From the NCBI RefSeq assembly GCF_900090305.1, contig NZ_LT607751.1, positions 496,001-560,000 of the forward strand: a DNA stretch of 64,000 nt, given 5' to 3'. A program made the translations under genes and the position numbers. Positions within the stretch are counted from its first letter, which is position 1. Each line of letters begins with the position of its first letter. Below are positions 1 through 64,000 of this stretch, piece by piece. A model generated the notes under the pieces. The model was not told the DNA's origin and did no database searches. It saw only the letters and a list, made by a program, of their open reading frames with translations. Source of the stretch: Micromonospora siamensis. GTDB taxonomy: Bacteria; Actinomycetota; Actinomycetes; Mycobacteriales; Micromonosporaceae.

Positions 1-373
1 AGCCCGCGCCGAGCAGGCCCACCGGAGTGACGAAGGTGAACCGGTGGGTGACGGTCACCTCCGCGTCCCGGGTGAGGTCCGGGCCGGAGCAGCGCTGGTT
101 CAGGGCGACCTGCACGTCGTCACCGGCGACGAGCCGGGCGCGCGGGGTCGGGTCGCCGCCGAACGAGGCCACCCGGGCGCCTTCGCGGGCCGCCTCGGTG
201 ACGGTGACCTGCTGGTTGAGCAGCCGTCCGAAGTCGATGATCCCGAAGACGAGCAGGAGGAGCAGGGGCAGCACCAGCGCCATCTCGACGGCCGCCGCCC
301 CTCGATCGGCCGGCCGGCCGACGGGACGAGCCGGTTCCGGCACTCTCCCGGATCCGGATCGACCGAAGGTCAC
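1..373 (-). CDS. TadE-like pilus assembly protein (partial)
   Basis: Minor pilin-like membrane protein of a Tad (Flp) pilus; the gene runs off the left edge, so only the first 124 residues are visible. It reads from a GTG whose first base is shared with the flp stop (TAGTG), which implies translational coupling. A hydrophobic segment at about residues 27-46 starts with the pseudopilin-like AAAVEMAL and is followed by RLLNQQVTVTEAAREGAR, the characteristic post-membrane stretch of TadE proteins. Established for the family: TadE/TadF are processed by the prepilin peptidase and needed for Flp pilus biogenesis. The family call is secure; TadE versus TadF cannot be settled without the C-terminus. 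Confidence 0.85.
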   Translation of the reverse strand, partial: MTFGRSGSGRVPEPARPVGRPADRGAAAVEMALVLPLLLLLVFGIIDFGRLLNQQVTVTEAAREGARVASFGGDPTPRARLVAGDDVQVALNQRCSGPDLTRDAEVTVTHRFTFVTPVGLLGAG

Positions 374-564
374 TAGCAGTTCGCCTGGCGGGTGATCTGA
401 CGACAGGCCTCCGCGAGCCGGCCCTGGATGCTGCCACCGATGGTGAAGTAGAGGCCGACCATGACCCCGACGACCACGGCAAGGATCAGGGCGTACTCGA
501 CGGCGCTGGCACCACGGTCGCGCGTCTGCTGCCAGGCCATGACGCGGTGGATGAACTCAAGCAT
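373..564 (-). CDS. flp: Flp/Fap-type prepilin subunit
   Basis: Small major pilin of a Tad pilus, 63 residues. The type IVb processing site is visible: cleavage is expected after Gly18 (RDRG|ASAVEYALI), leaving the Glu at +5 and Tyr at +6 that Flp pilins require, followed by a hydrophobic helix at about 21-42. I chose ATG 564 over a longer reading frame from 627 because a GGAG sits 8 bases upstream of it and the short leader matches Flp pilins. Two cysteines (Cys54 and Cys63, the last residue) lie near the C-terminus. It is cotranscribed with the tadE-like gene and lies downstream of the matching prepilin peptidase on the same strand. Confidence 0.93.
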   Translation of the reverse strand: MLEFIHRVMAWQQTRDRGASAVEYALILAVVVGVMVGLYFTIGGSIQGRLAEACRQITRQANC

Positions 565-638
565 CGCGAAAGCTCCAAGGGGGATGCGCGTCGTCGTGAC
601 CGCGTGGAGGTGGTTGACGTGCAACATGGAACGAGACG

Positions 639-668
639 AGTTTTCATGCAGGTGGGGTGGGGTGTCAA
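639..668 (-). promoter_or_regulatory. Predicted promoter of flp
   Basis: On the minus strand TTGACA (668-663) is followed after 18 bases by AAAACT (644-639). This lies in an unusually AT-rich 100-bp stretch and would give a leader of about 70 bases before the flp ATG at 564. The -35 is perfect; the -10 matches only the conserved A and final T. Confidence 0.5.
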
Positions 669-760
669 TCCCATCTGTGGGACCGGAGGGCCCAGCCGAT
701 TTCCGTTTTCCACTACGTCTAAACGCGCCGAGCGGCCGATTTGGATTTCAGCCGTTCGGA

Positions 761-1501
761 CTATCGCCCTCCGGCGATGACCACCGCCGCCAGTGCACCC
801 GCGAGCATCGCCGGCCCGTACGGCACCAGCGTCTTCCGGCCGGCCCGGCGCAGCAGCACGAGGCCGAGGACCAGGGGCAGGTTCAGCAGCGGGGCGAGCA
901 CTACCCCGGCCGCCGCCGGGAACCAACCCAGCCAGCCGAGGTGCAGCCCGAGCACGGCGCCGAGCTTGACGTCGCCGAAGCCGAGCTGGGAGCGGGGCAG
1001 CAGCGCGAGTGCGAGGTAGCCGACGGTGGAGCCGAGCGCGGCGATGCCGGCGCGCAGCAGGGTCGCGCCGTCGCGCTCCGACAGCGCCGCCAGACCCAGC
1101 AGCGCCACCCCGCCGAGGAACGCCGCGCCGACCAGCGGATCAGGCAGGCGCAGCACGGCGAGGTCGACCAGGGCGAGCGGCACGGCGAGGGCGCCGAGCA
1201 GCAGGAAGGCCGGCAGCTCCGGGGCCGGCCCGACCGCGACGGCGAGGAGCACGAGCACGGCCGCGGTGAGCGGCACGGTGACCCACCACCCGGGGCGCGG
1301 ACGCCGACCGCAGGCCGGGCAGGCCCCGGAGGCCCGCCACCAGTGCGTACGCGTCGCGTCGCAGTTCGGGCAGGCGGTGCGCCAGGGCGGCTGCGGGGTG
1401 CCGTCGGGCCACTCGACCGCGTACCGCTCGACCAGGCCGGGCAGGAGCAGGCCCCAGGCCGCTCCGGCGAGTGCGACGGCGGCGAGGAGGGGGAGCGGCA
1501 C
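761..1501 (-). CDS. Prepilin peptidase (TadV/CpaA type, A24 family)
   Basis: Membrane aspartic protease that cleaves and may N-methylate Flp prepilins; 246 residues. The second catalytic aspartate is in GFGDVK (residues 174-179, Asp177); the first is probably in the LVDLAVLRLPD segment. Several membrane helices follow an N-terminal cytoplasmic insert with two CPxC pairs (ACPNC and ACPAC), the zinc-binding element found in larger type IV prepilin peptidases. GTG 1501 is the only sensible start between the divergent DUF5701 gene and the first helix. It lies upstream of flp and tadE-like on the same strand, so it is very likely the processing enzyme for them. Confidence 0.9.
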   Translation of the reverse strand: MPLPLLAAVALAGAAWGLLLPGLVERYAVEWPDGTPQPPWRTACPNCDATRTHWWRASGACPACGRRPRPGWWVTVPLTAAVLVLLAVAVGPAPELPAFLLLGALAVPLALVDLAVLRLPDPLVGAAFLGGVALLGLAALSERDGATLLRAGIAALGSTVGYLALALLPRSQLGFGDVKLGAVLGLHLGWLGWFPAAAGVVLAPLLNLPLVLGLVLLRRAGRKTLVPYGPAMLAGALAAVVIAGGR

Positions 1502-1539
1502 CGCCGAATGGTAGACCGGCGGGAATACCCGAAGCTTCC

Positions 1540-1552
1540 CGTACACTGTACG
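1540..1552. promoter_or_regulatory. Perfect 13-bp palindrome, candidate repressor operator
   Basis: CGTACACTGTACG is a perfect palindrome around a central C, located between the divergent prepilin peptidase (start 1501) and DUF5701 (start 1580) genes. Short palindromes of this GTACA-N-TGTAC shape are typical of dimeric repressor sites such as TetR-family operators. It sits where it could control either gene. Confidence 0.45.
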
Positions 1553-1579
1553 GTAGAGGGTACGACTAGGGAGGCCGCC

Positions 1580-2245
1580 GTGACCGCACCGTTCGACGCC
1601 GGAACCGAGTTCGACCGTCAGGTCGCCACACTGATCGAAAAGGGCTACCCGGAGCTGGCCGGGCTGAGCACCGACGAGTTCGCCGAGCTGGTGACGCCAC
1701 TGCGCGTGACCGCGCTGGACCGGGCCGCCGCGCTGCCGGCCCCCACCCCGGACCGGGTGCCGTTCGTGCTGGTGGTGACCCGGGAGCTGATCGGCGTCGA
1801 CGAGCGCCTGGCCCGCACCGCGCTGGTCGGCAAGCGCAACCCGAAGCCCGGCGTCCGGGACAAGAACTTCCCCGACAAGGACCTGCCGACCTTCGACCCG
1901 ATCAAGGAGCTGGAGGTGCCGGCCGGGCCGGCGTACCTGCTCTTCGAGGTGGATCGCGGCGCGGACCTGGTCAACCTCGCGCCGGCCGCCGCGGTGGAGG
2001 CGCTGGCCGCGCGGGACGGGCTGCCGATCAGCATCGACGAGGGCATCGCCCTGGTCACCCAGCACCCGGAGGTCCTGGAGAAGAACAAGTGCTTCTCCCT
2101 GGTCGGGTCGCGCTGCGGTGACCGGCGGGTGCCTGCGCTCTGGATCAGCCAGAACGCGCCCAAGCTCGGCTGGTGCTGGTACGGCAACCCGCACACCTGG
2201 CTCGGCTCCGCCTCCGCCCACCCCGTCCGCACCGGCCTGAGCTGA
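1580..2245 (+). CDS. DUF5701 family protein
   Basis: Conserved actinobacterial protein of unknown function, 221 residues, soluble and without signal peptide. Recognisable stretches include FDRQVATLIEKGYPELAGL near the N-terminus, the VGKRNPKPGVRDKNFPDKDL loop at about 95-115, and a C-terminal CFSLVGSRCGDRRVPALWIS block. The GTG at 1580 is preceded by AGGGA seven bases upstream; a longer open frame extends back through the divergent gene but has no coding character. The pattern matches proteins annotated DUF5701; I cannot give a biochemical role. Confidence 0.85.
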   Translation: MTAPFDAGTEFDRQVATLIEKGYPELAGLSTDEFAELVTPLRVTALDRAAALPAPTPDRVPFVLVVTRELIGVDERLARTALVGKRNPKPGVRDKNFPDKDLPTFDPIKELEVPAGPAYLLFEVDRGADLVNLAPAAAVEALAARDGLPISIDEGIALVTQHPEVLEKNKCFSLVGSRCGDRRVPALWISQNAPKLGWCWYGNPHTWLGSASAHPVRTGLS

Positions 2246-2255
2246 GCCGAACACT

Positions 2256-2303
2256 TCGGGGAAGTTGCCGCCTCGACACCGAGTCAGGCAGCAACTTCCC
2301 CGG
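2256..2303. terminator. Bidirectional hairpin between convergent genes
   Basis: A perfect 12-bp inverted repeat (CGGGGAAGTTGC at 2257-2268, its complement at 2291-2302) with a 22-base loop lies 11 bases after the DUF5701 stop and 15 bases after the convergent Uma2 gene. No U-tract follows. Confidence 0.75.
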
Positions 2304-2317
2304 AGCTGCCTGATCGG

Positions 2318-2869
2318 TCAGAAGATTTCGCTGAGCGGCAGCTCCAGCGGGAAGGGTGTTTCACTGTGCCAGGGCTCGGTGCCGGTCACCACGGCCGCCT
2401 CCCGGTAGACGCCGCCGACGTTGCGCAGCACGGTGAGGCTCTGCTTACGCGGCTCGACCAGCCAGTACGTCGGGATGTCGGCAACGGCGTACTCGTGGCG
2501 CTTCAGCACCAGGTCGCGGCCCGCGTTGCCGGGCGGGACGACCTCCACCACCAGCAGCACGTCGGCCGGGTCGAGCGCCGGGCCGCCGCGATCCAGCGCC
2601 TCCTCCCGGGCCACGAAGAGGTCGGGGACGAAGTACGAGGAGCGCTTCGCACTGACCCCGATGTCCTGCCCGACGAGGAGGCCGGCCGGGGCCTGCCGGT
2701 CCAGCAGTCGACGGAGGCGGTTGGCGACCGCGCCGTGGAAGACGTCCGCGTGGGGGGACACCAACAGACTCCCGTCGAAGATCTCGTAGTCCTGGCCGTC
2801 GTCGGGGAGATCCGGCAGGTCGTCGACCGTCCAGGCGGCTCCCCGGTCGGGCCGGGCGGGGCTCGTCAC
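2318..2869 (-). CDS. Uma2 family (DUF820) endonuclease-like protein
   Basis: PD-(D/E)XK-fold protein of the Uma2/DUF820 family, 183 residues. Visible family marks are YEIFDGSLLVSP near the N-terminus, the catalytic-type FVPDLFVA (Asp) and LLVVEVVPPGN (Glu) strands followed by a Lys in VLKRHEYA, and the closing YWLVEP strand. Uma2 proteins are common and multicopy in cyanobacteria and actinobacteria; their biological role is not settled. A strong GGAGG lies 7 bases before the GTG at 2869, while the GTG at 2875 is only one base from it, so 2869 is preferred. Confidence 0.88.
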   Translation of the reverse strand: MTSPARPDRGAAWTVDDLPDLPDDGQDYEIFDGSLLVSPHADVFHGAVANRLRRLLDRQAPAGLLVGQDIGVSAKRSSYFVPDLFVAREEALDRGGPALDPADVLLVVEVVPPGNAGRDLVLKRHEYAVADIPTYWLVEPRKQSLTVLRNVGGVYREAAVVTGTEPWHSETPFPLELPLSEIF

Positions 2870-2913
2870 CGTCACACCTCCTCTCTACCGGACCACCCTG
2901 ACACTCACACCGG

Positions 2914-2994
2914 TCGTCCACAACGAAGCTCACCGACCAGCGCCGTCCACCGGGTTGTCCACAGGTGTGGCGGGTTCTCCACAGGTTGTTCACA
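2914..2994 (+). promoter_or_regulatory. Cluster of four DnaA-box-like 9-mers
   Basis: Four same-strand nonamers occur in 81 bases: TCGTCCACA (2914-2922), TTGTCCACA (2955-2963), TTCTCCACA (2975-2983) and TTGTTCACA (2986-2994). The second equals the high-GC actinobacterial DnaA-box consensus; the others differ by one base. They lie upstream of the response-regulator gene. Whether DnaA binds is untested. Confidence 0.5.
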
Positions 2995-3025
2995 ACGTGC
3001 GCCCCCGATCTCCACGGCCGCTGCC

Positions 3026-3031
3026 TACAGT
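3026..3031 (+). promoter_or_regulatory. -10 element of the response-regulator gene
   Basis: TACAGT ends 8 bases before the ATG at 3040, so transcription would begin at or very near the start codon. Confidence 0.5.
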
Positions 3032-3039
3032 TCCGAGCC

Positions 3040-3717
3040 ATGAGGGAACGCCGGGTACTGGTCGTCGAGGACGAGCGGACCATCGCCGAGTCGGTCGCCG
3101 CCCGCCTGCGCGCCGAGGGTTTCACCGTGGACATCGCCGGTGACGGCCCGTCGGCCGTCGAGCGGTTCCGCAGCGGCCGGCCCGACCTCGTCGTACTCGA
3201 TGTGATGCTGCCGGGGTTCGACGGCCTGGAGGTGTGCCGGCGGATCCAGGCCGAGCGACCGGTGCCGGTGCTCATGCTGACCGCGCGGGACGACGAGACC
3301 GACCTGCTGGTGGGGCTGGCGGTGGGTGCCGACGACTACCTGACCAAGCCGTTCTCGATGCGGGAGCTGGCCGCCCGGGTGCACGTGCTGCTGCGCCGGA
3401 TGGACCGGGCCTCGGCCGGTGAGCAGCCCGCGCTGCGGCTCGGCGACATCGAGATCAGCGAGGCCGAGCGGCGGGTCCGCCGCGGCGGTGCCGAGGTGCA
3501 TCTGACCCCCACCGAGTTCGACCTGCTGGTGCACCTGGCCCGCCGGCCGCGGACCGTGTTGCCCCGGGAACGCCTGCTCGCGGACGTGTGGGGCTGGGCC
3601 GACGGCTCGGGCACCCGCACGGTGGACAGCCACGTCAAGGCGTTGCGCCGCAAGCTGGGGCCGGACCTGATCCGCACGGTGCACGGCGTCGGGTACGCGC
3701 TGGAGGTGCCGGCGTGA
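3040..3717 (+). CDS. OmpR/PhoB-type response regulator
   Basis: DNA-binding response regulator, 225 residues. Receiver domain at about 5-118 with acidic residues in VVEDE, phosphoacceptor Asp54 (VVLDVMLPG) and the conserved Lys in DYLTKPFS; winged-helix trans_reg_C domain at about 130-223 with TPTEFDLLVHLAR and the GVGYALE hairpin. The ATG at 3040 begins MRERRVLVVEDE, the standard N-terminus, and has no ribosome site but a -10 box just upstream. Its stop overlaps the start of the histidine kinase (GTGA), so the two form one regulator pair. The signal and targets are not visible. Confidence 0.95.
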   Translation: MRERRVLVVEDERTIAESVAARLRAEGFTVDIAGDGPSAVERFRSGRPDLVVLDVMLPGFDGLEVCRRIQAERPVPVLMLTARDDETDLLVGLAVGADDYLTKPFSMRELAARVHVLLRRMDRASAGEQPALRLGDIEISEAERRVRRGGAEVHLTPTEFDLLVHLARRPRTVLPRERLLADVWGWADGSGTRTVDSHVKALRRKLGPDLIRTVHGVGYALEVPA

Positions 3718-4802
3718 CCCGGGTGACCAGGGCTGTCGCGGTGACGGACTGGCTGGACCGGGTGCTGCCCCGGCCGCTGGACCCGGTCCGCTCGATCAAG
3801 GCGAAGCTCGGCTTCCTGCTGGTCGCCTCCGGCACCACCGGGCTGGCGTACTTCTGGTGGGTGATCGGCTGGGTGCCGCCGATGACGTCCGTGACGGCGA
3901 TCGGCCTGGCGCTGTTCACGTCCCAGGTGCTGGCGCACGGGATGACCTCGCCGCTGCGGGAGATGACCGCCGCCGCCGGGGCGATGGCCCGGGGCGACTA
4001 CACCCGGCGGGTCCGGGCCACCTCCCGGGACGAGGTGGGTGAGCTGGCGCTCGCGTTCAACAAGATGGCCGAGGACCTGGCCGCGGCCGACCAGCGGCGG
4101 CGCGAGCTGATCGCGAACGTCTCGCACGAGTTGCGTACGCCGATCACCGCCCTGCAGGGCGTGCTGGAGAACATGGTCGACGGGGTGGCGGCCCCGGAGC
4201 CGGCGGCGCTGCGTACCGCGCTCGGCCAGACCGAACGGCTCGGGCACCTGGTGGCCGACCTGCTCGACCTGTCCCGGTTGGACGCCGGGGTGGTGCCGTT
4301 GCGCCGGGCCCGGATCGACGTCGCGGACTTCCTCGACGAGGCGATCGGGCACGCGGCGGCGGCCGCCGCCGGGGCCGGCCGGGAGGTCCGGTTCCGGCTG
4401 GAGCCGCTGCCGGGACCGCTGGCCGTCTCCGCCGATCCGGACCGGTTGCACCAGGTCTTCGCCAACCTGCTGGACAACGCGGCCCGGCACAGTCCCCGGG
4501 GCGGCGCCGTGCTGGTAACCGCCGAGGAGCGGGCCGGGCAGCTGCACTTCGAGGTGAGCGACGAGGGCGAGGGGATCCCGGTCGCCGACCGTCCCCGGGT
4601 CTTCGAACGGTTCACCCGCGGCGACCGCTCCGGCGGCGGCGGCACCGGCCTCGGCCTGGCCATCGCCCGTTGGGTCGTGGAGCTGCACGGCGGCACCATC
4701 CGGGTACGCGAACCCGCCACGCCGGCCGGCGACGGGCGCGGCGGCTGCCGGATCCAGGTGTCGCTCCCCCTCACCACCGTCGGAACGGGAGAAGCCGCAT
4801 GA
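3714..4802 (+). CDS. HAMP-domain sensor histidine kinase
   Basis: Membrane sensor kinase, 362 residues, partner of the preceding regulator. Two closely spaced helices (about 32-51 and 55-76) leave almost no extracytoplasmic loop, so it probably senses in the membrane or through a partner. HAMP follows at about 76-128, the phosphoacceptor His138 lies in NVSHELRTPI, and the ATPase shows an N box (NLLDNAARHS), G1 (DEGEGI), F (FERF) and G2 (GGGTGLGLAI). Start GTG 3714 overlaps the regulator stop, and its own stop overlaps the next ATG (ATGA): three coupled genes. The downstream membrane protein may belong to the same response. Confidence 0.93.
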   Translation: MTRVTRAVAVTDWLDRVLPRPLDPVRSIKAKLGFLLVASGTTGLAYFWWVIGWVPPMTSVTAIGLALFTSQVLAHGMTSPLREMTAAAGAMARGDYTRRVRATSRDEVGELALAFNKMAEDLAAADQRRRELIANVSHELRTPITALQGVLENMVDGVAAPEPAALRTALGQTERLGHLVADLLDLSRLDAGVVPLRRARIDVADFLDEAIGHAAAAAAGAGREVRFRLEPLPGPLAVSADPDRLHQVFANLLDNAARHSPRGGAVLVTAEERAGQLHFEVSDEGEGIPVADRPRVFERFTRGDRSGGGGTGLGLAIARWVVELHGGTIRVREPATPAGDGRGGCRIQVSLPLTTVGTGEAA

Positions 4803-6658
4803 CCACTCCGCCCCAGCCCGCCTCCGGCGAGCCGTCGCCGCACCGACCCGTGCCGCAGCCGGCGACGAGCGGCGCCCCATCGGTGCCGGCGACCGCCGGG
4901 CCGGGCGCCCCGCCGCCACCGGCGGGACCACCCGCGTGGCCCGCCCTGGGACCGTCGGCGACGCCGGCACCGGGCCCGGCGGGACCGCCCGCGTCGGCCG
5001 CACCGGGCCGGCCGGGACCACCGGGTACGCCGGCCCTGCCGCGACCGGTCCCGCTCCCGCCGTCGGAGTGGCAGCTCCGCTGGCCGGGCCCGACCGCTCC
5101 AGCGCCTCCGAAGGTGCTCGCCGCGGTGGGCGTCGCCGCCCTGGTGGCGGCGGTGGCGGTGCCCCTGGACCGGCCCGGGCTGGGCTGGCCGGTGGCCGGC
5201 CTCGCGGCGACGACCGCCCTGGTCACGGCCACCATGCGTCGTGGCGACGGGTCTGCGGCACCCGGCGGTGGGCTCGCCGGCCGGCCGGCTGATCCCGCGC
5301 CGGGCACGACCGACACCGGCGGGGTGGCGAAGGACACCGCCCGTCCCGGCGCCACGGGGGCGCCGGGACGGGCGGACCAACCGCTGACCGGCCGGGCCGC
5401 GCGGGGTGCCTGGGCGGTGGCCGCGCTCGCGCTGCTCGCGGTGGGGGCGGTACGCGACGCCGGCTGGCTCGTCGTGCTCTGCCTGCTGGCCGCCGCGCCG
5501 GTCGCGGCCCTGGCGGTGGCCGGCGGGCGGACCGGACGCGGCATGCTCACCGCCGTCCGCATGTCGGCGGTGGCCCCGGCCCGGTCCCTGCCCTGGGCCC
5601 GCCGGTCGATGTCGGCGGCGAACGCGGGGGCGACCGTCGGCCGCTCGCTGGTCAGCGTGGCGGTGTCGATCGCCCTGCTGGTCGTGTTCGGGTTGCTCTT
5701 CTCCTCCGCCGACGCCGTCTTCGCCGGCCTGGTCACCGACCTGGTGCCGGCGGGCTCCCCGCCGGACCTGCTGGGCTGGGGAGTTCGCCTGCTGGTGGCG
5801 GGGCCGCTGCTGCTCGGCGGGGCGTACCTGCTGGCCGCGCCGCCGCGCCTTGCCGACCTGCGGTTCGCGCCGGGCCGGCCGGTCCGGCGGCGGGAGTGGG
5901 TGCTGCCGTTGGCGCTGCTCGACGCGCTCTTCGCGGTGTTCGTGCTGGTGCAGCTCACCGTGCTGTTCGGCGGCTCCGATCACGTGCTGCGCACCGGCGG
6001 GCTGACCTACGCCGAGTACGCCCGGAGCGGTTTCTGGCAGCTCCTCGCCGTCTCCGGGCTCACCCTGCTGGTGATCGGCGGCGCCGCCCGCTGGGCGCCC
6101 CGGACCACCCGCGCCGACCGGCTCCTGATCCGCGTCCTGCTCGGCGCGCTCACCGCGCTCAGCCTGGTGGTGGTCGCCTCAGCGCTCTACCGGGTGCGGG
6201 TCTACACCGACGCGTACGGGGCGACCCGGCTGCGGCTCTTCGTGGCGACGGTCGAGTGCTGCCTCGGCCTGCTCTTCGGCTACGTCGGGGTGGCCGTGCT
6301 GCGGCTGCGGGCCGGCTGGCTGCCCGCCCTGGCCGCCGGTACGGCGGTGGCCGCCCTGCTCACCCTGGCCGTGCTGAACCCGGACCGGTTGATCGCCGAG
6401 CAGAACGTCGACCGGTACCTGCGTTCCGGCCGGCTGGACGCGGGTTACCTGGCCGGGCTCTCCGCCGACGCGGCGCCGGCCCTGGCCCGGCTGCCCGAGC
6501 CGCAGCGTTCCTGCGCGCTGGACGGCATCCGGGACCGGTTGGTGACCGAGGACGACTGGCGGACCGTGAACCTGGGCCGGGCGCGGGCGCGGCAGTTGCT
6601 GGACGCCCACCCGATTCTCACCGCCGGCCTCACCTGCCCGTGGCCGCAGCGCTGGTGA
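4799..6658 (+). CDS. DUF4153/DUF4173 multi-pass membrane protein
   Basis: Integral membrane protein of 619 residues. The first 110 residues are a Pro/Ala/Gly-rich cytoplasmic tail, followed by roughly ten hydrophobic helices to about residue 525 and a soluble C-terminal domain of about 90 residues containing an RxPEPQRSCALDGI segment. Helix arrangement and the FxxVQLTVLFGGSDHVLRTGGLTYAEYARSGFW-type core, of which GLTYAEYARSGF is the signature, match DUF4153/DUF4173 proteins. It overlaps the kinase stop by four bases and is therefore coupled to the two-component system. Function is unknown. Confidence 0.85.
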   Translation: MTTPPQPASGEPSPHRPVPQPATSGAPSVPATAGPGAPPPPAGPPAWPALGPSATPAPGPAGPPASAAPGRPGPPGTPALPRPVPLPPSEWQLRWPGPTAPAPPKVLAAVGVAALVAAVAVPLDRPGLGWPVAGLAATTALVTATMRRGDGSAAPGGGLAGRPADPAPGTTDTGGVAKDTARPGATGAPGRADQPLTGRAARGAWAVAALALLAVGAVRDAGWLVVLCLLAAAPVAALAVAGGRTGRGMLTAVRMSAVAPARSLPWARRSMSAANAGATVGRSLVSVAVSIALLVVFGLLFSSADAVFAGLVTDLVPAGSPPDLLGWGVRLLVAGPLLLGGAYLLAAPPRLADLRFAPGRPVRRREWVLPLALLDALFAVFVLVQLTVLFGGSDHVLRTGGLTYAEYARSGFWQLLAVSGLTLLVIGGAARWAPRTTRADRLLIRVLLGALTALSLVVVASALYRVRVYTDAYGATRLRLFVATVECCLGLLFGYVGVAVLRLRAGWLPALAAGTAVAALLTLAVLNPDRLIAEQNVDRYLRSGRLDAGYLAGLSADAAPALARLPEPQRSCALDGIRDRLVTEDDWRTVNLGRARARQLLDAHPILTAGLTCPWPQRW

Positions 6659-6669
6659 CCGGCCCGCCC

Positions 6670-6697
6670 TTGACAATCCCGTTGATCGGGCGAGACT
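6670..6697 (+). promoter_or_regulatory. Predicted promoter of the first symporter module
   Basis: A perfect TTGACA (6670-6675) is followed after 16 bases by GAGACT (6692-6697), which keeps the key A and T of the -10. The predicted transcription start falls on or beside the GTG at 6704, so the message would be leaderless. Confidence 0.45.
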
Positions 6698-6703
6698 GCC
6701 GGG

Positions 6704-7159
6704 GTGGCGGTACCTGACGAGCCGGGCGCGCCGGGGCGGGACGGCACCGTCCCGGCCGCGCCGGTGCCCGGGCCCCGGCCACCGGTCCCGACACCGGCCG
6801 GACGGGCCCGGATCGTGCTCGCCGAGGTACGCCGGGACAGCCGGGCCGACCGGACCCGCAGCGAGCTGACCCAGCAGACCCGGATCGGGGAGACCCTGGT
6901 CAGCGGCCTGGTACGCGCGCAGCTGACGTTGGCGCTGCGCCTGTCGGCGGTGGTGCTGATCGCGCTGGGCGGGCTGCCCTGGCTCTTCGCGATCGCGCCG
7001 AGCCTGGGGCGTACGACGGTGTTCGGGGTGAACCTGCCGTGGCTGCTGCTCGGGGTCTTCTCCTTCCCGTTCCTGATCGTGGTCGGTTGGGCGTACGTGC
7101 GGCTGGCCGAACGCAACGAGCAGGACTTCACCGACCTGGTCCAGCGGCCGGAGCGCTGA
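6704..7159 (+). CDS. Small two-helix membrane protein, DUF485-like, symporter partner
   Basis: Membrane protein of 151 residues. A 65-residue Pro/Arg-rich N-terminal part is followed by two hydrophobic helices (about 70-95 and 108-132, the second ending GWAYVRLAERN). This helix pair and the gene order, one base before a sodium/solute symporter, match DUF485 proteins that accompany acetate-type symporters; the sequence is more diverged than the second copy at 16392. There is no ribosome site at GTG 6704, but a promoter fits a leaderless start. Role inferred only from context: assembly or regulation of the adjacent transporter. Confidence 0.75.
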   Translation: MAVPDEPGAPGRDGTVPAAPVPGPRPPVPTPAGRARIVLAEVRRDSRADRTRSELTQQTRIGETLVSGLVRAQLTLALRLSAVVLIALGGLPWLFAIAPSLGRTTVFGVNLPWLLLGVFSFPFLIVVGWAYVRLAERNEQDFTDLVQRPER

Positions 7160-7160
7160 G

Positions 7161-8801
7161 GTGGGCAACGGCTACGTGGTGCCGGCGATCGTCGCGGTCA
7201 CCCTGGTCACCCTGGGCATCGGTTTCTACGGGTTGCGGCTGGCCCGGACCACCTCCGACTTCCTGGTGGCGTCCCGGGCGGTCAGCCCGACCTGGAACGC
7301 GGCGGCGATCGGCGGGGAATATCTGTCGGCGGCCAGCTTCCTCGGGGTCGCCGGGTTGATCCTCAAGTACGGCGTGGACGTGCTCTGGTATCCGGTCGGC
7401 TTCGCCGCCGGCTATCTGGCGCTGCTGCTCTTCGTGGCCGCGCCGCTGCGCCGCTCGGGGGCGTTCACCCTGCCCGACTTCTGCGAGCTGCGGCTCGGCT
7501 CGCGCCGGCTGCGTACCCTGGCCACCGCCTTCGTGATCTTCATCGGCTGGCTCTACCTGGTGCCGCAGCTGCAGGGGGCGGGGCTGACCCTGGCCACGGT
7601 GGCCGGCTCGCCGTACCCGGTGGGCGCCCTGCTGGTCGCGGCCGTGGTGACCGCGAACGTGGCGCTGGGCGGGATGCGGGCGATCACCTTCGTCCAGGCT
7701 TTTCAGTACTGGCTGAAGCTGACCGCGCTGGCCGTACCCGCGATCTTCCTGGCGTTGCAGTGGCAGGCCGACGCCCGCCCGGCGGTGGCCCCGCCCGACG
7801 GGCCGACGTTCCGGACCGCGACCACCGTCGTGGTCGAGCACCGCGCGACCCTCACCCTCGGAGACGGCGACGTCCGGGAGGTACGCCCCGGTGACCGCCT
7901 CGACTTCGCCGCCGGTGACCCGGTGCCGGCGGTCTCCGGCACCGCCACCGCCGCCACCGACTGGCTGCTGCCGGACACCGCCGGGGACGACGACCGGGGA
8001 CTGTTCGGCACGTACTCCCTGATCCTGGCCACCTTCCTGGGCACCATGGGGTTGCCGCACGTGCTGGTCCGCTTCTACACCAACCCGGACGGCGCGGCGG
8101 CCCGGCGGACCACCCTGGTGGTGCTGGCCCTGGTCGGCGTCTTCTATCTGCTGCCCACCATCTACGGCGTGCTGGGCCGGATCTACACCCCGCAACTGCT
8201 GGTCAGCGGCCAGACCGACGCGGTGGTGGTGCTGCTGCCCGGCGCGGCGCTCGGCGACGGGCCGGCCGGTCGGCTGCTCGCCGCGCTGGTCGCCGCCGGG
8301 GCGTTCGCCGCCTTCCTCTCCACCTCCTCCGGGCTGCTCACCAGCGTCGCCGGGGTGATCTCCACGGACGTGCTGGGTCGCGGCTCGGTACGCGGCTTCC
8401 GGCTGGCCACGGTGATCGCCGGCGGGGTGCCGACGATCCTCGCGTTGAACGTCTCCGGCCTGGACGTCTCCCAGGTGGTCGGGCTGGCCTTCGCGGTGGC
8501 CGCGTCGAGCTTCTGCCCGCTGCTGGTGCTGGGCATCTGGTGGCGCGGCCTGACCGACCTGGGCGCGGCGGCCGGGGTGCTGGTGGGCGGCGGCGCGGCG
8601 ATCAGCTCGGTGCTGGTCACCGTGCTCGGGCCGCCACTGTCCGGCTGGCCGGCCACGCTGACCGCGCAGCCGGCGGCGTGGACGGTGCCGCTGGCGTTCA
8701 CGGTGATGGTGGCGGTGTCGGTGGCGTCCCGACGGCGGGCGCCGGCCGACGTGGGCGCGACGATGCTCCGCCTGCACGCCCCGGACACCCTCCGGCTGTA
8801 G
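7161..8801 (+). CDS. Sodium/solute symporter (SSS family)
   Basis: Secondary transporter of the solute:sodium symporter family, 546 residues and about 12-13 helices. The SSS signature is visible as AASFLGVAGLILKYGVD near residue 55 and MGLPHVLVRFYTNPDG near residue 296. Unlike the second copy at 16738, it carries a hydrophilic insert of about 70 residues (roughly 210-280, Asp/Thr/Val-rich, including LTLGDGDVREVRPGDRL) between helices, which looks like a small folded beta-rich domain. The gene follows its DUF485-like partner by a single base. Substrate probably a small organic acid by family, but not determined. Confidence 0.9.
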   Translation: MGNGYVVPAIVAVTLVTLGIGFYGLRLARTTSDFLVASRAVSPTWNAAAIGGEYLSAASFLGVAGLILKYGVDVLWYPVGFAAGYLALLLFVAAPLRRSGAFTLPDFCELRLGSRRLRTLATAFVIFIGWLYLVPQLQGAGLTLATVAGSPYPVGALLVAAVVTANVALGGMRAITFVQAFQYWLKLTALAVPAIFLALQWQADARPAVAPPDGPTFRTATTVVVEHRATLTLGDGDVREVRPGDRLDFAAGDPVPAVSGTATAATDWLLPDTAGDDDRGLFGTYSLILATFLGTMGLPHVLVRFYTNPDGAAARRTTLVVLALVGVFYLLPTIYGVLGRIYTPQLLVSGQTDAVVVLLPGAALGDGPAGRLLAALVAAGAFAAFLSTSSGLLTSVAGVISTDVLGRGSVRGFRLATVIAGGVPTILALNVSGLDVSQVVGLAFAVAASSFCPLLVLGIWWRGLTDLGAAAGVLVGGGAAISSVLVTVLGPPLSGWPATLTAQPAAWTVPLAFTVMVAVSVASRRRAPADVGATMLRLHAPDTLRL

Positions 8802-8882
8802 CGCCCGGCTACGCCTCCAGGACGACGGTGGGTCATCCTGCGGCGGGAGGGTGGCGTGGCGGCGGCCGGATACGGTCGGGCC

Positions 8883-9647
8883 ATGACCGATCAGCACCCG
8901 GCGCTCGTCCTGCGCGGCCTGGCCAAGCGGTTCGACCAGAAGGTCGCCGTCAACGGGGTCGACCTGGACGTGCCGGCCGGCTCCTTCTACGGGCTGCTCG
9001 GCCCGAACGGCGCGGGCAAGACCACCACCCTGTCCATGGCGGTCGGCCTGCTCCGGCCGGACTTCGGGCGGGCCTGGGTGCTCGGGCAGGACGTGTGGGG
9101 GGACCCGGTGCGGGCCAAGGCGCTGCTCGGCGTGATGCCCGACGGCGTACGCCTCTTCGACCGGCTCAGCGGCGCGGAGCTGCTGGCGTACCACGGTCTG
9201 CTGCGCGGCATGGACCCGGCGGTGGTGGACCGGCGGGCGGCGGAGCTGCTCGACGTGCTGGCCCTCACCGACGCCGGCCGGACGCTGGTGGTGGACTACT
9301 CGGCCGGCATGAAGAAGAAGATCGGCCTGGCCTGCGCGCTGCTGCACGGTCCCCGGCTGCTGGTGCTGGACGAGCCGTTCGAGGCGGTCGACCCGGTCTC
9401 CGCCGCGCTGATCCGCGACATCCTGCACCGCTACGTCGTCGGCGGCGGCACAGTGGTCTTCTCCAGCCACGTCATGGAGGTGGTGGAGCGGCTCTGCTCG
9501 CACGTGGCGATCCTCGCCGACGGCGTGATCAAGCGGGTCGGCACCCTCGACCAGGTACGCGGTGACCGCTCACTGGAGCAGGTCTTCGTGGAGGTGGTCG
9601 GCGGCCGGACCGCCACCGGCGAGGAGCTGGCGTGGCTGTCGAACTGA
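8883..9647 (+). CDS. ABC transporter ATP-binding protein
   Basis: Cytoplasmic ATPase subunit, 254 residues: Walker A GPNGAGKTTT at about 39-48, a Q-loop region, signature YSAGMKKKIGLA (a variant of LSGGQ common in ABC-2 type exporters), Walker B LLVLDEPFEAVDP and H-loop SSH. ATG 8883 is preceded by TACGGT six bases upstream and no Shine-Dalgarno. The last 16 bases overlap the start of the permease gene, so both subunits are made together. Substrate unknown. Confidence 0.92.
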   Translation: MTDQHPALVLRGLAKRFDQKVAVNGVDLDVPAGSFYGLLGPNGAGKTTTLSMAVGLLRPDFGRAWVLGQDVWGDPVRAKALLGVMPDGVRLFDRLSGAELLAYHGLLRGMDPAVVDRRAAELLDVLALTDAGRTLVVDYSAGMKKKIGLACALLHGPRLLVLDEPFEAVDPVSAALIRDILHRYVVGGGTVVFSSHVMEVVERLCSHVAILADGVIKRVGTLDQVRGDRSLEQVFVEVVGGRTATGEELAWLSN

Positions 9648-11311
9648 GCCCGGCCCGGCGGGTGTCGGCCTGGCACTTCGTCCGGCTGAAGCTGCGGGTG
9701 CTGGGCAACAACTTCCGTGGCCAGGGGCGGCGGATCGCGTTGTTCCTGCTCGGCGTGATGGTGGCGCTGTGGATCGCCGCGGGCGGCTTCCTGCTGTTCG
9801 CGTCGCCGGGCATCGCCGGCGAGATCCGGAACGCCGGCATGGCGGCCGGGTTCGGTGGCGGCCTGCTGGTGCTCGGCTGGCTGCTCGTGCCGCTGGTCTT
9901 CTTCGGCGTGGACGAGACCCTGGACCCGGCGCGGTTCGCGCTGCTGCCGCTGTCCCGCCGAACCCTGGTCACCGGCCTGTTCGCCGCCGCGCTGGTGAGC
10001 GTACCGGTGGTCGCGATGCTGGTCGCGGTCTCCGGGCTGGTGCTCAGCGCCGGCCTGCTCGGCGGCCCGGTCGCCGCCGCGGTCGCGGTGGTCGGCGCGG
10101 TGGGCGGGGTGCTGCTCTGCGTGGCGGCCAGCCGCGCGGTCACCAGCGCGTTCGCCACCATGTTGCGTTCCCGTCGGGTACGCGACCTCGCCGCCGTGCT
10201 GCTCGCGGTGGTCGCCGCGTCGATGGGGCCGTTGCAGATCGGCGTGACGGCGGCGCTGCGGGACGCGGACTGGGACCGGCTGCGCGGGGTGGCCGCAGTG
10301 GTCGGCTGGACGCCGCTGGGCGCACCCTGGACGGCCGCCTTCGACGTGGCCGACGGGCGGGCCTGGGCGGCGCCGGTGAAGCTGCTGATCACCGCCGCCG
10401 GGATCGGGCTGCTGCTGTGGTGGTGGTCGCGGTCGCTGGAGTCGGCGATGGTCGGCGCGGCCAGCGCCGGACAGGCCCGGCCGGCGAAGGAGGTCACCGG
10501 GGGCGCGGTGGCGCAGCTCTTCCCCCGGCTGCTGGACCGGCTGCCGCGCAACCGCTTCGGCGCGCTGGTCGCCCGGGAGTGCCGCTACTGGTGGCGGGAC
10601 GCCCGGCGACGGGCCGGCCTGATCACCATCGCCGTGGTCGGCGTCTTCGTGCCGGTGATGGTCAACCTGAGCGGCGGTGGCTTCTCGATGAGCCCCGAGG
10701 GGGACCTCAGCGGGGCCGGGGACTCGTCCCCGGCGCTGGTCACCTCGTCGATGGTCTTCGTCGGGGTGCTCGCCTCGGTGTCGCTGGCCAACCAGTTCGG
10801 CTACGACGGCAGCGCGTACGCGGCGAACGTCGTGGCCGGGGTGCGCGGCCGGCTGGAGCTGCACGCCCGGATGGCCGCCTTCTCCCTGTACGTGGTGCCG
10901 CTGCTGGCCCTGGTGTCGGTGGTGATCGCCGTGGTGCTGGGCGAGCCGGGGTGGATCGGGCTGACCGCCGGCACCCTGCTGGCCACCTACGGCTGCGGGC
11001 TGGCGGTGAACACGATGATCTCGGTGCTCGGGGCGTACTCGCTGCCGGAGACGAGCAACCCGTTCGCGATGAACACCGGCGCCGGGATGACCCGGGGCCT
11101 GCTCGTGTTCCTGTCCATGGTGGTGGTGGCGATCGCCGGGGTGCCGATGGTGGTGGCGGCAGCGCTGCTCGGCGCCGGCTGGCTCTGGCTGGCGCTGCCG
11201 GTCGGGGTGGCGTACGGCGTGGGCGCGGCGCTGCTCGGCGCGTACCTGGCGGGGGATCTGCTGGACCGTCGCCAGCCGGAGCTGCTGGCCGCGGTCACCC
11301 CACGACGCTGA
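9632..11311 (+). CDS. ABC transporter permease (ABC-2-like)
   Basis: Integral membrane subunit of 559 residues with around a dozen hydrophobic helices arranged in two halves separated by a soluble stretch at about 270-330 (GQARPAKEVTGG, ARECRYWWRDARRRAG). It starts at GTG 9632 inside the ATPase gene, with a GAGGAG five bases before it. Together with the upstream ATPase it forms a two-gene exporter; the arrangement resembles actinobacterial exporters of unknown substrate. Confidence 0.88.
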   Translation: MAVELSPARRVSAWHFVRLKLRVLGNNFRGQGRRIALFLLGVMVALWIAAGGFLLFASPGIAGEIRNAGMAAGFGGGLLVLGWLLVPLVFFGVDETLDPARFALLPLSRRTLVTGLFAAALVSVPVVAMLVAVSGLVLSAGLLGGPVAAAVAVVGAVGGVLLCVAASRAVTSAFATMLRSRRVRDLAAVLLAVVAASMGPLQIGVTAALRDADWDRLRGVAAVVGWTPLGAPWTAAFDVADGRAWAAPVKLLITAAGIGLLLWWWSRSLESAMVGAASAGQARPAKEVTGGAVAQLFPRLLDRLPRNRFGALVARECRYWWRDARRRAGLITIAVVGVFVPVMVNLSGGGFSMSPEGDLSGAGDSSPALVTSSMVFVGVLASVSLANQFGYDGSAYAANVVAGVRGRLELHARMAAFSLYVVPLLALVSVVIAVVLGEPGWIGLTAGTLLATYGCGLAVNTMISVLGAYSLPETSNPFAMNTGAGMTRGLLVFLSMVVVAIAGVPMVVAAALLGAGWLWLALPVGVAYGVGAALLGAYLAGDLLDRRQPELLAAVTPRR

Positions 11312-11443
11312 TCCCGGACCCCGCCGACCGTCCACTGTGACGCGCAGCCGACAGTGGAGTGCTGCAACCGCCGCCCCGAGCCCGGGGTGTGCCGCGCAGA
11401 CACCGCTACGACCGTCGGTGCGTGACCATGGGGGAGGCGCCAC

Positions 11444-11989
11444 GTGCGACAACCGCACTCGGGTGAGATCGGAACGGAGCTGTCCCTACCACCACCGGCG
11501 GGCGGCGAGAGCTTCGACGACTTCTACGCCGCCAACTTCCAGCCACTGGTGCTCCAGCTCTACGCCTACACGGCCGACCTGACCCAGGCGCAGGACTCGG
11601 TGCAGGAGGCGTTCACCCGGGCCTGGCAGCGCTGGGACCGCCTCACGAAGTACGACAATCCCGCCGCCTGGGTGCGGCACGTGGCGTTGAACGTGGCCCG
11701 CAACCGCTGGCGACGCCTGCGGGCGGCCCGCGCCCACGCCCGGTTCCACCGTCAGGAGGTGGTGGCCGGGCCCAGCCCGGACCGGGTCGCGCTGGCCCGT
11801 GCCCTGGCCACCCTGCCGGAGAATCATCGACGGGCCCTGGTCCTGTTCCACGTCGCCGACCTGGGGATCGGCGAGATCGCCGATCAGGAGGGCGTGGCCG
11901 CCGGGACGGTGAAGTCCTGGTTGCACCGCGGCCGGCTGGCGCTCGCCGCCGCACTCGACGACTCCGGAAGGGGTGAACGGCATGTCTGA
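11444..11989 (+). CDS. RNA polymerase ECF sigma factor (SigE family)
   Basis: Extracytoplasmic-function sigma factor, 181 residues. Region 2 spans about 25-90 (FDDFYAANFQPLVLQLYAYT, then DSVQEAFTRAWQRWDRL with the conserved W pair) and region 4 about 115-170 (LPENHRRALVLFHVADLGIGEIA, then VAAGTVKSWLHRGRLAL). This SigE/ECF41-neighbour type is abundant in Actinobacteria. A GGGGGAGG lies about 9 bases before GTG 11444. The gene overlaps the next one, whose product is probably its membrane regulator. Confidence 0.94.
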   Translation: MRQPHSGEIGTELSLPPPAGGESFDDFYAANFQPLVLQLYAYTADLTQAQDSVQEAFTRAWQRWDRLTKYDNPAAWVRHVALNVARNRWRRLRAARAHARFHRQEVVAGPSPDRVALARALATLPENHRRALVLFHVADLGIGEIADQEGVAAGTVKSWLHRGRLALAAALDDSGRGERHV

Positions 11990-13232
11990 GCCGAACATGC
12001 GCCGCCTCGACGACGCCTTCACGGCCTTCCGTAACGGTGGACCACTGGTCGCGCCGCCGGGCGTGGAAGCGGCTCGGGCCGTCCACCGCCGCCGGCGTAC
12101 CACCCGGATGGTGGTGGCGGGGCTGGCCGCCGTCGTGCTGGTCGCGACGCCGGTCCTGGCCCAGAAGCGGGGGTCCGATCCAGTGCCACCGCCACCGGCC
12201 ACCCTGTCACCGTCCAGCTCACCGACTCCGACCCCGTCGTCGTCACCGTCGCCGTCCCCCACTGCCGGTACGCCGTCGGCGTCGGCGACCGCGAGCCCGT
12301 CGGCCACGGCGAGTCCCAGCGCCACCACCGCGCCGGACGGCCGGATCAGCAAGGCCATCCTGGGGAGCTCCACCCTGCGTCTGTCGGCCTGGCGCAGCGG
12401 CTTCACCGAGTGTCCTTCCGGTCAGGTGCGGTTCACCGGTGGGAGGGCGCAGCGGGCCGGCGTGCCCGACATGAGCGCGGAGATCCGCCAGACCGCCTAT
12501 GCCGACGTGGACGACGACGGCGCCGAGGAGACCGTGGCGAGCGTCGTGTGCACCGGTCCCGAGATGAGCCAGACCAAGGTGGTGGTCTTCGACCGGGACG
12601 GGGCCGGTTCGGTCGTGACCATGGGTCAGGTGGTCGACGACGGCGGTGACATCGTCCGGATCGACGCCTTCGGTGTGCGGGGTGGGGACATCCGGGCCGA
12701 GGTACTCGACTACGTCGAGGGTGAAGGCGTACCGGTCGGAGTCGCCCAGCGGCAGTGGCGGACGTACTCCTGGACGGGGAGCGGCTTCTCCCAGACGGGC
12801 GGGCCAACCAGCTTCCCACCCAATCCACACGTCACCGACCTGTCGCTCAGCGGCGGCGACGTGACGCTCGAACCCGTCGACGCCGAGCGCTCGGCCGGTG
12901 ACCTGGCGTTGGTCGTCCGGAACAAGGGGCCGGTACACGCCGACCGACTCGAGTTGGACGTGACGCTGGTCGATCCCTTCACGGTCGCCGCGGTGCCCTC
13001 GTTCTGCACCGCGTCGAGCTACCAGTCCTACCGGTCGTACACCTGCGTCCTGCCGGCGTTGGCGGCCGGTGCCGAACGGACGGTGAGCCTGCCGGTCACC
13101 GCGCCGTCGTCGGCCTCGCCGATCCAGTACACCGCCAGTGTGGAGTGGAAGCCGCCGAACGACTTCCGGTATCCGGAGCCGGACGGCGCCAGGGACGACA
13201 ACGCGATCACGCACCGGCTCAGCGCGAAGTGA
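11982..13232 (+). CDS. Membrane-anchored extracytoplasmic protein, possible sigma regulator
   Basis: Single-pass protein of 416 residues coupled to the SigE-type sigma factor (8-base overlap). A cytoplasmic N-terminus of about 43 residues is followed by one helix (about 44-60, MVVAGLAAVVLVATPVLA), a Ser/Pro/Thr-rich spacer to about 120, and an extracytoplasmic part whose last 130 residues look like a beta-sandwich of the DUF11/CARDB type (VTDLSLSGGDVTLEPV...LALVVRNKGP). I see no HxxxCxxC anti-sigma zinc motif, so the regulatory role rests on position only. ATG 11982 is chosen over GTG 11973 because GGAAGGGG lies 8 bases before it. Confidence 0.8.
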   Translation: MSEPNMRRLDDAFTAFRNGGPLVAPPGVEAARAVHRRRRTTRMVVAGLAAVVLVATPVLAQKRGSDPVPPPPATLSPSSSPTPTPSSSPSPSPTAGTPSASATASPSATASPSATTAPDGRISKAILGSSTLRLSAWRSGFTECPSGQVRFTGGRAQRAGVPDMSAEIRQTAYADVDDDGAEETVASVVCTGPEMSQTKVVVFDRDGAGSVVTMGQVVDDGGDIVRIDAFGVRGGDIRAEVLDYVEGEGVPVGVAQRQWRTYSWTGSGFSQTGGPTSFPPNPHVTDLSLSGGDVTLEPVDAERSAGDLALVVRNKGPVHADRLELDVTLVDPFTVAAVPSFCTASSYQSYRSYTCVLPALAAGAERTVSLPVTAPSSASPIQYTASVEWKPPNDFRYPEPDGARDDNAITHRLSAK

Positions 13233-13434
13233 GCCAGCCGTGGTGGCGGGTCGGCTCCGGCCGGCCCGCCACCACGCGGTAGTGACAGGTTGCGGACACC
13301 GATCCGCTGAAACCATCGGCAGGTCAAGGGGTGTGTTCCTCGTAGACGGACCGCTGCGTCCGGCCATCCGGCCGGCGGCGGTCCACGTCACGGGGGAACG
13401 GGAATCCACCATGGCCCCACTGAGCGATCCTCAC

Positions 13435-13481
13435 GATCTTGGACAGTTTCCGTTCGCTGCGGACGGAAACTGTCCAAGATC
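13435..13481. terminator. 19-bp perfect inverted repeat hairpin
   Basis: GATCTTGGACAGTTTCCGT (13435-13453) and its exact complement (13463-13481) enclose a 9-base loop. It begins 5 bases after the stop of the minus-strand gene 13487-13744 and 200 bases after the plus-strand gene ending at 13232, so it can end both transcripts. No U-tract. Confidence 0.8.
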
Positions 13482-13486
13482 CGGTT

Positions 13487-13744
13487 TCAGGCCATGCGGC
13501 GCATGGCCGCGTAGAGGTTGTGGCCCTCGCCGACGCTGGTCACGTTCACCAACTCCCAGCCGTAGTGGGACAGGTGCTCGACTGCCGCCATGAGCGCCGG
13601 GAACCCGGGCCGCCGCCAGAGGTGCTGCGTGGTCACCATGAGATGCCGATGAGGGTACGCACGCAGGTCGACCTGGCCGCCGAGCAGCGCCTCGGCGCTG
13701 ACGACCCGTTCCTCGGCGAGCTGCTGCGGGGAGACGACAGACAT
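13487..13744 (-). CDS. Small hypothetical protein, DUF4177-like
   Basis: Protein of 85 residues with no signal peptide. The segment HYGWELVNVTSVGEGHNLYAAMRR resembles the WE-x-V...Y-x-x-x-R core of small DUF4177-type proteins, but the match is loose and I do not assign a function. The ATG at 13744 begins MSVVSPQQLAEERVVSAEALL; the reading frame extends 19 codons further upstream without a better start. It lies downstream of the DUF397/Scr1 regulator pair on the same strand, with a 158-base gap that shows only GC-rich ATCGCCGG-type direct repeats. Confidence 0.65.
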   Translation of the reverse strand: MSVVSPQQLAEERVVSAEALLGGQVDLRAYPHRHLMVTTQHLWRRPGFPALMAAVEHLSHYGWELVNVTSVGEGHNLYAAMRRMA

Positions 13745-13902
13745 GCCCGGAAGCGTAGGACCCCCGGTCACGCGCCGCTCGGTCACGGATCGCCGGATCA
13801 CTGGATCGCCGGGTCACGGGGTCGACCGGTCTCATCGCCGTCGCCTCCGGGGCCGGGTCGTCGTCCCTGTCGGCTGGGTGCCCGGCGAGACCTCGGGGTA
13901 GG

Positions 13903-14091
13903 TCAGCCGGTGTGGCGGGTGCCGGCGACGAACGTCCGCCAGGCGGCCGGGGTGAACGTGAGCGTCGGGCCGGAGCGGTCCTTGCTGTCCCGCACCAGCA
14001 CCATGCCGGGCAGATTGTCCGCCACCTCGACACAGTTGCCCTCGTTGGCGGATCGGGTCGCCTTACGCCAGAGCGGCGCGACCAGTCTCAT
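13903..14091 (-). CDS. DUF397 domain-containing protein
   Basis: Protein of 62 residues made almost entirely of one DUF397 domain: EGNCVEVADN, VLVRDSKDRSGPTLTFTPAAW and the final FVAGTRH are the family hallmarks. DUF397 genes are typically encoded right after a Scr1-type XRE regulator in Streptomyces and relatives, where the pair has been discussed as toxin-antitoxin-like and developmental regulators. Here the ATG overlaps the regulator stop (ATGA), so the two are coupled. Confidence 0.93.
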   Translation of the reverse strand: MRLVAPLWRKATRSANEGNCVEVADNLPGMVLVRDSKDRSGPTLTFTPAAWRTFVAGTRHTG

Positions 14092-14873
14092 GGCGTCACC
14101 TTCAGCTTGTTGATCAGGTCAGCGGAGGCGGCTCTGCTCAGTGCCTCACCGAGTAGATGCTCCCACTTGCGCTGCACGAGTCCGGTCCACTCGGGGTAGT
14201 CCGCGATCTGGCCGCGCGCCGCATTGTCGAGACAGAGCAGTCGGTCGTTCCCGGGCAGCTCTGCGAGGACGAAACCTCCGCCCATCGACGCGTGAGCGCC
14301 GACCGCCAACGGGAGAACATGCAGCCGCACGTGCGGCAGATCGGCAACTTCGAGCAGTCGGCCCAACTGGCGGTCCATGACAGCCGGTCCCCCGACTGAC
14401 CTACGTAACGCGCTCTCGTCGATGACGAAGACACAGTCGGGTGGCTCCTCGCGGTGTAGCAACCGCTGACGGGCCAGGCGGAGGGTGACGATCTGGTCCA
14501 GCCGGTCATCGCGGTACAGCCCGCCGGCGGAGACGACCGCACGGGCGTACTCCTCGGTTTGCAGCAGGCCGGGCACCAGGCAGGGCTCGAAGCAGCACAG
14601 CCGAACGGCGCGCTCCTCCTGCACGGGCCACGACTCGAACCAGGAGGGTCCGACTTTCCCGGCGTCCTCCTTGAGCAGGCCGGCGAGGAGGCCGCCGGTG
14701 CCCAGGGCCTCGTCGGCGGCCACGGCGAACTCCATCGTCGGGCGGCGGCGGCCGGTCTCGATGGCGGCGACCGTGGACGGGCTCCACCGGATCGAGGCGG
14801 CCAACGCTTCCTGGGAGACGTCCGCGCCGGCCCGGGCGGCCTTCAACGCCCGGATCCACATCTCGACGTTCAT
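14088..14873 (-). CDS. XRE-family regulator of the Scr1 type (DUF5753)
   Basis: Regulator of 261 residues. N-terminal helix-turn-helix at about 7-65 (LKAARAGADVSQEALAASI, STVAAIETGRRRPT), then a DUF5753 domain at about 80-255 with WFESWPVQEERA, CFEPCLVPGLLQTEEYARAV and RLARQRLLHREEPP. This architecture, followed by a DUF397 gene, is the standard Scr1/AbaA-like pair of filamentous actinomycetes. ATG 14873 begins MNVEMWIRALKAARAG; the open frame upstream of it lacks protein-like sequence. DNA target unknown. Confidence 0.93.
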   Translation of the reverse strand: MNVEMWIRALKAARAGADVSQEALAASIRWSPSTVAAIETGRRRPTMEFAVAADEALGTGGLLAGLLKEDAGKVGPSWFESWPVQEERAVRLCCFEPCLVPGLLQTEEYARAVVSAGGLYRDDRLDQIVTLRLARQRLLHREEPPDCVFVIDESALRRSVGGPAVMDRQLGRLLEVADLPHVRLHVLPLAVGAHASMGGGFVLAELPGNDRLLCLDNAARGQIADYPEWTGLVQRKWEHLLGEALSRAASADLINKLKVTP

Positions 14874-15069
14874 CCGTACCTCGCGAGTAAGTATGTGACT
14901 TCGCAGCGTAGTAAGCCCTGGCATCCTCCCCTGTCGGTGGCCCGCCGTCCAGGGTGGAGGCACGCGGACCGGACGGTGGAGGCGATGACCCGGCGGCCGG
15001 TCCCTGCGAAGGGTCGCCCCGGCCATTCCCCCGGCCGGGGCGACCCCCAAAGCCCGGGAGGTCGAGACG

Positions 15070-15279
15070 ATGATCGAGTTCATCCGCCGGAGGAATGCGG
15101 CGCTGTGGTCGTACCGGAGAAGGAAGCCGGCGGTGGAGACCGGGCCGCAGCGGCCGGTCACCCGGCCGAACCAGCCACCGGCGTGGGCGACCGCGCCGAC
15201 GGTGGCCGAGCCGCGACCGGGCCGCGCCGGCTGGCTGACGCCGGCCCAGACCTGGCGAGCGAACGGCGGACGCTGGTGA
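15070..15279 (+). CDS. Small hypothetical protein
   Basis: Predicted protein of 69 residues, strongly basic at the N-terminus (MIEFIRRRNAALWSYRRRK) with a proline-rich middle and a C-terminal WLTPAQTWRANGGRW. It is supported by a GGGAGG 8 bases before the ATG, by being on the opposite strand to the adjacent regulator with no competing gene, and by a definite composition change toward aromatic residues at the end. No known domain recognised. It could be a short partner of the divergent Scr1-type regulator. Confidence 0.6.
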   Translation: MIEFIRRRNAALWSYRRRKPAVETGPQRPVTRPNQPPAWATAPTVAEPRPGRAGWLTPAQTWRANGGRW

Positions 15280-15338
15280 CCGCCGCGGGCTCGGACCTCT
15301 CGGGTACGCGACGAGCGATGACCCGGGTGAGCGGAATA

Positions 15339-15371
15339 CCTCAGAGTCATCATTATTCCTCTCAGTCATCA
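15339..15371 (+). repeat. Two 14-bp imperfect direct repeats, possible operator
   Basis: CCTCAGAGTCATCA (15339-15352) and CCTCTCAGTCATCA (15358-15371) match at 12 of 14 positions with a 19-base period, in a locally AT-rich patch between the small gene ending at 15279 and the gene starting at 15458. Confidence 0.4.
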
Positions 15372-15457
15372 CGCTCGTTCCGGACCGGTGCCCGGGCGGA
15401 TGACAGGCCCGCCAGCCGCCGCCGCGGACCAGGCACGCCGGGCGGGAGCGGCGGGCG

Positions 15458-16225
15458 GTGAGGCGGGAGCACCTGCCGATGCGGCCGCTGTGGCGGTGCC
15501 GAGCGTGCGGCGCGGAGTGGCCGTGCCAGCCGGCGCTGCTGGTGGAGTACCGGGGCGACCGGACCGGGCTGCTGATCTACCTGGGCGCACTGCTCGCCGA
15601 GGCGGGTGACCAGCTGGCCCAGCTCAACGGGCACGCCCGGCCCGACGGGCTGCACGAACGCTTCCTGGGTTGGGCGCGGGCCCGGGGCGGCACAATGTTT
15701 CACGTGAATCATGAGCCGGGCGCCGAGATCCACCACACCGACCCGTTCGCCGTGCCGAGCGGCCAACGCTCACCGGTCCGCCGGCTGCGCGGCCGGCTCG
15801 CGGCGCCGGTTACCCTCTGGACCGCACCCGGCCCGGCTGGGCTGACCGTCTCGTCCACCCTGGTCGCCGAGGGTGAACCGGACCGGCTGCTCGGCCTGGT
15901 CGACGCCGAGTCGGACCTGTGGGCGGCGATCGAGGCCGCCGGCCGCTTCGCGGTGGCGCCGCTCGGCCCGCCGCACCGGCAGCTCGCCGACCGCTTCGCC
16001 GGCCTCTTCCCGTCCCCCGGCGGGCTCTTCGCCACCGGCCCGTGGACCGACACCGACTACGGCCCGGTCCCGACGGACGCGGGCGGCTGGGCCGGGTGTC
16101 GACTGGACACCGCCCGGGAGTACGGCTGGGCGCTGCTCGTCGAGGCCACCATCGAGACCGTCGACCTGGCCGAGGAGACCGCCCCGCTGCTGCACTACCG
16201 CGGGCGCTACCACGACCTCACCTGA
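15458..16225 (+). CDS. Flavin reductase-like protein with N-terminal Cys-containing extension
   Basis: Open frame of 255 residues. The N-terminal 79 residues carry WRCRACGAEWPCQP (three Cys, zinc-ribbon-like) and read as a small domain that I recall as a free-standing protein in related genomes. From residue 80 (MFHVNHE) a flavin reductase-like FMN-binding barrel follows: PVTLWTAPGPAGLTVSS at about 117-133, then GRFAVAPL, LADRFAGLFP and a C-terminal LHYRGRYHDL. No stop separates the parts, so either this is a true fusion from GTG 15458 (GGGAG upstream) or a second start operates at ATG 15695. The codons for MFHVNH are the parS-like site. Confidence 0.75.
   Translation: MRREHLPMRPLWRCRACGAEWPCQPALLVEYRGDRTGLLIYLGALLAEAGDQLAQLNGHARPDGLHERFLGWARARGGTMFHVNHEPGAEIHHTDPFAVPSGQRSPVRRLRGRLAAPVTLWTAPGPAGLTVSSTLVAEGEPDRLLGLVDAESDLWAAIEAAGRFAVAPLGPPHRQLADRFAGLFPSPGGLFATGPWTDTDYGPVPTDAGGWAGCRLDTAREYGWALLVEATIETVDLAEETAPLLHYRGRYHDLT
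15696..15711 (+). promoter_or_regulatory. parS-like site
   Basis: TGTTTCACGTGAATCA differs at one position from the ParB-binding consensus TGTTTCACGTGAAACA. It lies inside the coding region of the flavin-reductase-like gene. Typical parS sites occur near the chromosome origin, often within genes. Confidence 0.6.
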
Positions 16226-16391
16226 GCCGACGCCGGTCGACCGGTGAACGGAGTGACCTGGGTCACTCGGCGCAGTGGAACGGCCGTTCGGCGCAGCGAG
16301 CTACCGACGTCGATCCGAGCCTTCCGGCGATGGGAGCGCGGTCTCTACCGTGCCCGAAACTTCCCACGCCTGTGAAGGTGGTGATCCACAG

Positions 16392-16760
16392 ATGTCCACG
16401 GACACACCCGCGTCCGCCCCGGCCGAGTCGGCGGCGGAGCGATACCTGGCCGTACAACGGTCGGACGAGTTCGCCGGGTTGCGGCGCGCGCTGCGCGGCT
16501 TCGTCTTCCCGATGACCGTCGCGTTCTTCCTGTGGTACGCGCTCTACGTGATCCTGTCCGCGTACGCGCGGGGCTTCATGGGCACGAAGCTGATCGGCAA
16601 CATCAACGTGGCGCTGGTCTTCGGCCTGCTCCAGTTCGTCTCGACGTTCGTGATCGCCTGGCTCTACTCCCGGTTCGCCGACCGGCGGATCGACCCGGTC
16701 GCCGACCGGATCCGCGCCGAGATCGGGGAGGTGACCCATGAGCACGGTCCTCGCGGCTGA
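16392..16760 (+). CDS. DUF485 family membrane protein
   Basis: Membrane protein of 122 residues with two helices (about 40-60, FPMTVAFFLWYALYVILSAY, and 75-97). The DEFAGLRRALRGFVFP start, the GTKLIGNINVALVFGLLQF linker and AWLYSRFADRRIDPVA end are classic DUF485. These genes nearly always precede an acetate-type cation symporter; here the coding regions overlap by 23 bases. Probably helps membrane insertion or activity of the transporter; the precise role is unproven. ATG 16392 follows GAAGGTGGTGA. Confidence 0.93.
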   Translation: MSTDTPASAPAESAAERYLAVQRSDEFAGLRRALRGFVFPMTVAFFLWYALYVILSAYARGFMGTKLIGNINVALVFGLLQFVSTFVIAWLYSRFADRRIDPVADRIRAEIGEVTHEHGPRG

Positions 16761-18411
16761 GGCGGGCAGCACCACCGCCCGGAACCTGACCATCACGCTC
16801 TTCCTGATCTTCGTGGCGATCACGCTGGCCATCACCATCTGGGCCAGCCGGCAGACCAAGACCGCCACCGACTTCTACGCCGGCGGTCGGTCCTTCTCCG
16901 GCTTCCAGAACGGCATGGCCATCGGCGGCGACTACATGTCGGCGGCGTCGTTCCTCGGCATCGCCGGCATCATCGCCCTCTACGGCTACGACGGCTTCCT
17001 CTACTCGATCGGCTTCCTGGTCGCCTGGCTGGTGGCCCTGCTGCTGGTGGCGGAACTGCTGCGCAACTCCGGCCGGTACACGATGGCCGACGTGCTGGCG
17101 TTCCGGATGCGGCAGCGGCCGGTGCGGACCGCCGCAGCGGTCTCCACCATCACCGTGTCGATCTTCTACCTGCTGGCCCAGATGGTCGGCGCCGGCGCGC
17201 TGGTGGCGCTGCTGCTCGGCATCAAGCCCGGCACCACCTTCCTCGGCATGAGCGCGGACACCGCCAAGATCGCGACGATCATCATGGTCGGCGCCCTGAT
17301 GATCATCTACGTCACCGTGGGCGGCATGAAGGGCACCACGTACGTCCAGATCGTCAAGGCGTTCCTGCTGATGACCGGCGCCATCCTGATGACCGTGCTG
17401 GTGCTGGCCAAGTTCAACTTCAACCTGTCGGCGCTGCTCGGTCAGGCGGCCGAGTCCTCCGGCAAGGGCAGCGCGTTCCTCGAACCCGGCCTGCGCTACG
17501 GCAAGGAGGTCGCCGGCGACGCCACCCAGACCTTCTACAACAAGATGGACCTGCTGTCGCTCGGCATCGCCCTGGTGCTCGGCACCGCCGGCCTGCCGCA
17601 CATCCTGATCCGCTTCTACACCGTGCCGACAGCGAAGGCCGCCCGCAAGAGCGTGCTCTGGGCGATCGGCATCATCGGCGCGTTCTACCTGCTCACCCTC
17701 GCCCTCGGCTTCGGCGCGGCGGCGCTGGTCGGCGGCAAGGCGATCACCGAGCAGGACAAGGCCGGCAACACCGCCGCGCCGCAGCTCGCCGAGGCGCTCG
17801 GCAAGGACTTCTTCGGCGGCAGCCTCGGCGGGGCCACCCTGCTGGCGATCATCGCGGCGGTCGCCTTCGCCACCATCCTGGCCGTGGTCGCCGGGCTCAC
17901 CCTGGCCTCCTCGTCCAGCCTGGCGCACGACTTCTACGCCAACGTCATCAAGAACGGGCAGGCGTCGGAGCGCCAGGAGGTACGGGTCGCCCGGATCTCC
18001 GCCCTGGTCATCGGCGCGGTCTCGATCGCGCTGTCGATCTACGCGCAGAGCCTGAACGTGGCGTTCCTGGTGGCGCTCGCCTTCGCAGTGGCCGCCTCCG
18101 GCAACCTGCCGGCGATCCTCTACAGCCTGTTCTGGCGACGGTTCAACACCTCGGGAGCGGTCTGGGCCATCTACGGCGGCCTGATCTCCGCCGTGGTGCT
18201 GGTCTTCTTCTCCCCGGTGGTCTCCGGCTCGGCCACCGCCATGTTCCCGGACCACGACTGGCACTGGTTCCCGCTGTCCAACCCGGGTCTGATCTCCATC
18301 CCGATCGGCTTCCTGTGCGGCTGGATCGGCACGGTCATCTCCAAGGAACGTGACGACGCCAAGTACGCCGAACTGGAGGTCCGGTCGCTCACCGGCGCCG
18401 GCGCGCACTGA
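16738..18411 (+). CDS. actP: Cation/acetate symporter-type transporter (SSS family)
   Basis: Sodium/solute symporter of 557 residues with about 13 helices. ActP-type features: YAGGRSFSGFQNGMAIGGDY at about 44-63, MSAASFLGIAGII following, and GTAGLPHILIRFYTVP at about 281-296. Family knowledge points to acetate and other short-chain monocarboxylates. Together with the preceding DUF485 gene it forms a bicistronic unit ended by a strong hairpin. It lacks the 70-residue insert of the paralogue at 7161. Confidence 0.88.
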   Translation: MSTVLAAEAGSTTARNLTITLFLIFVAITLAITIWASRQTKTATDFYAGGRSFSGFQNGMAIGGDYMSAASFLGIAGIIALYGYDGFLYSIGFLVAWLVALLLVAELLRNSGRYTMADVLAFRMRQRPVRTAAAVSTITVSIFYLLAQMVGAGALVALLLGIKPGTTFLGMSADTAKIATIIMVGALMIIYVTVGGMKGTTYVQIVKAFLLMTGAILMTVLVLAKFNFNLSALLGQAAESSGKGSAFLEPGLRYGKEVAGDATQTFYNKMDLLSLGIALVLGTAGLPHILIRFYTVPTAKAARKSVLWAIGIIGAFYLLTLALGFGAAALVGGKAITEQDKAGNTAAPQLAEALGKDFFGGSLGGATLLAIIAAVAFATILAVVAGLTLASSSSLAHDFYANVIKNGQASERQEVRVARISALVIGAVSIALSIYAQSLNVAFLVALAFAVAASGNLPAILYSLFWRRFNTSGAVWAIYGGLISAVVLVFFSPVVSGSATAMFPDHDWHWFPLSNPGLISIPIGFLCGWIGTVISKERDDAKYAELEVRSLTGAGAH

Positions 18412-18423
18412 CCCCACCACCAC

Positions 18424-18460
18424 ACCGCGGGACCCTTCCGGATCGGAAGGGTCCCGCGGT
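18424..18460 (+). terminator. Strong hairpin terminator after the symporter
   Basis: A 17-bp perfect inverted repeat (ACCGCGGGACCCTTCCG, 18424-18440, complement 18444-18460) with a three-base loop starts 12 bases after the symporter stop. It lacks a U-tract, like most hairpins in this window. Confidence 0.85.
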
Positions 18461-18501
18461 CGTACCGGCCACGCCGCGGGGCGGGAACCGGTCGCGCTGA
18501 G

Positions 18502-18507
18502 TAGGCT
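18502..18507 (+). promoter_or_regulatory. -10 element of the SDR gene
   Basis: TAGGCT, seven bases before ATG 18515; no Shine-Dalgarno sequence lies in between. Confidence 0.55.
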
Positions 18508-18514
18508 GACCGGC

Positions 18515-19492
18515 ATGAAGGTTGCCCCGCGCTTCGGAACCGGTCACCGCGTCCTCGTCACCGGAGGGGCCGGCTTCGTGCCGTCGCACCTGGTCGACGT
18601 GCTCGTCTCCCGCGGCTGCACGGTGGTGGCGGTGGACAACTTCATCACCGGTTCCAAGGACAACGTCGCGCACCTGCTCGAGAAGCCGACCTTCACGCTG
18701 ATCGAGGCCGACGTCACCGAGGGCCTGCCGACCTACCACCCGGCGACGGCGGAGCGGTTCGACGCGATCCTGCACATGGCCTCGCCGGCCAGCCCCACCG
18801 ACTTCACCCAGATCCCGCTGGAGATCCTCCGGGTCGGCTCGGTGGGCACGCTCAACCTGCTCGAGCGGGCGGTGGCCGACGGCGCCCGGTTCCTGATGGC
18901 CTCCACCTCCGAGGCGTACGGGGACCCGCGGGAGCACCCGCAGCGGGAGACGTACTGGGGCAACGTCAACCCGATCGGCGTCCGCAGCGTCTACGACGAG
19001 GCGAAGCGCTTCTCCGAGGCAGCCACCATGGCCTACCACCGCTACCGGGGCCTGGACGCCGCGATCGTCCGGATCTTCAACACGTACGGGCCGCGGATGC
19101 GGCCGGACGACGGGCGGGCCATCCCCACCTTCATCTCCCAGGCGCTGCGCAACGAGCCGATCACCGTGCACGGCACCGGGCAGCAGACCCGCTCGATCTG
19201 CTACGTCGAGGATCTGGTCCGGGGCATCCTGCTGCTGCTCGACTCCACCGAGACCGGGCCGGTCAACTGCGGCACCGAACACGAGATGACCATGCGGCAA
19301 CTCGCCGAGTTGATCGTGTCACTCTCCGGAAGCACGTCACAGGTGACGTACGTCACCCGCAGCGCAGACGACCCGGAGATGCGCCGCCCCGATCTCACCC
19401 TCGCCCGTGAACTGCTCGGATACGAGCCCGCCGTGGCGCCCGAAGACGGCCTCCGACGCACGATCGAGTACTTCCGCGAGCGGCTAGGGTAA
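18515..19492 (+). CDS. NAD-dependent epimerase/dehydratase, UDP-glucuronate decarboxylase-like
   Basis: Extended short-chain dehydrogenase acting on nucleotide sugars, 325 residues. The Rossmann motif reads VTGGAGFVPSHL (about residues 13-24), the acid after strand 2 is VAVDNFITGSKDN, and the catalytic set includes the Ser/Thr patch STSEAYGDP and Tyr160-x3-Lys164 (YDEAK). RIFNTYGPRMRPDDGR and the YVEDLVRGI segment are typical of UDP-xylose synthase-like decarboxylases. Odd point: the usual third glycine (GFxGSH) is proline. Probably feeds cell-wall or glycan synthesis, in keeping with the LCP genes downstream; exact substrate uncertain. Confidence 0.85.
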   Translation: MKVAPRFGTGHRVLVTGGAGFVPSHLVDVLVSRGCTVVAVDNFITGSKDNVAHLLEKPTFTLIEADVTEGLPTYHPATAERFDAILHMASPASPTDFTQIPLEILRVGSVGTLNLLERAVADGARFLMASTSEAYGDPREHPQRETYWGNVNPIGVRSVYDEAKRFSEAATMAYHRYRGLDAAIVRIFNTYGPRMRPDDGRAIPTFISQALRNEPITVHGTGQQTRSICYVEDLVRGILLLLDSTETGPVNCGTEHEMTMRQLAELIVSLSGSTSQVTYVTRSADDPEMRRPDLTLARELLGYEPAVAPEDGLRRTIEYFRERLG

Positions 19493-19545
19493 CGCCGCCC
19501 GCCGTGCCCCGCCGCGCCTCACCGGCGGTGGTGGCCCGGGCTACG

Positions 19546-19551
19546 TACGCT
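19546..19551 (+). promoter_or_regulatory. -10 element of the first LCP gene
   Basis: TACGCT ends seven bases before ATG 19559. Confidence 0.5.
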
Positions 19552-19558
19552 CGGGGAC

Positions 19559-20776
19559 ATGTCAGCGAGCATGCCCGCCCTTCCGCTTCCCCGCCTGCAC
19601 CGCGGCGCGGGTCGTGCCTCCGTGCCCCGACCGGGCAGCGGGGACCGGCCGCGCGGCGCGGGCGCGACGTGGTACCCGTCGCACGACGACGCGCCGCGTA
19701 CCGGCGGACCGGCCGGGCCCGGCGGCCCGGGCGGACCAGTGGGACCGGACGGCCCGGGCGGACCGGGCCGGCGTGGGCCACGGCCCCGCTGGGGCCGGAT
19801 CGGCCTGGTGGTGGGGGTGGCCCTGCTGGTGCTGGCGCTGATCGGCGCCGGCGGCGCGTGGTTCTACGCCCGCAACCTCAACGACGACCTCAACCGGATG
19901 GACCCGTTCGCGCAGATCACCGGTGGCCGGCCGGCCAAGGCGGTCAACGGGGCGCTGAACATCCTGCTGGTGGGCACGGACTCGCGGGACCCGGACGCGC
20001 CGGTCGACAAGGCCGGCAAGTGGCGCGCGGACACGATCATCGTCATGCACATCCCGGCCGACCACAAGTCCGCCTACCTGGTCTCCATCCCGCGTGACCT
20101 CTACGTGCCCATTCCGGAGAACGCCGGCGCGCCGTGCGACTCGGGACGACGGGCGAAGATCAACGCGGCCTTCGCGTTCGGCGGCGTGCCGCTGGCCGTC
20201 CGGACCATCGAGTGCTTCACCGACGTACGCATCGACCACGCCATGTCGATCGACTTCGCCGGGTTCAAGAAGGTGACCGACGCGCTCGGCGGGGTGGACC
20301 TGCCGGTGGAGCGGACCATCAAGTCCATCCACAAGCCGTACCGGACCTTCACCAAGGGCACGAACCACATGAACGGCGAGGAGGCGCTGGACTGGATCCG
20401 CCAGCGCAAGCAGTTCCCGCAGGGGGACTTCGCCCGGATGCGGCACCAGCAGGAGTTCCTGCGGGCCCTGATGGACAAGGCGGCGAGCAGCGGCACGCTG
20501 GCCAATCCGGGCAAGCTGGACGACTTCCTCAAGGCGGTCACCGACGCCACCACCGTGGACAAGGACTTCCAGGTGCTCGACATGGCGGTGCAGTTCCGCA
20601 ACCTGCGGGGGCAGAACCTCACCTTCATCACCAGCCCGAACAAGGGCAGCGAGAACATCAACGGTGAGTCGGTGGTGGTCTCCGACCGGGAGAAGGCACT
20701 GGGGATGTACAAGGCGATGACCCAGGACACGATGGCCGACTGGGTCGCCGCCAACCAGCAGCCCGCCGGCAACTGA
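19559..20776 (+). CDS. LytR-CpsA-Psr (LCP) family protein 1
   Basis: Membrane-anchored glycopolymer ligase, 405 residues. A long Pro/Gly/Arg-rich cytoplasmic N-terminus is followed by one helix at about 81-102 (GLVVGVALLVLALIGAGGAW) and an extracytoplasmic LCP domain. Visible family residues: LNILLVGTDSRDP, WRADTIIVMHI, YLVSIPRDLYVPI, KINAAFAFGG and the Arg-rich WIRQRKQFPQGDFARMRHQQEF. LCP enzymes attach wall polymers to peptidoglycan from polyprenyl-phosphate carriers. First of three consecutive LCP genes. Confidence 0.93.
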   Translation: MSASMPALPLPRLHRGAGRASVPRPGSGDRPRGAGATWYPSHDDAPRTGGPAGPGGPGGPVGPDGPGGPGRRGPRPRWGRIGLVVGVALLVLALIGAGGAWFYARNLNDDLNRMDPFAQITGGRPAKAVNGALNILLVGTDSRDPDAPVDKAGKWRADTIIVMHIPADHKSAYLVSIPRDLYVPIPENAGAPCDSGRRAKINAAFAFGGVPLAVRTIECFTDVRIDHAMSIDFAGFKKVTDALGGVDLPVERTIKSIHKPYRTFTKGTNHMNGEEALDWIRQRKQFPQGDFARMRHQQEFLRALMDKAASSGTLANPGKLDDFLKAVTDATTVDKDFQVLDMAVQFRNLRGQNLTFITSPNKGSENINGESVVVSDREKALGMYKAMTQDTMADWVAANQQPAGN

Positions 20777-20942
20777 CGCTGGCGCAGATACCGCCGACCG
20801 GGCACATCGACGTCAACTGTTCGGGTACTTCTCGCCCGCGATTCCCAGATGATGCGGCATTTTGCGGTGCGAGGAGGTCGCGAGAACGGTGGGCGGTACG
20901 TACAGTGGTGCCGCCCCCCGTTCGTCCCGAGCTGGAGCACGC

Positions 20943-22166
20943 ATGCCGGTTGAGACCAGCCGTCGCCCCACCTTTCCAGAGCCAATGAGCGCCTCCGCCC
21001 GGGTTCCGTCGGGCCCGCCGGCCCAGCCGGGCGATGGCGGCACCCGCACCGGGGGTAAGCCGCGCAAGCGCACCCGGAGCAAGGACCCGCTCTGGGCCCG
21101 ACTCACCGTCATCATCGGCGCGGTGCTGATGATGACCAGCGGCGTGGCCATCGTCGGCAGCAAGGCCGTGATCGGCCAGGCCACCGGGGACATCGCCCAG
21201 CGCAACCTGCTCGGCGGCGCGGGCAAGTCGGACGCCGAGGGCGGCGCCAACCTGGACGGCCCGATCGACCTGCTCCTGCTCGGCGTCGACGCCCGCGAGC
21301 AGTGGGCCGCCGACGACGTCCGGTCGGACAGCATCATCGTGCTGCACATCCCGGCGTCGCACGACCAGGCGTACATGATCTCCATCCCGCGCGACACCGA
21401 GGCGCAGATCCCGCCGTTCAAGAAGAGCGGCTACCGGGGCGGCACCGACAAGATCAACGCGGCCTTCCAGGCCGGCGCCCGCAACGGCGGCGGCTGGGAG
21501 GGCGGTGCCCAGCTGATGGCCCAGACCATCAAGAACATGACCGGCGTCAGCTTCGACGGCGCCGCGATCATCAACTTCGGTGGCTTCAAGAAGGTCATCG
21601 ACGCGCTCGGCTCGGTCCGGCTCTGCGTCAGCCAGGACGTCAAGTCGATCCACATGGGCCTGGTCAACGGCAAGCCGAAGTACATCGCCAACGCCAAGCT
21701 CGACGGCGACAAGTGGGAGCCGCTGGTCCACAAGAAGGGCTGCCGGGAGATGTCCGGCGCGCTCGCCCTCGACTTCGCCCGGCAGCGCTACGGCCTGAAG
21801 AACAGCGACTACGACCGCCAGCAGAACCAGCAGCAGCTGATCAAGGCGATGGCCCGCAAGGCCACCCAGAACGGCACCCTGACGAACCCGGTCAAGCTGC
21901 AGAAGCTGACCAAGGCGGCCGGCGAGTCGCTGGTGCTGGACACCGGCGGCGTCCCGGTCGCGGACTTCATCTTCACCATGCGCGGCGTCACCGCCAACGA
22001 CCTGGTCATGCTGCGGACCAACGCCGGCACGTACAACAGGGTCTCGGAAACCAACACCCGTGAGGCGTTGAGCCCGACCACGCTGGAGATGTTCAAGGCG
22101 GTCAAGGAGGACAAGCTCGCCGAGTTCGTCTTCGCGAACCCGAGCGTCCTCTCCACCCGCAAGTAA
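20943..22166 (+). CDS. LCP family protein 2
   Basis: Glycopolymer ligase-type protein of 407 residues. Basic N-terminus (KPRKRTRSKDPLWARL) precedes a helix at about 52-75, then the LCP domain: LLLLGVDAREQW, RSDSIIVLHIPASHDQAYMI, SIPRDTEAQIP, DKINAAFQAG, and LDFARQRYGLKNSDYDRQQN. Start ATG 20943 has GGAG seven bases before it; the frame is open for 27 more codons upstream but without initiation signals. It most resembles the third copy, sharing the GGGWEGG loop. Confidence 0.92.
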   Translation: MPVETSRRPTFPEPMSASARVPSGPPAQPGDGGTRTGGKPRKRTRSKDPLWARLTVIIGAVLMMTSGVAIVGSKAVIGQATGDIAQRNLLGGAGKSDAEGGANLDGPIDLLLLGVDAREQWAADDVRSDSIIVLHIPASHDQAYMISIPRDTEAQIPPFKKSGYRGGTDKINAAFQAGARNGGGWEGGAQLMAQTIKNMTGVSFDGAAIINFGGFKKVIDALGSVRLCVSQDVKSIHMGLVNGKPKYIANAKLDGDKWEPLVHKKGCREMSGALALDFARQRYGLKNSDYDRQQNQQQLIKAMARKATQNGTLTNPVKLQKLTKAAGESLVLDTGGVPVADFIFTMRGVTANDLVMLRTNAGTYNRVSETNTREALSPTTLEMFKAVKEDKLAEFVFANPSVLSTRK

Positions 22167-22178
22167 CGACGGTTCTCC

Positions 22179-22220
22179 GGCGCCCGGCGCCGGCCCTTCT
22201 CGGGGCCGGTTCCGGGCGCC
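22179..22220 (+). terminator. Hairpin terminator after LCP 2
   Basis: GGCGCCCGG (22179-22187) pairs with 22212-22220 and an inner CCGGCCC (22190-22196) pairs with 22203-22209, giving an interrupted 16-bp stem 12 bases after the stop codon. The remaining gap to the next gene shows a second AT-poor stretch and nothing else recognisable. Confidence 0.75.
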
Positions 22221-22426
22221 GCCGTCATTCCCTGACCCTGGATGCCGCAACCCGGCCCATCCCGCACCTTGGGCCGCCCGCCCTGCGGCCATCCGGTCCG
22301 GGAAAGAGAGCAGCGTGGAGGCGATCCCGGGAAAGGCGTCCGGAGCTCGGGAAGGCCGCCGTAGCCTGATGTGAGCGGGACTCATGTCAGGCCACGGGGG
22401 AGGCTGTCACGTCCAGGTCGGGGCGG

Positions 22427-23446
22427 GTGGGTGGCGGGTGGGGAGGGCGCGTCCCCCGCCGCGGGCCCCGTTGGCCGGGATGGCTGCTCCGCGTCGGACT
22501 GGCCCTGGTCCTGCTGGCCGGCCTCGCCGTGGTGGGCGTGAAGCTGCTCGCCGCCCGCTACGAACGCTCGGTGGCCCGCGAGGAGCTGCTGGACCCGGCG
22601 GCGCGGCAACACCGCAGCGACCTCTCCGAGGACCTGAACTACCTGCTGGTCGGCTCGGACCAGCGGCCCGGGGCGAGCGGCGACGACCAACGCTCCGACA
22701 CCATCCTGATCGTGCACGTCCCGGCCGGGATGCGGCAGGCGTACCTGATCTCCGTCCCGCGGGACCTGCTGGTGACGATCCCGGCCACCGGTGGCTGGGG
22801 CGGGGGCCGGGACAAGATCAATGCGGCGTACGAGCACGGCGGCGGGGGCGAGGGCGGCACCCGGCTCCTCTCGGCCACCCTCACCCGGCTCACCGGACTG
22901 CGCTTCGACGGCGCCGCCCTGGTGGACTTCGCCGGTTTCCGTACCGTCATCGACCTGCTCGGCGGGATCCGGATGTGCGTCGACACGCCGGTCCGGTCGA
23001 TCCACACCGGCACCTCGTTCCAGCCCGGCTGCCAGCAGATGGACGGGGCCCGCGCCCTCGACTACGTCCGCCAGCGGTACGGGCTGCCCGGCGGCGACTA
23101 CGACCGGCAGCGCCACCAGCAGCAGCTGCTGCGGGCGATGCTGGACCGGGCCGGCCAGACCAACCTGCGCGGCGACCCGGTGAAGCTGGACCGGGTGATC
23201 CGGGCGGCGGGCGCCTCGCTCACCGTGGACACCAACGGCGTACCCCTGGACGACCTGGTCCTCGCGCTCCGCGCGCTGCCGGCCGACGGCCTGCGCGGCG
23301 TGCAGCTGCCGTCCTACCCGCAGACCATCGACGGCGTGTCGTACGTCCTCCTCGACGACGCCGGAAACGGCCTCTTCGCCGCCGTCCGGGACGGGAAGGC
23401 GACGCAGTGGGCGGCGGCCAACCCGCGGTGGATCACCCGGCTCTGA
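22427..23446 (+). CDS. LCP family protein 3
   Basis: Third LCP protein, 339 residues, with a short N-terminus, a helix at about 18-41 (WLLRVGLALVLLAGLAVVGV) and the LCP core: LNYLLVGSDQRPG, RSDTILIVHVPAG, AYLISVPRDLLVTIP, DKINAAYEHGGGGEGG, LDYVRQRYGLPGGDYDRQRH. Shorter than the other two because it lacks the long cytoplasmic tail. Start is taken at GTG 22427; the initiation region is a run of GGG triplets and the start could lie a few codons away. Confidence 0.9.
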   Translation: MGGGWGGRVPRRGPRWPGWLLRVGLALVLLAGLAVVGVKLLAARYERSVAREELLDPAARQHRSDLSEDLNYLLVGSDQRPGASGDDQRSDTILIVHVPAGMRQAYLISVPRDLLVTIPATGGWGGGRDKINAAYEHGGGGEGGTRLLSATLTRLTGLRFDGAALVDFAGFRTVIDLLGGIRMCVDTPVRSIHTGTSFQPGCQQMDGARALDYVRQRYGLPGGDYDRQRHQQQLLRAMLDRAGQTNLRGDPVKLDRVIRAAGASLTVDTNGVPLDDLVLALRALPADGLRGVQLPSYPQTIDGVSYVLLDDAGNGLFAAVRDGKATQWAAANPRWITRL

Positions 23447-23493
23447 GCGACGCGCCCACGCCCTCCCGCACCGGTCCCCCGCGGTCGAGGATC

Positions 23494-23499
23494 TAGGCT
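23494..23499 (+). promoter_or_regulatory. -10 element of the rhodanese gene
   Basis: TAGGCT ends eight bases before GTG 23508, favouring that start over the in-frame TTG at 23499. Confidence 0.5.
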
Positions 23500-23507
23500 T
23501 GGTAACC

Positions 23508-23843
23508 GTGTTCGGACCCCGGATCCCCAGCGTGCCCGCGTCGGCAGTACCCGACGACACCTACCTGCTCGACGTCCGGGAGGACGACGAGTGGACCGCC
23601 GGCCACGCGCCCGGCGCACACCACCTGCCGATGATGGAGCTGCCGGCCCGGATCGCGGAGGTGCCGACCGACCGGGACGTCGCGGTGATCTGCCGCTCCG
23701 GCGGCCGCTCGGCCCAGGTCGTCGCCTACCTGATGCGCAACGGCTGGGAGCAGGTGCGCAACGTCGACGGCGGGATGGGCGACTGGGCCGCAGCCGGCCG
23801 TCCCGTGGTCACCGACGACGGGCAGCCGGGCCGGGTCGTCTGA
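23508..23843 (+). CDS. Rhodanese-like sulfurtransferase
   Basis: Single rhodanese domain, 111 residues. The active-site loop is CRSGGRS with catalytic Cys62, and LLDVREDDEWTAGHAPGAHHLP is the standard N-terminal half. Single-domain rhodaneses move sulfane sulfur to thiols; the physiological acceptor is unknown. It lies 13 bases before glpQ, probably cotranscribed. Confidence 0.93.
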   Translation: MFGPRIPSVPASAVPDDTYLLDVREDDEWTAGHAPGAHHLPMMELPARIAEVPTDRDVAVICRSGGRSAQVVAYLMRNGWEQVRNVDGGMGDWAAAGRPVVTDDGQPGRVV

Positions 23844-23856
23844 GGGCACCGGCGCC

Positions 23857-24648
23857 ATGACCGAACCGCTGGTCTTCGCCCACCGCGGCTCCTCGTACGA
23901 CCTGCCGGAGCACACCCTCGCCGCGTACCTGCGGGCCCTCGACGAGGGCGCCGACGGGGTGGAGTGCGACGTCCGGCTGACCCGGGACGGGCACCTGGTG
24001 TGCGTGCACGACCGCCGCCTGGACCGGACCAGCAACGGCCACGGGCTGGTCAGCGCGCGTACCCTCGCCGAGCTGGAGGCGCTGGACTTCGGCTCGTGGC
24101 ACCCGGGTGGCGTACCGGCCGACGGGGACGAGGTGCTGGACGACTCGCGTACCCGCCTGCTCACCCTGGACCGGCTGCTCGGCGCCGTACGCGACGCCGG
24201 CCGTCCGGTGCGGGTGCTGATCGAGACGAAGCACCCGTCGAGGTACGGCGGCGACGTCGAGCGGCGGCTGGTCGCCCTGCTGCGCCGGCACGGGCTCGCC
24301 GAACCGGTTCCGGACACCCCGGTCCAGGTCACCGTCATGTCCTTCTCGCCGCTGGCCGTACGCCGGGTCCGGGAGCTGGCTCCGGCGCTGCCCACCGTCC
24401 TGCTGCTGGATGTGGTGCCGCGCTGGCTGCCGCCGGGCCGGCTGCCCTTCGGCGCCCGGATCGCCGGCCCGGGGATCGAGCTGGTCCGGGCCCGACCGCG
24501 GCTGTTGTCGGCGCTGCGGGCGGCCGGCAACCAGGTGTACGTCTGGACGGTGAACGAGCCGGCCGAGCTGGACCTGGTCCTGGCCGCCGGCGTGGACGGG
24601 ATCATCACCGACCGGCCGGGGCGGGCACTGGCCCGGCTGGGGCGCTGA
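23857..24648 (+). CDS. glpQ: Glycerophosphodiester phosphodiesterase
   Basis: Hydrolyses glycerophosphodiesters to glycerol 3-phosphate and an alcohol; 263 residues, cytoplasmic form (no signal peptide). TIM-barrel GDPD motifs: FAHRGSSYDLPEHT at residues 7-20 with the catalytic His, DGVECDVRLTRDGHLVCVHD with the metal-binding Glu/Asp and second His, and C-terminal VYVWTVNEP and GVDGIITDRP. ATG 23857 is 13 bases after the rhodanese gene. The assignment is firm to family; substrate range is not visible. Confidence 0.93.
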   Translation: MTEPLVFAHRGSSYDLPEHTLAAYLRALDEGADGVECDVRLTRDGHLVCVHDRRLDRTSNGHGLVSARTLAELEALDFGSWHPGGVPADGDEVLDDSRTRLLTLDRLLGAVRDAGRPVRVLIETKHPSRYGGDVERRLVALLRRHGLAEPVPDTPVQVTVMSFSPLAVRRVRELAPALPTVLLLDVVPRWLPPGRLPFGARIAGPGIELVRARPRLLSALRAAGNQVYVWTVNEPAELDLVLAAGVDGIITDRPGRALARLGR

Positions 24649-24768
24649 ACGCGGACGGATGGGTCCGGGGCCGGGGATGGACCGGAGTTGCCGGGCTTGC
24701 GCCCGGGGCGGGGCATCGCGACCGGGCGGGGGGTGCCCGAGAACCGGTCGGCGGGGCACACTCGGGGC

Positions 24769-26226
24769 ATGCCGGAGCACACCGATCTTGCCGCCCTGAT
24801 CGCCGGTCACGGCCGGGTGATCGAAATGATCAACGCCGGTGAGGGTGGGGTCGCCGTCCTCACCCGGCTGCTCAGGGTCGTCCAGCCGGCGATCGGGGCG
24901 GCCAGCCTGGCGTTCGTCGAGTTCACTCCCACCGGGGGCCGGGTGATCGCCGCGACCGGCATCGCCGAGTGGGCTATCGGTCGGCCCGTCTCGATCACCG
25001 ACCCGGCAGTGGTCTGCCTGTTGCGCGGGCCGCGGGTGCGGCAGGTGCGCAGCCACCACATCCCGGGGCCGTTCGCGGACGAGTTGGCCGACCACGGGCT
25101 GTGCCGGATGGTGGTGGCCCGCGCCGAGATCGCCGGCCGCACCGTCGGCAGCCTGCACGCCCTCTACCCCGACGACGACCGGCCGGCCGACGACACGGAA
25201 CGGGACGTGCTGGGCTACATCGCCTCCTGCGTCGCCCACATGTACGGCGACCAGAGCGGCCTGCCCGTGCACGGGGACGGGCCGGTGGTGGCGGCGCTCG
25301 CCGACGGCCTGGCGGTGGTCGACCGGGACGGTCAGGTCCGGCTCTGGAACCCGGCCGCCGCCCAGGTCACCGGGGTCGCCCCGGTCGAGGCGATCGACCG
25401 TCCGCTGCCGTTTCCGATCCCCCCGTCCGGTCAGGTGCTCGACCACCGCCTCCCGGAGGGCCGCTGGTTGAAGATCACCTCGGGCGAGCTGCCCGGTCCG
25501 GGTGGCCTGCGGGTGGTGACGTTCCGCGACATCACCGTCCAGCAGCGCCGCGACCAGGACCGGGACCTGTTCGTGGCGGTCACCAGCCACGAGCTGCGTA
25601 CCCCGGTCACGGTGATCAAGGGGTACGCGGACACCCTCACCGACCACTGGGAGTCGCTGACCGACACCGACCGGCGGCAGGCGGCCCGGGTCATCGGCCA
25701 GCGCGCCAACGAGCTGGCCCGCCTGGTGGACCGGCTGCTCACCTCCGCCGCCGACGACCGGCCGGACGGCAGCGCCCCGATCCCGTTCGACCTGGCGGAG
25801 ACGCTGCGGGCGGCGGTCGCCGACCTGCCGTCGGAGCTGCGCCGCCGGGTCGTCCTGGACCTGCCGGCCGGGCTGCCCAAGGCGCTCGGGGAGCGGCAGA
25901 CGCTGACCACCGTGCTGACCGAGCTGAGCACCAACGCCGGCAAGTACTCCCCACCCGACTCCCCGATCGAGATCACCGCGACGTCGCGGGACCGGGTGGT
26001 CTCGTTCCGGGTCAGCGATCGGGGCATCGGCATCCGCCCGGAGCACGTGGAACGCGCCTTCGACCGGTTCTGGCAGGGCGAGTCGGGGGACCGGCGCGGC
26101 TACCCGGGCGCCGGGCTCGGCCTCTATCTGGTCCGCCGGATCGTTGAACAGCAGAATGGATGGGTATCCCTCCGACCGAGGGACGGGGGCGGTACGGTCG
26201 CAGAGGTGCGACTGCCGTGCGGATGA
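24769..26226 (+). CDS. Sensor histidine kinase with GAF and PAS domains
   Basis: Soluble kinase of 485 residues without membrane helices. GAF-like domain at about 20-165, PAS at about 175-260 (ALADGLAVVDRDGQVRLWNPAAA), HisKA with His274 in VTSHELRTPVTVIKGY, and an ATPase with an N box (LTELSTNAGKYSPP), G1 (DRGIGI) and G2 (GYPGAGLGLYLV). The N-box Ser-Thr-Asn is slightly unusual (normally xLxxNA). No response regulator gene adjoins. Start ATG 24769 begins MPEHTDLAAL. Confidence 0.92.
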   Translation: MPEHTDLAALIAGHGRVIEMINAGEGGVAVLTRLLRVVQPAIGAASLAFVEFTPTGGRVIAATGIAEWAIGRPVSITDPAVVCLLRGPRVRQVRSHHIPGPFADELADHGLCRMVVARAEIAGRTVGSLHALYPDDDRPADDTERDVLGYIASCVAHMYGDQSGLPVHGDGPVVAALADGLAVVDRDGQVRLWNPAAAQVTGVAPVEAIDRPLPFPIPPSGQVLDHRLPEGRWLKITSGELPGPGGLRVVTFRDITVQQRRDQDRDLFVAVTSHELRTPVTVIKGYADTLTDHWESLTDTDRRQAARVIGQRANELARLVDRLLTSAADDRPDGSAPIPFDLAETLRAAVADLPSELRRRVVLDLPAGLPKALGERQTLTTVLTELSTNAGKYSPPDSPIEITATSRDRVVSFRVSDRGIGIRPEHVERAFDRFWQGESGDRRGYPGAGLGLYLVRRIVEQQNGWVSLRPRDGGGTVAEVRLPCG

Positions 26227-26269
26227 CCCCGGGTGCGACGGGAGCCCGGCAGGCGGAAAGGGACGACGG

Positions 26270-26719
26270 GTGTCGACGGGTGCGGTCGAACGATCGTGGT
26301 GCGTGGTGGTGCCTCACCACGGCACCGGGGCCCGACTCGCCCGCCACCGGCTCGCCGACGAGCTGGCCGACCTCGTGCCCCCGCCCCTGCTGGCCGACCT
26401 GGTGGCAGTCCTGGCCGAGCTGGTCGGCAACGCGGTCCGGCACGCCGATCCGCTGCCCGGCGGGGTCGTCCGGGTCGCCTGGCGACTGCGCCCCGGCCCG
26501 ACCGGTCCGGCCGTGCAGTTGCGCGTGACCGACGGCGGCAGCGGCGCCGGCCCCCGGATGCGAACGGCCAGCCCGGACGCGATCGACGGGCGTGGCCTGC
26601 ACATCGTCTCTGGTCTGGCCAGCCGGTGGGGGGTCGACCGGGACGGGCTGGGGCAGAGCGTCTGGGCCGAGTTCGATCCGACCGGCACCGCCCGGCCGGA
26701 TCTCGTCGCCGCCGGTTGA
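26270..26719 (+). CDS. Anti-sigma/RsbW-like ATP-binding protein
   Basis: Small HATPase_c protein of 149 residues, as in the serine-kinase anti-sigma factors abundant in actinomycetes. LVAVLAELVGNAVRHADP is the N box, RVTDGGSGAGP the G1 box and GRGLHIVSGLASRWGV the G2 box. GTG 26270 has GGAAAGGG seven bases upstream. It follows the PAS kinase by 43 bases and may share its transcript. No cognate sigma or anti-anti-sigma gene is in view. Confidence 0.87.
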   Translation: MSTGAVERSWCVVVPHHGTGARLARHRLADELADLVPPPLLADLVAVLAELVGNAVRHADPLPGGVVRVAWRLRPGPTGPAVQLRVTDGGSGAGPRMRTASPDAIDGRGLHIVSGLASRWGVDRDGLGQSVWAEFDPTGTARPDLVAAG

Positions 26720-26765
26720 CCAGGGCGGTAGGCGGGTCCTCCCCACCCGGCCCGACGCTGGCATC

Positions 26766-26771
26766 TAGGCT
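26766..26771 (+). promoter_or_regulatory. -10 element of the DUF5926 gene
   Basis: TAGGCT ends eight bases before GTG 26780. Confidence 0.55.
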
Positions 26772-26779
26772 GTGACGCC

Positions 26780-27664
26780 GTGAGCAAGCGTCGAAAGAGC
26801 CAGCGCGCCGTCGAAGCCACCCCGAAGCGGGAGAAGGTCCGGGACATCTTCGTCCCCCGTCCCTTCGAGGGGCTGGCGGACGAGCCCGAATGGATCGCCC
26901 TGCGCGAGTTGGTGCCGGCCGCGTCGGCCCCGCTGCGGCTCGCCCCGCAGCTCGTCGAGGAGTACGGCGACCGGCCGGTCGTGCTGGCCACCGTGCTGCC
27001 GATGGCCGCGCCGGCCATGACCAAGGAGGATGGCCGGGTCTTCATCGGGTTGCAGCGCCACCAGCAGTCCGGCGACGTGTCCCGGGACCTGGCCGACGCG
27101 CTGATCAGCGCGCTGCGGGTCGAGCCGGGCCAGCCGGTGACCGTGCCGCCGCTGCCCGGCCCTGGCCCCCGCCTCCAGGACGTGCTGGTCGACGGCCCGC
27201 TGGAGATCACCATGCACGAGGGCTTCGACTTCTGGCTCGACCCGGGCGCCACCGACGACCCGAACGTCCAGGCGTCCCTGGAGCGGGCCAACGCGGCGAT
27301 CTACCCGACGGTGCGGCTGGCGGCGGCCAGGGCCGCCTACTGGTGCCAGGTGCCGGAGAAGGCCCACGTGCGTTGGGTGCTGCCCGAGGACGAGGACGCC
27401 GCGCTGGACGCCCTGTCCCGGCTGAGCGTGGCCGGCACGCTGACCCTCGGCGACGACACCCGCTTCGCCGGGATGTTCCGGGCGCACGGGCGACTCGTCC
27501 CGGTGTGGGACCTGCCGGAGGACGTCGCCGCGGCCGAGTGGGAGGGCCCGGTGGCGGAGTTCGCCAAGCGCTACGCCGAGGCCTTGGCGGAGTCGGAGCC
27601 GCTGGACGCGGCGGGCCGCCGCGCCCGGCACGGCCTGCTCGGTCGCCAGCTCACCCTGCGCTGA
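26780..27664 (+). CDS. DUF5926 family protein
   Basis: Soluble actinobacterial protein of 294 residues, function unknown. Family landmarks include the basic start MSKRRKSQRA, RDIFVPRPFEGLADEPEWIA at about 21-40, FIGLQRHQQSGDVSRDLADAL near 92-112 and the C-terminal RRARHGLLGRQLTLR. The conserved tail and the lack of membrane or catalytic motifs match proteins annotated DUF5926. Confidence 0.85.
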   Translation: MSKRRKSQRAVEATPKREKVRDIFVPRPFEGLADEPEWIALRELVPAASAPLRLAPQLVEEYGDRPVVLATVLPMAAPAMTKEDGRVFIGLQRHQQSGDVSRDLADALISALRVEPGQPVTVPPLPGPGPRLQDVLVDGPLEITMHEGFDFWLDPGATDDPNVQASLERANAAIYPTVRLAAARAAYWCQVPEKAHVRWVLPEDEDAALDALSRLSVAGTLTLGDDTRFAGMFRAHGRLVPVWDLPEDVAAAEWEGPVAEFAKRYAEALAESEPLDAAGRRARHGLLGRQLTLR

Positions 27665-27691
27665 CACCTCCGCCGAAGGCCGCCGGGGGAC

Positions 27692-27756
27692 GGCGCGGCC
27701 TACCGCGGGTCGCGCGCACCGGCGGCCCGGAAGGCGCGGCCTGCCGCAGGTCGCGC
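27692..27756 (+). repeat. 24-bp direct repeat downstream of the DUF5926 gene
   Basis: Two copies (27692-27715 and 27733-27756, 41-base period) starting GGCGCGGCCT and differing at two positions lie in the 118-base gap between convergent genes. Each contains CCGCGG- or CCGCAGG-type self-complementary stretches and could form small hairpins. Confidence 0.4.
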
Positions 27757-27782
27757 CGGTCCGCGGTCCCGTAGGCAACCGG

Positions 27783-28994
27783 TCAGCGGCGCAGCGGTTC
27801 GCGGGTCAGCGGGCAGGACATGCAGCGCGGCCCGCCCCGGCCCGAGCCCAGCTCCGAGCCGGCGATCGGGATCACCTCGATCCCGGCCCGTTCCAGCTGG
27901 GCGTTGGTCTCGACGTTGCGCTCGTACCCGACGCAGAGCCGGGGGGCCAGGGCGAGGGTGTTGTTGCCGTCGTCCCACTGCTCCCGCTCGGCGGTGACCG
28001 GGTCCAGCCCGGTGTCGATAACCCGGAGCTGGTCGAGGTCCATCGCGTCGGCGGCGGCGCGCAGGAAGGGCGCGGGTCCGTCGACCCGCGGGTCCTCGCC
28101 GTCCGCGCCGGCGATCACGGTGTACGCGGAGAGCGTGCTGGCGATGTTCGGGTACATCAGCACGGCGTCGACGTCGACCATGGTGCAGACCGTGTCCAGG
28201 TGCATGGTGGCCCGTTCCTGGGCGATCGGCACCACCAGCACGGTGTGTGCCAGGCCCGCGGCGAAGACCTGCCGGGCCAGCCGCTCGGCGCCCGCCGGGG
28301 TGGTCCGCTCGCCGACGCCGACGGCGAGGACGCCCGGGGCGAGCAGCAGCACGTCGCCGCCCTCCAGGTGCTCCAGTTCGGGGTGGTACACGAAATCGGT
28401 GCCGGCGAAGCGCGGGTGGTGCCGGTAGATCGCGTCGGTGAGTGTGGTCTCCCGACGCCGGGCCGGCATGGCCAGGCTGGTCACCCCGACCCGGTCGCCG
28501 ATCCACAGTGACGAGTCCCGCGTGAAGAGCAGGTTCGGCAGCGGGTCGATGACGAAGTCGTGCCGGTCCATCAGGGTGTAGACCAGGCCGCCGGGGCGTT
28601 CCCGGCTGATCCGGAGTTCCTCGTGGGCCAGACCGGCGGTGAGCACGTCGGCCAGCGCCGCCGGATCGAGGTAGGTGAGGTGGTCGGCCACCCGGCGACG
28701 CAGTGAGTCGCCCAGCCGGGGCGAGGAGAGCACCTGGGCGGTGAGTTCGGCGCGGGCGTCCGGGATGGCGAGCGTCTCGGCGAGCAGTGTGGAGAGATAG
28801 AGCACCTCCACCCCGCGGGAGCGCAGCTGGGCGGCGAAGGCGTCGTGCTCCTCCTGCGCGCGTCCCACCCATGGGATAGCGTCGAAGAGCAGTGAGTCGT
28901 TGTTGCGGGGGGTGAGCCGGGCGAGTTCGGGGCCGGGTCGGTGCAGCAGGACGGCACCGAGCCGACCGACCTCGCTGTCCACGTAGTGGGTCAC
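27783..28994 (-). CDS. arcA: Arginine deiminase
   Basis: Converts L-arginine to citrulline and ammonia; 403 residues, normal length. Active-site residues of the guanidino-modifying fold are visible: Asp in FTRDSS, Glu/His in [12 protein letters not shown], the second His in [13 protein letters not shown], and catalytic Cys391 in RCMSCPL near the C-terminus. GTG 28994 gives [24 protein letters not shown], the expected start, with TACGCT six bases before it. No arcB, arcC or antiporter gene accompanies it, so the full fermentation pathway is not encoded here. Confidence 0.94.
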
Positions 28995-29000
28995 CCTCGC

Positions 29001-29006
29001 AGCGTA
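29001..29006 (-). promoter_or_regulatory. -10 element of arcA
   Basis: TACGCT on the minus strand, six bases before GTG 28994. Confidence 0.5.
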
Positions 29007-29157
29007 GGACAGGCTTCCGCACCATCCGGCAAAAGAACTGGGGATGAATATGGCATTCATCCGCAGTCATTCCGGTGCTCCAACTTGCCGAGCCCCGGTG
29101 GTGACAACGTAGTGTAGTGGGGACATAACTTCGAGGGACCTTTTGCCGGAGGTCGCG

Positions 29158-29895
29158 ATGACTGTCTTTCCCGCACGCCGAGCCGTGACGACCCCGCGGG
29201 CACTGCCGCCCGTGGCGCCGCCACCCCGGGCCGAGTCGCCCACGGCGCTCGAACCCGTACGCCCAGGGCCGTTGCAGTGGGCACGCCGCCGCCGCGCCGA
29301 GCGGGGTGCCCGCCGGCTGGAGGCGGCCGGAGCCCGCGCGGTGGGTCAACTCGACCACCTCGGTCCCGCGTGGCACGTCATCGAGTGGCCGCGTACGGAC
29401 GTTCCGGACGTGCTGCTGGAGCACGGCCAGGAGGACCGCGCCGGCTTCCTCGCCATCGGCCCGAGCGGCCTCTTCGCGGTGACCATCGCCGACCACGGCC
29501 GGGCCCGCGTCCTGGTGGCGGGTGACGTCGTCCAGATCAACGGCAAGCGCCCGCCGTACGTGGCCGAGGCCCGTCGCGATGCCAAGCGGGCGAGCAAGGC
29601 GCTCTCCGACGCGGTCGGGCTGACCATTCCGGTGACGCCGGTGCTGACCTTCGTCGGCTCCGGCGTCATCAGCGTGTACGGCCTGCCGAAGGACTGTCTG
29701 ATGGCGACCCACCGGGAGCTCGACCGACTCCTCGTCGCCGGGGGCAGCCGGATCAGCCCGGCCACCGCGGAAAAGCTCTCCCGGGTCGCCCAGTCCCCCG
29801 CGACCTGGCTCAACGGCACCTACCGACCCGCCGCCGACTACCGGTGGTACGACGAGGGCCGAACGGCCGCTGACAAGCCGGCCGCCCGCCGGTAA
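29158..29895 (+). CDS. Nuclease-related (NERD-like) domain protein
   Basis: Protein of 245 residues. After a Pro/Ala/Arg-rich N-terminus, the segment RRAERGARRLEAAGARAVGQL...WHVIEWPR and the strand pair FLAIGPSGLFAVTIADHGRARVLV around residues 97-120 resemble the NERD fold; the usual catalytic Asp/Glu-x-Lys is not clear, so nuclease activity should not be assumed. GGAGG lies five bases before ATG 29158. Divergent from arcA with a 163-base intergenic region containing a TAGTGT hexamer but no other feature. Confidence 0.75.
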   Translation: MTVFPARRAVTTPRALPPVAPPPRAESPTALEPVRPGPLQWARRRRAERGARRLEAAGARAVGQLDHLGPAWHVIEWPRTDVPDVLLEHGQEDRAGFLAIGPSGLFAVTIADHGRARVLVAGDVVQINGKRPPYVAEARRDAKRASKALSDAVGLTIPVTPVLTFVGSGVISVYGLPKDCLMATHRELDRLLVAGGSRISPATAEKLSRVAQSPATWLNGTYRPAADYRWYDEGRTAADKPAARR

Positions 29896-30074
29896 CGTCT
29901 CCGGGTACGCCACGCGGCTCCCGTCCCGCTGGGCAGCGCCACCGAACCGCCGTCGCCGGCCCCGCAACCGGGGCCGTCCGGCAACCGGTGTGCACCTGGC
30001 TTCGCCACGCGGACGGGCGGCCCTCGTAGCGACCGGCTAGCGTGGACGGACGCCCGGTGTACGGAGGAGGCTCG

Positions 30075-30533
30075 GTGGCCCACGTCGAACTCTCACTGTC
30101 GGAAGTGTTCGCGCCCGAGGCGCGGAGCTCGACAGGGCGGGGTTCCGACAGCCTGGGCCGCTGGGCGGAGACGGTCAGCGAGGCGGACGAGCCGTGCCTG
30201 CTGATCGACGCCGGGACCCGGGTGGTGGCGGTCTCCGCGTCGGGCTGCGAGCTGCTCTGCCTCGGGGCACCCGAGGACGTGGTCGGCTTCCCGCTGCTCG
30301 ACGGCGGGCTGCGGCTGCTCGACTTCACCGCCAACCGGGGCGAGCTGACCGAGCAGGAGACCGACAAGATCCCGCCACTGCTCGCCCTGCACTCCGGGCG
30401 GCTCGCCCGCGGCCTGCTGCGGGTCGAGGCGGCCGCGAAGGGCGCGCCCGACGCCACCGTCGACGCGATCTCCACCCCGGTCCTCGCCGACGGCTCGGTG
30501 GCCGGCTCACTCACGTTCTTCTCCGAGGTCTGA
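30075..30533 (+). CDS. PAS domain-containing protein
   Basis: Soluble protein of 152 residues. A PAS-like fold is suggested by EPCLLIDAGTRVVAVSASGCELLCLGAPEDVVGF (visible as PCLLIDAGTRVVAVSASG), and the C-terminal strand DGSVAGSLTFFSEV. No output domain is attached, so it is likely a ligand- or partner-binding sensor. GTG 30075 has GGAGGAGG just upstream. The next gene is on the same strand 74 bases on. Confidence 0.75.
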   Translation: MAHVELSLSEVFAPEARSSTGRGSDSLGRWAETVSEADEPCLLIDAGTRVVAVSASGCELLCLGAPEDVVGFPLLDGGLRLLDFTANRGELTEQETDKIPPLLALHSGRLARGLLRVEAAAKGAPDATVDAISTPVLADGSVAGSLTFFSEV

Positions 30534-30607
30534 CCTGCGACGTCTGTCGCGTACGCGGCACGCGGCGGAGCTGTGGCGGGCGCTCTCCGACCCCGTAAGG
30601 TGCCCTC

Positions 30608-30997
30608 ATGCTCGATGTCGCACTGCTGCCGGGGGAGTACGCGGTGTGCCGACTGGCGGCCGGGGCACCCCTGCCGGCGACCCTCTGGGGTGAGCTGGAC
30701 GACGCGGACGTCGTGACGGTCAGCTGGACGGCGGAGGGCATCTCACTGATCTGCCCGGTCACCCGGGTACCCGCCGGGGCGACCGTGGAGACGGACTGGC
30801 GTTGCCTGCGGGTCGTCGGTCCGCTCGACCTGGCGGTCACCGGCACCCTTGCCGCCCTGGTCGACCCGCTCGCGGCGGCCCGGGTGAGCGTGGTGGCATT
30901 CTCCACGTTCGACACCGATCACCTGCTGGTCCCCGCCGTCCGGCTCACCGAGGCGACCGGCGCACTGGAACGGGCCGGTCACCGCGTCCTGCGCTGA
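30608..30997 (+). CDS. ACT domain-containing protein
   Basis: Protein of 129 residues resembling the small ACT-domain proteins of the CASTOR/aspartokinase-regulatory type: YAVCRLAAGAPLPATLWGEL near the N-terminus, WRCLRVVGPLDLAVTGTLAALV and VVAFSTFDTDHLLVP in the second half. Probably binds an amino acid; ligand not identifiable. TAAGGT lies six bases before ATG 30608. Its nearness to pheA may point to aromatic amino acids, but that is speculative. Confidence 0.78.
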   Translation: MLDVALLPGEYAVCRLAAGAPLPATLWGELDDADVVTVSWTAEGISLICPVTRVPAGATVETDWRCLRVVGPLDLAVTGTLAALVDPLAAARVSVVAFSTFDTDHLLVPAVRLTEATGALERAGHRVLR

Positions 30998-31128
30998 CCC
31001 CGTCGCCGGACCCGAGGGATCACGCCGTCGTCGCGCGTACCCGGGATCGGGCACCCTTCACCGGGCGGCCGGATCCTCCTACGATGGCTCTCGCGACAAC
31101 GACACCCCCCGATGCCAAGGATCGGCTG

Positions 31129-31854
31129 ATGCCGCCCACCTCCTCACCGCCGACCGCCCGCCGGCCGGTCGTCGGCGCGCTCGTCGCCGCCGTTGCACTC
31201 GCCGCCGTGCCGCTCGCCGGTTGCGGGGCGCCCCCGGACCTGCGGGACGCCGGCCGGTCCGCCCTGCCCGCCCCGGCCGACGGCACGCCCACCGTCTCCG
31301 CCTTGGCGCCCACCGGGCCGCCGGACGGCACGCCACCGCCCCTCAGGCCGGGCGGCACACCGGCGCCCCTCCCGCCGGATGGCACGCTCCCGACGCCTCC
31401 CCCGTACGGCACCGTCCCGACGCTCCCGCCGGACGGCACGCTGCCGACGCTGCCCGGCGTCCCGCCGGCCGGGCCGACGACGCTGCCCGGCGCGCCAGTC
31501 ACCGCCGTACCCGATGTCCCGGCCCCGCCGCCGGCTCCGGTGGTCACCCCCTGCCCCGGCCGGCCGACCGCCGCGGCCGTGCTGACCCTGCTGCGCGGAC
31601 CGGCCCGGGTGCTGTCCCGGGACGCCGACGCGCGGGTCACCCTCGGTCCGCTCTGCGCCGAGGACTGGCAGTACACGGTGCTCGAGGTGACCGGCCACGA
31701 GGAACTCCAGGCGGTCACCCGCTCGGGCTCCGCGGGCCTGACGCTGGTCACCGCCGGCACCGACGTCTGCGGCACCCGGATTTCCGCCGACGCGCCGCCC
31801 GGCATCCGGGCGCTGGCCTGCGACGCCGACACGGTGGCCGCCCCCGGTGCGTAG
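31129..31854 (+). CDS. Secreted lipoprotein with PDGT-type repeats
   Basis: Lipoprotein of 241 residues, function unknown. Signal peptide with lipobox LAGC (Cys about residue 32) after VVGALVAAVALAAVPLA. A low-complexity region at about 50-130 contains repeats of the form PPDGTxPxLPP, followed by a compact domain of about 100 residues with three cysteines (CPGRPTAAAVLTLLRG, LCAEDWQYTVLEV, DVCGTRIS). ATG 31129 has AAGGA seven bases upstream; ATG 31084 is an alternative that would lengthen the signal peptide unusually. Confidence 0.75.
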   Translation: MPPTSSPPTARRPVVGALVAAVALAAVPLAGCGAPPDLRDAGRSALPAPADGTPTVSALAPTGPPDGTPPPLRPGGTPAPLPPDGTLPTPPPYGTVPTLPPDGTLPTLPGVPPAGPTTLPGAPVTAVPDVPAPPPAPVVTPCPGRPTAAAVLTLLRGPARVLSRDADARVTLGPLCAEDWQYTVLEVTGHEELQAVTRSGSAGLTLVTAGTDVCGTRISADAPPGIRALACDADTVAAPGA

Positions 31855-31857
31855 GCT
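31852..31857 (+). promoter_or_regulatory. -10 element of pheA
   Basis: TAGGCT ends seven bases before ATG 31865; its first three bases are the stop codon of the upstream lipoprotein gene. Confidence 0.55.
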
Positions 31858-31864
31858 GGTCGGC

Positions 31865-32824
31865 ATGCCGGGAACACCGCCGACCCGATTCGTCTACCTG
31901 GGCCCCGAGGGCACCTTCGCCGAGCAGGCGCTGCGCACGGTGTCCGCCGCCGACCGGGGCAGCCGTACGCCGGCCCGCAGCGTCGGTGAGGCGCTGGAGA
32001 GCGTACGGGCCGGCGAGGCCGACGCCGCCCTGGTGCCGCTGGAGAACTCGATCGGCGGTGCCGTCGGGGTGACCCTCGACGAGCTGGCCGAAGGGGCACC
32101 GCTGGTGATCACCCGCGAGGTGATCCTGCCGGTGGAGTTCGTGCTCGGTGCCCGTCCCGGCACCCCGCTCGGCTCGATCCGGACGGTCGCCGCGCACCCT
32201 CAGGCGTCCACCCAGTGCCGGGGCTGGCTGCGGGACTGGCTGCCCGAGGCGGTGGTGGTGGACGTGCTCTCCAACGGCGCGGCGGCCTCCGGTGCCGCCA
32301 CCGGCGAGTACGACGCCGCGATCTGCGCCCCGGTCGGCGCCACCCGGCACCGGCTGGAGGTGCTGGCCGACAAGATCGCCGACCACGCGGACGCGGTGAC
32401 CCGGTTCGCGCTGGTGTCCCGTCCCGGGCCGCCGCCCCCGCCCACCGGCGACGACGTCACCTCGCTGGCCGTCTACATCGCCCACGACCGGGTCGGCGCG
32501 CTGTTGTCGGTGCTGATGGAGCTGGCCGTCCGCGGGGTCAACCTGACCCGGATCGAGTCGCGCCCGACGGGCGAGGCGCTCGGCCGGTACGTCTTCTTCC
32601 TGGACTGCACCGGGCACGTCGCGGACGTCCGGCTCGGTGAGGCGTTGCAGGGGCTGCGCCGGGTCTGCGCCGACGTGCGCTTCCTCGGCTCGTACCCTCG
32701 GCACCGCTGGCTGGAGGGCGGGCCGGTCGATCGTCCGGTCCCGGCCCCCGCCGGCCTCTCCGACACCGACTACGCCGACGCCGCCGCCTGGTTGGCCCGC
32801 CTCCGCGCCGGCGACCCCACCTGA
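31865..32824 (+). CDS. pheA: Prephenate dehydratase
   Basis: Monofunctional prephenate dehydratase (prephenate to phenylpyruvate, phenylalanine pathway), 319 residues. The catalytic domain runs from FVYLGPEGTFAEQAL (about 9-23) to the TRF motif in DAVTRFALVSRPG (about 176-188); a C-terminal ACT domain begins TSLAVYIAHDRVGAL and holds the ESRP phenylalanine-binding motif (IESRPTGEALGRYVFF), so feedback inhibition by phenylalanine is expected. The start at 31865 follows a -10 box; the longer frame from 31847 overlaps the upstream gene. Confidence 0.95.
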   Translation: MPGTPPTRFVYLGPEGTFAEQALRTVSAADRGSRTPARSVGEALESVRAGEADAALVPLENSIGGAVGVTLDELAEGAPLVITREVILPVEFVLGARPGTPLGSIRTVAAHPQASTQCRGWLRDWLPEAVVVDVLSNGAAASGAATGEYDAAICAPVGATRHRLEVLADKIADHADAVTRFALVSRPGPPPPPTGDDVTSLAVYIAHDRVGALLSVLMELAVRGVNLTRIESRPTGEALGRYVFFLDCTGHVADVRLGEALQGLRRVCADVRFLGSYPRHRWLEGGPVDRPVPAPAGLSDTDYADAAAWLARLRAGDPT

Positions 32825-32855
32825 CCCCTCCACCCCCGCGCCCCCACCCTCCGGG

Positions 32856-32916
32856 GTTGATCATGAAGTTGGCGGCGACGAAACGGACGTTTCACACAGC
32901 CAACTTCATGATCAAC
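32856..32916. terminator. 18-bp inverted repeat between pheA and AIM24
   Basis: GTTGATCATGAAGTTGGC (32856-32873) and its exact complement (32899-32916) flank a 25-base loop that itself contains GAAACG/CGTTTC pairing. It lies 32 bases after pheA and 45 bases after the convergent AIM24 gene. The left arm is itself partly palindromic (TGATCA). Confidence 0.8.
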
Positions 32917-32960
32917 GGACGTGGACGGGCCGGAAGGGCCGGGTGGAGAGAGGGGGGCAG

Positions 32961-33683
32961 TCAGGAGAGGAGGCCGCCCAGGAGGCCGCCCTGCTGCTGC
33001 TGGGCGCCGCTGCCCTGGACCGGGGGCTCCTCGGAGGGCTGGACCACCACGAAGCCCTGGCCGGCGAAGCTCATGGTGAACGCCTCGCCGGTGCTCCGAC
33101 CGAGCAGGGTGCCCAGGCCGAGCTGCTCCGCGCGGTGGTAGCCGGTCTGCAGGTTCGCCGACCAGCAGACGGCCGCCTGCGGGTCCACGTACGTCGGCTG
33201 GTCGACGTTGAGCACGACCGGGGTGCCCTTGGTGGTGATGGCGATCCGCCCGTGTCCGCTGAACACGCAGTTGAACAGGCCGGACGAGGAGGCCATGCCG
33301 GCGCCGCCGACCATCCGGATGTCGTACTGGAGGGTGGAGTCGAACGCCAGCACGCTGGAGCCGTTGATGGAGAGGGCGTCACCCGGCTCAAGGTCGATGA
33401 CGTGCACGTCCTTGCTCAGCTCGGCGAGGAAGACGTCACCCTGGCCGGAGATCTTCATCAGCGGCACGCCCTCGCCGGTGAGCCGCTGCTTGATGAACTT
33501 GCCGATGCCGCCCGAGCCGAGCGCCTGGAACTGCACCTGTCCCTGGTAGGCGACCATCGAGCCGACGCGGGCCATCGCCTCGCCGTTCAGTTCGATCTTG
33601 AGCATCTTGGAGTTCTGCAGCCGCATGCCGGGCTGGGCGGACTCCTTCTCCAGGTTCTCCGCGGAGAACAGCGCGCTGCGCAT
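32961..33683 (-). CDS. AIM24 family protein
   Basis: Protein of 240 residues in the AIM24/DUF124 beta-helix family, named after a mitochondrial protein; bacterial role not established. Glycine-rich repeated strands such as MVAYQGQVQFQALGSGGIG, DVFLAELSKDVHVIDLEPGD and the GGAGMASSSGLFNCVFSGHG stretch are typical. The C-terminus is low complexity (QQQQGGLLGGLLS). A near-perfect AGGAGG six bases before ATG 33683 fixes the start. Confidence 0.9.
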   Translation of the reverse strand: MRSALFSAENLEKESAQPGMRLQNSKMLKIELNGEAMARVGSMVAYQGQVQFQALGSGGIGKFIKQRLTGEGVPLMKISGQGDVFLAELSKDVHVIDLEPGDALSINGSSVLAFDSTLQYDIRMVGGAGMASSSGLFNCVFSGHGRIAITTKGTPVVLNVDQPTYVDPQAAVCWSANLQTGYHRAEQLGLGTLLGRSTGEAFTMSFAGQGFVVVQPSEEPPVQGSGAQQQQGGLLGGLLS

Positions 33684-33799
33684 GGGTTTCCTCCTGATTC
33701 GGGGTTTCACCCGGAGGGTAGGCCAGCGCCGCAACCTGCGGCATCCGTCGAGCGGGACGCGCCCGGTCGGCCGGCCCGCGTGGGCGGGTGGCCGGACGG

Positions 33800-34153
33800 T
33801 CAGTCCCAGCCCAGCTCGTGCAGGCGCTCGTCGTCGATGCCGAAGTGGTGGGCGATCTCGTGCACCACGGTGACCGCCACCTCGTCGACGACGTCCTCCT
33901 CGCTGTCGCAGATCCGCAGGATCGGACGCCGGTAGAGGAAGATCCGGTCCGGCAGCACCAGGGAGTAGTCCCAGCCGCGGTCGGTGAGCGCGTGTCCCTC
34001 GTAGAGGCCGAGCAGGTCGGGGTCGTTCGCGGGCGGGTCGTCCTCGACCAGGATGACGACGTTGTTCATCAGGGCGAGCAGTTCCTCGGGAACCTCGTCG
34101 AGGGCGTCACCGACCAGCTCCTCGAAGCGCTCCCGGCTCATCTCGACGGCCAC
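33800..34153 (-). CDS. Zincin-like metallopeptidase family protein
   Basis: Small protein of 117 residues with the metzincin-like HEIAHHFGIDD motif (His98, Glu99, His102, then His/Asp) near the C-terminus, matching the family annotated as metallopeptidase/zincin-like type 1 (comparable to Rv3836). The start MSRERFEELVGDALDEVPEEL is the usual N-terminus; I use GTG 34153, four codons earlier, because GGGGAG precedes it, while ATG 34141 lacks a ribosome site. Substrate unknown. Confidence 0.88.
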   Translation of the reverse strand: MAVEMSRERFEELVGDALDEVPEELLALMNNVVILVEDDPPANDPDLLGLYEGHALTDRGWDYSLVLPDRIFLYRRPILRICDSEEDVVDEVAVTVVHEIAHHFGIDDERLHELGWD

Positions 34154-34213
34154 TCGCCCATTCTCCCCGACCGGGTGCCCTCGCGGCGCGGCAAGATCCG
34201 CCCAACTACGTGA

Positions 34214-34249
34214 AAAGAGTGGCCACCGGCTCGCCGATGACCACTCTTT
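34214..34249 (-). terminator. Intrinsic terminator downstream of osmC-like gene
   Basis: On the minus strand AAAGAGTGG and CCACTCTTT form a 9-bp stem with an 18-base loop, ending in TTTT, one of the few hairpins here with a U-run. Confidence 0.65.
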
Positions 34250-34276
34250 CCCGAAAACTGCGCCCACCCCGAGCGC

Positions 34277-34304
34277 GACGTGCGGCGCGTCCGCGCCGCA
34301 CGTC
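34277..34304 (-). terminator. Very stable hairpin just after the osmC-like gene
   Basis: A 13-bp perfect repeat, GACGTGCGGCGCG and complement, separated by only two bases (in practice a six-base loop), 12 bases past the OsmC stop. A third partial copy (GACGTGCGG) follows at 34305. Confidence 0.65.
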
Positions 34305-34316
34305 CGACGTGCGGGC

Positions 34317-34748
34317 TCAGGAGGCCAGGCGGGCGTTCAGGTTGATCGTGGCGCCCGGGGAGAGCAGCCGCGAGATCGGGCAGTTCTCCTTGGCGGACTC
34401 GGCCAGCTTGCTGAACTGCGCCTGGTCGATCCCCGGCACCTGGCCGACGGTCTCCAGGTCGATCGCGGTCACCGTCATCCCCGCGTCGGTCTTGTCGAAG
34501 TGCACCTTGGCGGTGGTCTCCACCGAGGTGGGGGTCGCGCCGGCGTCGGCCAGCGCCTTGGAGAAGGCCATCGAGTAGCAGGCCGCGTGCGCGGCGCCGA
34601 TCAGCTCCTCGGGGTTGGTCCCCTCGCCCTCCTCGAAGCGGGACTTGAAGGAGTAGTTCCCCTCCATGCCCCCCTTGCCGGTACGGAGGGTCCCGGAACC
34701 CTCGGTGAGGTTGCCCTGCCAACGTGCGGAAGCGGTACGGATAGGCAT
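34317..34748 (-). CDS. OsmC family peroxiredoxin
   Basis: Hydroperoxide-reducing protein of the OsmC/Ohr family, 143 residues. The two redox cysteines are in AAHAACYSMAF (about residue 57) and KENCPISRLL (about 123), and SARWQGNLTEGSGTL and TNPEELIGAAHAAC are OsmC-type. It uses low-molecular or lipoyl thiols to detoxify organic peroxides in the family. ATG 34748 has TAGCGT seven bases upstream. Two tandem hairpins follow the gene. Confidence 0.93.
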   Translation of the reverse strand: MPIRTASARWQGNLTEGSGTLRTGKGGMEGNYSFKSRFEEGEGTNPEELIGAAHAACYSMAFSKALADAGATPTSVETTAKVHFDKTDAGMTVTAIDLETVGQVPGIDQAQFSKLAESAKENCPISRLLSPGATINLNARLAS

Positions 34749-34755
34749 GCCACCG

Positions 34756-34761
34756 ACGCTA
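34756..34761 (-). promoter_or_regulatory. -10 element of the osmC-like gene
   Basis: TAGCGT on the minus strand, seven bases before ATG 34748. Confidence 0.5.
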
Positions 34762-34927
34762 ACCGAAACCGGTGCCTCCGGCGACCGAGCCGCCGACGAA
34801 ACCGACCCGCCGGGCCACCACCCGGGCCCGCAGGAAGGTACGGCGGGACGCCGGACTTGCGGTCCCCGTCACCCGGTTCCCGCTGTGTCATGATTCGACG
34901 CAGACCCGCGAGCGCGGAAGGTTGCCG

Positions 34928-35683
34928 ATGTCCCAGGATCTCCCCATCCCCCGGCAGGACAACCGGTCCGACGGCACCGCCGTCGTCGAGTGGGGGCCGA
35001 GCGGGCCGGACGCTCCCACCCGACCGGGCCTGCCGCTGGCCGCCCTGGCCCGCGACCGGCGCGTGCCGCTGATCCTCGCCGGCCTCGGCGCGGTGGCGGC
35101 GGTGGCCTCTCTGGTCGGGGAGTGGCTGGTGATGACCGTGCCGAACGGCGGCCCGGAGGGCGGCGAGATGATCCGGGTGCCCGGCGGCGTCGCCGAGGTC
35201 GGCGGGTTCGGGGTCGGTTACCTGGTCGGACTGCTCGGGCTCGCCACCACGCTGGCGCTCGCCCTGGCCGGCACCCCGGGAGCACGCCGTAACGCCCGGG
35301 TGGCCGGGCTCGCCCTCGCCGGCGCGGTGCTGGCCGTCCTCGCGGCCGCCGCGCTCTCCCTCGACGACTCGGGTGAGCGCACCCTCTTCTACTCCTCCGA
35401 GGACGGCTTCCGGGTCGAGTACGGCCGGGGACTGGTGATGGCCTTCCTCGCCACCGCCCTGCTCGCCGTGGCTCTCCAACTCGCCGGGCGGAGCGCTGCG
35501 GGCCGCGTCGGCCGACCCGACCCGGACGACGGAGGGGCCGACGAGGCCGACGACGCGCCCCCCTCGGTCGCCGACCACGGCCGGTGGCAGCCGGTGTCGG
35601 CCCGCCCGGCCCTGCCGCCCGCCCCGGCCGACCTGACGGTCGAGGCCGCCGCGCCCTTCGCCCGCCCCGAGAACCCGACCTGA
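34928..35683 (+). CDS. Four-helix membrane protein of unknown function
   Basis: Membrane protein of 251 residues. Four hydrophobic segments at about 42-64, 91-110, 117-140 and 160-180, separated by a short extracytoplasmic loop (TVPNGGPEGGEMIRVPGG) and an acidic stretch (LDDSGERTLFYSSEDGFRVE), then a Pro/Ala/Asp-rich C-terminal tail. No family recognised. GGAAGG six bases before ATG 34928 supports this start. Confidence 0.75.
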   Translation: MSQDLPIPRQDNRSDGTAVVEWGPSGPDAPTRPGLPLAALARDRRVPLILAGLGAVAAVASLVGEWLVMTVPNGGPEGGEMIRVPGGVAEVGGFGVGYLVGLLGLATTLALALAGTPGARRNARVAGLALAGAVLAVLAAAALSLDDSGERTLFYSSEDGFRVEYGRGLVMAFLATALLAVALQLAGRSAAGRVGRPDPDDGGADEADDAPPSVADHGRWQPVSARPALPPAPADLTVEAAAPFARPENPT

Positions 35684-35884
35684 CCCGCCGACCGGACCCG
35701 CTCGCGGCCCGGGATCCGGCCGCAACGGAGGAGTCCGGAACGGCCACCCTCCGTTGGTGCCCGATTCGCCGGATAGCCATGGTTGCGGCCCGATCCGCGA
35801 GGTACGGTTGCTGCCCGCCGTCGGTCGGTCGAGGCACCGACGACCAGAACGGCCGGTACGACGGCGGCGGGCGAAGGAGGAGTC

Positions 35885-36706
35885 ATGACCCGCCCGGGAC
35901 TGCCCAAACTGATCGCCACCGACCTCGACGGGACGCTCGTCCGCAGCGACGACACCGTGTCGGCGTACACGCACGGGGTGCTGGACCGGGTGCGGGCCGC
36001 AGGGATCCCGGTGGTCGGCGCGACCGGCCGCGGCCCCCGCCTGAAGGAGCTGACCCGCAACGACATCCGGGCCGCGGACTTCCTGGTGATGGCCGGCGGC
36101 GGCTGCGTGGTGGACCAGAGCGACCCGGCCGGCCCGGTGGTGCTCCGCGACGAGCGGCTCTCAGGTGAGCTGCTGGCCCGGCTGCTGGCCGACCTGGAGG
36201 CCGAGGTGGGCCCGCTGACCGTGATGGTGGAGGCGTCCGACGAGCACGACGCGCCGCTCTGGGGCGACTACCACCCCAGCTGGCCGTACCAGGACCGGTT
36301 CGAGGAGCGCAGCCGGGCCGAGTGCCTCTCCTGCGACGTGATCAAGGCGTTCGTGCGGACCGCCGACCACCACGTGGACGAGCTGCTGGCGATCGCCCGC
36401 CGGGTCGTCCCGGCCGAGGTCGCCACGGTCACCCAGGCCGGCCTGGGCTTCGTCGAGATCTGCCCGCCCGGCGTGGACAAGGCCACCGGGCTCACCGTGG
36501 TGGCCCAGCGGCTCGGCGTCGACCCGGCGGACGTGCTGGTGTTCGGGGACATGCCGAACGACCTGCCGATGTTCGGCTGGGCCGGCTGGGCGCGGGTGGC
36601 GGTGGCCAACGCGCACCCGCAGGTCCGGGCGGCCGCCGACGAGATCACCCTGCGCAACGACGACGACGGGGTCGCGGTCTACCTGGACCGACTACTGTCC
36701 CGGTGA
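35885..36706 (+). CDS. HAD-superfamily hydrolase, Cof type (1)
   Basis: Phosphatase of the HAD IIB (Cof) group, 273 residues: motif I LIATDLDGTLV (nucleophile Asp15), motif II VVGATGRGP, motif III Lys in GVDKATGL and motif IV FGDMPNDLPM. A cap domain lies between motifs II and III. GGAGGAG precedes the ATG. The last base of its stop is the first base of the next ATG (TGATG), so this and the following homologue are coupled. Substrates are typically sugar phosphates or nucleotides. Confidence 0.92.
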   Translation: MTRPGLPKLIATDLDGTLVRSDDTVSAYTHGVLDRVRAAGIPVVGATGRGPRLKELTRNDIRAADFLVMAGGGCVVDQSDPAGPVVLRDERLSGELLARLLADLEAEVGPLTVMVEASDEHDAPLWGDYHPSWPYQDRFEERSRAECLSCDVIKAFVRTADHHVDELLAIARRVVPAEVATVTQAGLGFVEICPPGVDKATGLTVVAQRLGVDPADVLVFGDMPNDLPMFGWAGWARVAVANAHPQVRAAADEITLRNDDDGVAVYLDRLLSR

Positions 36707-37524
36707 TGGCACCCCCACCACCCCGGCTCGTCGCGACCGACATCGACGGCACCCTGCTCGGCGACGACCGCACCATCAGCCCGCGTACCGCGGCGACCCT
36801 GGAGCGGATCACCGCGGCGGGCACGCCGGTCGTGCTGGTCACCGGCCGTCCCATCCGCTGGCTCCAACTCGTGTACGACCAGCTCACCGCCCCGCTGCCG
36901 GCCATCTGCGCGAACGGCGCGGTGGTCTACGACCCGGTGACCGACGAGGTGCTGCGCGCCGACCCGCTCGCCCCGGAACTGCTGGCCGAGGTGGCCCGGC
37001 GGCTGCGGGCCGAGGTGCCCGACGTCAGCTTCGCGGTGGAGATCGTGGACAGCCGCCAGATGCGGCACGAGGCGCACTACCCGCTGCGCTGGGACGCCGA
37101 CACCGACGCCATCCGGGCGATCGAGTCACCGGAGGAGCTGGCGGCCGTGCCGGCGGTGAAGCTGCTGGCCCGAGCCGACGGTGAGCAGGACCCCGACGCG
37201 TTCGTCCGGACCGTGGCGGGGGCGTTGGCGGGGCTGGCCGAGGCGACCCACTCGTCGTACTCGGGGCTGGTGGAGATCTCGGCGGCCGGGGTGACCAAGG
37301 CGGCGGGCCTGGCGTGGTACTGCGCCCGGCACGGCGTCGACGAGCGGGACGTGCTCGCCTTCGGCGACATGCCGAACGACCTGCCGATGCTGACCTGGGC
37401 CGGGCGGGCGGTGGCGGTGGCGAACGCGCACCCGGCGGTGCTGGAGATCGCCGACGAGGTGACCGCGGCGAACACCGACGACGGCGTCGCCGCGTACCTG
37501 GAGAAGGTCTTTCCGCGGGACTGA
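36706..37524 (+). CDS. HAD-superfamily hydrolase, Cof type (2)
   Basis: Second Cof-type phosphatase, 272 residues, probably a tandem duplicate: LVATDIDGTLLGDD (nucleophile Asp12), VLVTGRPIRW, GVTKAAGL and FGDMPNDLPMLTWAG. The two copies share motif IV and a C-terminal VANAHPxVxxxADE block but differ in the cap, which suggests different substrates. Translation starts on the overlapping TGATG of the previous gene. Confidence 0.92.
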   Translation: MAPPPPRLVATDIDGTLLGDDRTISPRTAATLERITAAGTPVVLVTGRPIRWLQLVYDQLTAPLPAICANGAVVYDPVTDEVLRADPLAPELLAEVARRLRAEVPDVSFAVEIVDSRQMRHEAHYPLRWDADTDAIRAIESPEELAAVPAVKLLARADGEQDPDAFVRTVAGALAGLAEATHSSYSGLVEISAAGVTKAAGLAWYCARHGVDERDVLAFGDMPNDLPMLTWAGRAVAVANAHPAVLEIADEVTAANTDDGVAAYLEKVFPRD

Positions 37525-37563
37525 CGGCGGTGGCGGGCGCACGGGCGCCCGCCACCGCGCTGG

Positions 37564-38160
37564 TCAGAGGTACTGGCCGGTGCTGTGTCCCTCGCCGCCG
37601 CCCGGCGGCTGCCCCATTCCGGGCATGCCGGGCACCATCCCGGCCGGGCCGCTCGGCAGCGCGTGCCGGCCGTTGCGCATCTGCTCCAGCTGGACCCGGG
37701 CCGCCATCTGCTGGGCGACCAGGGCCGCCTGGATGCCGTGGAACAGCCCCTCCAGCCAACCGACCAGCTGGGCGTGGGCGATCCGCAGCTCGCCCTCGCT
37801 GGGCGCCTGGTCCTCGGCGAAGGGCAGCGAGAGTCGCTCCAGCTCCTCGCGCAGCTCCGGGGCCAGGCCCTCCTTGAGCTCGACGATCGACCGCTCGTGG
37901 ATCTCCCGCATCCGGTGCCGGCTCGCGTCGTCCAGCGGGGCGGACTTGACCTCCTCCAGCAGCTGCTTGATCATGCTGCCGATCCGCATCACCTTCGCGG
38001 GCTGCTCGACCAGGCGGGTGGGGTCCTCACCCGGCCCGTCGTCGGTCTGCACGGTGCCGACCGGCCGGCCGTCCGGCCCGACCACCACCACGGTGCCCGG
38101 GTGCCCGGTGCCCTCCCGGCCCGGCTCGTCGTTCTCTCCAGCTGAGCGCGCTTCGGTCAT
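37564..38160 (-). CDS. bpa: Bacterial proteasome activator
   Basis: ATP-independent activator of the 20S proteasome (Bpa/PafE, DUF2587), 198 residues. The helical-bundle core is PAKVMRIGSMIKQLLEEVKSAPL, HRMREIHERSIVELKEGL, ELRIAHAQLVGWLEGLFHGI; the Gly/Pro/Met-rich linker ends in the C-terminal motif GQYL (195-198), which docks between proteasome alpha subunits. Known in mycobacteria to form a dodecameric ring for degrading unfolded proteins. Start ATG 38160 begins MTEARSAG; a TAAAGA lies 8 bases upstream. Divergent from the esterase by 61 bases. Confidence 0.95.
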   Translation of the reverse strand: MTEARSAGENDEPGREGTGHPGTVVVVGPDGRPVGTVQTDDGPGEDPTRLVEQPAKVMRIGSMIKQLLEEVKSAPLDDASRHRMREIHERSIVELKEGLAPELREELERLSLPFAEDQAPSEGELRIAHAQLVGWLEGLFHGIQAALVAQQMAARVQLEQMRNGRHALPSGPAGMVPGMPGMGQPPGGGEGHSTGQYL

Positions 38161-38221
38161 GGCACCCATCTTTACCCACCGCCGTGGCTCGCACGCGCCC
38201 GGACCGGCTACCGTCGCCGGC

Positions 38222-38998
38222 ATGCCCGCCGACCCGCGCGCCGTGCTCAGCCGCCCCGCCCCGCCGCCGGACGCGACCGTCGCCTACGGGGACCATCCGG
38301 ACCAGCTCGCCGACCTGCGCCGGCCCGCCGGGGCCGGGCCCGCACGGCGGCTCGTCGTGGTGGTGCACGGCGGCTTCTGGCGACCGGAGTACGACCGTAC
38401 GCACACCGGACCGCTGGCGGCGGCGCTGGCCGCTCTCGGGCACCCGGTGGCGCAGCTGGAGTACCGCCGGACCGGTTGGCCGCACACCCTGACCGACGTG
38501 CTCGCCGGGGTGGCGGCGCTGCCCGCCCTCGCCGCGGCGAGCCTGGCCGGCCGGGTGACCGCGGATCCGCCGGTGCTGGTCGGCCACTCGGCGGGCGGCC
38601 AGCTCGCCCTGTACGCGGCCGCGCACGCGCCCGGATCGGTGGGCGGGGTGTTGGCGCTGGCCCCGGTGGCGGACCTGGCCGAGGCGTACCGGCTGGATCT
38701 GGACTCCGGCGCGGTGGCCGCGCTGCTGGGTGGCGGGCCGGCCGACGTCCCGGACCGGTACGCCGTCGCCGATCCACGTTCGTTGGTGCCCAAAGGAACA
38801 CGGACGGTAGTTGTGCACGGCACCGAGGATCGGCAGGTGCCCATCGGGATCAGCCGCCGGTACGTGGCCGCGGCGGTCGCCGCGGGTGCCGACACGGCCC
38901 TCGTTGAGCTGCCCGAATGCGAACACTTCGGGCTGATCGATCCGGAGTCCCCGGCATGGCCGCACGTCACCGATGCGTTGCGGTCTCTCGCTGCATGA
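38222..38998 (+). CDS. Alpha/beta hydrolase (esterase, kynurenine formamidase-like)
   Basis: Alpha/beta hydrolase of 258 residues with oxyanion-hole HGGFW (VVVHGGFWRPEYD), nucleophile Ser123 in VGHSAGGQ, Asp in VVHGTEDRQVP and His in ECEHFGLIDP. The HGGxW-GHSAGG combination resembles kynurenine formamidase and bacterial carboxylesterases; no tryptophan catabolism genes adjoin, so the substrate is open. TACCGT seven bases before ATG 38222. Confidence 0.88.
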   Translation: MPADPRAVLSRPAPPPDATVAYGDHPDQLADLRRPAGAGPARRLVVVVHGGFWRPEYDRTHTGPLAAALAALGHPVAQLEYRRTGWPHTLTDVLAGVAALPALAAASLAGRVTADPPVLVGHSAGGQLALYAAAHAPGSVGGVLALAPVADLAEAYRLDLDSGAVAALLGGGPADVPDRYAVADPRSLVPKGTRTVVVHGTEDRQVPIGISRRYVAAAVAAGADTALVELPECEHFGLIDPESPAWPHVTDALRSLAA

Positions 38999-39085
38999 TC
39001 ATCAAGCATTGACGCAGCGTCGCCAACCAGGTAGAACGCCGAGGGGGCCGGTGACCTGCCCTGCAATGCTCCCGGAAGGAACTCG

Positions 39086-40279
39086 GTGTCGCAGATGAAC
39101 CGCAGGCGGGCTCTCCAACTGTTGGCAGCGCTCGGTACGACCGGCCTCACCGTCGGGTGCGGCTCCGACGAGGACGCCGGCACCCCCGCCCCGGGCAGCC
39201 CGATCAAGATCGGACTCGTCGCACCGCAGAGCGGCGCGTACAAGGCGATCGGCGACGAGATCACCAACGGGTTCCAGCTCTTCCTCACCCTCAACGACCA
39301 GCGGCTGGGGAACCACCCCGTCACGCTGCTCACCGCCGACGAGGGCGACGGCGCGAAGACCGGCAAGGCCGCGGTGGACGGGCTGCTCAAGGAGGGCGTG
39401 CTGGCCCTCACCGGGGTGGTCAACTCGGCCGTCATGGTGGGCATCCGCGACACCGTCGAGCAGGCCCGGGTGCCCCTGGTCGGGTCGAACGCCTCGCCCA
39501 CCAGCCTGCAGAGCGTCGTCTACATCTGGCGCACCTCGTACGTGCTGGACGAGCCGGGCCGGGCCCTCGGCGAGTACCTCCGCCAGCAGCTCCCGGCCGG
39601 CAGCCGGATCGCGATGATCGGCCCCGACGGGCTGAGCAGCCGGGACGTCATGGCCGGCTTCCGGCGCGGCTTCGGGGAGAGCGACCGCCGGCTGATCGGC
39701 GCACCGGTCTGGACCACCGACACGCTCGACCCCGGCCGGAACGCGTACACCTACGACATCAAGCAGGTGCTGCGTCGCAAGCCGACCGCCGTCTTCTGCT
39801 TCTTCGCCGGCCCGGCCGCGATCCAGTTCATCAAGCAGTTGTACGCGGCCGGCTACCGCGGCGAGATCTACGGGCCCGGCTTCCTCACCGAGGGCACCGT
39901 GCTCGACGAGGCGAAGCCGCAGGAGGTGGCGAAGGTCGCGACCGCGCTGAACTACTCGGCCGACCTGAACAACACGGCGAACCGGGTCTTCGCCTCGGCG
40001 TACCGCAAGACGTACAACGTCTCACCGACCACCTACGCGATGGCGTCGTACGACGCGGCGCAGGTGCTCGACAAGGCGATCCGGCTGGCCGGGACGGACC
40101 CGACCTCGCAGCAGGTCAACCTCGCGCTCGGCAAGATCGGCCAGATCGACAGCCCGCGCGGGCCGTGGCAGTTCAACCAGTCCCGCACGCCCCAGCAGAA
40201 GTGGTACCTGCGCCGCGTCGAGCGCGACGGCCAGCTGATCTCCAACGTGCTGGTCAACGAGCTTTCCACGCTCGGCTGA
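39086..40279 (+). CDS. ABC-type branched-chain amino acid binding lipoprotein
   Basis: Substrate-binding lipoprotein, 397 residues, of the leucine/isoleucine/valine-binding (periplasmic binding type 1) class. Signal MNRRRALQLLAALGTTGLTVGC with lipobox LTVGC (Cys about 25) and a twin-arginine-like RRRALQL suggesting Tat export. The core begins IKIGLVAPQSGAYKAIGDE and continues through LTADEGDGAKTGKAAVDGLL and VPLVGSNASPTSL. No permease or ATPase genes adjoin, so it is an orphan. GGAAGGA six bases before GTG 39086. Confidence 0.9.
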   Translation: MSQMNRRRALQLLAALGTTGLTVGCGSDEDAGTPAPGSPIKIGLVAPQSGAYKAIGDEITNGFQLFLTLNDQRLGNHPVTLLTADEGDGAKTGKAAVDGLLKEGVLALTGVVNSAVMVGIRDTVEQARVPLVGSNASPTSLQSVVYIWRTSYVLDEPGRALGEYLRQQLPAGSRIAMIGPDGLSSRDVMAGFRRGFGESDRRLIGAPVWTTDTLDPGRNAYTYDIKQVLRRKPTAVFCFFAGPAAIQFIKQLYAAGYRGEIYGPGFLTEGTVLDEAKPQEVAKVATALNYSADLNNTANRVFASAYRKTYNVSPTTYAMASYDAAQVLDKAIRLAGTDPTSQQVNLALGKIGQIDSPRGPWQFNQSRTPQQKWYLRRVERDGQLISNVLVNELSTLG

Positions 40280-40300
40280 CCGGCACCGCCGGACGGCGAA

Positions 40301-40336
40301 GGGCCGGTCCCCCCGAACGGGAGACCGGCCTTTTCT
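40301..40336 (+). terminator. Rho-independent terminator
   Basis: GGGCCGGTC pairs with GACCGGCC (imperfect 8-11 bp stem around CCCGAACGGG) followed by TTTTCTT, 21 bases after the binding-protein stop. It is one of two hairpins in the window with a real U-run. Confidence 0.8.
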
Positions 40337-40351
40337 TCGGATCCGGGGGGG

Positions 40352-41176
40352 TCAGTGGCGCAGCTCGGCGATGCAGCACTTCACGCTGCCGCCGCCCTTC
40401 TTGAGCTCGCCCAGCTCGACCGGCACCGGGTGGTAGCCGGCCGCCTTGAGCTTGCCCGCCAGCCGGGTCGCCTCGCTGTTCAGCACCACGTTGAGGCCGT
40501 CGCTGACCAGGTTCAGCCCGAACGCCAGGGCGTCGGAGTCGTCGGCGATCACGGCGTCCGGGAAGAGCTGGGTGAGCACCCGCTGGCTGGCCGCCGAGAA
40601 GGCGCCCGGGTAGTAGACGACGTTCTCGTCGTCGATCGAGGCCAGTGCCACGTCCAGGTGGTAGAAGCGCGGGTCGATCAGGTGCAGCGAGACCACCGGC
40701 CGGCCCAGCGCCTCCTGTGCCTCGGCGTGCGCCGTCGTCTCGGTCCGGAAGCCGTGCCCGGCGAGGATCAGCCCGCCGTGCGCCTCCGGCAGGTACGCGA
40801 AGTCGCCCTCGCCCTCGTTGGTCTCGCTCGGGGCGATGAACGGCCAGCCCTGCGCCTCGTAGAAGGCCCGGTGCGCGGCGGCCTCGCCGGAGCGCTGCGG
40901 GTGCTTGAACTTCGCGCCGTAGACGTGACCGTCGACCACGAAGGCGCCGTTGGCCGCGAAGACCATGTCCGGCAGCCCCGCCTCCGGGGTGAGCAGGTGG
41001 ACGTCGTGGCCGAGGCCGACCAGGGTCTCCCGCAGCCGGTCCCACTGCTTGACCGCGAGCTGCGCGTCGACAGGCGTGGTGACGTCCATCCACGGGTTGA
41101 TCGCGTACTCGACGGCGAAGTGCTCGGGCGAGCACATGAGATATGTCCGCTTTCGCGGGACTCGCTGCTGGTTCAC
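40352..41176 (-). CDS. ddaH: Dimethylarginine dimethylaminohydrolase-like enzyme
   Basis: Guanidino-modifying hydrolase of 274 residues, probably hydrolysing methylated arginine to citrulline (DDAH) or a related arginine substrate. Key residues: Asp in LPDMVFAANGAFV, the ETNEGEGDFAYLP loop, catalytic His in FYHLDVALAS and Cys267 in GGGSVKCCIAEL near the C-terminus. GTG 41176 is chosen because TACTCT ends 8 bases upstream; GTG 41182 is an alternative. Divergent from the Lrp-type regulator, which probably controls it. DDAH and arginine deiminase share the fold, hence some doubt on substrate. Confidence 0.85.
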   Translation of the reverse strand: MNQQRVPRKRTYLMCSPEHFAVEYAINPWMDVTTPVDAQLAVKQWDRLRETLVGLGHDVHLLTPEAGLPDMVFAANGAFVVDGHVYGAKFKHPQRSGEAAAHRAFYEAQGWPFIAPSETNEGEGDFAYLPEAHGGLILAGHGFRTETTAHAEAQEALGRPVVSLHLIDPRFYHLDVALASIDDENVVYYPGAFSAASQRVLTQLFPDAVIADDSDALAFGLNLVSDGLNVVLNSEATRLAGKLKAAGYHPVPVELGELKKGGGSVKCCIAELRH

Positions 41177-41184
41177 GGTCACCA

Positions 41185-41190
41185 AGAGTA
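41185..41190 (-). promoter_or_regulatory. -10 element of ddaH
   Basis: TACTCT on the minus strand, eight bases before GTG 41176. Confidence 0.5.
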
Positions 41191-41244
41191 GGTAGCGTAG
41201 AACTTTGGTAACAGCCAGAACCATTGCTTCCCAGAGGCGGAACA

Positions 41245-41700
41245 TTGCAGATCGACGCGGTTGACCAACGAATCATTGCGTTGCTGGTGGCGGACGCCCG
41301 CGCGTCGTACGCCGACATCGGCACCCGCGTGTCACTCTCCGCCCCCGCCGTCAAGCGACGGGTCGACCGGCTGCGCGCCGCCGGGGTGATCCGGGGATTC
41401 ACCGCCGTCGTCGACCCGGCCGCCGTCGGCTGGACCACCGAGGCGTTCGTGGAGCTGTTCTGCGCCGGCCGGACCACCCCCGCCCAGATCGGGGCCGCCG
41501 CCCGCCGGCACCCCGAGGTGGTCGGGGCGTACACCGTCTCCGGGGAGGCGGACGCCCTGGTGCACCTGCGCGCCGCCGACATCTCCCACCTGGAGGAGGC
41601 CCTGGAGCGGCTCCGCGCCGAAGGGTTCGTCACCTCCACCCGGAGCACCATCGTGCTCTCCCGGCTGGTCGAGTCGCCGGGCGTCGGCCCCTCCAGCTGA
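41245..41700 (+). CDS. Lrp/AsnC family transcriptional regulator
   Basis: Feast-famine regulator of 151 residues: helix-turn-helix at about 5-55 (VDQRIIALLVADARASYADI, LSAPAVKRRVDRL) and an AsnC_trans_reg/RAM ligand domain (VVGAYTVSGEADALVHLRA, VTSTRSTIVLSRL). Divergently transcribed from ddaH with 68 bases between starts, so it probably responds to an amino acid and controls that gene and itself. Start is TTG 41245 (LQIDAVDQRI) with GAGGCGG just upstream; an earlier TTG at 41224 is possible. Confidence 0.9.
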   Translation: MQIDAVDQRIIALLVADARASYADIGTRVSLSAPAVKRRVDRLRAAGVIRGFTAVVDPAAVGWTTEAFVELFCAGRTTPAQIGAAARRHPEVVGAYTVSGEADALVHLRAADISHLEEALERLRAEGFVTSTRSTIVLSRLVESPGVGPSS

Positions 41701-41771
41701 CCCCTTGACCTCAACCCCGCTTCATGTCGTCGACTGTCAGGACGGATCGGCGACACGAGCGGGGAGGTGCC

Positions 41772-42728
41772 ATGCGGGCGGTGTGGCTGCGGGAGTTCGG
41801 CGGGCCGGAGAAGCTGGAACCGGGGACGGCCCCGGACCCGGCACCCGGCCCCGGACAGGTTCTGGTCGAGGTGGCCCACGCCAACCTCACCTTCGTGGAG
41901 ACCATGTTCCGGGCCACCGGCTTCGGACCGAACCGCGGCTCGCTGCCGGTCATCCCCGGCAACGGGGTCGGCGGGGTGGTCCGCGCGGTCGGGCCGGACG
42001 TCGATCCCGCGCTCGTCGGGCGGCGGGTGGTGACCGGCACCGGCGGCTCCGGCGGGTACGCCGAACTGGTCGCGGTGGACCACGAGGCGCTGCACCCGGT
42101 CCCGGACGGCCTGGCGCTGGACCGGGCGGTCGCGCTGCTCGCCGACGGGCGTACCGCCGTCATGCTGATCGAGACGGCCGGGCTGCGTACCGGCGAACGG
42201 GTGCTGGTCGAGGCCGCCGCCGGCGGCGTGGGCAGCCTGCTGGTCCAGCTCGCCGCCCGGGCCGGCACACGGGTGGTGGCCGCCGCCGGCGGCGCCCGCA
42301 AGACGGCGCTGCTGCCCGCGCTCGGCGCCCACCTGGCCGTGGACTACACCGAGCCGGACTGGTCCGACCGGGTCCGGGCCGCCGTGGGCGGGGTGGACGT
42401 GGTCCTCGACGGCGTCGGCGGCACCCTGGCCCGGACCGCGTACGAGCTGCTCGACCCCGGGGGACGGCTGGTCAGCTTCGGGCTGGCCAGCGGCGACTGG
42501 GCGGCGGTCACCCCGGACGAGGCACGTGCCCGGGGCGTGACCCTGCTGCGGCCGGCCCCCACGCCGGCCCAGCTGCGGGCGTACACCCGGCAGGCGCTGG
42601 CGGACGGCGCGGCCGGCCGGCTGCGCCCGCTGATCGGCCAGCGGTTCCCGCTGGAGCGGGCCGCGGACGCGCACGCCGCGATCGAGGCCCGCGCCACCGT
42701 CGGCAAGACCCTGCTCGACGTACGCTGA
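41772..42728 (+). CDS. Zinc-binding dehydrogenase / quinone oxidoreductase
   Basis: MDR-superfamily NADPH:quinone-reductase-like protein, 318 residues. N-terminal GroES-like domain (PGPGQVLVEVAHANLTFVET) lacks the zinc-ligating Cys and His of alcohol dehydrogenases; Rossmann motif AAAGGVGSLLVQLA at about 157-170; VDYTEPDW and VDVVLDGVGG are typical. GGGGAGG lies four bases before ATG 41772. Upstream is TTGACCTCAA, a TTGA-N2-TCAA palindrome that recalls half of a SoxR-type site but is incomplete. Convergent with the next gene, nine bases apart. Confidence 0.88.
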   Translation: MRAVWLREFGGPEKLEPGTAPDPAPGPGQVLVEVAHANLTFVETMFRATGFGPNRGSLPVIPGNGVGGVVRAVGPDVDPALVGRRVVTGTGGSGGYAELVAVDHEALHPVPDGLALDRAVALLADGRTAVMLIETAGLRTGERVLVEAAAGGVGSLLVQLAARAGTRVVAAAGGARKTALLPALGAHLAVDYTEPDWSDRVRAAVGGVDVVLDGVGGTLARTAYELLDPGGRLVSFGLASGDWAAVTPDEARARGVTLLRPAPTPAQLRAYTRQALADGAAGRLRPLIGQRFPLERAADAHAAIEARATVGKTLLDVR

Positions 42729-42737
42729 CCCGCCCGG

Positions 42738-43841
42738 TCAGAGGTACATGCCGGTGCGGTGCTCCCCCTCGCCCCGGGCCGGCTTGTCGCCCTCACCGAA
42801 GAAGCGCTTGCCGCCGAACTCGCCGTGCAGCCGGTCGTCCAGCTCGTCGGCCAGCCCCGTCATCACCTGCACCGCGAGCATCAGGTGGGTGGCCTGGAAG
42901 TTGCGGCCGAAGACCGGGATGGAGGCCCACACCGTGTCGTCGGCGCAGTACAACCGGCCGATCGGCATCCGGTTGGTCAGCTCGGAGAGCTTCACGTAGA
43001 GCCGCTCGGTCGGCTCGACCTCGGTCAGCACCGGGGAGAAGACGTCCACCAGCGGCGGATTGTCCCGGACCCGGACGAAGACCATCGCCGAGCCGGCCCG
43101 GATGTTGATGTCCCCGTCCGAGTCGACCTGGAGCTGGTCGGCGTCCGACTTCAACATCGTGGAGACGACGGTCCGCACCCGGTCCGCCAGCTCCAGCACG
43201 TCCTTCTCGCCCTCCTTGGCCCCCGCGGCGGTGGCCAGCGCCTCGTCCAGGTCGGCCTCGACGTCGCGGTCCGGGCCGAACTCGCTGCGCGCCGTGCCCA
43301 GCGGCGGCACCGGCAACGGCTCACCCTGCGCGTCGTGCACCAGATAGACCAGGAAGGCCGGGTGCGGGGCGCCGTAGACGTCGCGGAGCGTACGGGTCAG
43401 CACCGGGGCCAGCTTGGCGGCCTCGGCCGTGGAGCCGTCCAGGCCGAAGTCCTCGCCCGAACCCGCCACCACACCCGGCGGCGACCAGCCCAGGGCGATC
43501 ATGTCCGCCACCGCTGCCCGGTCCAGCCGGTAGCCCTGCGGCAGCGTGGCGTTGCCGACCGCCCGGGCGGAGAGCTTCCCCTCCTCGCCGACGTCGACGC
43601 TGGTCGAGTAGACGGCGTCGCCGGTGCCCGAGGCGGTCGGGTCGAGGGTCAGCTCCAGGTGCGCCCCGGCGGGCAGCTCCCGCAGCCGCTCGGCCAGCGC
43701 CCGGGCGAACTCCCGCCAGGCCTCGGTGACCTTCGACCGCAGGTCGGCCGTGCTCGGCTCGTCCAGCAGGATCGACTCGTACTGCTCCGGCGTGGTGCCC
43801 GCCTGCGCAGCGGCCGGCTCCGAGGGGTGGTCTGCCGTCAT
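42738..43841 (-). CDS. YbjN/T3SS-chaperone-like protein with a Bpa-like C-terminus
   Basis: Soluble protein of 367 residues. Residues about 28-190 form an actinobacterial N-terminal domain (LRSKVTEAWREFARALAERL, YRLDRAAVADMIALGWSPPG); residues about 205-350 resemble YbjN/type III secretion chaperone folds (DNPPLVDVFSPVLTEVEPTE, YVKLSELTNRMPIGRLYCAD, HLMLAVQVMTGLADELDDRL). The tail is GEGEHRTGMYL; Bpa at 37564 ends GEGHSTGQYL. The proteasome-docking motif of Bpa is that last GQYL, so this protein may bind the 20S proteasome. Role in the cell is not known. Confidence 0.85.
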   Translation of the reverse strand: MTADHPSEPAAAQAGTTPEQYESILLDEPSTADLRSKVTEAWREFARALAERLRELPAGAHLELTLDPTASGTGDAVYSTSVDVGEEGKLSARAVGNATLPQGYRLDRAAVADMIALGWSPPGVVAGSGEDFGLDGSTAEAAKLAPVLTRTLRDVYGAPHPAFLVYLVHDAQGEPLPVPPLGTARSEFGPDRDVEADLDEALATAAGAKEGEKDVLELADRVRTVVSTMLKSDADQLQVDSDGDINIRAGSAMVFVRVRDNPPLVDVFSPVLTEVEPTERLYVKLSELTNRMPIGRLYCADDTVWASIPVFGRNFQATHLMLAVQVMTGLADELDDRLHGEFGGKRFFGEGDKPARGEGEHRTGMYL

Positions 43842-43916
43842 GATCGCCTCCGTCCGTCACGATCACCCTACCCACGCGACGGAGGCGCAACTCGGCGCGG
43901 ACCGGCCCGCGCGGAG

Positions 43917-44189
43917 TCACCGCGCCGGGTCGCTCCCGGCCGGCCGGTCGGAGCCCAGCTCCACCGGCCAGGTCGCCGCCAGCCCACTCAGCCGGGCGGC
44001 CGTCGCCGCCGGGTCCGCGCCCCGACCGACCGCCACCCCCAACAGGTACGCGGTGACCGGCGCACCCGGGCGCAGCACCTGGTGGGCGACGTCCTTCGCG
44101 AGGTCGAGCACGGTGGGCACCGGCACCTCGGCCGGATCGAGGCCCAGCTCCGCGCAGGCCGCCGTCACCCAGTCGTCCATCACCGTCAT
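43917..44189 (-). CDS. DUF6457 protein, molybdopterin-associated
   Basis: Small protein of 90 residues: MDDWVTAACAELGLDP, VLDLAKDVAHQVLRPGAPVTAYLLGVAVGRG and LSGLAATW match the DUF6457 family, typically encoded beside mobA and molybdenum-cofactor genes. The ATG at 44189 overlaps the mobA stop (ATGA), so it is coupled to it. ATG 44180 or GTG 44198 are alternative starts. Function not defined; possible accessory to nucleotide transfer to the cofactor. Confidence 0.85.
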   Translation of the reverse strand: MTVMDDWVTAACAELGLDPAEVPVPTVLDLAKDVAHQVLRPGAPVTAYLLGVAVGRGADPAATAARLSGLAATWPVELGSDRPAGSDPAR

Positions 44190-44785
44190 CGCGTCCACTC
44201 CTCCGCCCGTCGTACGTCGAGGTCAGTGTCGCAGTCGAACCACGGCGGCGGCCCCGAGCCGACCCACGGCACGTCGCGCACGGTGAGGCCGGCGAGCAGC
44301 TCGCGGATCGGGGCGCCGTCGGGCGTACCGCCCCGCCGGGCGGTCAACCCGGCGAGCGCCGCCCGCAGCGGGGCCACCCGCCACACCCCGCACAGGGTCT
44401 GCCGCCGGCCCTCGTCGTCGACGTGGCAGACCCCGTCGACCGGTGACCCGGCCAGCTCACCCAGCAGCTCACCGACGGCCGCCCGGGTGAGCAGCGGCAG
44501 ATCCGCCGCGAGCAGCGCGACCGTGGCCACGTCGGCCGGGAGCAGGGCCAGTCCGGCGGCGGTGCCGGCGACCGGACCGCCACCGGGCGGATCCTCCCGG
44601 GTAACCCGCACGTCCGACGGGACCGCGCCGGCCGGGCCGACCAGGATGCGGGGTACGGCGTCGGAGACGGCGTCCAGCACCCGGTCACGCATCGGCCGGC
44701 CACCGACCGGCAGGCCGGGCTTGTCCACCCCGCCCATCCGGCGCGCGGCCCCACCGGCCAGCACCACCGCCGCGTACGACTCCAC
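44186..44785 (-). CDS. mobA: Molybdenum cofactor guanylyltransferase
   Basis: Nucleotidyltransferase attaching GMP to molybdopterin to form the bis-MGD cofactor; 199 residues. Signature LAGGAARRMGGVDKPGLPVGG near residue 9, the metal-binding LLAADLPLLT at about 91-100 and PVAGTAAGLALL. The C-terminal WFDCDTDLDVRRAEEW is the usual end of MobA. GTG 44785 has TAGCGT six bases before it. Unlinked moaA/moaC loci in the window complete the pathway. Confidence 0.92.
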   Translation of the reverse strand: MESYAAVVLAGGAARRMGGVDKPGLPVGGRPMRDRVLDAVSDAVPRILVGPAGAVPSDVRVTREDPPGGGPVAGTAAGLALLPADVATVALLAADLPLLTRAAVGELLGELAGSPVDGVCHVDDEGRRQTLCGVWRVAPLRAALAGLTARRGGTPDGAPIRELLAGLTVRDVPWVGSGPPPWFDCDTDLDVRRAEEWTR

Positions 44786-44791
44786 CCCGCC

Positions 44792-44797
44792 ACGCTA
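44792..44797 (-). promoter_or_regulatory. -10 element of mobA
   Basis: TAGCGT on the minus strand, six bases before GTG 44785. Confidence 0.5.
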
Positions 44798-44926
44798 ACC
44801 CCGCCCACCGACCACCGCCCCCCGCGCCCGCGGCCGAGGCACCGACATGCCGAAGGACGTGGTGATCACACGAGCGGGAAGGCGGCGTGAGGTGTGACGG
44901 CGGGGCAGGCAGGGGAGGATGGCGGG

Positions 44927-45787
44927 ATGGGACGGGCAACCGATCGACGTGGCGTACTCCGGATCGACCTCGACGCCGCGGCGGCGGGTCGCGCCCCGGT
45001 ACGCCGACCGGACAGCCTCTCGGTGGAGGAACCTCTGGAGATCCGGGTCGGCCCGGCCGGCCCGGGGCGGCGCAAACCGCTCGCCGTCACCATGCGCACC
45101 CCCGGCGACGACATCGACCTGGCGATCGGCTTCCTGCTCACCGAGGGGCTGATCCGCTCCGCCGAGGACGTGCAGACCGCCCAGCTCTGCGCCGGGGCGG
45201 AGACCCCGAACACGTACAACGTGGTGGACGTCGTGCTCGCGCCGGGCGTACCGGAACCGGCCACCGACCCGGCGCGCAACTTCTACACCACCAGCTCCTG
45301 CGGGGTCTGCGGCAAGGCCAGCATCGACGCGGTACGCACCCGCTCGCTCTTCCCGGTCGCCGACGACCCGCTGACCGTGCCGGCCGAACTGGTCGCCGAA
45401 CTGCCGGACAAACTGCGGGCCGCGCAGAAGGCCTTCGACCGGACCGGTGGCCTGCACGCCGCCGGCCTCTTCACCGCCGACGGCGCACTGGCCGTGCTCC
45501 GTGAGGACGTCGGCCGGCACAACGCGGTGGACAAGGTGGTCGGCTGGGCGGTACGCCAACAGCTCCTGCCGTTGGCCGGACACCTGCTGCTGGTCTCCGG
45601 CCGGGCCAGCTTCGAGCTGACCCAGAAGGCATGGATGGCCGGCGTGCCGCTGCTCGCCGCGGTCTCCGCGCCCAGCACCCTCGCCGCCGACCTGGCCGCC
45701 GAGGCGGGAATGACCCTGGTCGGCTTCCTGCGCGGCCGGACCATGAACGTCTACACCGGCGCCCACCGGCTGACCGTCGACGCCTGA
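44927..45787 (+). CDS. fdhD: Formate dehydrogenase accessory sulfurtransferase
   Basis: FdhD delivers sulfur from a cysteine desulfurase to the bis-MGD cofactor of formate dehydrogenase; 286 residues. The catalytic CxxC is in [25 protein letters not shown] near 32, [28 protein letters not shown] and [18 protein letters not shown] are invariant blocks. ATG 44927 has GGGGAGG eight bases upstream. Its presence means the organism has, or had, a molybdenum formate dehydrogenase, not in this window. Confidence 0.95.
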
Positions 45788-45818
45788 GCGGGCGGCGGTG
45801 AACGCCCACGCCGGACGG

Positions 45819-46979
45819 TCAGCTGCCGCGTCGGGGCGGCCGGGGGCGACGGGAGCGACGCCGGACCACGCCGGGCGGCGCCACGGCCGGCCAGCCGTCG
45901 AGCTGCGACGGGGGTACGCCCCGGCGGAGCAGGTCGTCGAGGAGCAGCGCCAGCGAGTAGCCCGGATGTTCGGTCAGCGCCCGCTCCAGGGCTACCGCCG
46001 CCAACGCGCCCTGCCCGGCACGCCACGCGGCGAAGGCGAGCAGACTCGCCGGGGCGGCGCTGAGCCCGGGCTCGGCGCGGCGCAACACGTCGGTCCAGAG
46101 GGCGATGTCCTCGTCCCGCCCGTCGGTGCGTTCCCAGGCGTGGTCCCGGACGGTCAACCGGGTCAGCAGCAGGCTCAGCCAGGCCACCTCGTCGTCGGTC
46201 AGCCGCTCACCGCGCCGTTGCCGGCGTCGGGCCGCCCGCACCGCCGCCACCCCAGCGGCCCGCACCGCCCCGTCGTCCCCGGCGTCGCCCGGGTCGCCCG
46301 CGGAACTCGGCCCGCCAGCGGCGCGAGCCGGGTCACCCGCGGAACTCGCCGGTCCGTGAGCAGCACGCACCGGCTCACCCGGCGGCAGTTCCGCCCCGGC
46401 CGGCCGGCCGAGCATCCGGGCCAGCCGCTGACCGGCCCGCGCCGTCGCCTTCCGCATCGCCACCCGGACCGGGCCGTCCAGCGGGGCGACCAGGGCGGTG
46501 AGGGCGGCCCGGTCGGGCAGGGCGACCTGTCCGGCGAAGACGGCGGCGGCGCTGACCTCGCTGGCCTCCGGGTCGTACGGGGTGCCGTCGGGTGGGCAGC
46601 ACTCGGCCTCGGTGCAGAGGTACGACCAGTAGCGTCCCCCGGTCACCCGGAGGGCGTCGAGCACGACCAGACCGACCCCGGCCAGTGCCACCCGGACCGC
46701 GTCGACGGCGGTGGTGACCCGCTCGGCCGGCCCGTACCCGACCACGGTGGCCGACTCGGCGCGCTGCCGGACGATCACCTCGGCCAGGTGACGGGCCGGT
46801 GGACCGGGGTCGGCGCCCCGGCCGGGCAGGTCGGCCCGGGCGGCGAAGATGATCCGCCGGCCGTGCAGTGCGACCACCACCACGCTGTCGGTGGGATGGA
46901 AGCCGAGCAGGTACGGCACGGCGGCGATCAGGTCGGCGGGTGAGCGGACGGCGAGGCGGGCCCGGTCGAGCTGCGTCAT
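45819..46979 (-). CDS. DUF4192 domain-containing protein
   Basis: Actinobacterial protein of 386 residues, function unknown. DUF4192 core from RSPADLIAAVPYLLGFHPTDSVVVV (visible as AVPYLLGFHPTDSVVVV) through LAEVIVRQRAESATVVGYGP and a C-terminal helical part with HPGYSLALLLDDLLRRGVPP. A low-complexity insert at about 205-245 with SSAGDP repeats interrupts the domain. The C-terminus is very basic (RRRSRRPRPPRRGS). ATG 46979 lies six bases after CAGGCT on the minus strand. Confidence 0.85.
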   Translation of the reverse strand: MTQLDRARLAVRSPADLIAAVPYLLGFHPTDSVVVVALHGRRIIFAARADLPGRGADPGPPARHLAEVIVRQRAESATVVGYGPAERVTTAVDAVRVALAGVGLVVLDALRVTGGRYWSYLCTEAECCPPDGTPYDPEASEVSAAAVFAGQVALPDRAALTALVAPLDGPVRVAMRKATARAGQRLARMLGRPAGAELPPGEPVRAAHGPASSAGDPARAAGGPSSAGDPGDAGDDGAVRAAGVAAVRAARRRQRRGERLTDDEVAWLSLLLTRLTVRDHAWERTDGRDEDIALWTDVLRRAEPGLSAAPASLLAFAAWRAGQGALAAVALERALTEHPGYSLALLLDDLLRRGVPPSQLDGWPAVAPPGVVRRRSRRPRPPRRGS

Positions 46980-47018
46980 GGGGGCAGCCTGCGTGGCGCC
47001 GGTACGTGCCGACAGGCC

Positions 47019-47046
47019 CTGTGGACGACACACCGGTCATCCACAG
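47019..47046. promoter_or_regulatory. Inverted pair of DnaA-box-like sites
   Basis: CTGTGGA (47019-47025) and TCCACAG (47040-47046) form inverted 7-mers inside TGTGGACGA and TCATCCACA, in the 172-base region between divergent genes. Confidence 0.35.
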
Positions 47047-47151
47047 TCACCCTTCGTGTTCGCCCTGGTCGGCGAAGAATTGCATCGAGTGCAGACGGAT
47101 CGGAGCGCACACCGGCCCGCACGACGCCCGCGGAGGGGCTACCTTGCGCAG

Positions 47152-48066
47152 ATGGACCTGGCCTACCTGCGGGCACATCCGGAGCACCTGCCGACCTTCC
47201 TGACCCACCAGCGGATCCGGGAGACACCGGTCCCGGGGGGCGACATCTGCGCCGCCTCCCGGCTGACCCTCGACGACGGCCACTCCGTCTTCGCCAAGAG
47301 CTGGCCGGAGACGGCCTCCCGGCCGGTGCCGGCGGACTTCTTCGCCGCCGAGGCGGCCGGGCTGCGCTGGCTGCGCGACGCGGGCGCGGTGGCCGTACCC
47401 GAGGTGCTGGTGGCGATGCCGGAGTTGCTGGCGCTCGACTGGGTGGAGACCGGCGAGCCGACGCCGGAGGCGGCCGAGCGGTTCGGTCGGGAGCTGGCCG
47501 GGACGCACCGGGCCGGCGCGCCGGAGTTCGGCGCGGAATGGCCGGGGTTCATCGGGGCGCTGCCGCAGGACAACACCCCGGACCCGGGCCCGTGGTCGGG
47601 GTGGTTCGCCCGTACCCGGCTGGCGCCGTACCTGGCGATGTCGGTGCGCAACGGGGCGCTGACCGCCGCCGAGACCGCCCCGGTCGAGGAGCTGATCGGG
47701 CGGGTCGGGGAGTTCGGCGGCGACGAGCCGCCGGCCCGGATCCACGGCGACCTCTGGCCGGGCAACCTGCTGTGGGGCGCGGACGACCAGGTGTGGCTGG
47801 TCGACCCGGCGGCGCACGGCGGCCACCGGGAGACCGACCTGGCCCAGCTGGCCCTCTTCGGCGGCCCGCCGCACCTGGACCGCATCCTGGCCGCCTACGA
47901 CGAGGCGTGGCCGTTGGCCGACGGTTGGCGGGAGCGGGTGCCGCTGCACCAGCTGCACCTGCTGCTGGTGCACACCGCGCTCTTCGGTGCGGCCTACCGG
48001 GAGGCGGTCGGCGCGGCGGCCCGTGCCGCGCTGCGGGGCGCCGGACGCGCTACGGTCGACAGGTGA
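47152..48066 (+). CDS. Fructosamine kinase-like phosphotransferase
   Basis: Kinase of the fructosamine/ketosamine-3-kinase and aminoglycoside-phosphotransferase fold, 304 residues. Motifs: FAKSWPE (ATP-binding Lys), LALDWVETGEPTPEA, catalytic loop IHGDLWPGNLLW at about 199-210 and VWLVDPAAHGGHRETDLA with the DP metal ligand. Family members phosphorylate glycated amines to release them. TACCTT six bases before ATG 47152. Its last four bases overlap the moaA start. Confidence 0.88.
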   Translation: MDLAYLRAHPEHLPTFLTHQRIRETPVPGGDICAASRLTLDDGHSVFAKSWPETASRPVPADFFAAEAAGLRWLRDAGAVAVPEVLVAMPELLALDWVETGEPTPEAAERFGRELAGTHRAGAPEFGAEWPGFIGALPQDNTPDPGPWSGWFARTRLAPYLAMSVRNGALTAAETAPVEELIGRVGEFGGDEPPARIHGDLWPGNLLWGADDQVWLVDPAAHGGHRETDLAQLALFGGPPHLDRILAAYDEAWPLADGWRERVPLHQLHLLLVHTALFGAAYREAVGAAARAALRGAGRATVDR

Positions 48067-49076
48067 CCGCCACCCCGACGACCGGCGGCGTCCTCGCCGA
48101 CCGGTACGGCCGGGTCGCGAAGGACCTGCGGGTCTCGCTGACCGACAAGTGCAACCTGCGCTGCACCTACTGTATGCCGGCCGAGGGGCTGCCCTGGCTG
48201 GCCGGGCCGCAGCTGCTGAGCGACGACGAGATCGTCCGGCTGGTCCGGGTGGCCGTCGAGCGGCTCGGGGTGACCGAGGTGCGCTTCACCGGCGGTGAGC
48301 CGCTGATCCGCCCCGGCCTGCCGGGCATCGTGGCCGCGGTGGCCGCCCTGCGGCCCCGGCCGAGGATCTCGCTGACCACCAACGGCATCGGGCTGGAGCG
48401 GCTGGCGCCCACCCTGCGCGCCGCCGGCCTGGACCGGGTGAACGTCTCGCTGGACACCCTCGACCCGGCCCGGTTCGCCGCGCTGACCCGCCGCGACCGG
48501 CTGGCGGACGTGCTGGCCGGCCTGGCCGGCGCGGCGGCGGCCGGACTGAGCCCGGTGAAGCTCAACTCGGTGCTGATGCGCGGCGTCAACGAGGACGAGG
48601 CGCCGGCGCTGCTGAGGTTCGCCCTGGAGCACGGCTACGAGCTGCGGATCATCGAGCAGATGCCGCTGGACGCCCAGCACGGCTGGGACCGGGCGACGAT
48701 GGTCACCGCCGACGAGATCCTGGCCGCGCTCGGCCGGGAGTTCGACCTGAGTCCCGACCCCGCCGAGCGGGGCGCGGCGCCCGCCGAGACCTGGCTGGTC
48801 GACGGGGGGCCGGCCCGGGTCGGGGTGATCGGGAGCGTGACCCGGCCGTTCTGCGGCGACTGCGACCGCACCCGGCTCACCGCCGACGGCCAGGTGCGGG
48901 CGTGCCTGTTCGCCACGGAGGAGTCCGACCTGCGGGGCGCGCTGCGCGCCGGGGCCGACGACGAGGAGCTGGCCCGGCGCTGGCGTACGGCGATGTGGGG
49001 CAAGCGGGCCGGGCACGGCATCGACGACCCGACGTTCCTCCAGCCGGCCCGGCCGATGTCGGCGATCGGTGGCTGA
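48063..49076 (+). CDS. moaA: GTP 3',8-cyclase (molybdopterin precursor synthesis)
   Basis: Radical SAM enzyme for the first step of molybdenum cofactor synthesis, 337 residues. N-terminal cluster CNLRCTYC with Cys30, Cys34, Cys37; second cluster FCGDCDRTR plus RACLF (C-x2-C-x13-C); C-terminal Gly-Gly (SAIGG), which is needed for activity. GTG 48063 overlaps the kinase stop (GTGA), with TACGGT six bases before it, so it may also be transcribed on its own. moaD follows three bases later. Confidence 0.95.
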   Translation: MTATPTTGGVLADRYGRVAKDLRVSLTDKCNLRCTYCMPAEGLPWLAGPQLLSDDEIVRLVRVAVERLGVTEVRFTGGEPLIRPGLPGIVAAVAALRPRPRISLTTNGIGLERLAPTLRAAGLDRVNVSLDTLDPARFAALTRRDRLADVLAGLAGAAAAGLSPVKLNSVLMRGVNEDEAPALLRFALEHGYELRIIEQMPLDAQHGWDRATMVTADEILAALGREFDLSPDPAERGAAPAETWLVDGGPARVGVIGSVTRPFCGDCDRTRLTADGQVRACLFATEESDLRGALRAGADDEELARRWRTAMWGKRAGHGIDDPTFLQPARPMSAIGG

Positions 49077-49079
49077 GTC

Positions 49080-49322
49080 GTGCTGACCGTCCGCTACTTC
49101 GCCGGGGCCCGTGCCGCCGCCGGCCGGTCCGCGGAGACCGTGCCCGCCGGCCGGTCGCTGGACGACGTGACCGCCGAGCTGGCCCAGCGGCACGGCGCCT
49201 CCCTCGCCCGGGTGCTGACGGCGGCGAGTTTCCTGGTCGACGGCGTCGCCTGTCATGATCGGTCGACACCGCTGCCGGCCGGAGCGACGATCGACGTGCT
49301 GCCTCCGTTCGCCGGTGGCTGA
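49080..49322 (+). CDS. moaD: Molybdopterin synthase small subunit (MoaD/ThiS-like)
   Basis: Ubiquitin-fold sulfur carrier of 80 residues ending in Gly-Gly (PPFAGG), the site of thiocarboxylation. LTVRYFAGARAAAG at the start and VLPPFAGG at the end are typical of MoaD. It is three bases after moaA and probably translationally coupled. It works with MoaE, encoded 12 kb away. Confidence 0.92.
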   Translation: MLTVRYFAGARAAAGRSAETVPAGRSLDDVTAELAQRHGASLARVLTAASFLVDGVACHDRSTPLPAGATIDVLPPFAGG

Positions 49323-49335
49323 GAGAGGTTGACGC

Positions 49336-50580
49336 GTGTTGCCGATCGTGGCGTTCGTCGGGGTGCAGGCCCTGCTCGCCGGGGGGATCCACTACTACCT
49401 GTGGCGACGGCTGGTCCGGGACACCACGAACCGGGGCCGGCTGCGTCGGATCGGCGCGATCGGCGCGCTGCTGCTCGCCCTGCTGGTGCCGGTCACCGTG
49501 CTCGGCACCCAGCTGGGCCTGTACTGGCTCGCCTGGCCCGGCTACCTCTGGCTGGCGGTGATGTTCTACCTGCTGGTGGTGCTGGTGCTGCTGGAGGTGC
49601 CGATGGCGGTGGCGCGGCTGGTGCTGCGCCGCCGGGCGGCGGTCGCCGAGCCGACCACGGCGGCGCCGGAGCCGGCGCTGGTGGGGGCGGCCGGGCCCGC
49701 CGACCCGCCGGCCGCCGCGGCGGTCGACCAGCCGGACCACGACCGGGACCGCCGGCTGCTGCTGGCCCGGGGAGCGGCCATCTTCGCCGGTCTCACCGCG
49801 GTCGGCGTCACCGGGTACGGGGTGCGCAACGCCCTCGGGCCGCCCCGGCTGGACCGGGTGCGGATCCCGCTGGCGAAGCTCCCGCGCCGGATGGACGGCC
49901 TGCGGATCGCCACCGTCTCGGACATCCACCTCGGTCCGCTGCGCGGCCGGGCGCACACCGAGCGGATCGTCTCGATGATCAACCGGCTGGACGCCGACCT
50001 GGTGGCGGTCGTCGGTGACCTGGTCGACGGTTCCGTCGCCGAGCTGGGTGAGGCGGCCGAGCCGCTGCGTGACCTGCGCTCGCGGTACGGCAGCTTCTTC
50101 GTCACCGGCAACCACGAGTACTACTCCGGGGTGGAGGAGTGGGTGCGGGAGGTGGACCGGCTGGGCCTGCGGGTGCTGCAGAACGTCCGCCAGGAGATCC
50201 GGACCCCGGGTGGCGTACTGGACCTGGCCGGGGTGAACGACGTCACCGCCGACGGGACGGGGCTGGCCGCCCCGGCGGACTACGCGGCGGCGCTGGGCGA
50301 CCGCGACCCGAGCCGGCCGGTGGTGCTGCTGGCCCACCAGCCGGTGGCCGTGGAGGAGGCCGCGAAGTACGGCGTGGACCTGCAACTGTCCGGGCACACC
50401 CACGGCGGCCAGATGGTGCCGTTCAATCTCGCCGTCGGGCTCGCCCAGCCGGTCGTCTCCGGCCTCGGCGAGGTGGACGGCACCAAGGTGTACGTCACCA
50501 ACGGGGCCGGGTTCTGGGGCCCGCCGGTGCGGGTGGGCGCGGATCCGCAGATCAGCCTGGTCGAGCTGCGCAGCGCCTGA
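49336..50580 (+). CDS. Membrane-bound metallophosphoesterase (YkuE/TMEM86-like)
   Basis: Protein of 414 residues: three to four N-terminal helices, then a calcineurin-like phosphoesterase domain from about 190. Metal-binding motifs are in order: TVSDIHLGP, VGDLVDG, GNHEYY, LLAHQP and SGHTHGGQ. This matches the bacterial YkuE/YaeI-like family. GTG 49336 has GAGAGAGG upstream. Substrate unknown; lipid or nucleotide phosphates are typical for the family. Confidence 0.9.
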   Translation: MLPIVAFVGVQALLAGGIHYYLWRRLVRDTTNRGRLRRIGAIGALLLALLVPVTVLGTQLGLYWLAWPGYLWLAVMFYLLVVLVLLEVPMAVARLVLRRRAAVAEPTTAAPEPALVGAAGPADPPAAAAVDQPDHDRDRRLLLARGAAIFAGLTAVGVTGYGVRNALGPPRLDRVRIPLAKLPRRMDGLRIATVSDIHLGPLRGRAHTERIVSMINRLDADLVAVVGDLVDGSVAELGEAAEPLRDLRSRYGSFFVTGNHEYYSGVEEWVREVDRLGLRVLQNVRQEIRTPGGVLDLAGVNDVTADGTGLAAPADYAAALGDRDPSRPVVLLAHQPVAVEEAAKYGVDLQLSGHTHGGQMVPFNLAVGLAQPVVSGLGEVDGTKVYVTNGAGFWGPPVRVGADPQISLVELRSA

Positions 50581-50737
50581 CCGGCCGCCCGCCCCTCCCG
50601 GCCATGATCATCGCAGGTCAGGCCGGGTGCGCGGCCCTTATACCCCGGCCGGGGCGGCCGGTCCAGCACCGGATTGCTCAGGTCACGCGTGAGCGTGGCG
50701 GAGGGCGGGTACCTCGACGGCCGTGACAGGATGCGGC

Positions 50738-53700
50738 GTGCCCCCGTTCAGCGCCGTGCCCCCCGGCGGCTCCCCGCCGCTCGTCGCGGACCTGCACATC
50801 CACTCGAAGTACTCGCGCGCGTGCAGCCGCGACCTCACCCTGCCCAACCTGGGCTGGTGGGCGCGACGCAAGGGCATCGGTCTGCTCGGCACCGGCGACT
50901 TCACCCACCCCGCCTGGTACGACCACCTGCGGGAGACCCTGCACCCGGCGGAGCCGGGGCTCTACCGGCTCGGTCCGGAGGCGGAGCGGGACATCGCCCG
51001 GCGGCTGCCGCCCCGGCTGGCCAGCGAGGCGGAGACGAACCCGGTCCGCTTCATGCTGAGCGTGGAGATCTCCACGATCTACAAGCGGGACGACCGGACC
51101 CGCAAGGTGCACCACCTGATCTACCTGCCGGACCTGGACGCGGTGGGCCGGTTCAACGCGGCGCTGGGCCGGATCGGCAACCTCGGCTCGGACGGCCGGC
51201 CGATCCTCGGGCTGGACTCCCGCGACCTGCTGGAGATCACCCTGGAGGCCAGCCCGGACGGCTACCTCGTGCCCGCGCACATCTGGACGCCGTGGTTCTC
51301 GGCGCTCGGCTCGAAGTCCGGCTTCGACGCGATCGCCGACTGCTACGCCGACCTGGCGGAGCACATCTTCGCGGTGGAGACCGGCCTCTCCTCCGACCCG
51401 GAGATGAACTGGCGGGTCGGCAGCCTGGACGGCTACCAGCTGGTGTCGAACTCCGACGCGCACTCCCCGCCGGCGCTGGCCCGGGAGGCCACGGTGCTCA
51501 CCTCGGGGCTGGACTACTTCGCCGTCCGGGAGGCGCTGCGCACCGGTGACGGGCTCGCCGGCACCATCGAGTTCTTCCCGGAAGAGGGGAAGTACCACGC
51601 CGACGGGCACCGGCTCTGCGGGGTGAACTGGGCGCCCGAGCGCACCCGGGAGGCGGGCGGTCGCTGCCCCGAGTGCGGCAAGCCGCTGACCGTGGGGGTG
51701 CTGAGCCGGGTCGAGGAGCTGGCCGACCGGCCGGCGGGGCACCGGCCGGCACACGCCCGCGAGGTCACCCACCTGGTGCCGCTGGCCGAGATCCTCGGGG
51801 AGATCAACAAGGTGGGTGCCCGGTCGAAGAAGGTCGAGGGGAAGCTCAACGAGCTGGTCGCCGCGCTCGGCCCCGAGCTGGAGATCCTCACCCGGGCACC
51901 GCTGGACGAGATCGGTCGGGTCGGCGGTGAGCTGCTGGCCGAGGGGATCGGCCGGTTGCGCCGGGGGGACGTCCGCCGGGTGCCGGGCTACGACGGCGAG
52001 TACGGCGTGATCACCCTCTTCGACGCCGACGAGCTGGGTTCGGCCCGGGCGGGGGCCGGGCAGGAGACGCTGTTCGACGTACCCGTGCCGGCGCAGCGAC
52101 GGCCCGCGGAGCCGGCGCCGAAGCCGAAGACCCGGCGCCCGGCGGCGGTGAAGGCCGAGCCGAAGCGCAAGCCGGCCACCCCGCCCCCGCCGCCGATCGC
52201 GTCGGCGCCCTCCCCGCACGAGCCGTTCGAGCCGATGCTCGCCGGCATGGAGGAGGTCGGCACGGGCCTGCTGGACCGGCTGGACGCGATGCAACGGGTG
52301 GCCGCGTCGGCGCCCGGTGGGCCGCTGCTGATCGTGGCCGGCCCGGGCACCGGCAAGACCCGGACGCTGACCCACCGGATCGCGTACCTCTGCGCAGAGC
52401 TGAACGTCTTCCCCGACCAGTGCCTGGCGATCACCTTCACCCGGCGGGCGGCGGAGGAGCTGCGGCACCGCCTCGACGGGCTGCTCGGGCCGGTGGCCGA
52501 GGACGTCACGGTCGGCACGTTCCACTCGCTGGGCCTGACCATCCTGCGGGAGAACGCCGCGGCGGCGGGCCTGCCGGCGGACTTCCGGATCGCCGACGAC
52601 GCGGACCGGGCGGCGGCCCGCGCCGAGGCCGGCGACGACGACGCCCGCTACGCGGCGCTGCTGCGCAAGCGGGACCTGGTGGACCTGGACGAGCTGCTCA
52701 CCCTGCCGGTGGCGCTGCTCAAGGGCGACCGGAAGCTGGTCCGGGACTACCGCGAGCGGTGGAAGTGGATCTTCGTCGACGAGTACCAGGACGTCGACGC
52801 GGTCCAGTACGACCTGCTGCGGCTGCTCTCCCCCGCCGACGGCAACCTCTGCGCGATCGGCGACCCGGACCAGGCGATCTACTCGTTCCGGGGCGCCGAC
52901 GTCGGCTACTTCCTGCGCTTCTCGCAGGACTTCACCGACGCGCGCCTGGTCCGGCTGAACCGCAACTACCGCTCCTCGGCGCCGATCCTGGCCGCCGCCG
53001 TGCAGGCGATCGCCCCGTCGTCGCTGGTCCGGGGCCGGCGGCTGGACCCGGCCCGGCTCGACCCGGAGGCCCCGCTGGTCGGCCGGTACGCCGCGGCGTC
53101 CGTCGCCGACGAGGCCGACTTCCTGGTACGCACCGTCGACGAGCTGGTCGGTGGCCTGTCCCACCGGTCGCTGGACACCGGCCGGATCGACGGCCGGTCG
53201 ACCGCCCTGTCGTTCTCCGACATCGCGGTGCTGTACCGCACCGACGCGCAGGCCGCGCCGATCCTCGACGCCCTGTCCCGGGCGAACATCCCGGTGCAGA
53301 AGCGCTCGCACGACCGGCTGCGCGACCGGCCGGGGGTGCTGGCGATCGCCCGCGAGCTGCGCAACGCCGGCCTCGACGGTTCGCTGGCCGCGCGGGTGCG
53401 GCTGGCCGGCCAGGTGCTGGCCGAGCGGTTCGCCGTCCCCACCCTCGACGGCACCGGCGCGGTACGCCCCGAGGACGTCCGCGGCGCGGTGGACCTGCTC
53501 ACCCCGTTGGCCCGGCGCTGCGGCGACGACCTGGAGCTGTTCCTGTCCCAGCTGGCCACCGGCGCGGAGGTGGACGCCCTGGACCCGCGCGCCGAGGCGG
53601 TCACCCTGCTCACCCTGCACGCCGCGAAGGGGCTGGAGTTCCCGGTGGTCTTCCTGGTGGGCGCGGAGGACGGGCTGCTGCCGCTGCGCTGGCCGGGCAG

Positions 53701-53929
53701 CAGCCCCGACGACGACCAGGTGGCCGAGGAACGCCGGCTCTTCTTCGTCGGGCTGACCCGGGCGCAGGACCGGCTGTACGTCAGCCACGCCGCCCGGCGG
53801 GCCCGGCACGGCGCGGAGCGCGAGGTGGTCCCGTCGCCGTTCCTGGCCGACATCGACGCGGGGCTGTTCGAACGGTTCGGCGACAGCGAACCGCGTCGCC
53901 CCCGCGACCGCCAGCTGCGGCTGATCTGA
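50738..53929 (+). CDS. EndoQ-like PHP endonuclease fused to UvrD helicase
   Basis: Two enzymes in one 1063-residue chain. Residues about 15-430 are EndoQ-like: PHP metal ligands LVADLHIHSKYSRACS (His20, His22), LSVEISTIYKR, HIWTPWFSALGSK, SNSDAHSPP, and a Cys294 plus CPEC (Cys310, Cys313) zinc element followed by GVLSRVEELADR. A Pro/Lys-rich linker (about 440-505) leads to an SF1A helicase with Walker A GPGTGKT (535-541), DEYQD (681-685), GDPDQAIYSFRG, RLNRNYRS, LHAAKGLEF and GLTRAQDRLY. The helicase part is compact (about 550 residues), so 1B/2B subdomains are short. Start GTG 50738; GTG 50723 is possible. Confidence 0.92.
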   Translation: MPPFSAVPPGGSPPLVADLHIHSKYSRACSRDLTLPNLGWWARRKGIGLLGTGDFTHPAWYDHLRETLHPAEPGLYRLGPEAERDIARRLPPRLASEAETNPVRFMLSVEISTIYKRDDRTRKVHHLIYLPDLDAVGRFNAALGRIGNLGSDGRPILGLDSRDLLEITLEASPDGYLVPAHIWTPWFSALGSKSGFDAIADCYADLAEHIFAVETGLSSDPEMNWRVGSLDGYQLVSNSDAHSPPALAREATVLTSGLDYFAVREALRTGDGLAGTIEFFPEEGKYHADGHRLCGVNWAPERTREAGGRCPECGKPLTVGVLSRVEELADRPAGHRPAHAREVTHLVPLAEILGEINKVGARSKKVEGKLNELVAALGPELEILTRAPLDEIGRVGGELLAEGIGRLRRGDVRRVPGYDGEYGVITLFDADELGSARAGAGQETLFDVPVPAQRRPAEPAPKPKTRRPAAVKAEPKRKPATPPPPPIASAPSPHEPFEPMLAGMEEVGTGLLDRLDAMQRVAASAPGGPLLIVAGPGTGKTRTLTHRIAYLCAELNVFPDQCLAITFTRRAAEELRHRLDGLLGPVAEDVTVGTFHSLGLTILRENAAAAGLPADFRIADDADRAAARAEAGDDDARYAALLRKRDLVDLDELLTLPVALLKGDRKLVRDYRERWKWIFVDEYQDVDAVQYDLLRLLSPADGNLCAIGDPDQAIYSFRGADVGYFLRFSQDFTDARLVRLNRNYRSSAPILAAAVQAIAPSSLVRGRRLDPARLDPEAPLVGRYAAASVADEADFLVRTVDELVGGLSHRSLDTGRIDGRSTALSFSDIAVLYRTDAQAAPILDALSRANIPVQKRSHDRLRDRPGVLAIARELRNAGLDGSLAARVRLAGQVLAERFAVPTLDGTGAVRPEDVRGAVDLLTPLARRCGDDLELFLSQLATGAEVDALDPRAEAVTLLTLHAAKGLEFPVVFLVGAEDGLLPLRWPGSSPDDDQVAEERRLFFVGLTRAQDRLYVSHAARRARHGAEREVVPSPFLADIDAGLFERFGDSEPRRPRDRQLRLI

Positions 53930-53935
53930 GCCGGC

Positions 53936-54970
53936 TCAGCCCGTCGGTTCGTCGACGGCCGGGCGGCGGGGGCGTTCGGTGGTCGGGCGGCGGGGACGTT
54001 CGGTGGTCACCACCAGGGCCACCCCGGCCACGATGACCGCGCCGCCGAGCAGGACCGGCGGGGTGACCGGCTCGGCCACGAGCAGCGCGCCGAGCGCCAC
54101 CGCGACCGCCGGGTTGACGTAGGCGTACGTGGAGACCAGCGAGATCGGCGCGTGCTGGAGCAGCCACACGTACGCGGTGAAGGCGACCAGCGAGCCGGCC
54201 ACCGTCAGGTAGCCCAACGCGACCCACGACCGGGTGGTGATCGCCGCCGGGTCGAGGCCCGTCAGCTCGCCCCGGCCCGCGCCGAGCAGCGCGAGCACGG
54301 CCGCACCGGCGACCATCTCGTAGACCGTGGCGACGAAGGGGTCCGTCGGCATCGGCAGCCTGCCGGCGAGGAACGAGCCGACCGACCAGCTGGTCGCCCC
54401 GGCGACCACGGTGAGCGCACCGACCAGCGGCACCGCGCCCGACCCACCGGGGAGCACGAGCAGCACCAGACCGACGAAGCCCAGCGTGACCCCGACGAAC
54501 GTCCACGCCCGGGGCCGGTCCCCGGTGACCGCGCGCAGCAGCACCACCAGCAGCGGAACCGTCGCCACCAGCAGCGCCGCCACGCCCGACGGCAGGGCCG
54601 TACCGGGCGGTCCGGACTCGGCGAGCACCACCAGACCGTTGCCGCCGGCCAGCAGCAGCATCCCGACGAGGGCGGCGGAGCCGAGCTGACGCCGGTCGAC
54701 GCGGAGCGCGCCACGGCCGCCGCGCAGTCGCAGCACCACGGCGAGCACCACCGCGGCGGCGGCGAACCGCAGCGCGGCGGAGAGCAGCGGCGGCATCGAC
54801 TCGACGGCCACCCGGATGCCCAGGTAGGTCGATCCCCACAGGACGTAGACCAGGCCGAGCGCGATCCAGATCAGGGCCGGCCGGGTGGCGGACGTCGAAC
54901 CGCCGCCCGGTGACCGGACCGGGTTCGGCGGTTGCGGGGGTGACGAAGGACGCGGAGTGGGTGAGGTCAT
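53936..54970 (-). CDS. EamA/DMT family transporter
   Basis: Ten-helix membrane transporter of the EamA (drug/metabolite) superfamily, 344 residues, two EamA repeats: LIWIALGLVYVLWGSTYLGI at about 33-52 begins the first and GALTVVAGATSWSVGSFLAG the second, with the AYVNPAVAVALGALLVAEPVT signature near the end. A long Pro/Ser-rich N-terminus and a duplicated TTERPRRP near the C-terminus, caused by a 24-bp tandem repeat. Substrate unknown. Confidence 0.9.
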   Translation of the reverse strand: MTSPTPRPSSPPQPPNPVRSPGGGSTSATRPALIWIALGLVYVLWGSTYLGIRVAVESMPPLLSAALRFAAAAVVLAVVLRLRGGRGALRVDRRQLGSAALVGMLLLAGGNGLVVLAESGPPGTALPSGVAALLVATVPLLVVLLRAVTGDRPRAWTFVGVTLGFVGLVLLVLPGGSGAVPLVGALTVVAGATSWSVGSFLAGRLPMPTDPFVATVYEMVAGAAVLALLGAGRGELTGLDPAAITTRSWVALGYLTVAGSLVAFTAYVWLLQHAPISLVSTYAYVNPAVAVALGALLVAEPVTPPVLLGGAVIVAGVALVVTTERPRRPTTERPRRPAVDEPTG

Positions 54971-55054
54971 CGTTGGATCACGCTACGGTGACGACGGTGT
55001 CCGCGCTGCCCCGAGGTGGCCGGCCTCTCACCACTGGTACGCAGGAGGGCGCGC

Positions 55055-55816
55055 ATGGCGAACTACGGCTCCCCGGGTGACGGCGACCCGGACCCGTGGG
55101 ACGGGCGCCGACCGGACGACGGGTTCGACGCCGGCTCCGCGCCCCGGACCGGGCCCGGTTGGGGCGAGACGTCACCCGGCCGGCCCGACCAGCCGGCGTA
55201 CCATCCCTCGCCCGGCTGGCCGGCGGCCGTGGAGGCGGCGGAAGCGCCAGCCGTCCCGCGCAGCCGCCCGATCGGGCCCGACGACTACCCGAATCCGGAC
55301 GGCGCCGATCCCTACCGTCCGGGCGGCCCCGGCCCGGTGTCGTACGACGGGCAGCCGGTGCCCCGGCGCGGCAAGGGTCCGCTGATCGCCGTGCTGGCCG
55401 TCCTGTCGGTGGCCCTGCTGGCCGCCGCCGGCACCCTGACCTGGCTGCTGCTCAGCGGTGGGCCGGAGCAGGTGGCGTCGGAGTCCGATGCGACGTCCGG
55501 CACGCCCGTCGCCCCGGCGAGCGCCGCCGTCTCGGCGGTCCCGACCGCTCCCGCCCCGCAGTCCACGGCCGACCCGCGGTTCGTCAAGGAGGGGCAGTGC
55601 GTCCGCAACGAGGGACCGGCCGGTGGAAAGCCGAAGTTGCTGATCAGCGCCTGCGACCCGAGCAGCTACGAGGTGGTCCGCCGTTTCGACGGCCCCACGA
55701 GTGGTGAGAAGGACGCGGAGGCGAAGTGCGCGAAGGTGCCCGGCTACACCAACTGGTTCTTCTTCGACAGTGAGCTGGACACCCTGGACTTCGTCCTCTG
55801 CCTGAAGCAGCGCTGA
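55055..55816 (+). CDS. Membrane-anchored LppU/SCO3897-like protein 1
   Basis: Protein of 253 residues: a long Pro/Gly/Asp-rich cytoplasmic tail to about 110, one helix at about 115-137 (GPLIAVLAVLSVALLAAAGT), a Ser/Pro/Ala spacer and a small extracytoplasmic domain of about 70 residues with four cysteines (EGQCVRN, ISACDPSSYEV, AKCAKVPGY, DFVLCLKQR). This Cys-rich C-terminal unit matches LppU/SCO3897-type domains of unknown role. GGAGGG six bases before ATG 55055. Confidence 0.82.
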   Translation: MANYGSPGDGDPDPWDGRRPDDGFDAGSAPRTGPGWGETSPGRPDQPAYHPSPGWPAAVEAAEAPAVPRSRPIGPDDYPNPDGADPYRPGGPGPVSYDGQPVPRRGKGPLIAVLAVLSVALLAAAGTLTWLLLSGGPEQVASESDATSGTPVAPASAAVSAVPTAPAPQSTADPRFVKEGQCVRNEGPAGGKPKLLISACDPSSYEVVRRFDGPTSGEKDAEAKCAKVPGYTNWFFFDSELDTLDFVLCLKQR

Positions 55817-55860
55817 GCCGGCCCGGCAGCGCTGAGCCGCCTCGACCCCGGGGGAAGCCG

Positions 55861-56802
55861 ATGTCCCGCCCCGACGACGACCCGTACCCCCAATCAGCCG
55901 CAGGCCAGGGCGACGGCGCTCCGTCGCCCTGGGCCCGCCCGCCGGCCGGCGGGGAGCCACCGACCGCGCCGCTGCCGGGCTGGGCCGGACCGCCGGCCGG
56001 TCCCGACGACTCGCCCACCATGCCGATCTCCGGGGCGGAGCCGCCGACCGCGCCGATGCCCGGGCCGTACCCGCCCAGCGGTCCGTTCCCGCCGCCGGCC
56101 GCCCAGTCGCCGGCCGGGCCCTACCCGTCCGGCGGCCCGACGGCCGCCTACCCACCGGGGCCGTACCAGCCGGAGGGACCGACGGCGGCCTACCCGCCGG
56201 CGCCGTACCAGCCGGGCGAACCGACGGCGGCCTACCCGCCGGGGGAGCCGACCGCGGCCTACCCGCCGGTGCCCTACCCGGCCGGTCCGTACCCGCCCGG
56301 TGGGGCGGTGGGTGGCGGTCAGTGGGCGGCGCCGCCCGGATATCCGGCGCCACCGGCGCGGCGGTCGGGCCGCAAGATCGCCCTGATCGTCGGGGCGGTG
56401 CTGGTCGCCCTGCTCTGCCCCTGCCTGGTCCTGGCCGGGTGGCTTATTCTGCCGTCCGGCGACGACGACCGGTCGTCGTCCGCGCCCTCGACGGCGGTAC
56501 CGGCCGACCCGACCGAGGAACCGGCGGAGGAACCCACCGAGGAGCCGACGGAGGAACCGTCCGCGCCGGGCGCGACGGACTTCGCCAAGGGCGACTGCGT
56601 GGTCAACGACGGTACGAGCCAGGCGGCCGAGCTGCGCAAGGTGCCGTGCGGCCCGGGCACCTTCGAGGTGCTGCTGCGGATCCCGGGCACCGCCGAGGGG
56701 GACCGGTGCGCCCGGTTGGCGCCGGAGGCCACGGCGAACTACGTCAGTGACGGCCCGCTGGCGGAGCAGGACTTCGTGCTCTGCCTGCGCCGGGCCCGCT
56801 GA
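55861..56802 (+). CDS. Membrane-anchored LppU/SCO3897-like protein 2
   Basis: Paralogue of the preceding gene, 313 residues. The cytoplasmic tail (1-160) is proline-rich with four PTAAYPP repeats; one helix at about 172-194 (KIALIVGAVLVALLCPCLVL, with an unusual Cys-Pro-Cys); then a PTEEPAEEPTEEP spacer and the same four-Cys domain (GDCVVND, VPCGPGTFEV, RCARLAPEA, DFVLCLRRA). GGGGGAAG precedes ATG 55861. Tandem duplication of the pair is clear from the shared domain. Confidence 0.82.
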   Translation: MSRPDDDPYPQSAAGQGDGAPSPWARPPAGGEPPTAPLPGWAGPPAGPDDSPTMPISGAEPPTAPMPGPYPPSGPFPPPAAQSPAGPYPSGGPTAAYPPGPYQPEGPTAAYPPAPYQPGEPTAAYPPGEPTAAYPPVPYPAGPYPPGGAVGGGQWAAPPGYPAPPARRSGRKIALIVGAVLVALLCPCLVLAGWLILPSGDDDRSSSAPSTAVPADPTEEPAEEPTEEPTEEPSAPGATDFAKGDCVVNDGTSQAAELRKVPCGPGTFEVLLRIPGTAEGDRCARLAPEATANYVSDGPLAEQDFVLCLRRAR

Positions 56803-56820
56803 CCCCGAACATCCTCGGTA

Positions 56821-56870
56821 GACAAAACTAGGGCTGTCTAGCATCCACGCTAGACAGCCCTAGTTTCGTC
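56821..56870. terminator. CTAG-rich long inverted repeat
   Basis: AAACTAGGGCTGTCTAGC (56825-56842) and its exact complement (56849-56866) flank a 6-base loop; GAC/GTC extends the stem beyond one mismatch to 22 bp. It starts 18 bases after the upstream gene and may be a terminator, a regulatory site for the ATPase gene, or both. Confidence 0.75.
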
Positions 56871-56931
56871 TCGACGCGACACGCCGGTAACCCCGTCTAT
56901 CCATCTCTAGCTCCCCCGCTAGAACGGCCGA

Positions 56932-56937
56932 TACTCT
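56932..56937 (+). promoter_or_regulatory. -10 element of the AAA ATPase gene
   Basis: TACTCT ends seven bases before GTG 56945, just after a CTAGC...GCTAG hairpin (56907-56922). Confidence 0.5.
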
Positions 56938-56944
56938 GCGATGC

Positions 56945-58183
56945 GTGGATCCGGTCCGCAACCCGTACGCCCCCGGCGCGGGGCAGCGCCCGCCCGAACT
57001 CGCCGGGCGGGGGCGGGAGCTGGACGTCTTCGACGTGGTCCTGGAACGGATCGCCCGGGGCCGCCCCGAACGCAGCCTGATGCTCACCGGCCTGCGCGGC
57101 GTCGGCAAGACGGTGCTGCTCAACACCCTCCGCTCGCAGGCCATCACCCACCTGTGGGGCACCGGCAAGATCGAGGCCCGGCCGGACCAGTCGCTGCGCC
57201 GCCCGGTGGCCGCCGCCCTGCACATGGCGGTCCGCGAACTGGCCCCCCGGCACCGGGCGCCGGACCGGATCGACGGCTTCCTCGGCGTGCTGAAGGCGTT
57301 CGCCCAGCGCTCGGCGCCGACCGGCCGCGGCGGCACCGCCCCGAAGCTGCGGGACCGCTGGCAGCCCGGCATCGACGTACCGGCCAGCAGCGGGCGGGCG
57401 GACTCCGGTGACATCGAGATCGACCTGGTCGAACTGCTCACCGACGCGGCGGCCGTGGCGACCGACGTCGGCACCGGCATCGCGATCTTCATCGACGAGA
57501 TGCAGGACCTCGGCGCGGAGGACGTCTCCGCGCTCTGCGCCGCCTGCCACGAACTGTCCCAGCTCGGCGCCCCGCTGATCGTGGTCGGCGCCGGCCTGCC
57601 GCACCTGCCGGCCGTGCTCAGCGCGGCCAAGTCGTACTCGGAACGGCTCTTCCGCTACCAGCGCATCGACCGGCTCGACCGGATCGCCGCCGACCAGGCG
57701 CTCTGCGCGCCGGCCGAGCGGGAGGAGGTCGAGTACGAGGCGAAGGCCCTCGACCTGCTCTACGAGAAGTCCGGCGGCTATCCGTACTTCGTCCAGGCGT
57801 ACGGGAAGGCCACCTGGGACCACGCCCCGCGCTCACCGATCACCGCGGCGGACGTCCGGGTGGCCGCGCCCGAGGCGGAGGCCGAACTGGCGGTCGGCTT
57901 CTTCGGCTCCCGGTTCGAGCGGGCCACCCCGGCGGAGCGGGAGTACATGCGGGCCATGGCGACCCTCTCCCTGGTGGAGGGGGAGGAGGACGGCGGACGC
58001 GACGACATGGACGCCGCGGTGCCGACCGCCGAGATCGCCCGCTCGCTGGGCCGGAAACCGGCCAGCCTCTCCCCGGCCCGGGACGCCCTGATCAAGAAGG
58101 GGCTGATCTATTCCGGCGAGCGCGGGACGGTCGCCTTCACCGTGCCGCACTTCGGCCGGTACCTGCGCACCCAGCCGGCCTGA
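56945..58183 (+). CDS. AAA/STAND-type ATP-binding protein
   Basis: P-loop ATPase of 412 residues with Walker A GLRGVGKT (49-56) and Walker B AIFIDEMQD (Asp184/Glu185), sensor-like VVGAGLP near 217, and a C-terminal winged-helix (TAEIARSLGRKPASLSPARD, IKKGLIYSGERGTVAFTVP). This matches orphan ATP-binding proteins widespread in actinomycetes, whose partners are unknown. No N-terminal effector domain is fused. The start follows a TACTCT box and a palindromic CTAG cluster. Confidence 0.88.
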   Translation: MDPVRNPYAPGAGQRPPELAGRGRELDVFDVVLERIARGRPERSLMLTGLRGVGKTVLLNTLRSQAITHLWGTGKIEARPDQSLRRPVAAALHMAVRELAPRHRAPDRIDGFLGVLKAFAQRSAPTGRGGTAPKLRDRWQPGIDVPASSGRADSGDIEIDLVELLTDAAAVATDVGTGIAIFIDEMQDLGAEDVSALCAACHELSQLGAPLIVVGAGLPHLPAVLSAAKSYSERLFRYQRIDRLDRIAADQALCAPAEREEVEYEAKALDLLYEKSGGYPYFVQAYGKATWDHAPRSPITAADVRVAAPEAEAELAVGFFGSRFERATPAEREYMRAMATLSLVEGEEDGGRDDMDAAVPTAEIARSLGRKPASLSPARDALIKKGLIYSGERGTVAFTVPHFGRYLRTQPA

Positions 58184-58190
58184 CGAGCCC

Positions 58191-58736
58191 TCAGACCCTG
58201 GACCAGGGCGGCGGGAAGACCACCTCGCCGCGCGGCAGCGGGCCCTCGCCACTGACCGTCGGCGGCAACGCCAACGCCTGCCACGGCTCGCCCAGCCCCG
58301 ACCACGGGCTGGTCAAGCCCATCCGGTCGGCCCGGTCGAAGCCGAACCGCCGGTAGTACGCCGGGTCGCCGAGCACCACCACCAGCCGCTCGCCCAACTC
58401 GGTGGCCGCCTCCAGGGCGGCCTGCACCACGGCGGCGCCGTGCCCCACCCGCTGCCGGTGCGGCGCCACCGCCACCGGCCCCAGGGCCAACGCCGGCGCG
58501 ACCCCCGCGTCGCCCCGGACCCGCACCCGGGTCAGCAGGGCGTAGCCGACCACCTCGCCGCCGTACTCGGCGACCATCGCCAGCTCGGGGATCCAGGCGT
58601 CGCTGTCCCGCAGCTCGTCGACCAACCCCACCTCGGGCGGGGTGGCCACGTCCGGGCGGGCGAAGGCGGCCGCGAGCACCCGCCGCACCGGCCCGGCGTC
58701 CGCCGGCCCCTCGGGTCGCAGCCGCAGGGTCGTCAC
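58191..58736 (-). CDS. GNAT family N-acetyltransferase
   Basis: Acetyltransferase of 181 residues: LRLRPEGPADAGPVRRVLAA is the first helix, ALGPVAVAPHRQRVGHGAAVV the pyrophosphate-binding motif A with the R/Q-x-x-G-x-G/A pattern as QRVGHG, and YYRRFGF the C-terminal element seen in YhbS-like predicted acetyltransferases. GTG 58736 lies seven bases after TAACGT on the minus strand. Substrate unknown. Confidence 0.9.
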   Translation of the reverse strand: MTTLRLRPEGPADAGPVRRVLAAAFARPDVATPPEVGLVDELRDSDAWIPELAMVAEYGGEVVGYALLTRVRVRGDAGVAPALALGPVAVAPHRQRVGHGAAVVQAALEAATELGERLVVVLGDPAYYRRFGFDRADRMGLTSPWSGLGEPWQALALPPTVSGEGPLPRGEVVFPPPWSRV

Positions 58737-58871
58737 CCGCGCGACGTTACCCTCCGTCGCCCGCCCATCCGCGACGGTCGCTCGGATCGGCGTGGCGCGG
58801 GCACCGCCACGGCCGGTCGGGATCCGGCCGTTGCAGGGGTAGCGATCCGTTTCAGGGGGTATGACTGATCC

Positions 58872-59438
58872 ATGAAACCCGTGCGCTCCCTCGCCCGAGT
58901 CATGTTGAGCGGCATCTTCGTGGTCAGCGGTGCCCGCAACTTTCAGAACCCCGGCCGACTGGTCACGGCGGCGAAGCCGGTGACCGACCGGATCACCCCC
59001 CTGATCGAGAAGAACGCCCCCCAGGTCCCCACGGACACCGAGTCGCTGATCCGGATCAACGCGGCCACCCAGGTCGCCGCCGGGCTGATGCTCGCCACCG
59101 GCAAACTGGCCCGCCCCGCGGCCCTGGTACTCGCCGGCACGCTGGTGCCGACCACCCTGGCCGGGCATCCCTTCTGGAACAACGACGACCCGACCGCCCG
59201 GAACAACAACCAGATCCACTTCCTGAAGAACCTCGGCCTGTTCGGCGGGCTCCTGCTCGCCGCCGCCGACACCGAGGGCAAGCCGGGTCTGCGCTGGCGG
59301 GCCGGCCACCGGATCGGCCACTCCAAGCGCTCCGTGCAGCGGTCCGGGCGCTCGGTGCAGCGGGCGGTGCGGACCGCCAAGCGGGAGGCCCGGATCGCCG
59401 TACGCTCCGCCGCCACCGCCCGGCGACTGCCCGGCTGA
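58872..59438 (+). CDS. DoxX family membrane protein
   Basis: Membrane protein of 188 residues with four helices (SGIFVVSGARNFQNP, INAATQVAAGLMLATGK, ALVLAGTLVPTTLAGHPFW, NNQIHFLKNLGLFGGLLLAA). The HPFWNNDDPTARNNNQIHFLKNLG segment, visible here as HPFWNNDDPTARNN, is typical of actinobacterial DoxX proteins. The C-terminal 50 residues are highly basic (RRSVQRSGRSVQRAV), possibly a nucleic-acid or membrane contact. Function unclear. Confidence 0.88.
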   Translation: MKPVRSLARVMLSGIFVVSGARNFQNPGRLVTAAKPVTDRITPLIEKNAPQVPTDTESLIRINAATQVAAGLMLATGKLARPAALVLAGTLVPTTLAGHPFWNNDDPTARNNNQIHFLKNLGLFGGLLLAAADTEGKPGLRWRAGHRIGHSKRSVQRSGRSVQRAVRTAKREARIAVRSAATARRLPG

Positions 59439-59586
59439 ACCGTCCCGCTCCCTCCCCCACCGGTCACCTCCACCCCCCGGCCGCGAATCACCTGACCGCT
59501 CCGGCAGGCGTTAACGCGGTGTGCATGTCGAGAACCACCCGGGATCAGTGGAATCGCATTCGGTCGCAGTAGGGGGAGGGGGCCAG

Positions 59587-61056
59587 GTGAGGCGCCGCTA
59601 CCGGCCCGACGGGGAGCCGTCCCTCCCCGCCCGGCCGCGGATCAGCGACCGGGACCGGCTCCGCCTGGTCCGGCTCGGCGTCGTCGTCGCCACCGGGTAC
59701 GCCGCCTGGCTGGCCATCGGCGCGTTCGGCCGGCCGTACACCTTCTTCGACATGCGGATCTACCACGGCGCGGTGGTGTGGTGGGCGAGCGGCCACGAGC
59801 TGTACGACTTCGTCGCCCCCACCACCACCCTGGGTTTCACCTACCCGCCGTTCGCGGCGCTGGCCATGCTGCCGATGGCGCGGGTGCCGGTGCTGCTGGC
59901 CGGCTGGCTGAACGCGGCGGCCAGCGTCGCCGCGCTCACCGTCGCCATGGTCGCCCTGCTGCGGCCGCTCGTCGACCGGCTCGGCTGGCCGCTCTGGTTC
60001 AGCGTCGGCGTGGCGGTGCCGATGGCGGTGGCCATCGAACCGGTCCGGGAGACCCTCGGCTACGGCCAGGTGAACCTGTTCCTCTTCGCGCTGATCATCG
60101 CCGACCTGGTCGGCCTGCGCTGGCGGTCCCGGCGCAGCAGCCGCCCGGCGGTCACCGGCGCGCTGGCCCGCCTCGCCGGCACCGGGCCGCTGGCCCGCTT
60201 CGCGTTCGGCGGCGCCTGGGCGGGCATCGGCATCGGCCTGGCCACGGCGATCAAGCTGACCCCCGCGCTCTTCATCGGCTACCTGCTGGTCACCCGGCAG
60301 TGGCGGGCGGCGGTCACCGCCATCGGCACCACCGTCGCGGTGACCGCGGGGACGTTCCTGGTGGTCGGTGCGGAGTCCCGGGCCTACTTCGGCTCCGTGC
60401 TGTGGCAGACGCAGCGGGTGGGGGCGGCCGACATGACCGCCAACCAGTCCCTGGCCGGCCTGCTGGCCCGGCTCTACGACGCCATCGAGACGCCCGGCCT
60501 GCTCTGGGTGACCTTCTCCATGCTGGTCCTGGCGCTGGGGCTGTCCCGGGCCGCCGCCGCCCACGCCGACGGCGACGAGTTGACCGCGTTCACCCTGGTC
60601 GGGCTCACCGCCAACGTGATCAGCCCGATCTCCTGGTCGCACCACCTGGTCTGGGTCATCCCGGCGATCCTGGTCCTCGCCGACGCCGCCGTCCGCCGGC
60701 GGGAGGCCAGCCGGGGACCGGCCGCGCGCACCGGGACGCATCCCGCGTACGGGGGGCCGCCCGCGGTGACCGGGCTGCGCCCGCCGATCTGGTACCCCAC
60801 CCTCACCGGGATGCGCCACGGGGTGGCCGCCGTCGGGCTCTACCTGCTCTTCCTGGTCTCCCCGATCTGGCCGTACGAGCACCAACTGCCGGAGGTGTCG
60901 CACTACGAGGACGGGCTGTTCGGCGCGCTGATGGAGAACTCGTTGGCCATCGCGCTGATCGCGCTGGTCGCCGCGCTGCCCTGGCGGCCCGGCGCCGAAC
61001 CGGCGTTCTACAACCAGCGGCCGGCCCGGACGGCCCAGTTCGCCGACCGCCGCTGA
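59587..61056 (+). CDS. GT87-type membrane glycosyltransferase (DUF2029)
   Basis: Polyprenol-phosphate-dependent GT-C glycosyltransferase of 489 residues with about 12 helices, related to alpha-mannosyl/arabinofuranosyl transferases of the GT87/DUF2029 group. The catalytic Asp is probably in TFFDMRIYHGAV near residue 55 (DxRxYxxA pattern); YPPFAALAMLPMA, LGYGQVNLFL and MTANQSLAGLLARL are family segments, and NVISPISWSHHLVW a conserved late loop. GTG 59587 has GGGGGAGGGGG upstream; 59521 gives a longer alternative. Likely wall glycan synthesis. Confidence 0.87.
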   Translation: MRRRYRPDGEPSLPARPRISDRDRLRLVRLGVVVATGYAAWLAIGAFGRPYTFFDMRIYHGAVVWWASGHELYDFVAPTTTLGFTYPPFAALAMLPMARVPVLLAGWLNAAASVAALTVAMVALLRPLVDRLGWPLWFSVGVAVPMAVAIEPVRETLGYGQVNLFLFALIIADLVGLRWRSRRSSRPAVTGALARLAGTGPLARFAFGGAWAGIGIGLATAIKLTPALFIGYLLVTRQWRAAVTAIGTTVAVTAGTFLVVGAESRAYFGSVLWQTQRVGAADMTANQSLAGLLARLYDAIETPGLLWVTFSMLVLALGLSRAAAAHADGDELTAFTLVGLTANVISPISWSHHLVWVIPAILVLADAAVRRREASRGPAARTGTHPAYGGPPAVTGLRPPIWYPTLTGMRHGVAAVGLYLLFLVSPIWPYEHQLPEVSHYEDGLFGALMENSLAIALIALVAALPWRPGAEPAFYNQRPARTAQFADRR

Positions 61057-61081
61057 GACCCCGGCCACCGGGCCGGTCGGC

Positions 61082-61519
61082 TCAGGGGCAGTTCACCCAC
61101 TCCTCGGTGCCGTCGGCGAAGACCTGCCGCTTCCAGATCGGCAGCCGGGCCTTGACCTCGTCGACCAGCCGGGCGCAGGCGGTGAACGCGGCGGCTCGGT
61201 GGGCGGTGCTCACCGCCGCCACCAGGGCCACATCACCGATCTCCAGCGGGCCGATCCGGTGCGAGACGGCCACCGCGTACACGTCGGGGTCGGCGGCGAT
61301 CTCGGCGGCGACCTCCTTGAGGACCGCCTCGGCGCTCGGGTGGCCCTCGTATTCCAGGGTGGTGACCGGGCGACCGTGGTCGTGGTCGCGGACCACGCCC
61401 TGGAAGGAGACCACCGCGCCGGCCCGGCGGTCGGCGACCGCCGCCTCGTGCGCGGCCAGGTCCAAGGGCTGGTCGGTGACGGTGCCGAAGCTGGCCGGCG
61501 CGGCCGTGGACGCGGACAT
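61082..61519 (-). CDS. moaE: Molybdopterin synthase catalytic subunit
   Basis: Large subunit of molybdopterin synthase, 145 residues, which takes sulfur from MoaD. AGAVVSFQGVVRDHDHGRPVTTLEYEGH (visible as SFQGVVRDHDHGRPVTTLEY), AVSHRIGPLEIGD and the PIWKRQVFADGTEEW end with catalytic Lys are typical. ATG 61519 is preferred (GAGGAGGG five bases upstream), though GTG 61555 overlaps the moeA stop. First of four coupled genes downstream on this strand... moeA lies upstream in transcription order. Confidence 0.93.
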   Translation of the reverse strand: MSASTAAPASFGTVTDQPLDLAAHEAAVADRRAGAVVSFQGVVRDHDHGRPVTTLEYEGHPSAEAVLKEVAAEIAADPDVYAVAVSHRIGPLEIGDVALVAAVSTAHRAAAFTACARLVDEVKARLPIWKRQVFADGTEEWVNCP

Positions 61520-61551
61520 CGGACCCTCCTCGCGGGTGTCGGTCGGCGCGG

Positions 61552-62814
61552 TCACCAGGACCGTTCCCCGGGCAGCAGCGGCAGCGGCACGACCGGCACC
61601 CGGTCGCCCACCGCACCCGTGGTACCCGGCCGGACGACCGCGAACCCGTCCGCCCCGGCCAGCCCGCGCAGCATGGCCGAGCCGACGTGCCGCACCGGGT
61701 GGGCGGTGCCGGCCACCCGGTCCAGCCGGACCAGGGCCAGGTGGGTGTAGTCGCCCCGACCGGCGATCGGCTCCGCCAGTGTGGCGTGCGGCAGGACCGG
61801 CATCGGACGGCCCTGCAACCCCGCGAGCAGGGGCGCCACCAGCGACACCAGCGCCACGATCGCGGACTGCGGGTTGCCCGGCAGGCCGGCGACGAACCGG
61901 ACCCGGCCGTCGTCGGAGACCAGCCGGGCCAGCAGCATCGGGAAGCCCGGCCGGACCGCCACGGTGTTCACCACGTAGTCCGCGCCGAGCGCCACCAGGG
62001 TGGGATGCAGGTGGTCCACCGGGCCGTGCATCGTGCCGCCGGTCGTGCAGACCAGGTCCGCACCGGCCAGCGCCGACCGGACGGCGGCCACGTGCGCGGA
62101 CAGGGTGTCCGCCACCGGACCCACGACGTCGGAGGGGCGCACCTGGCAGCCGTAGCGGCGCAACCAGGCCGGCACCGCCGGACCGAGCGCGTCGCGGACC
62201 CGGCCCGCCCCCGGCGGGCCCTTGGTCAGCAGTTCGTCACCGAAGACCAGCAGCGCCGCGCGGGGCGCCCGCCGGACCCGCAGGGTGTCGTGGCCGCAGG
62301 ACGCGGCCAACCCGATCAGCGCCGGGTCGACCGGGGTGCCGGCCGGGAGCAGTTCCTCACCCGAGTACGCCTCCTCGCCCGGCTCCCGCCACTCCGGGGC
62401 CGGCCGGGGCGTGCCGTCGACCAGGTCGTCACCCGTCCGCGTCGACTCCTCCACCCGCAGGATCGCCGTGGTGCCCTCCGGGACCATCGCGCCGGTGGCG
62501 ATCTCGACCGTGCTGCCGTCCTCGGTCAGCGGCGCCGGCCGGTTGCCGGCGAGCACCCGGCCGACCACCCGCCACGGTCCCTCGCCGCGCACCGCCCAGC
62601 CGTCCACGCTGGAGGTGGGGAAGGCCGGCAGGTCCGTACGCGTGGTCAACGGCTCGGCCAGGGTGTGCCCGTCGAGGTCGGCGAGCGACCGGCTGACCGC
62701 GGGCAGGGCGGCGGAGAGGCCGACCGCGTACACCCGGGCGCGGGCCTCCTCCCAACCGGCCGGCGGTGGCGCGGTCGCCCGTTCCCCCGCGTGGGCCGCG
62801 GTTTCGGTGCTCAT
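61552..62814 (-). CDS. moeA: Molybdopterin molybdenumtransferase
   Basis: Inserts molybdate into molybdopterin-AMP; 420 residues. MoeA landmarks: LPAFPTSSVDGWAVRGEGP, IATGAMVPEGTTAILRVEE, ADLVCTTGGTMHG, and GLPGNPQSAIVALVSLV. The family's GGTS/TGGTSVG loop reads TTGGTMHG here. It overlaps mogA upstream by ATGA and is followed within a few bases by moaE. TAGGCT six bases before its ATG suggests an extra internal promoter. Confidence 0.93.
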   Translation of the reverse strand: MSTETAAHAGERATAPPPAGWEEARARVYAVGLSAALPAVSRSLADLDGHTLAEPLTTRTDLPAFPTSSVDGWAVRGEGPWRVVGRVLAGNRPAPLTEDGSTVEIATGAMVPEGTTAILRVEESTRTGDDLVDGTPRPAPEWREPGEEAYSGEELLPAGTPVDPALIGLAASCGHDTLRVRRAPRAALLVFGDELLTKGPPGAGRVRDALGPAVPAWLRRYGCQVRPSDVVGPVADTLSAHVAAVRSALAGADLVCTTGGTMHGPVDHLHPTLVALGADYVVNTVAVRPGFPMLLARLVSDDGRVRFVAGLPGNPQSAIVALVSLVAPLLAGLQGRPMPVLPHATLAEPIAGRGDYTHLALVRLDRVAGTAHPVRHVGSAMLRGLAGADGFAVVRPGTTGAVGDRVPVVPLPLLPGERSW

Positions 62815-63461
62815 CCGGCGAGCCTATCGTCGGCCGGGTCGGCCTGCGCGGTCACTCGGTCACCGCCGGTCGCCGGCATGGTCTCCGTGACCTTGTCCTC
62901 CGGCGGCGTTGCCCCGGTGGTGGCCTGCGTGGCCTCCGGCGTCAGATCCCGGGTCGGCATGGGGGCCTGCGTGGTCGGTGGGGGCGACGGCTGGTGGTCG
63001 CCGCCGCGCAGCTGGTCGACGGCGTGGGCGAGAATCGGCCCGAGCACCGCGAGGCCGTCCTTGGCGCCGCCCCGCGAGCCGGGCAGGTTGACCACCAGCA
63101 TCCGGCCGACCACCCCGGCCAACCCCCGGGACAGCGCCGAGGTCGGCACCCGCTCCCGGCTGTGGGCCCGGATCGCCTCGGCGATGCCGGGAATCTCGTG
63201 GTCGAGCAGCGCGCGGGTCACCTCCGGCGTCCGGTCGGTCGGGTTGATGCCCGTGCCGCCGCTGGTCAGCACCACGTCGATCCCGGCGGCCCGGGCGGCC
63301 CGCAGCGCCTCGCCGACCGGCTCGCCGTCGGGCACCACCACCGGCTCGTCCACCTGGCAGCCCAGCTCCCGCAGGCCGGCGACGAGCAGCGGTCCGCTGG
63401 TGTCCTCGTAGACCCCGGCGGAGGCCCGGTTGGAGGCGACGACCACCCGCGCGCGGATCAC
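62811..63461 (-). CDS. mogA: Molybdopterin adenylyltransferase with extended C-terminus
   Basis: MogA/MoaB-type protein, 216 residues. The catalytic domain covers 1-150: VVVASNRASAGVYEDTSG, VVLTSGGTGINPTDRTPE (with TSGGTG) and VVNLPGSRGGAKDGLAVLGP. The last 65 residues are a Pro/Thr/Ala-rich tail without homology that I recognise, unusual for the family. GTG 63461 overlaps the moaC stop and its stop overlaps the moeA start, giving a tightly packed moaC-mogA-moeA-moaE operon. Confidence 0.92.
   Translation of the reverse strand: MIRARVVVASNRASAGVYEDTSGPLLVAGLRELGCQVDEPVVVPDGEPVGEALRAARAAGIDVVLTSGGTGINPTDRTPEVTRALLDHEIPGIAEAIRAHSRERVPTSALSRGLAGVVGRMLVVNLPGSRGGAKDGLAVLGPILAHAVDQLRGGDHQPSPPPTTQAPMPTRDLTPEATQATTGATPPEDKVTETMPATGGDRVTAQADPADDRLAG
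62821..62826 (-). promoter_or_regulatory. -10 element within mogA, upstream of moeA
   Basis: TAGGCT on the minus strand, six bases before the moeA ATG; also codes for the end of MogA. Confidence 0.4.
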
Positions 63462-63949
63462 GGCCGGTCCTCCGGGCGGACCCACTCGCCGGTCTTGCCG
63501 CCCTCCTTGCGGAGCACGCGCACCGCGTCCACCGAGGCCGCCGGGTCGACCGCCTTGACCATGTCGACCAGGGCCAGCCCGGCCACCGCCACCGCGGTCA
63601 GGGCCTCCATCTCGACACCCGTCCGGTCGGCGGTCCGCGCCGTCGCGGTGATCTCCACCGTGTCGGTCGTCGGTTGCAGCTCGACCTCGACCCCGTGCAG
63701 GGCGATCGGGTGGCAGAGCGGAATCAGGTCGGGAGTGCGCTTGGCGCCCATGATGCCGGCCAGCCGGCCCACCGCGAGCGCGTCGCCCTTGGGCAGGCCG
63801 TCCCGGCGGAGCAGCTCCACCACCTCGGCGGTCGTGCGGAGCCGGCCGGCGGCGACCGCCAGCCGGCCGGAGACCGGCTTGGCGGAGACGTCGACCATGC
63901 GGGCCGCGCCTGCGGCGTCGACGTGGGTGAGCTGCACGGGATCGGTCAC
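63458..63949 (-). CDS. moaC: Cyclic pyranopterin monophosphate synthase
   Basis: Second enzyme of molybdenum cofactor synthesis, 163 residues. THVDAAGAARMVDVSAKP at the start, PKGDALAVGRLAGIMGAKRT with the invariant Lys, LIPLCHPI with the active-site His, and GVEMEALTAVAVAGLALVDMVKAVD are all conserved. GTG 63949 has TAGGCT seven bases upstream. It is the first gene of the moaC-mogA-moeA-moaE operon on the minus strand. Confidence 0.95.
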   Translation of the reverse strand: MTDPVQLTHVDAAGAARMVDVSAKPVSGRLAVAAGRLRTTAEVVELLRRDGLPKGDALAVGRLAGIMGAKRTPDLIPLCHPIALHGVEVELQPTTDTVEITATARTADRTGVEMEALTAVAVAGLALVDMVKAVDPAASVDAVRVLRKEGGKTGEWVRPEDRP

Positions 63950-63956
63950 GGCCGCG

Positions 63957-63962
63957 AGCCTA
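63957..63962 (-). promoter_or_regulatory. -10 element of the moaC operon
   Basis: TAGGCT on the minus strand, seven bases before GTG 63949. Confidence 0.55.
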
Positions 63963-64000
63963 TCCCCCGGGTGCGACGGGCCGCCTCGTCCCGCTGCGGG

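Follow-up and report, generated by a model that had tools for sequence, protein, structure and literature searches.

A minus-strand gene in the window, the whole 64,000-nucleotide stretch of DNA analysed here, encodes a two-domain protein of the TY-chaperone superfamily (the TY-Chap protein) with a C-terminal ending like those of Bpa and Mpa, and on sequence grounds we regard it as a strong candidate for a new partner of the 20S proteasome. The tail is real, its conservation is seen in the protein sequence, and among orthologues it is exchanged for the established docking motif. We assign a probability of about one half to the whole reading, in which the protein would be a peptide-binding chaperone that docks by its tail at the alpha ring of the 20S and passes its clients on.

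The TY-Chap gene and its C-terminal ending

The features of the gene, together with the nearby activator gene, are as follows:

42738..43841, minus strand: TY-Chap3/TY-Chap1 protein of 367 aa, a candidate 20S-docking chaperone (open reading frame and Pfam)
43350..43724, minus strand: TY-Chap3 domain, residues 40-164 (PF22552, E 6.8e-28)
42795..43193, minus strand: TY-Chap1 domain, residues 217-349, of the class I T3SS-chaperone/YbjN fold (PF22551, E 2.3e-45)
42762..42794, minus strand: variable linker, residues 350-360, predicted to be disordered (homologue rows and model pLDDT)
42741..42761, minus strand: conserved ending HRTGMYL, residues 361-367, with the core GMYL at 42741-42752 (homologue endings)
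37564..38160, minus strand: Bpa, the bacterial proteasome activator, 198 aa, ending TGQYL with its GQYL codons at 37567-37578 (PF10759, E 1.5e-75)

The names of the nearest homologues placed the genome, that of a soil bacterium, in Micromonospora. Pfam scores of 153.9 bits for TY-Chap1 and 98.2 bits for TY-Chap3, relative to a curated cut-off of 27, assigned the protein to the TY-chaperone (T3SS/YbjN) superfamily; at E values up to 1 Pfam returned these two domains only, without the Bpa domain PF10759, and an NCBIfam search of the protein gave no match. TY-Chap3 is described as a circularly permuted TY-chaperone fold (PMC9503650, text available in part). In a structure model built on 70 alignment rows (pLDDT 81.4), which replaced an earlier one with 26 rows (pLDDT 67.2), the TY-Chap1 half was predicted to adopt the class I chaperone fold, with T3SS chaperones, several of them solved with effectors, among the best structural matches to residues 210-347. 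The same search gave little information on the TY-Chap3 half, and residues 350-367 had a pLDDT below 50. Across 26 aligned orthologues, TY-Chap1 contained long invariant runs.

The first-pass annotation had described a two-domain YbjN/type III-chaperone-like protein, which the PF22552 and PF22551 matches and the T3SS-chaperone structural matches bear out, and a flexible Gly-rich linker, of which the flexibility agrees with the low-confidence, variable linker but the richness in Gly does not hold for TY-Chap in particular. Re-reading both minus-strand open reading frames returned the two endings that it had given, GEGEHRTGMYL for TY-Chap and GEGHSTGQYL for Bpa, as well as the likeness that it had seen between the DNA of the two gene ends, ACCGGC-NNN-TACCTCTGACC being common to both 3' ends. 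Because the Leu, Tyr, Gly, Thr and stop codons of the tail differed synonymously among 80 named relatives, the signal lies in the protein ending and not in the DNA, and a common origin of the two gene ends, as DNA likeness might suggest, was dropped on account of this variation.

With the residue frequencies of 14 window genes (TY-Chap and Bpa included) and an assumed 5700 proteins, chance alone was expected to yield about 1.3 proteins ending in G-x-Y-L and about 0.06 ending in G[MQ]YL. A degenerate DNA pattern for a G-x-Y-L end had 21 sites in the 6.25-Mb genome versus 53 for a reversed-pattern control; the number of sites is thus not raised and was set aside as weak evidence, and conservation of the ending is stronger evidence than the number of G-x-Y-L proteins. 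Eight of the 21 sites had a true stop codon, and five of these eight closed a long open frame, namely those of Mpa (GQYL), Bpa (GQYL), TY-Chap (GMYL), a Cpn10-like protein (GLYL) and a DUF5925 AAA protein (GGYL), all of them by family name protein-handling proteins or AAA ATPases.

The docking contacts of a GQYL tail are its Tyr, its end carboxylate and its Gly (PMC9599533, in part), and its Gln is not essential (PMC12288473, in part); since the Gln is dispensable and the contacts lie elsewhere, GMYL would retain what matters, and it also fits HbYX. The penultimate Tyr and hydrophobic last residue of an HbYX/GQYL-type ending are present in TY-Chap and conserved in its orthologues. PrcB and PrcA are both encoded in the same genome, and its PrcA, aligned to the solved alpha subunit 3h6f, kept Arg26, Lys52, Glu119, Asp144 and Ser146, which are the alpha-subunit contacts of the tail in the available part of PMC9599533; a 20S with its docking-pocket residues is thus found in the genome that carries TY-Chap. 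Mpa ended in GQYL at all 25 full-length loci (26 loci in all).

The Bpa gene is found 4.6 kb beyond the 3' end of the TY-Chap gene in the same orientation, and none of the five genes between them (encoding an ADH-type reductase, an AsnC-type regulator, a DDAH-like protein, a solute-binding protein and an alpha/beta hydrolase) is proteasomal; DUF6457, a MobA-like protein and FdhD are encoded on the 5' side. Near Micromonospora, Bpa fell inside the available 3' flank at 72 of 120 loci (in 71 cases in the same orientation, 1.3-5.8 kb away) and, when longer flanks were taken, in 17 of 38 (same strand, 2.5-7.5 kb; 40 regions taken, of which L298 and L299 were not TY-Chap flanks). It was not found in the other 21. 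These included the most distant genera, and we lowered the nearness of Bpa as evidence; the arrangement may be plain synteny. Not all 38 flanks were long, at least three being under 14 kb. Opposite Bpa, on the plus strand, a long ORF spans 37580-38998; a crude gene caller favoured it, and automatic annotation could fall into the same trap.

Conservation of the tail and its co-occurrence with the 20S core

A conserved GxYL end among homologues, the first check proposed by the first-pass annotation, was found in the orthologues. GMYL ended 120 of 120 homologue rows, query included (the best 120 of 1183 and hence biased to close kin, for which reason distant genomes were read), and TGMYL ended all 80 named loci kept from 191 confirmed. 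Among 85 Micromonosporaceae genomes read out of 170 (91 loci, of which three were not orthologues and three were repeats of a protein), the ending was GMYL in 77, GQYL in six, GLYL in one and GMYI in one. The six GQYL orthologues, spread over five genera (g251, g252, g254, g273 and g277), have exactly the motif of Mpa and Bpa. In right-aligned tails, entropy was 0 over the last five positions (-1 to -5) and rose to 1.6-3.3 bits between -9 and -20, the latter partly from length differences, and the linker between TY-Chap1 and the ending varied in both length and letters.

A search across the family detected the orthologue in 170 of 200 Micromonosporaceae genomes and 37 of 44 genera. PF00227 (20S) matches were present in 200 of 200, and co-occurrence within this family was rejected as a test for that reason. 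The remaining 30 genomes, 22 of them from genus g246, had a 20S (inferred from listed results for ten of the 30) and no orthologue found by searches that scored the roughly 10-19 best first-look candidates per genome and may miss a divergent copy; the TY-Chap protein is therefore accessory. One Micromonosporaceae genome with a 20S and no orthologue found, G575, had a third PF00227 match.

These 30 genomes bear on the view that TY-Chap serves the 20S core in assembly or quality control, the two tails of a dimer resting on half-made alpha rings, in the manner of Pba1-Pba2 and archaeal PbaA, and keeping activators off until maturity. Having few tails, a dimer might be better suited to assembly than to opening the gate as a ring, and Pba1-Pba2 are reported as HbYX-bearing core-particle chaperones, with archaeal PbaA acting as an activator (PMC9065996 and PMC3605417). 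However, retention of the 20S where no orthologue was detected argues that TY-Chap is not needed for assembly in general, and we consider this role unlikely.

Across the phylum, the full-length profile matched six of 396 genomes, of which two had both domains, and the Pfam TY-Chap1 profile matched 33. For the Pfam profile, here and in the class sample below, roughly 10-19 first-look candidates were again scored in each genome, and divergent copies may have escaped. Short TY-Chap1 proteins of another family ended in GYL (60) or GYI (13) in 73 of 86 rows, query included; of the other 13, sorted by eye, one ended in GRY and 12 looked like fragments or frame-shifted ends. A YL/YI tail was present in 21 of the 33 TY-Chap1 genomes (families f1, f9, f15 and f16), six had a C-terminal TY-Chap1 without a tail, and six had internal or weak matches without a tail. 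Tails outside Micromonosporaceae were xGYL/xGYI or GAYL, not G[MQ]YL, and Mpa there still ended in GQYL.

PF00227 was found in 27 of 31 tested TY-Chap1 genomes, plus G000 and G204. PrcA/prcB-type matches accompanied 19 of the 21 tailed genomes in the phylum sample; G335 (tailed, 88% complete) had one weak, differently placed PF00227 match yet possessed Mpa, neither 20S nor Mpa was found in G178 (tailed, 83% complete), and G037 had tail and 20S, with Mpa not found. Tailless C-terminal TY-Chap1 proteins occurred despite a 20S in G016, G162, G199 and G304, and together with no detected 20S in G015 and G197. A second sample of 200 genomes was drawn from one class around G197, a genome already known as 20S-less. 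Of these, 15 had TY-Chap1, and a 20S was found in 0 of 15 and a tail, at the loci read, in 0 of 15. Family f16 (G009, G051, G075, G226 and G335) additionally showed a weak PF00227-like match separate from the prcA/prcB pair; it covered profile positions 5-147 (5-55 in G051) and was the sole match found in G335.

Counted by genome, tail and 20S were associated (Fisher P = 6e-6 for C-terminal proteins and P = 1e-4 for all 47 genomes, the table having been made without and with the internal or weak matches of G062, G085, G278, G298, G307 and G322), and counted by family the value was P = 0.085. A tree of the TY-Chap1 domain (48 domain rows, with G335 scored as 20S-bearing from its Mpa, and excluding G616, repeat loci and any internal or weak matches) required four changes for the tail and five for the 20S. 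On its well-supported branches, the tail went the same way in 0.9 on average of three contrasts in 20S and the other way in 0, and the 20S went the same way in 1.0 of two contrasts in the tail and the other way in 0.1; several long branches meet in this tree, and the kinship-corrected contrasts are too few. The tail tracks with the 20S loosely and over few lineage changes, an association that is suggestive and not significant after kinship correction.

The first-pass annotation had proposed such tracking as a check, and had named tailless homologues in 20S genomes, or the motif in genomes without a 20S, as evidence to the contrary. The tracking it looked for appears in the tailed and in the 20S-less genomes but not at significance once kinship is allowed for; orthologue tails in the genomes read were all G-x-Y-[LI], but the four tailless genomes with a 20S go against it; and the incomplete G178 had the tail with neither 20S nor Mpa found.

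PDZ domains read C-terminal hydrophobic residues, and the tail might instead serve another receptor, such as a protease of the PDZ type (HtrA), a component of Clp or the groove of a TY-Chap partner subunit; its link to the 20S would then be a coincidence of lineage. The differing form of the tail among lineages (GMYL, GGYL, AGYI and HGAYL), the scarcity of kinship-corrected contrasts and the tailed G178 would all fit. Such a coincidence would not be expected to produce the exchange of GMYL for exact GQYL in five genera, nor the missing tail in all 15 genomes with TY-Chap1 in the sample around G197, where no 20S was found, and we judge another receptor improbable.

A putative docking chaperone at the 20S gate

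Docking of the TY-Chap tail on the 20S appears likely from its sequence. In the reading that we prefer, the disordered C-terminal linker would present the 20S-docking motif, GMYL or GQYL, while the TY-Chap domains of a protein that is probably dimeric, by analogy with class I T3SS chaperones, would keep client segments, unfolded or extended, close to the 20S gate; the client would then be degraded, perhaps with Bpa or Mpa in the remaining pockets. Docking, the dimeric state, client binding and a role in delivery, as opposed to some other task, are our inferences; that substrate delivery is the job of TY-Chap we would call an even bet, and the sequence does not tell an activator, an adaptor and a delivery chaperone apart. 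The earlier proposal of a possible new 20S interactor is supported by the conserved tail, its exchange for GQYL in five genera, the YL/YI endings elsewhere and the company of tail and 20S in the samples taken, but not by the kinship-corrected contrasts, which are too few.

A tail on a flexible linker would be sufficient for a competitor that fills the alpha pockets and displaces Mpa or Bpa under stress while delivering nothing, and in vitro the tail of Bpa does allow it to compete with Mpa (PMC4254994, in part). Such a role would, however, leave two conserved domains, with their invariant runs in TY-Chap1, unexplained, and seems to us decidedly unlikely. C-terminal motifs can also be degrons. 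That TY-Chap itself is a short-lived 20S or Clp substrate is nevertheless highly improbable, the motif being kept as the very end of the protein and matching the ends of two activators that dock by it (PMC9599533, in part).

Two further proteins of the genome end in a G-x-Y-L motif. One, a second Cpn10-like protein (GroES family; 112 aa; C1:113282-113620; loci L001 and L319; PF00166, E 3.5e-15), ends in ATGLYL, and the other, a DUF5925 AAA ATPase (C1:5641695; locus L018, 1501-2829, minus strand), ends in LGGYL. TGLYL ended 120 of 120 rows of Cpn10-like homologues, own included (best 120 of 7365), 148 of 246 genomes of the class matched at E 1e-15 or better, and GLYL followed a short variable stretch at all 50 loci read (the 30 best and 20 chosen for spread). 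A 20S was present in the five of these genomes for which its status was established, G000, G204, G439, G062 and G085; G278 and G298 had a 20S and no Cpn10-like match. It is possible, and we offer it tentatively, that TY-Chaps, the GLYL Cpn10-like ring and perhaps the DUF5925 AAA protein form an unrecognised layer of actinobacterial 20S partners, having only a G-x-Y-L-type end and a flexible tether in common. The Cpn10-like ring, GroES-family and hence probably seven-fold, could cap the alpha ring, itself seven-fold, by stacking on it along a common axis, with TY-Chap as the client-holding arm, and the bacterial 20S would in that case gain a pupylation-independent chaperone network.

Relation to known systems

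The bacterial 20S partners named in the available parts of PMC12288473 and PMC8223512 are Mpa/ARC, Bpa/PafE and Cpa, and one of these two papers states there that nothing is known of how the association of activators with the 20S is regulated. A count of 982 HbYX proteins in Actinobacteria (PMC11475706, in part) may include single members of the TY-Chap family. A literature search that took in few subscription papers found no paper linking YbjN or TY-Chap with the proteasome or GLYL with GroES, and no paper containing GMYL when it was searched with proteasome or actinobacteria. A conserved chaperone with a docking tail would make a further 20S layer directly testable with recombinant proteins and, if the reading is true, would give a role to TY-Chap domains, which are otherwise put in ADP-ribose systems by prediction.

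Compared with Mpa/ARC, the ending is TGMYL in TY-Chap and TGQYL in Mpa of the same genome (L013), whereas Mpa is an AAA ATPase and has no domain in common with the TY-Chap protein. Class I T3SS chaperones and YbjN/AmyR/DR1245 are not known to carry a proteasome tail, and in contrast to the former no secretion system is implied for TY-Chap here. Pba1-Pba2/PbaA belong to eukaryotes and archaea and are likened to TY-Chap by description only, in that they too are reported as chaperones whose HbYX ends engage the alpha ring (PMC9065996 and PMC3605417). The TY-Chap1 and TY-Chap3 proteins of ADP-ribose conflict systems share PF22551 and PF22552 and are likewise predicted peptide binders, but they are tied to ADPr-centred systems, and in the available text of PMC9503650 the word proteasome is absent and no tail is described. 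Bpa/PafE (PF10759) is a dodecameric ring (PMC9599533, in part), whereas TY-Chap has a predicted T3SS-chaperone fold and no PF10759; the two are alike in a GQYL-type C terminus after a flexible stretch and in being ATP-independent, and Bpa/PafE was itself found by a genome scan of like logic (PMC4254994, in part).
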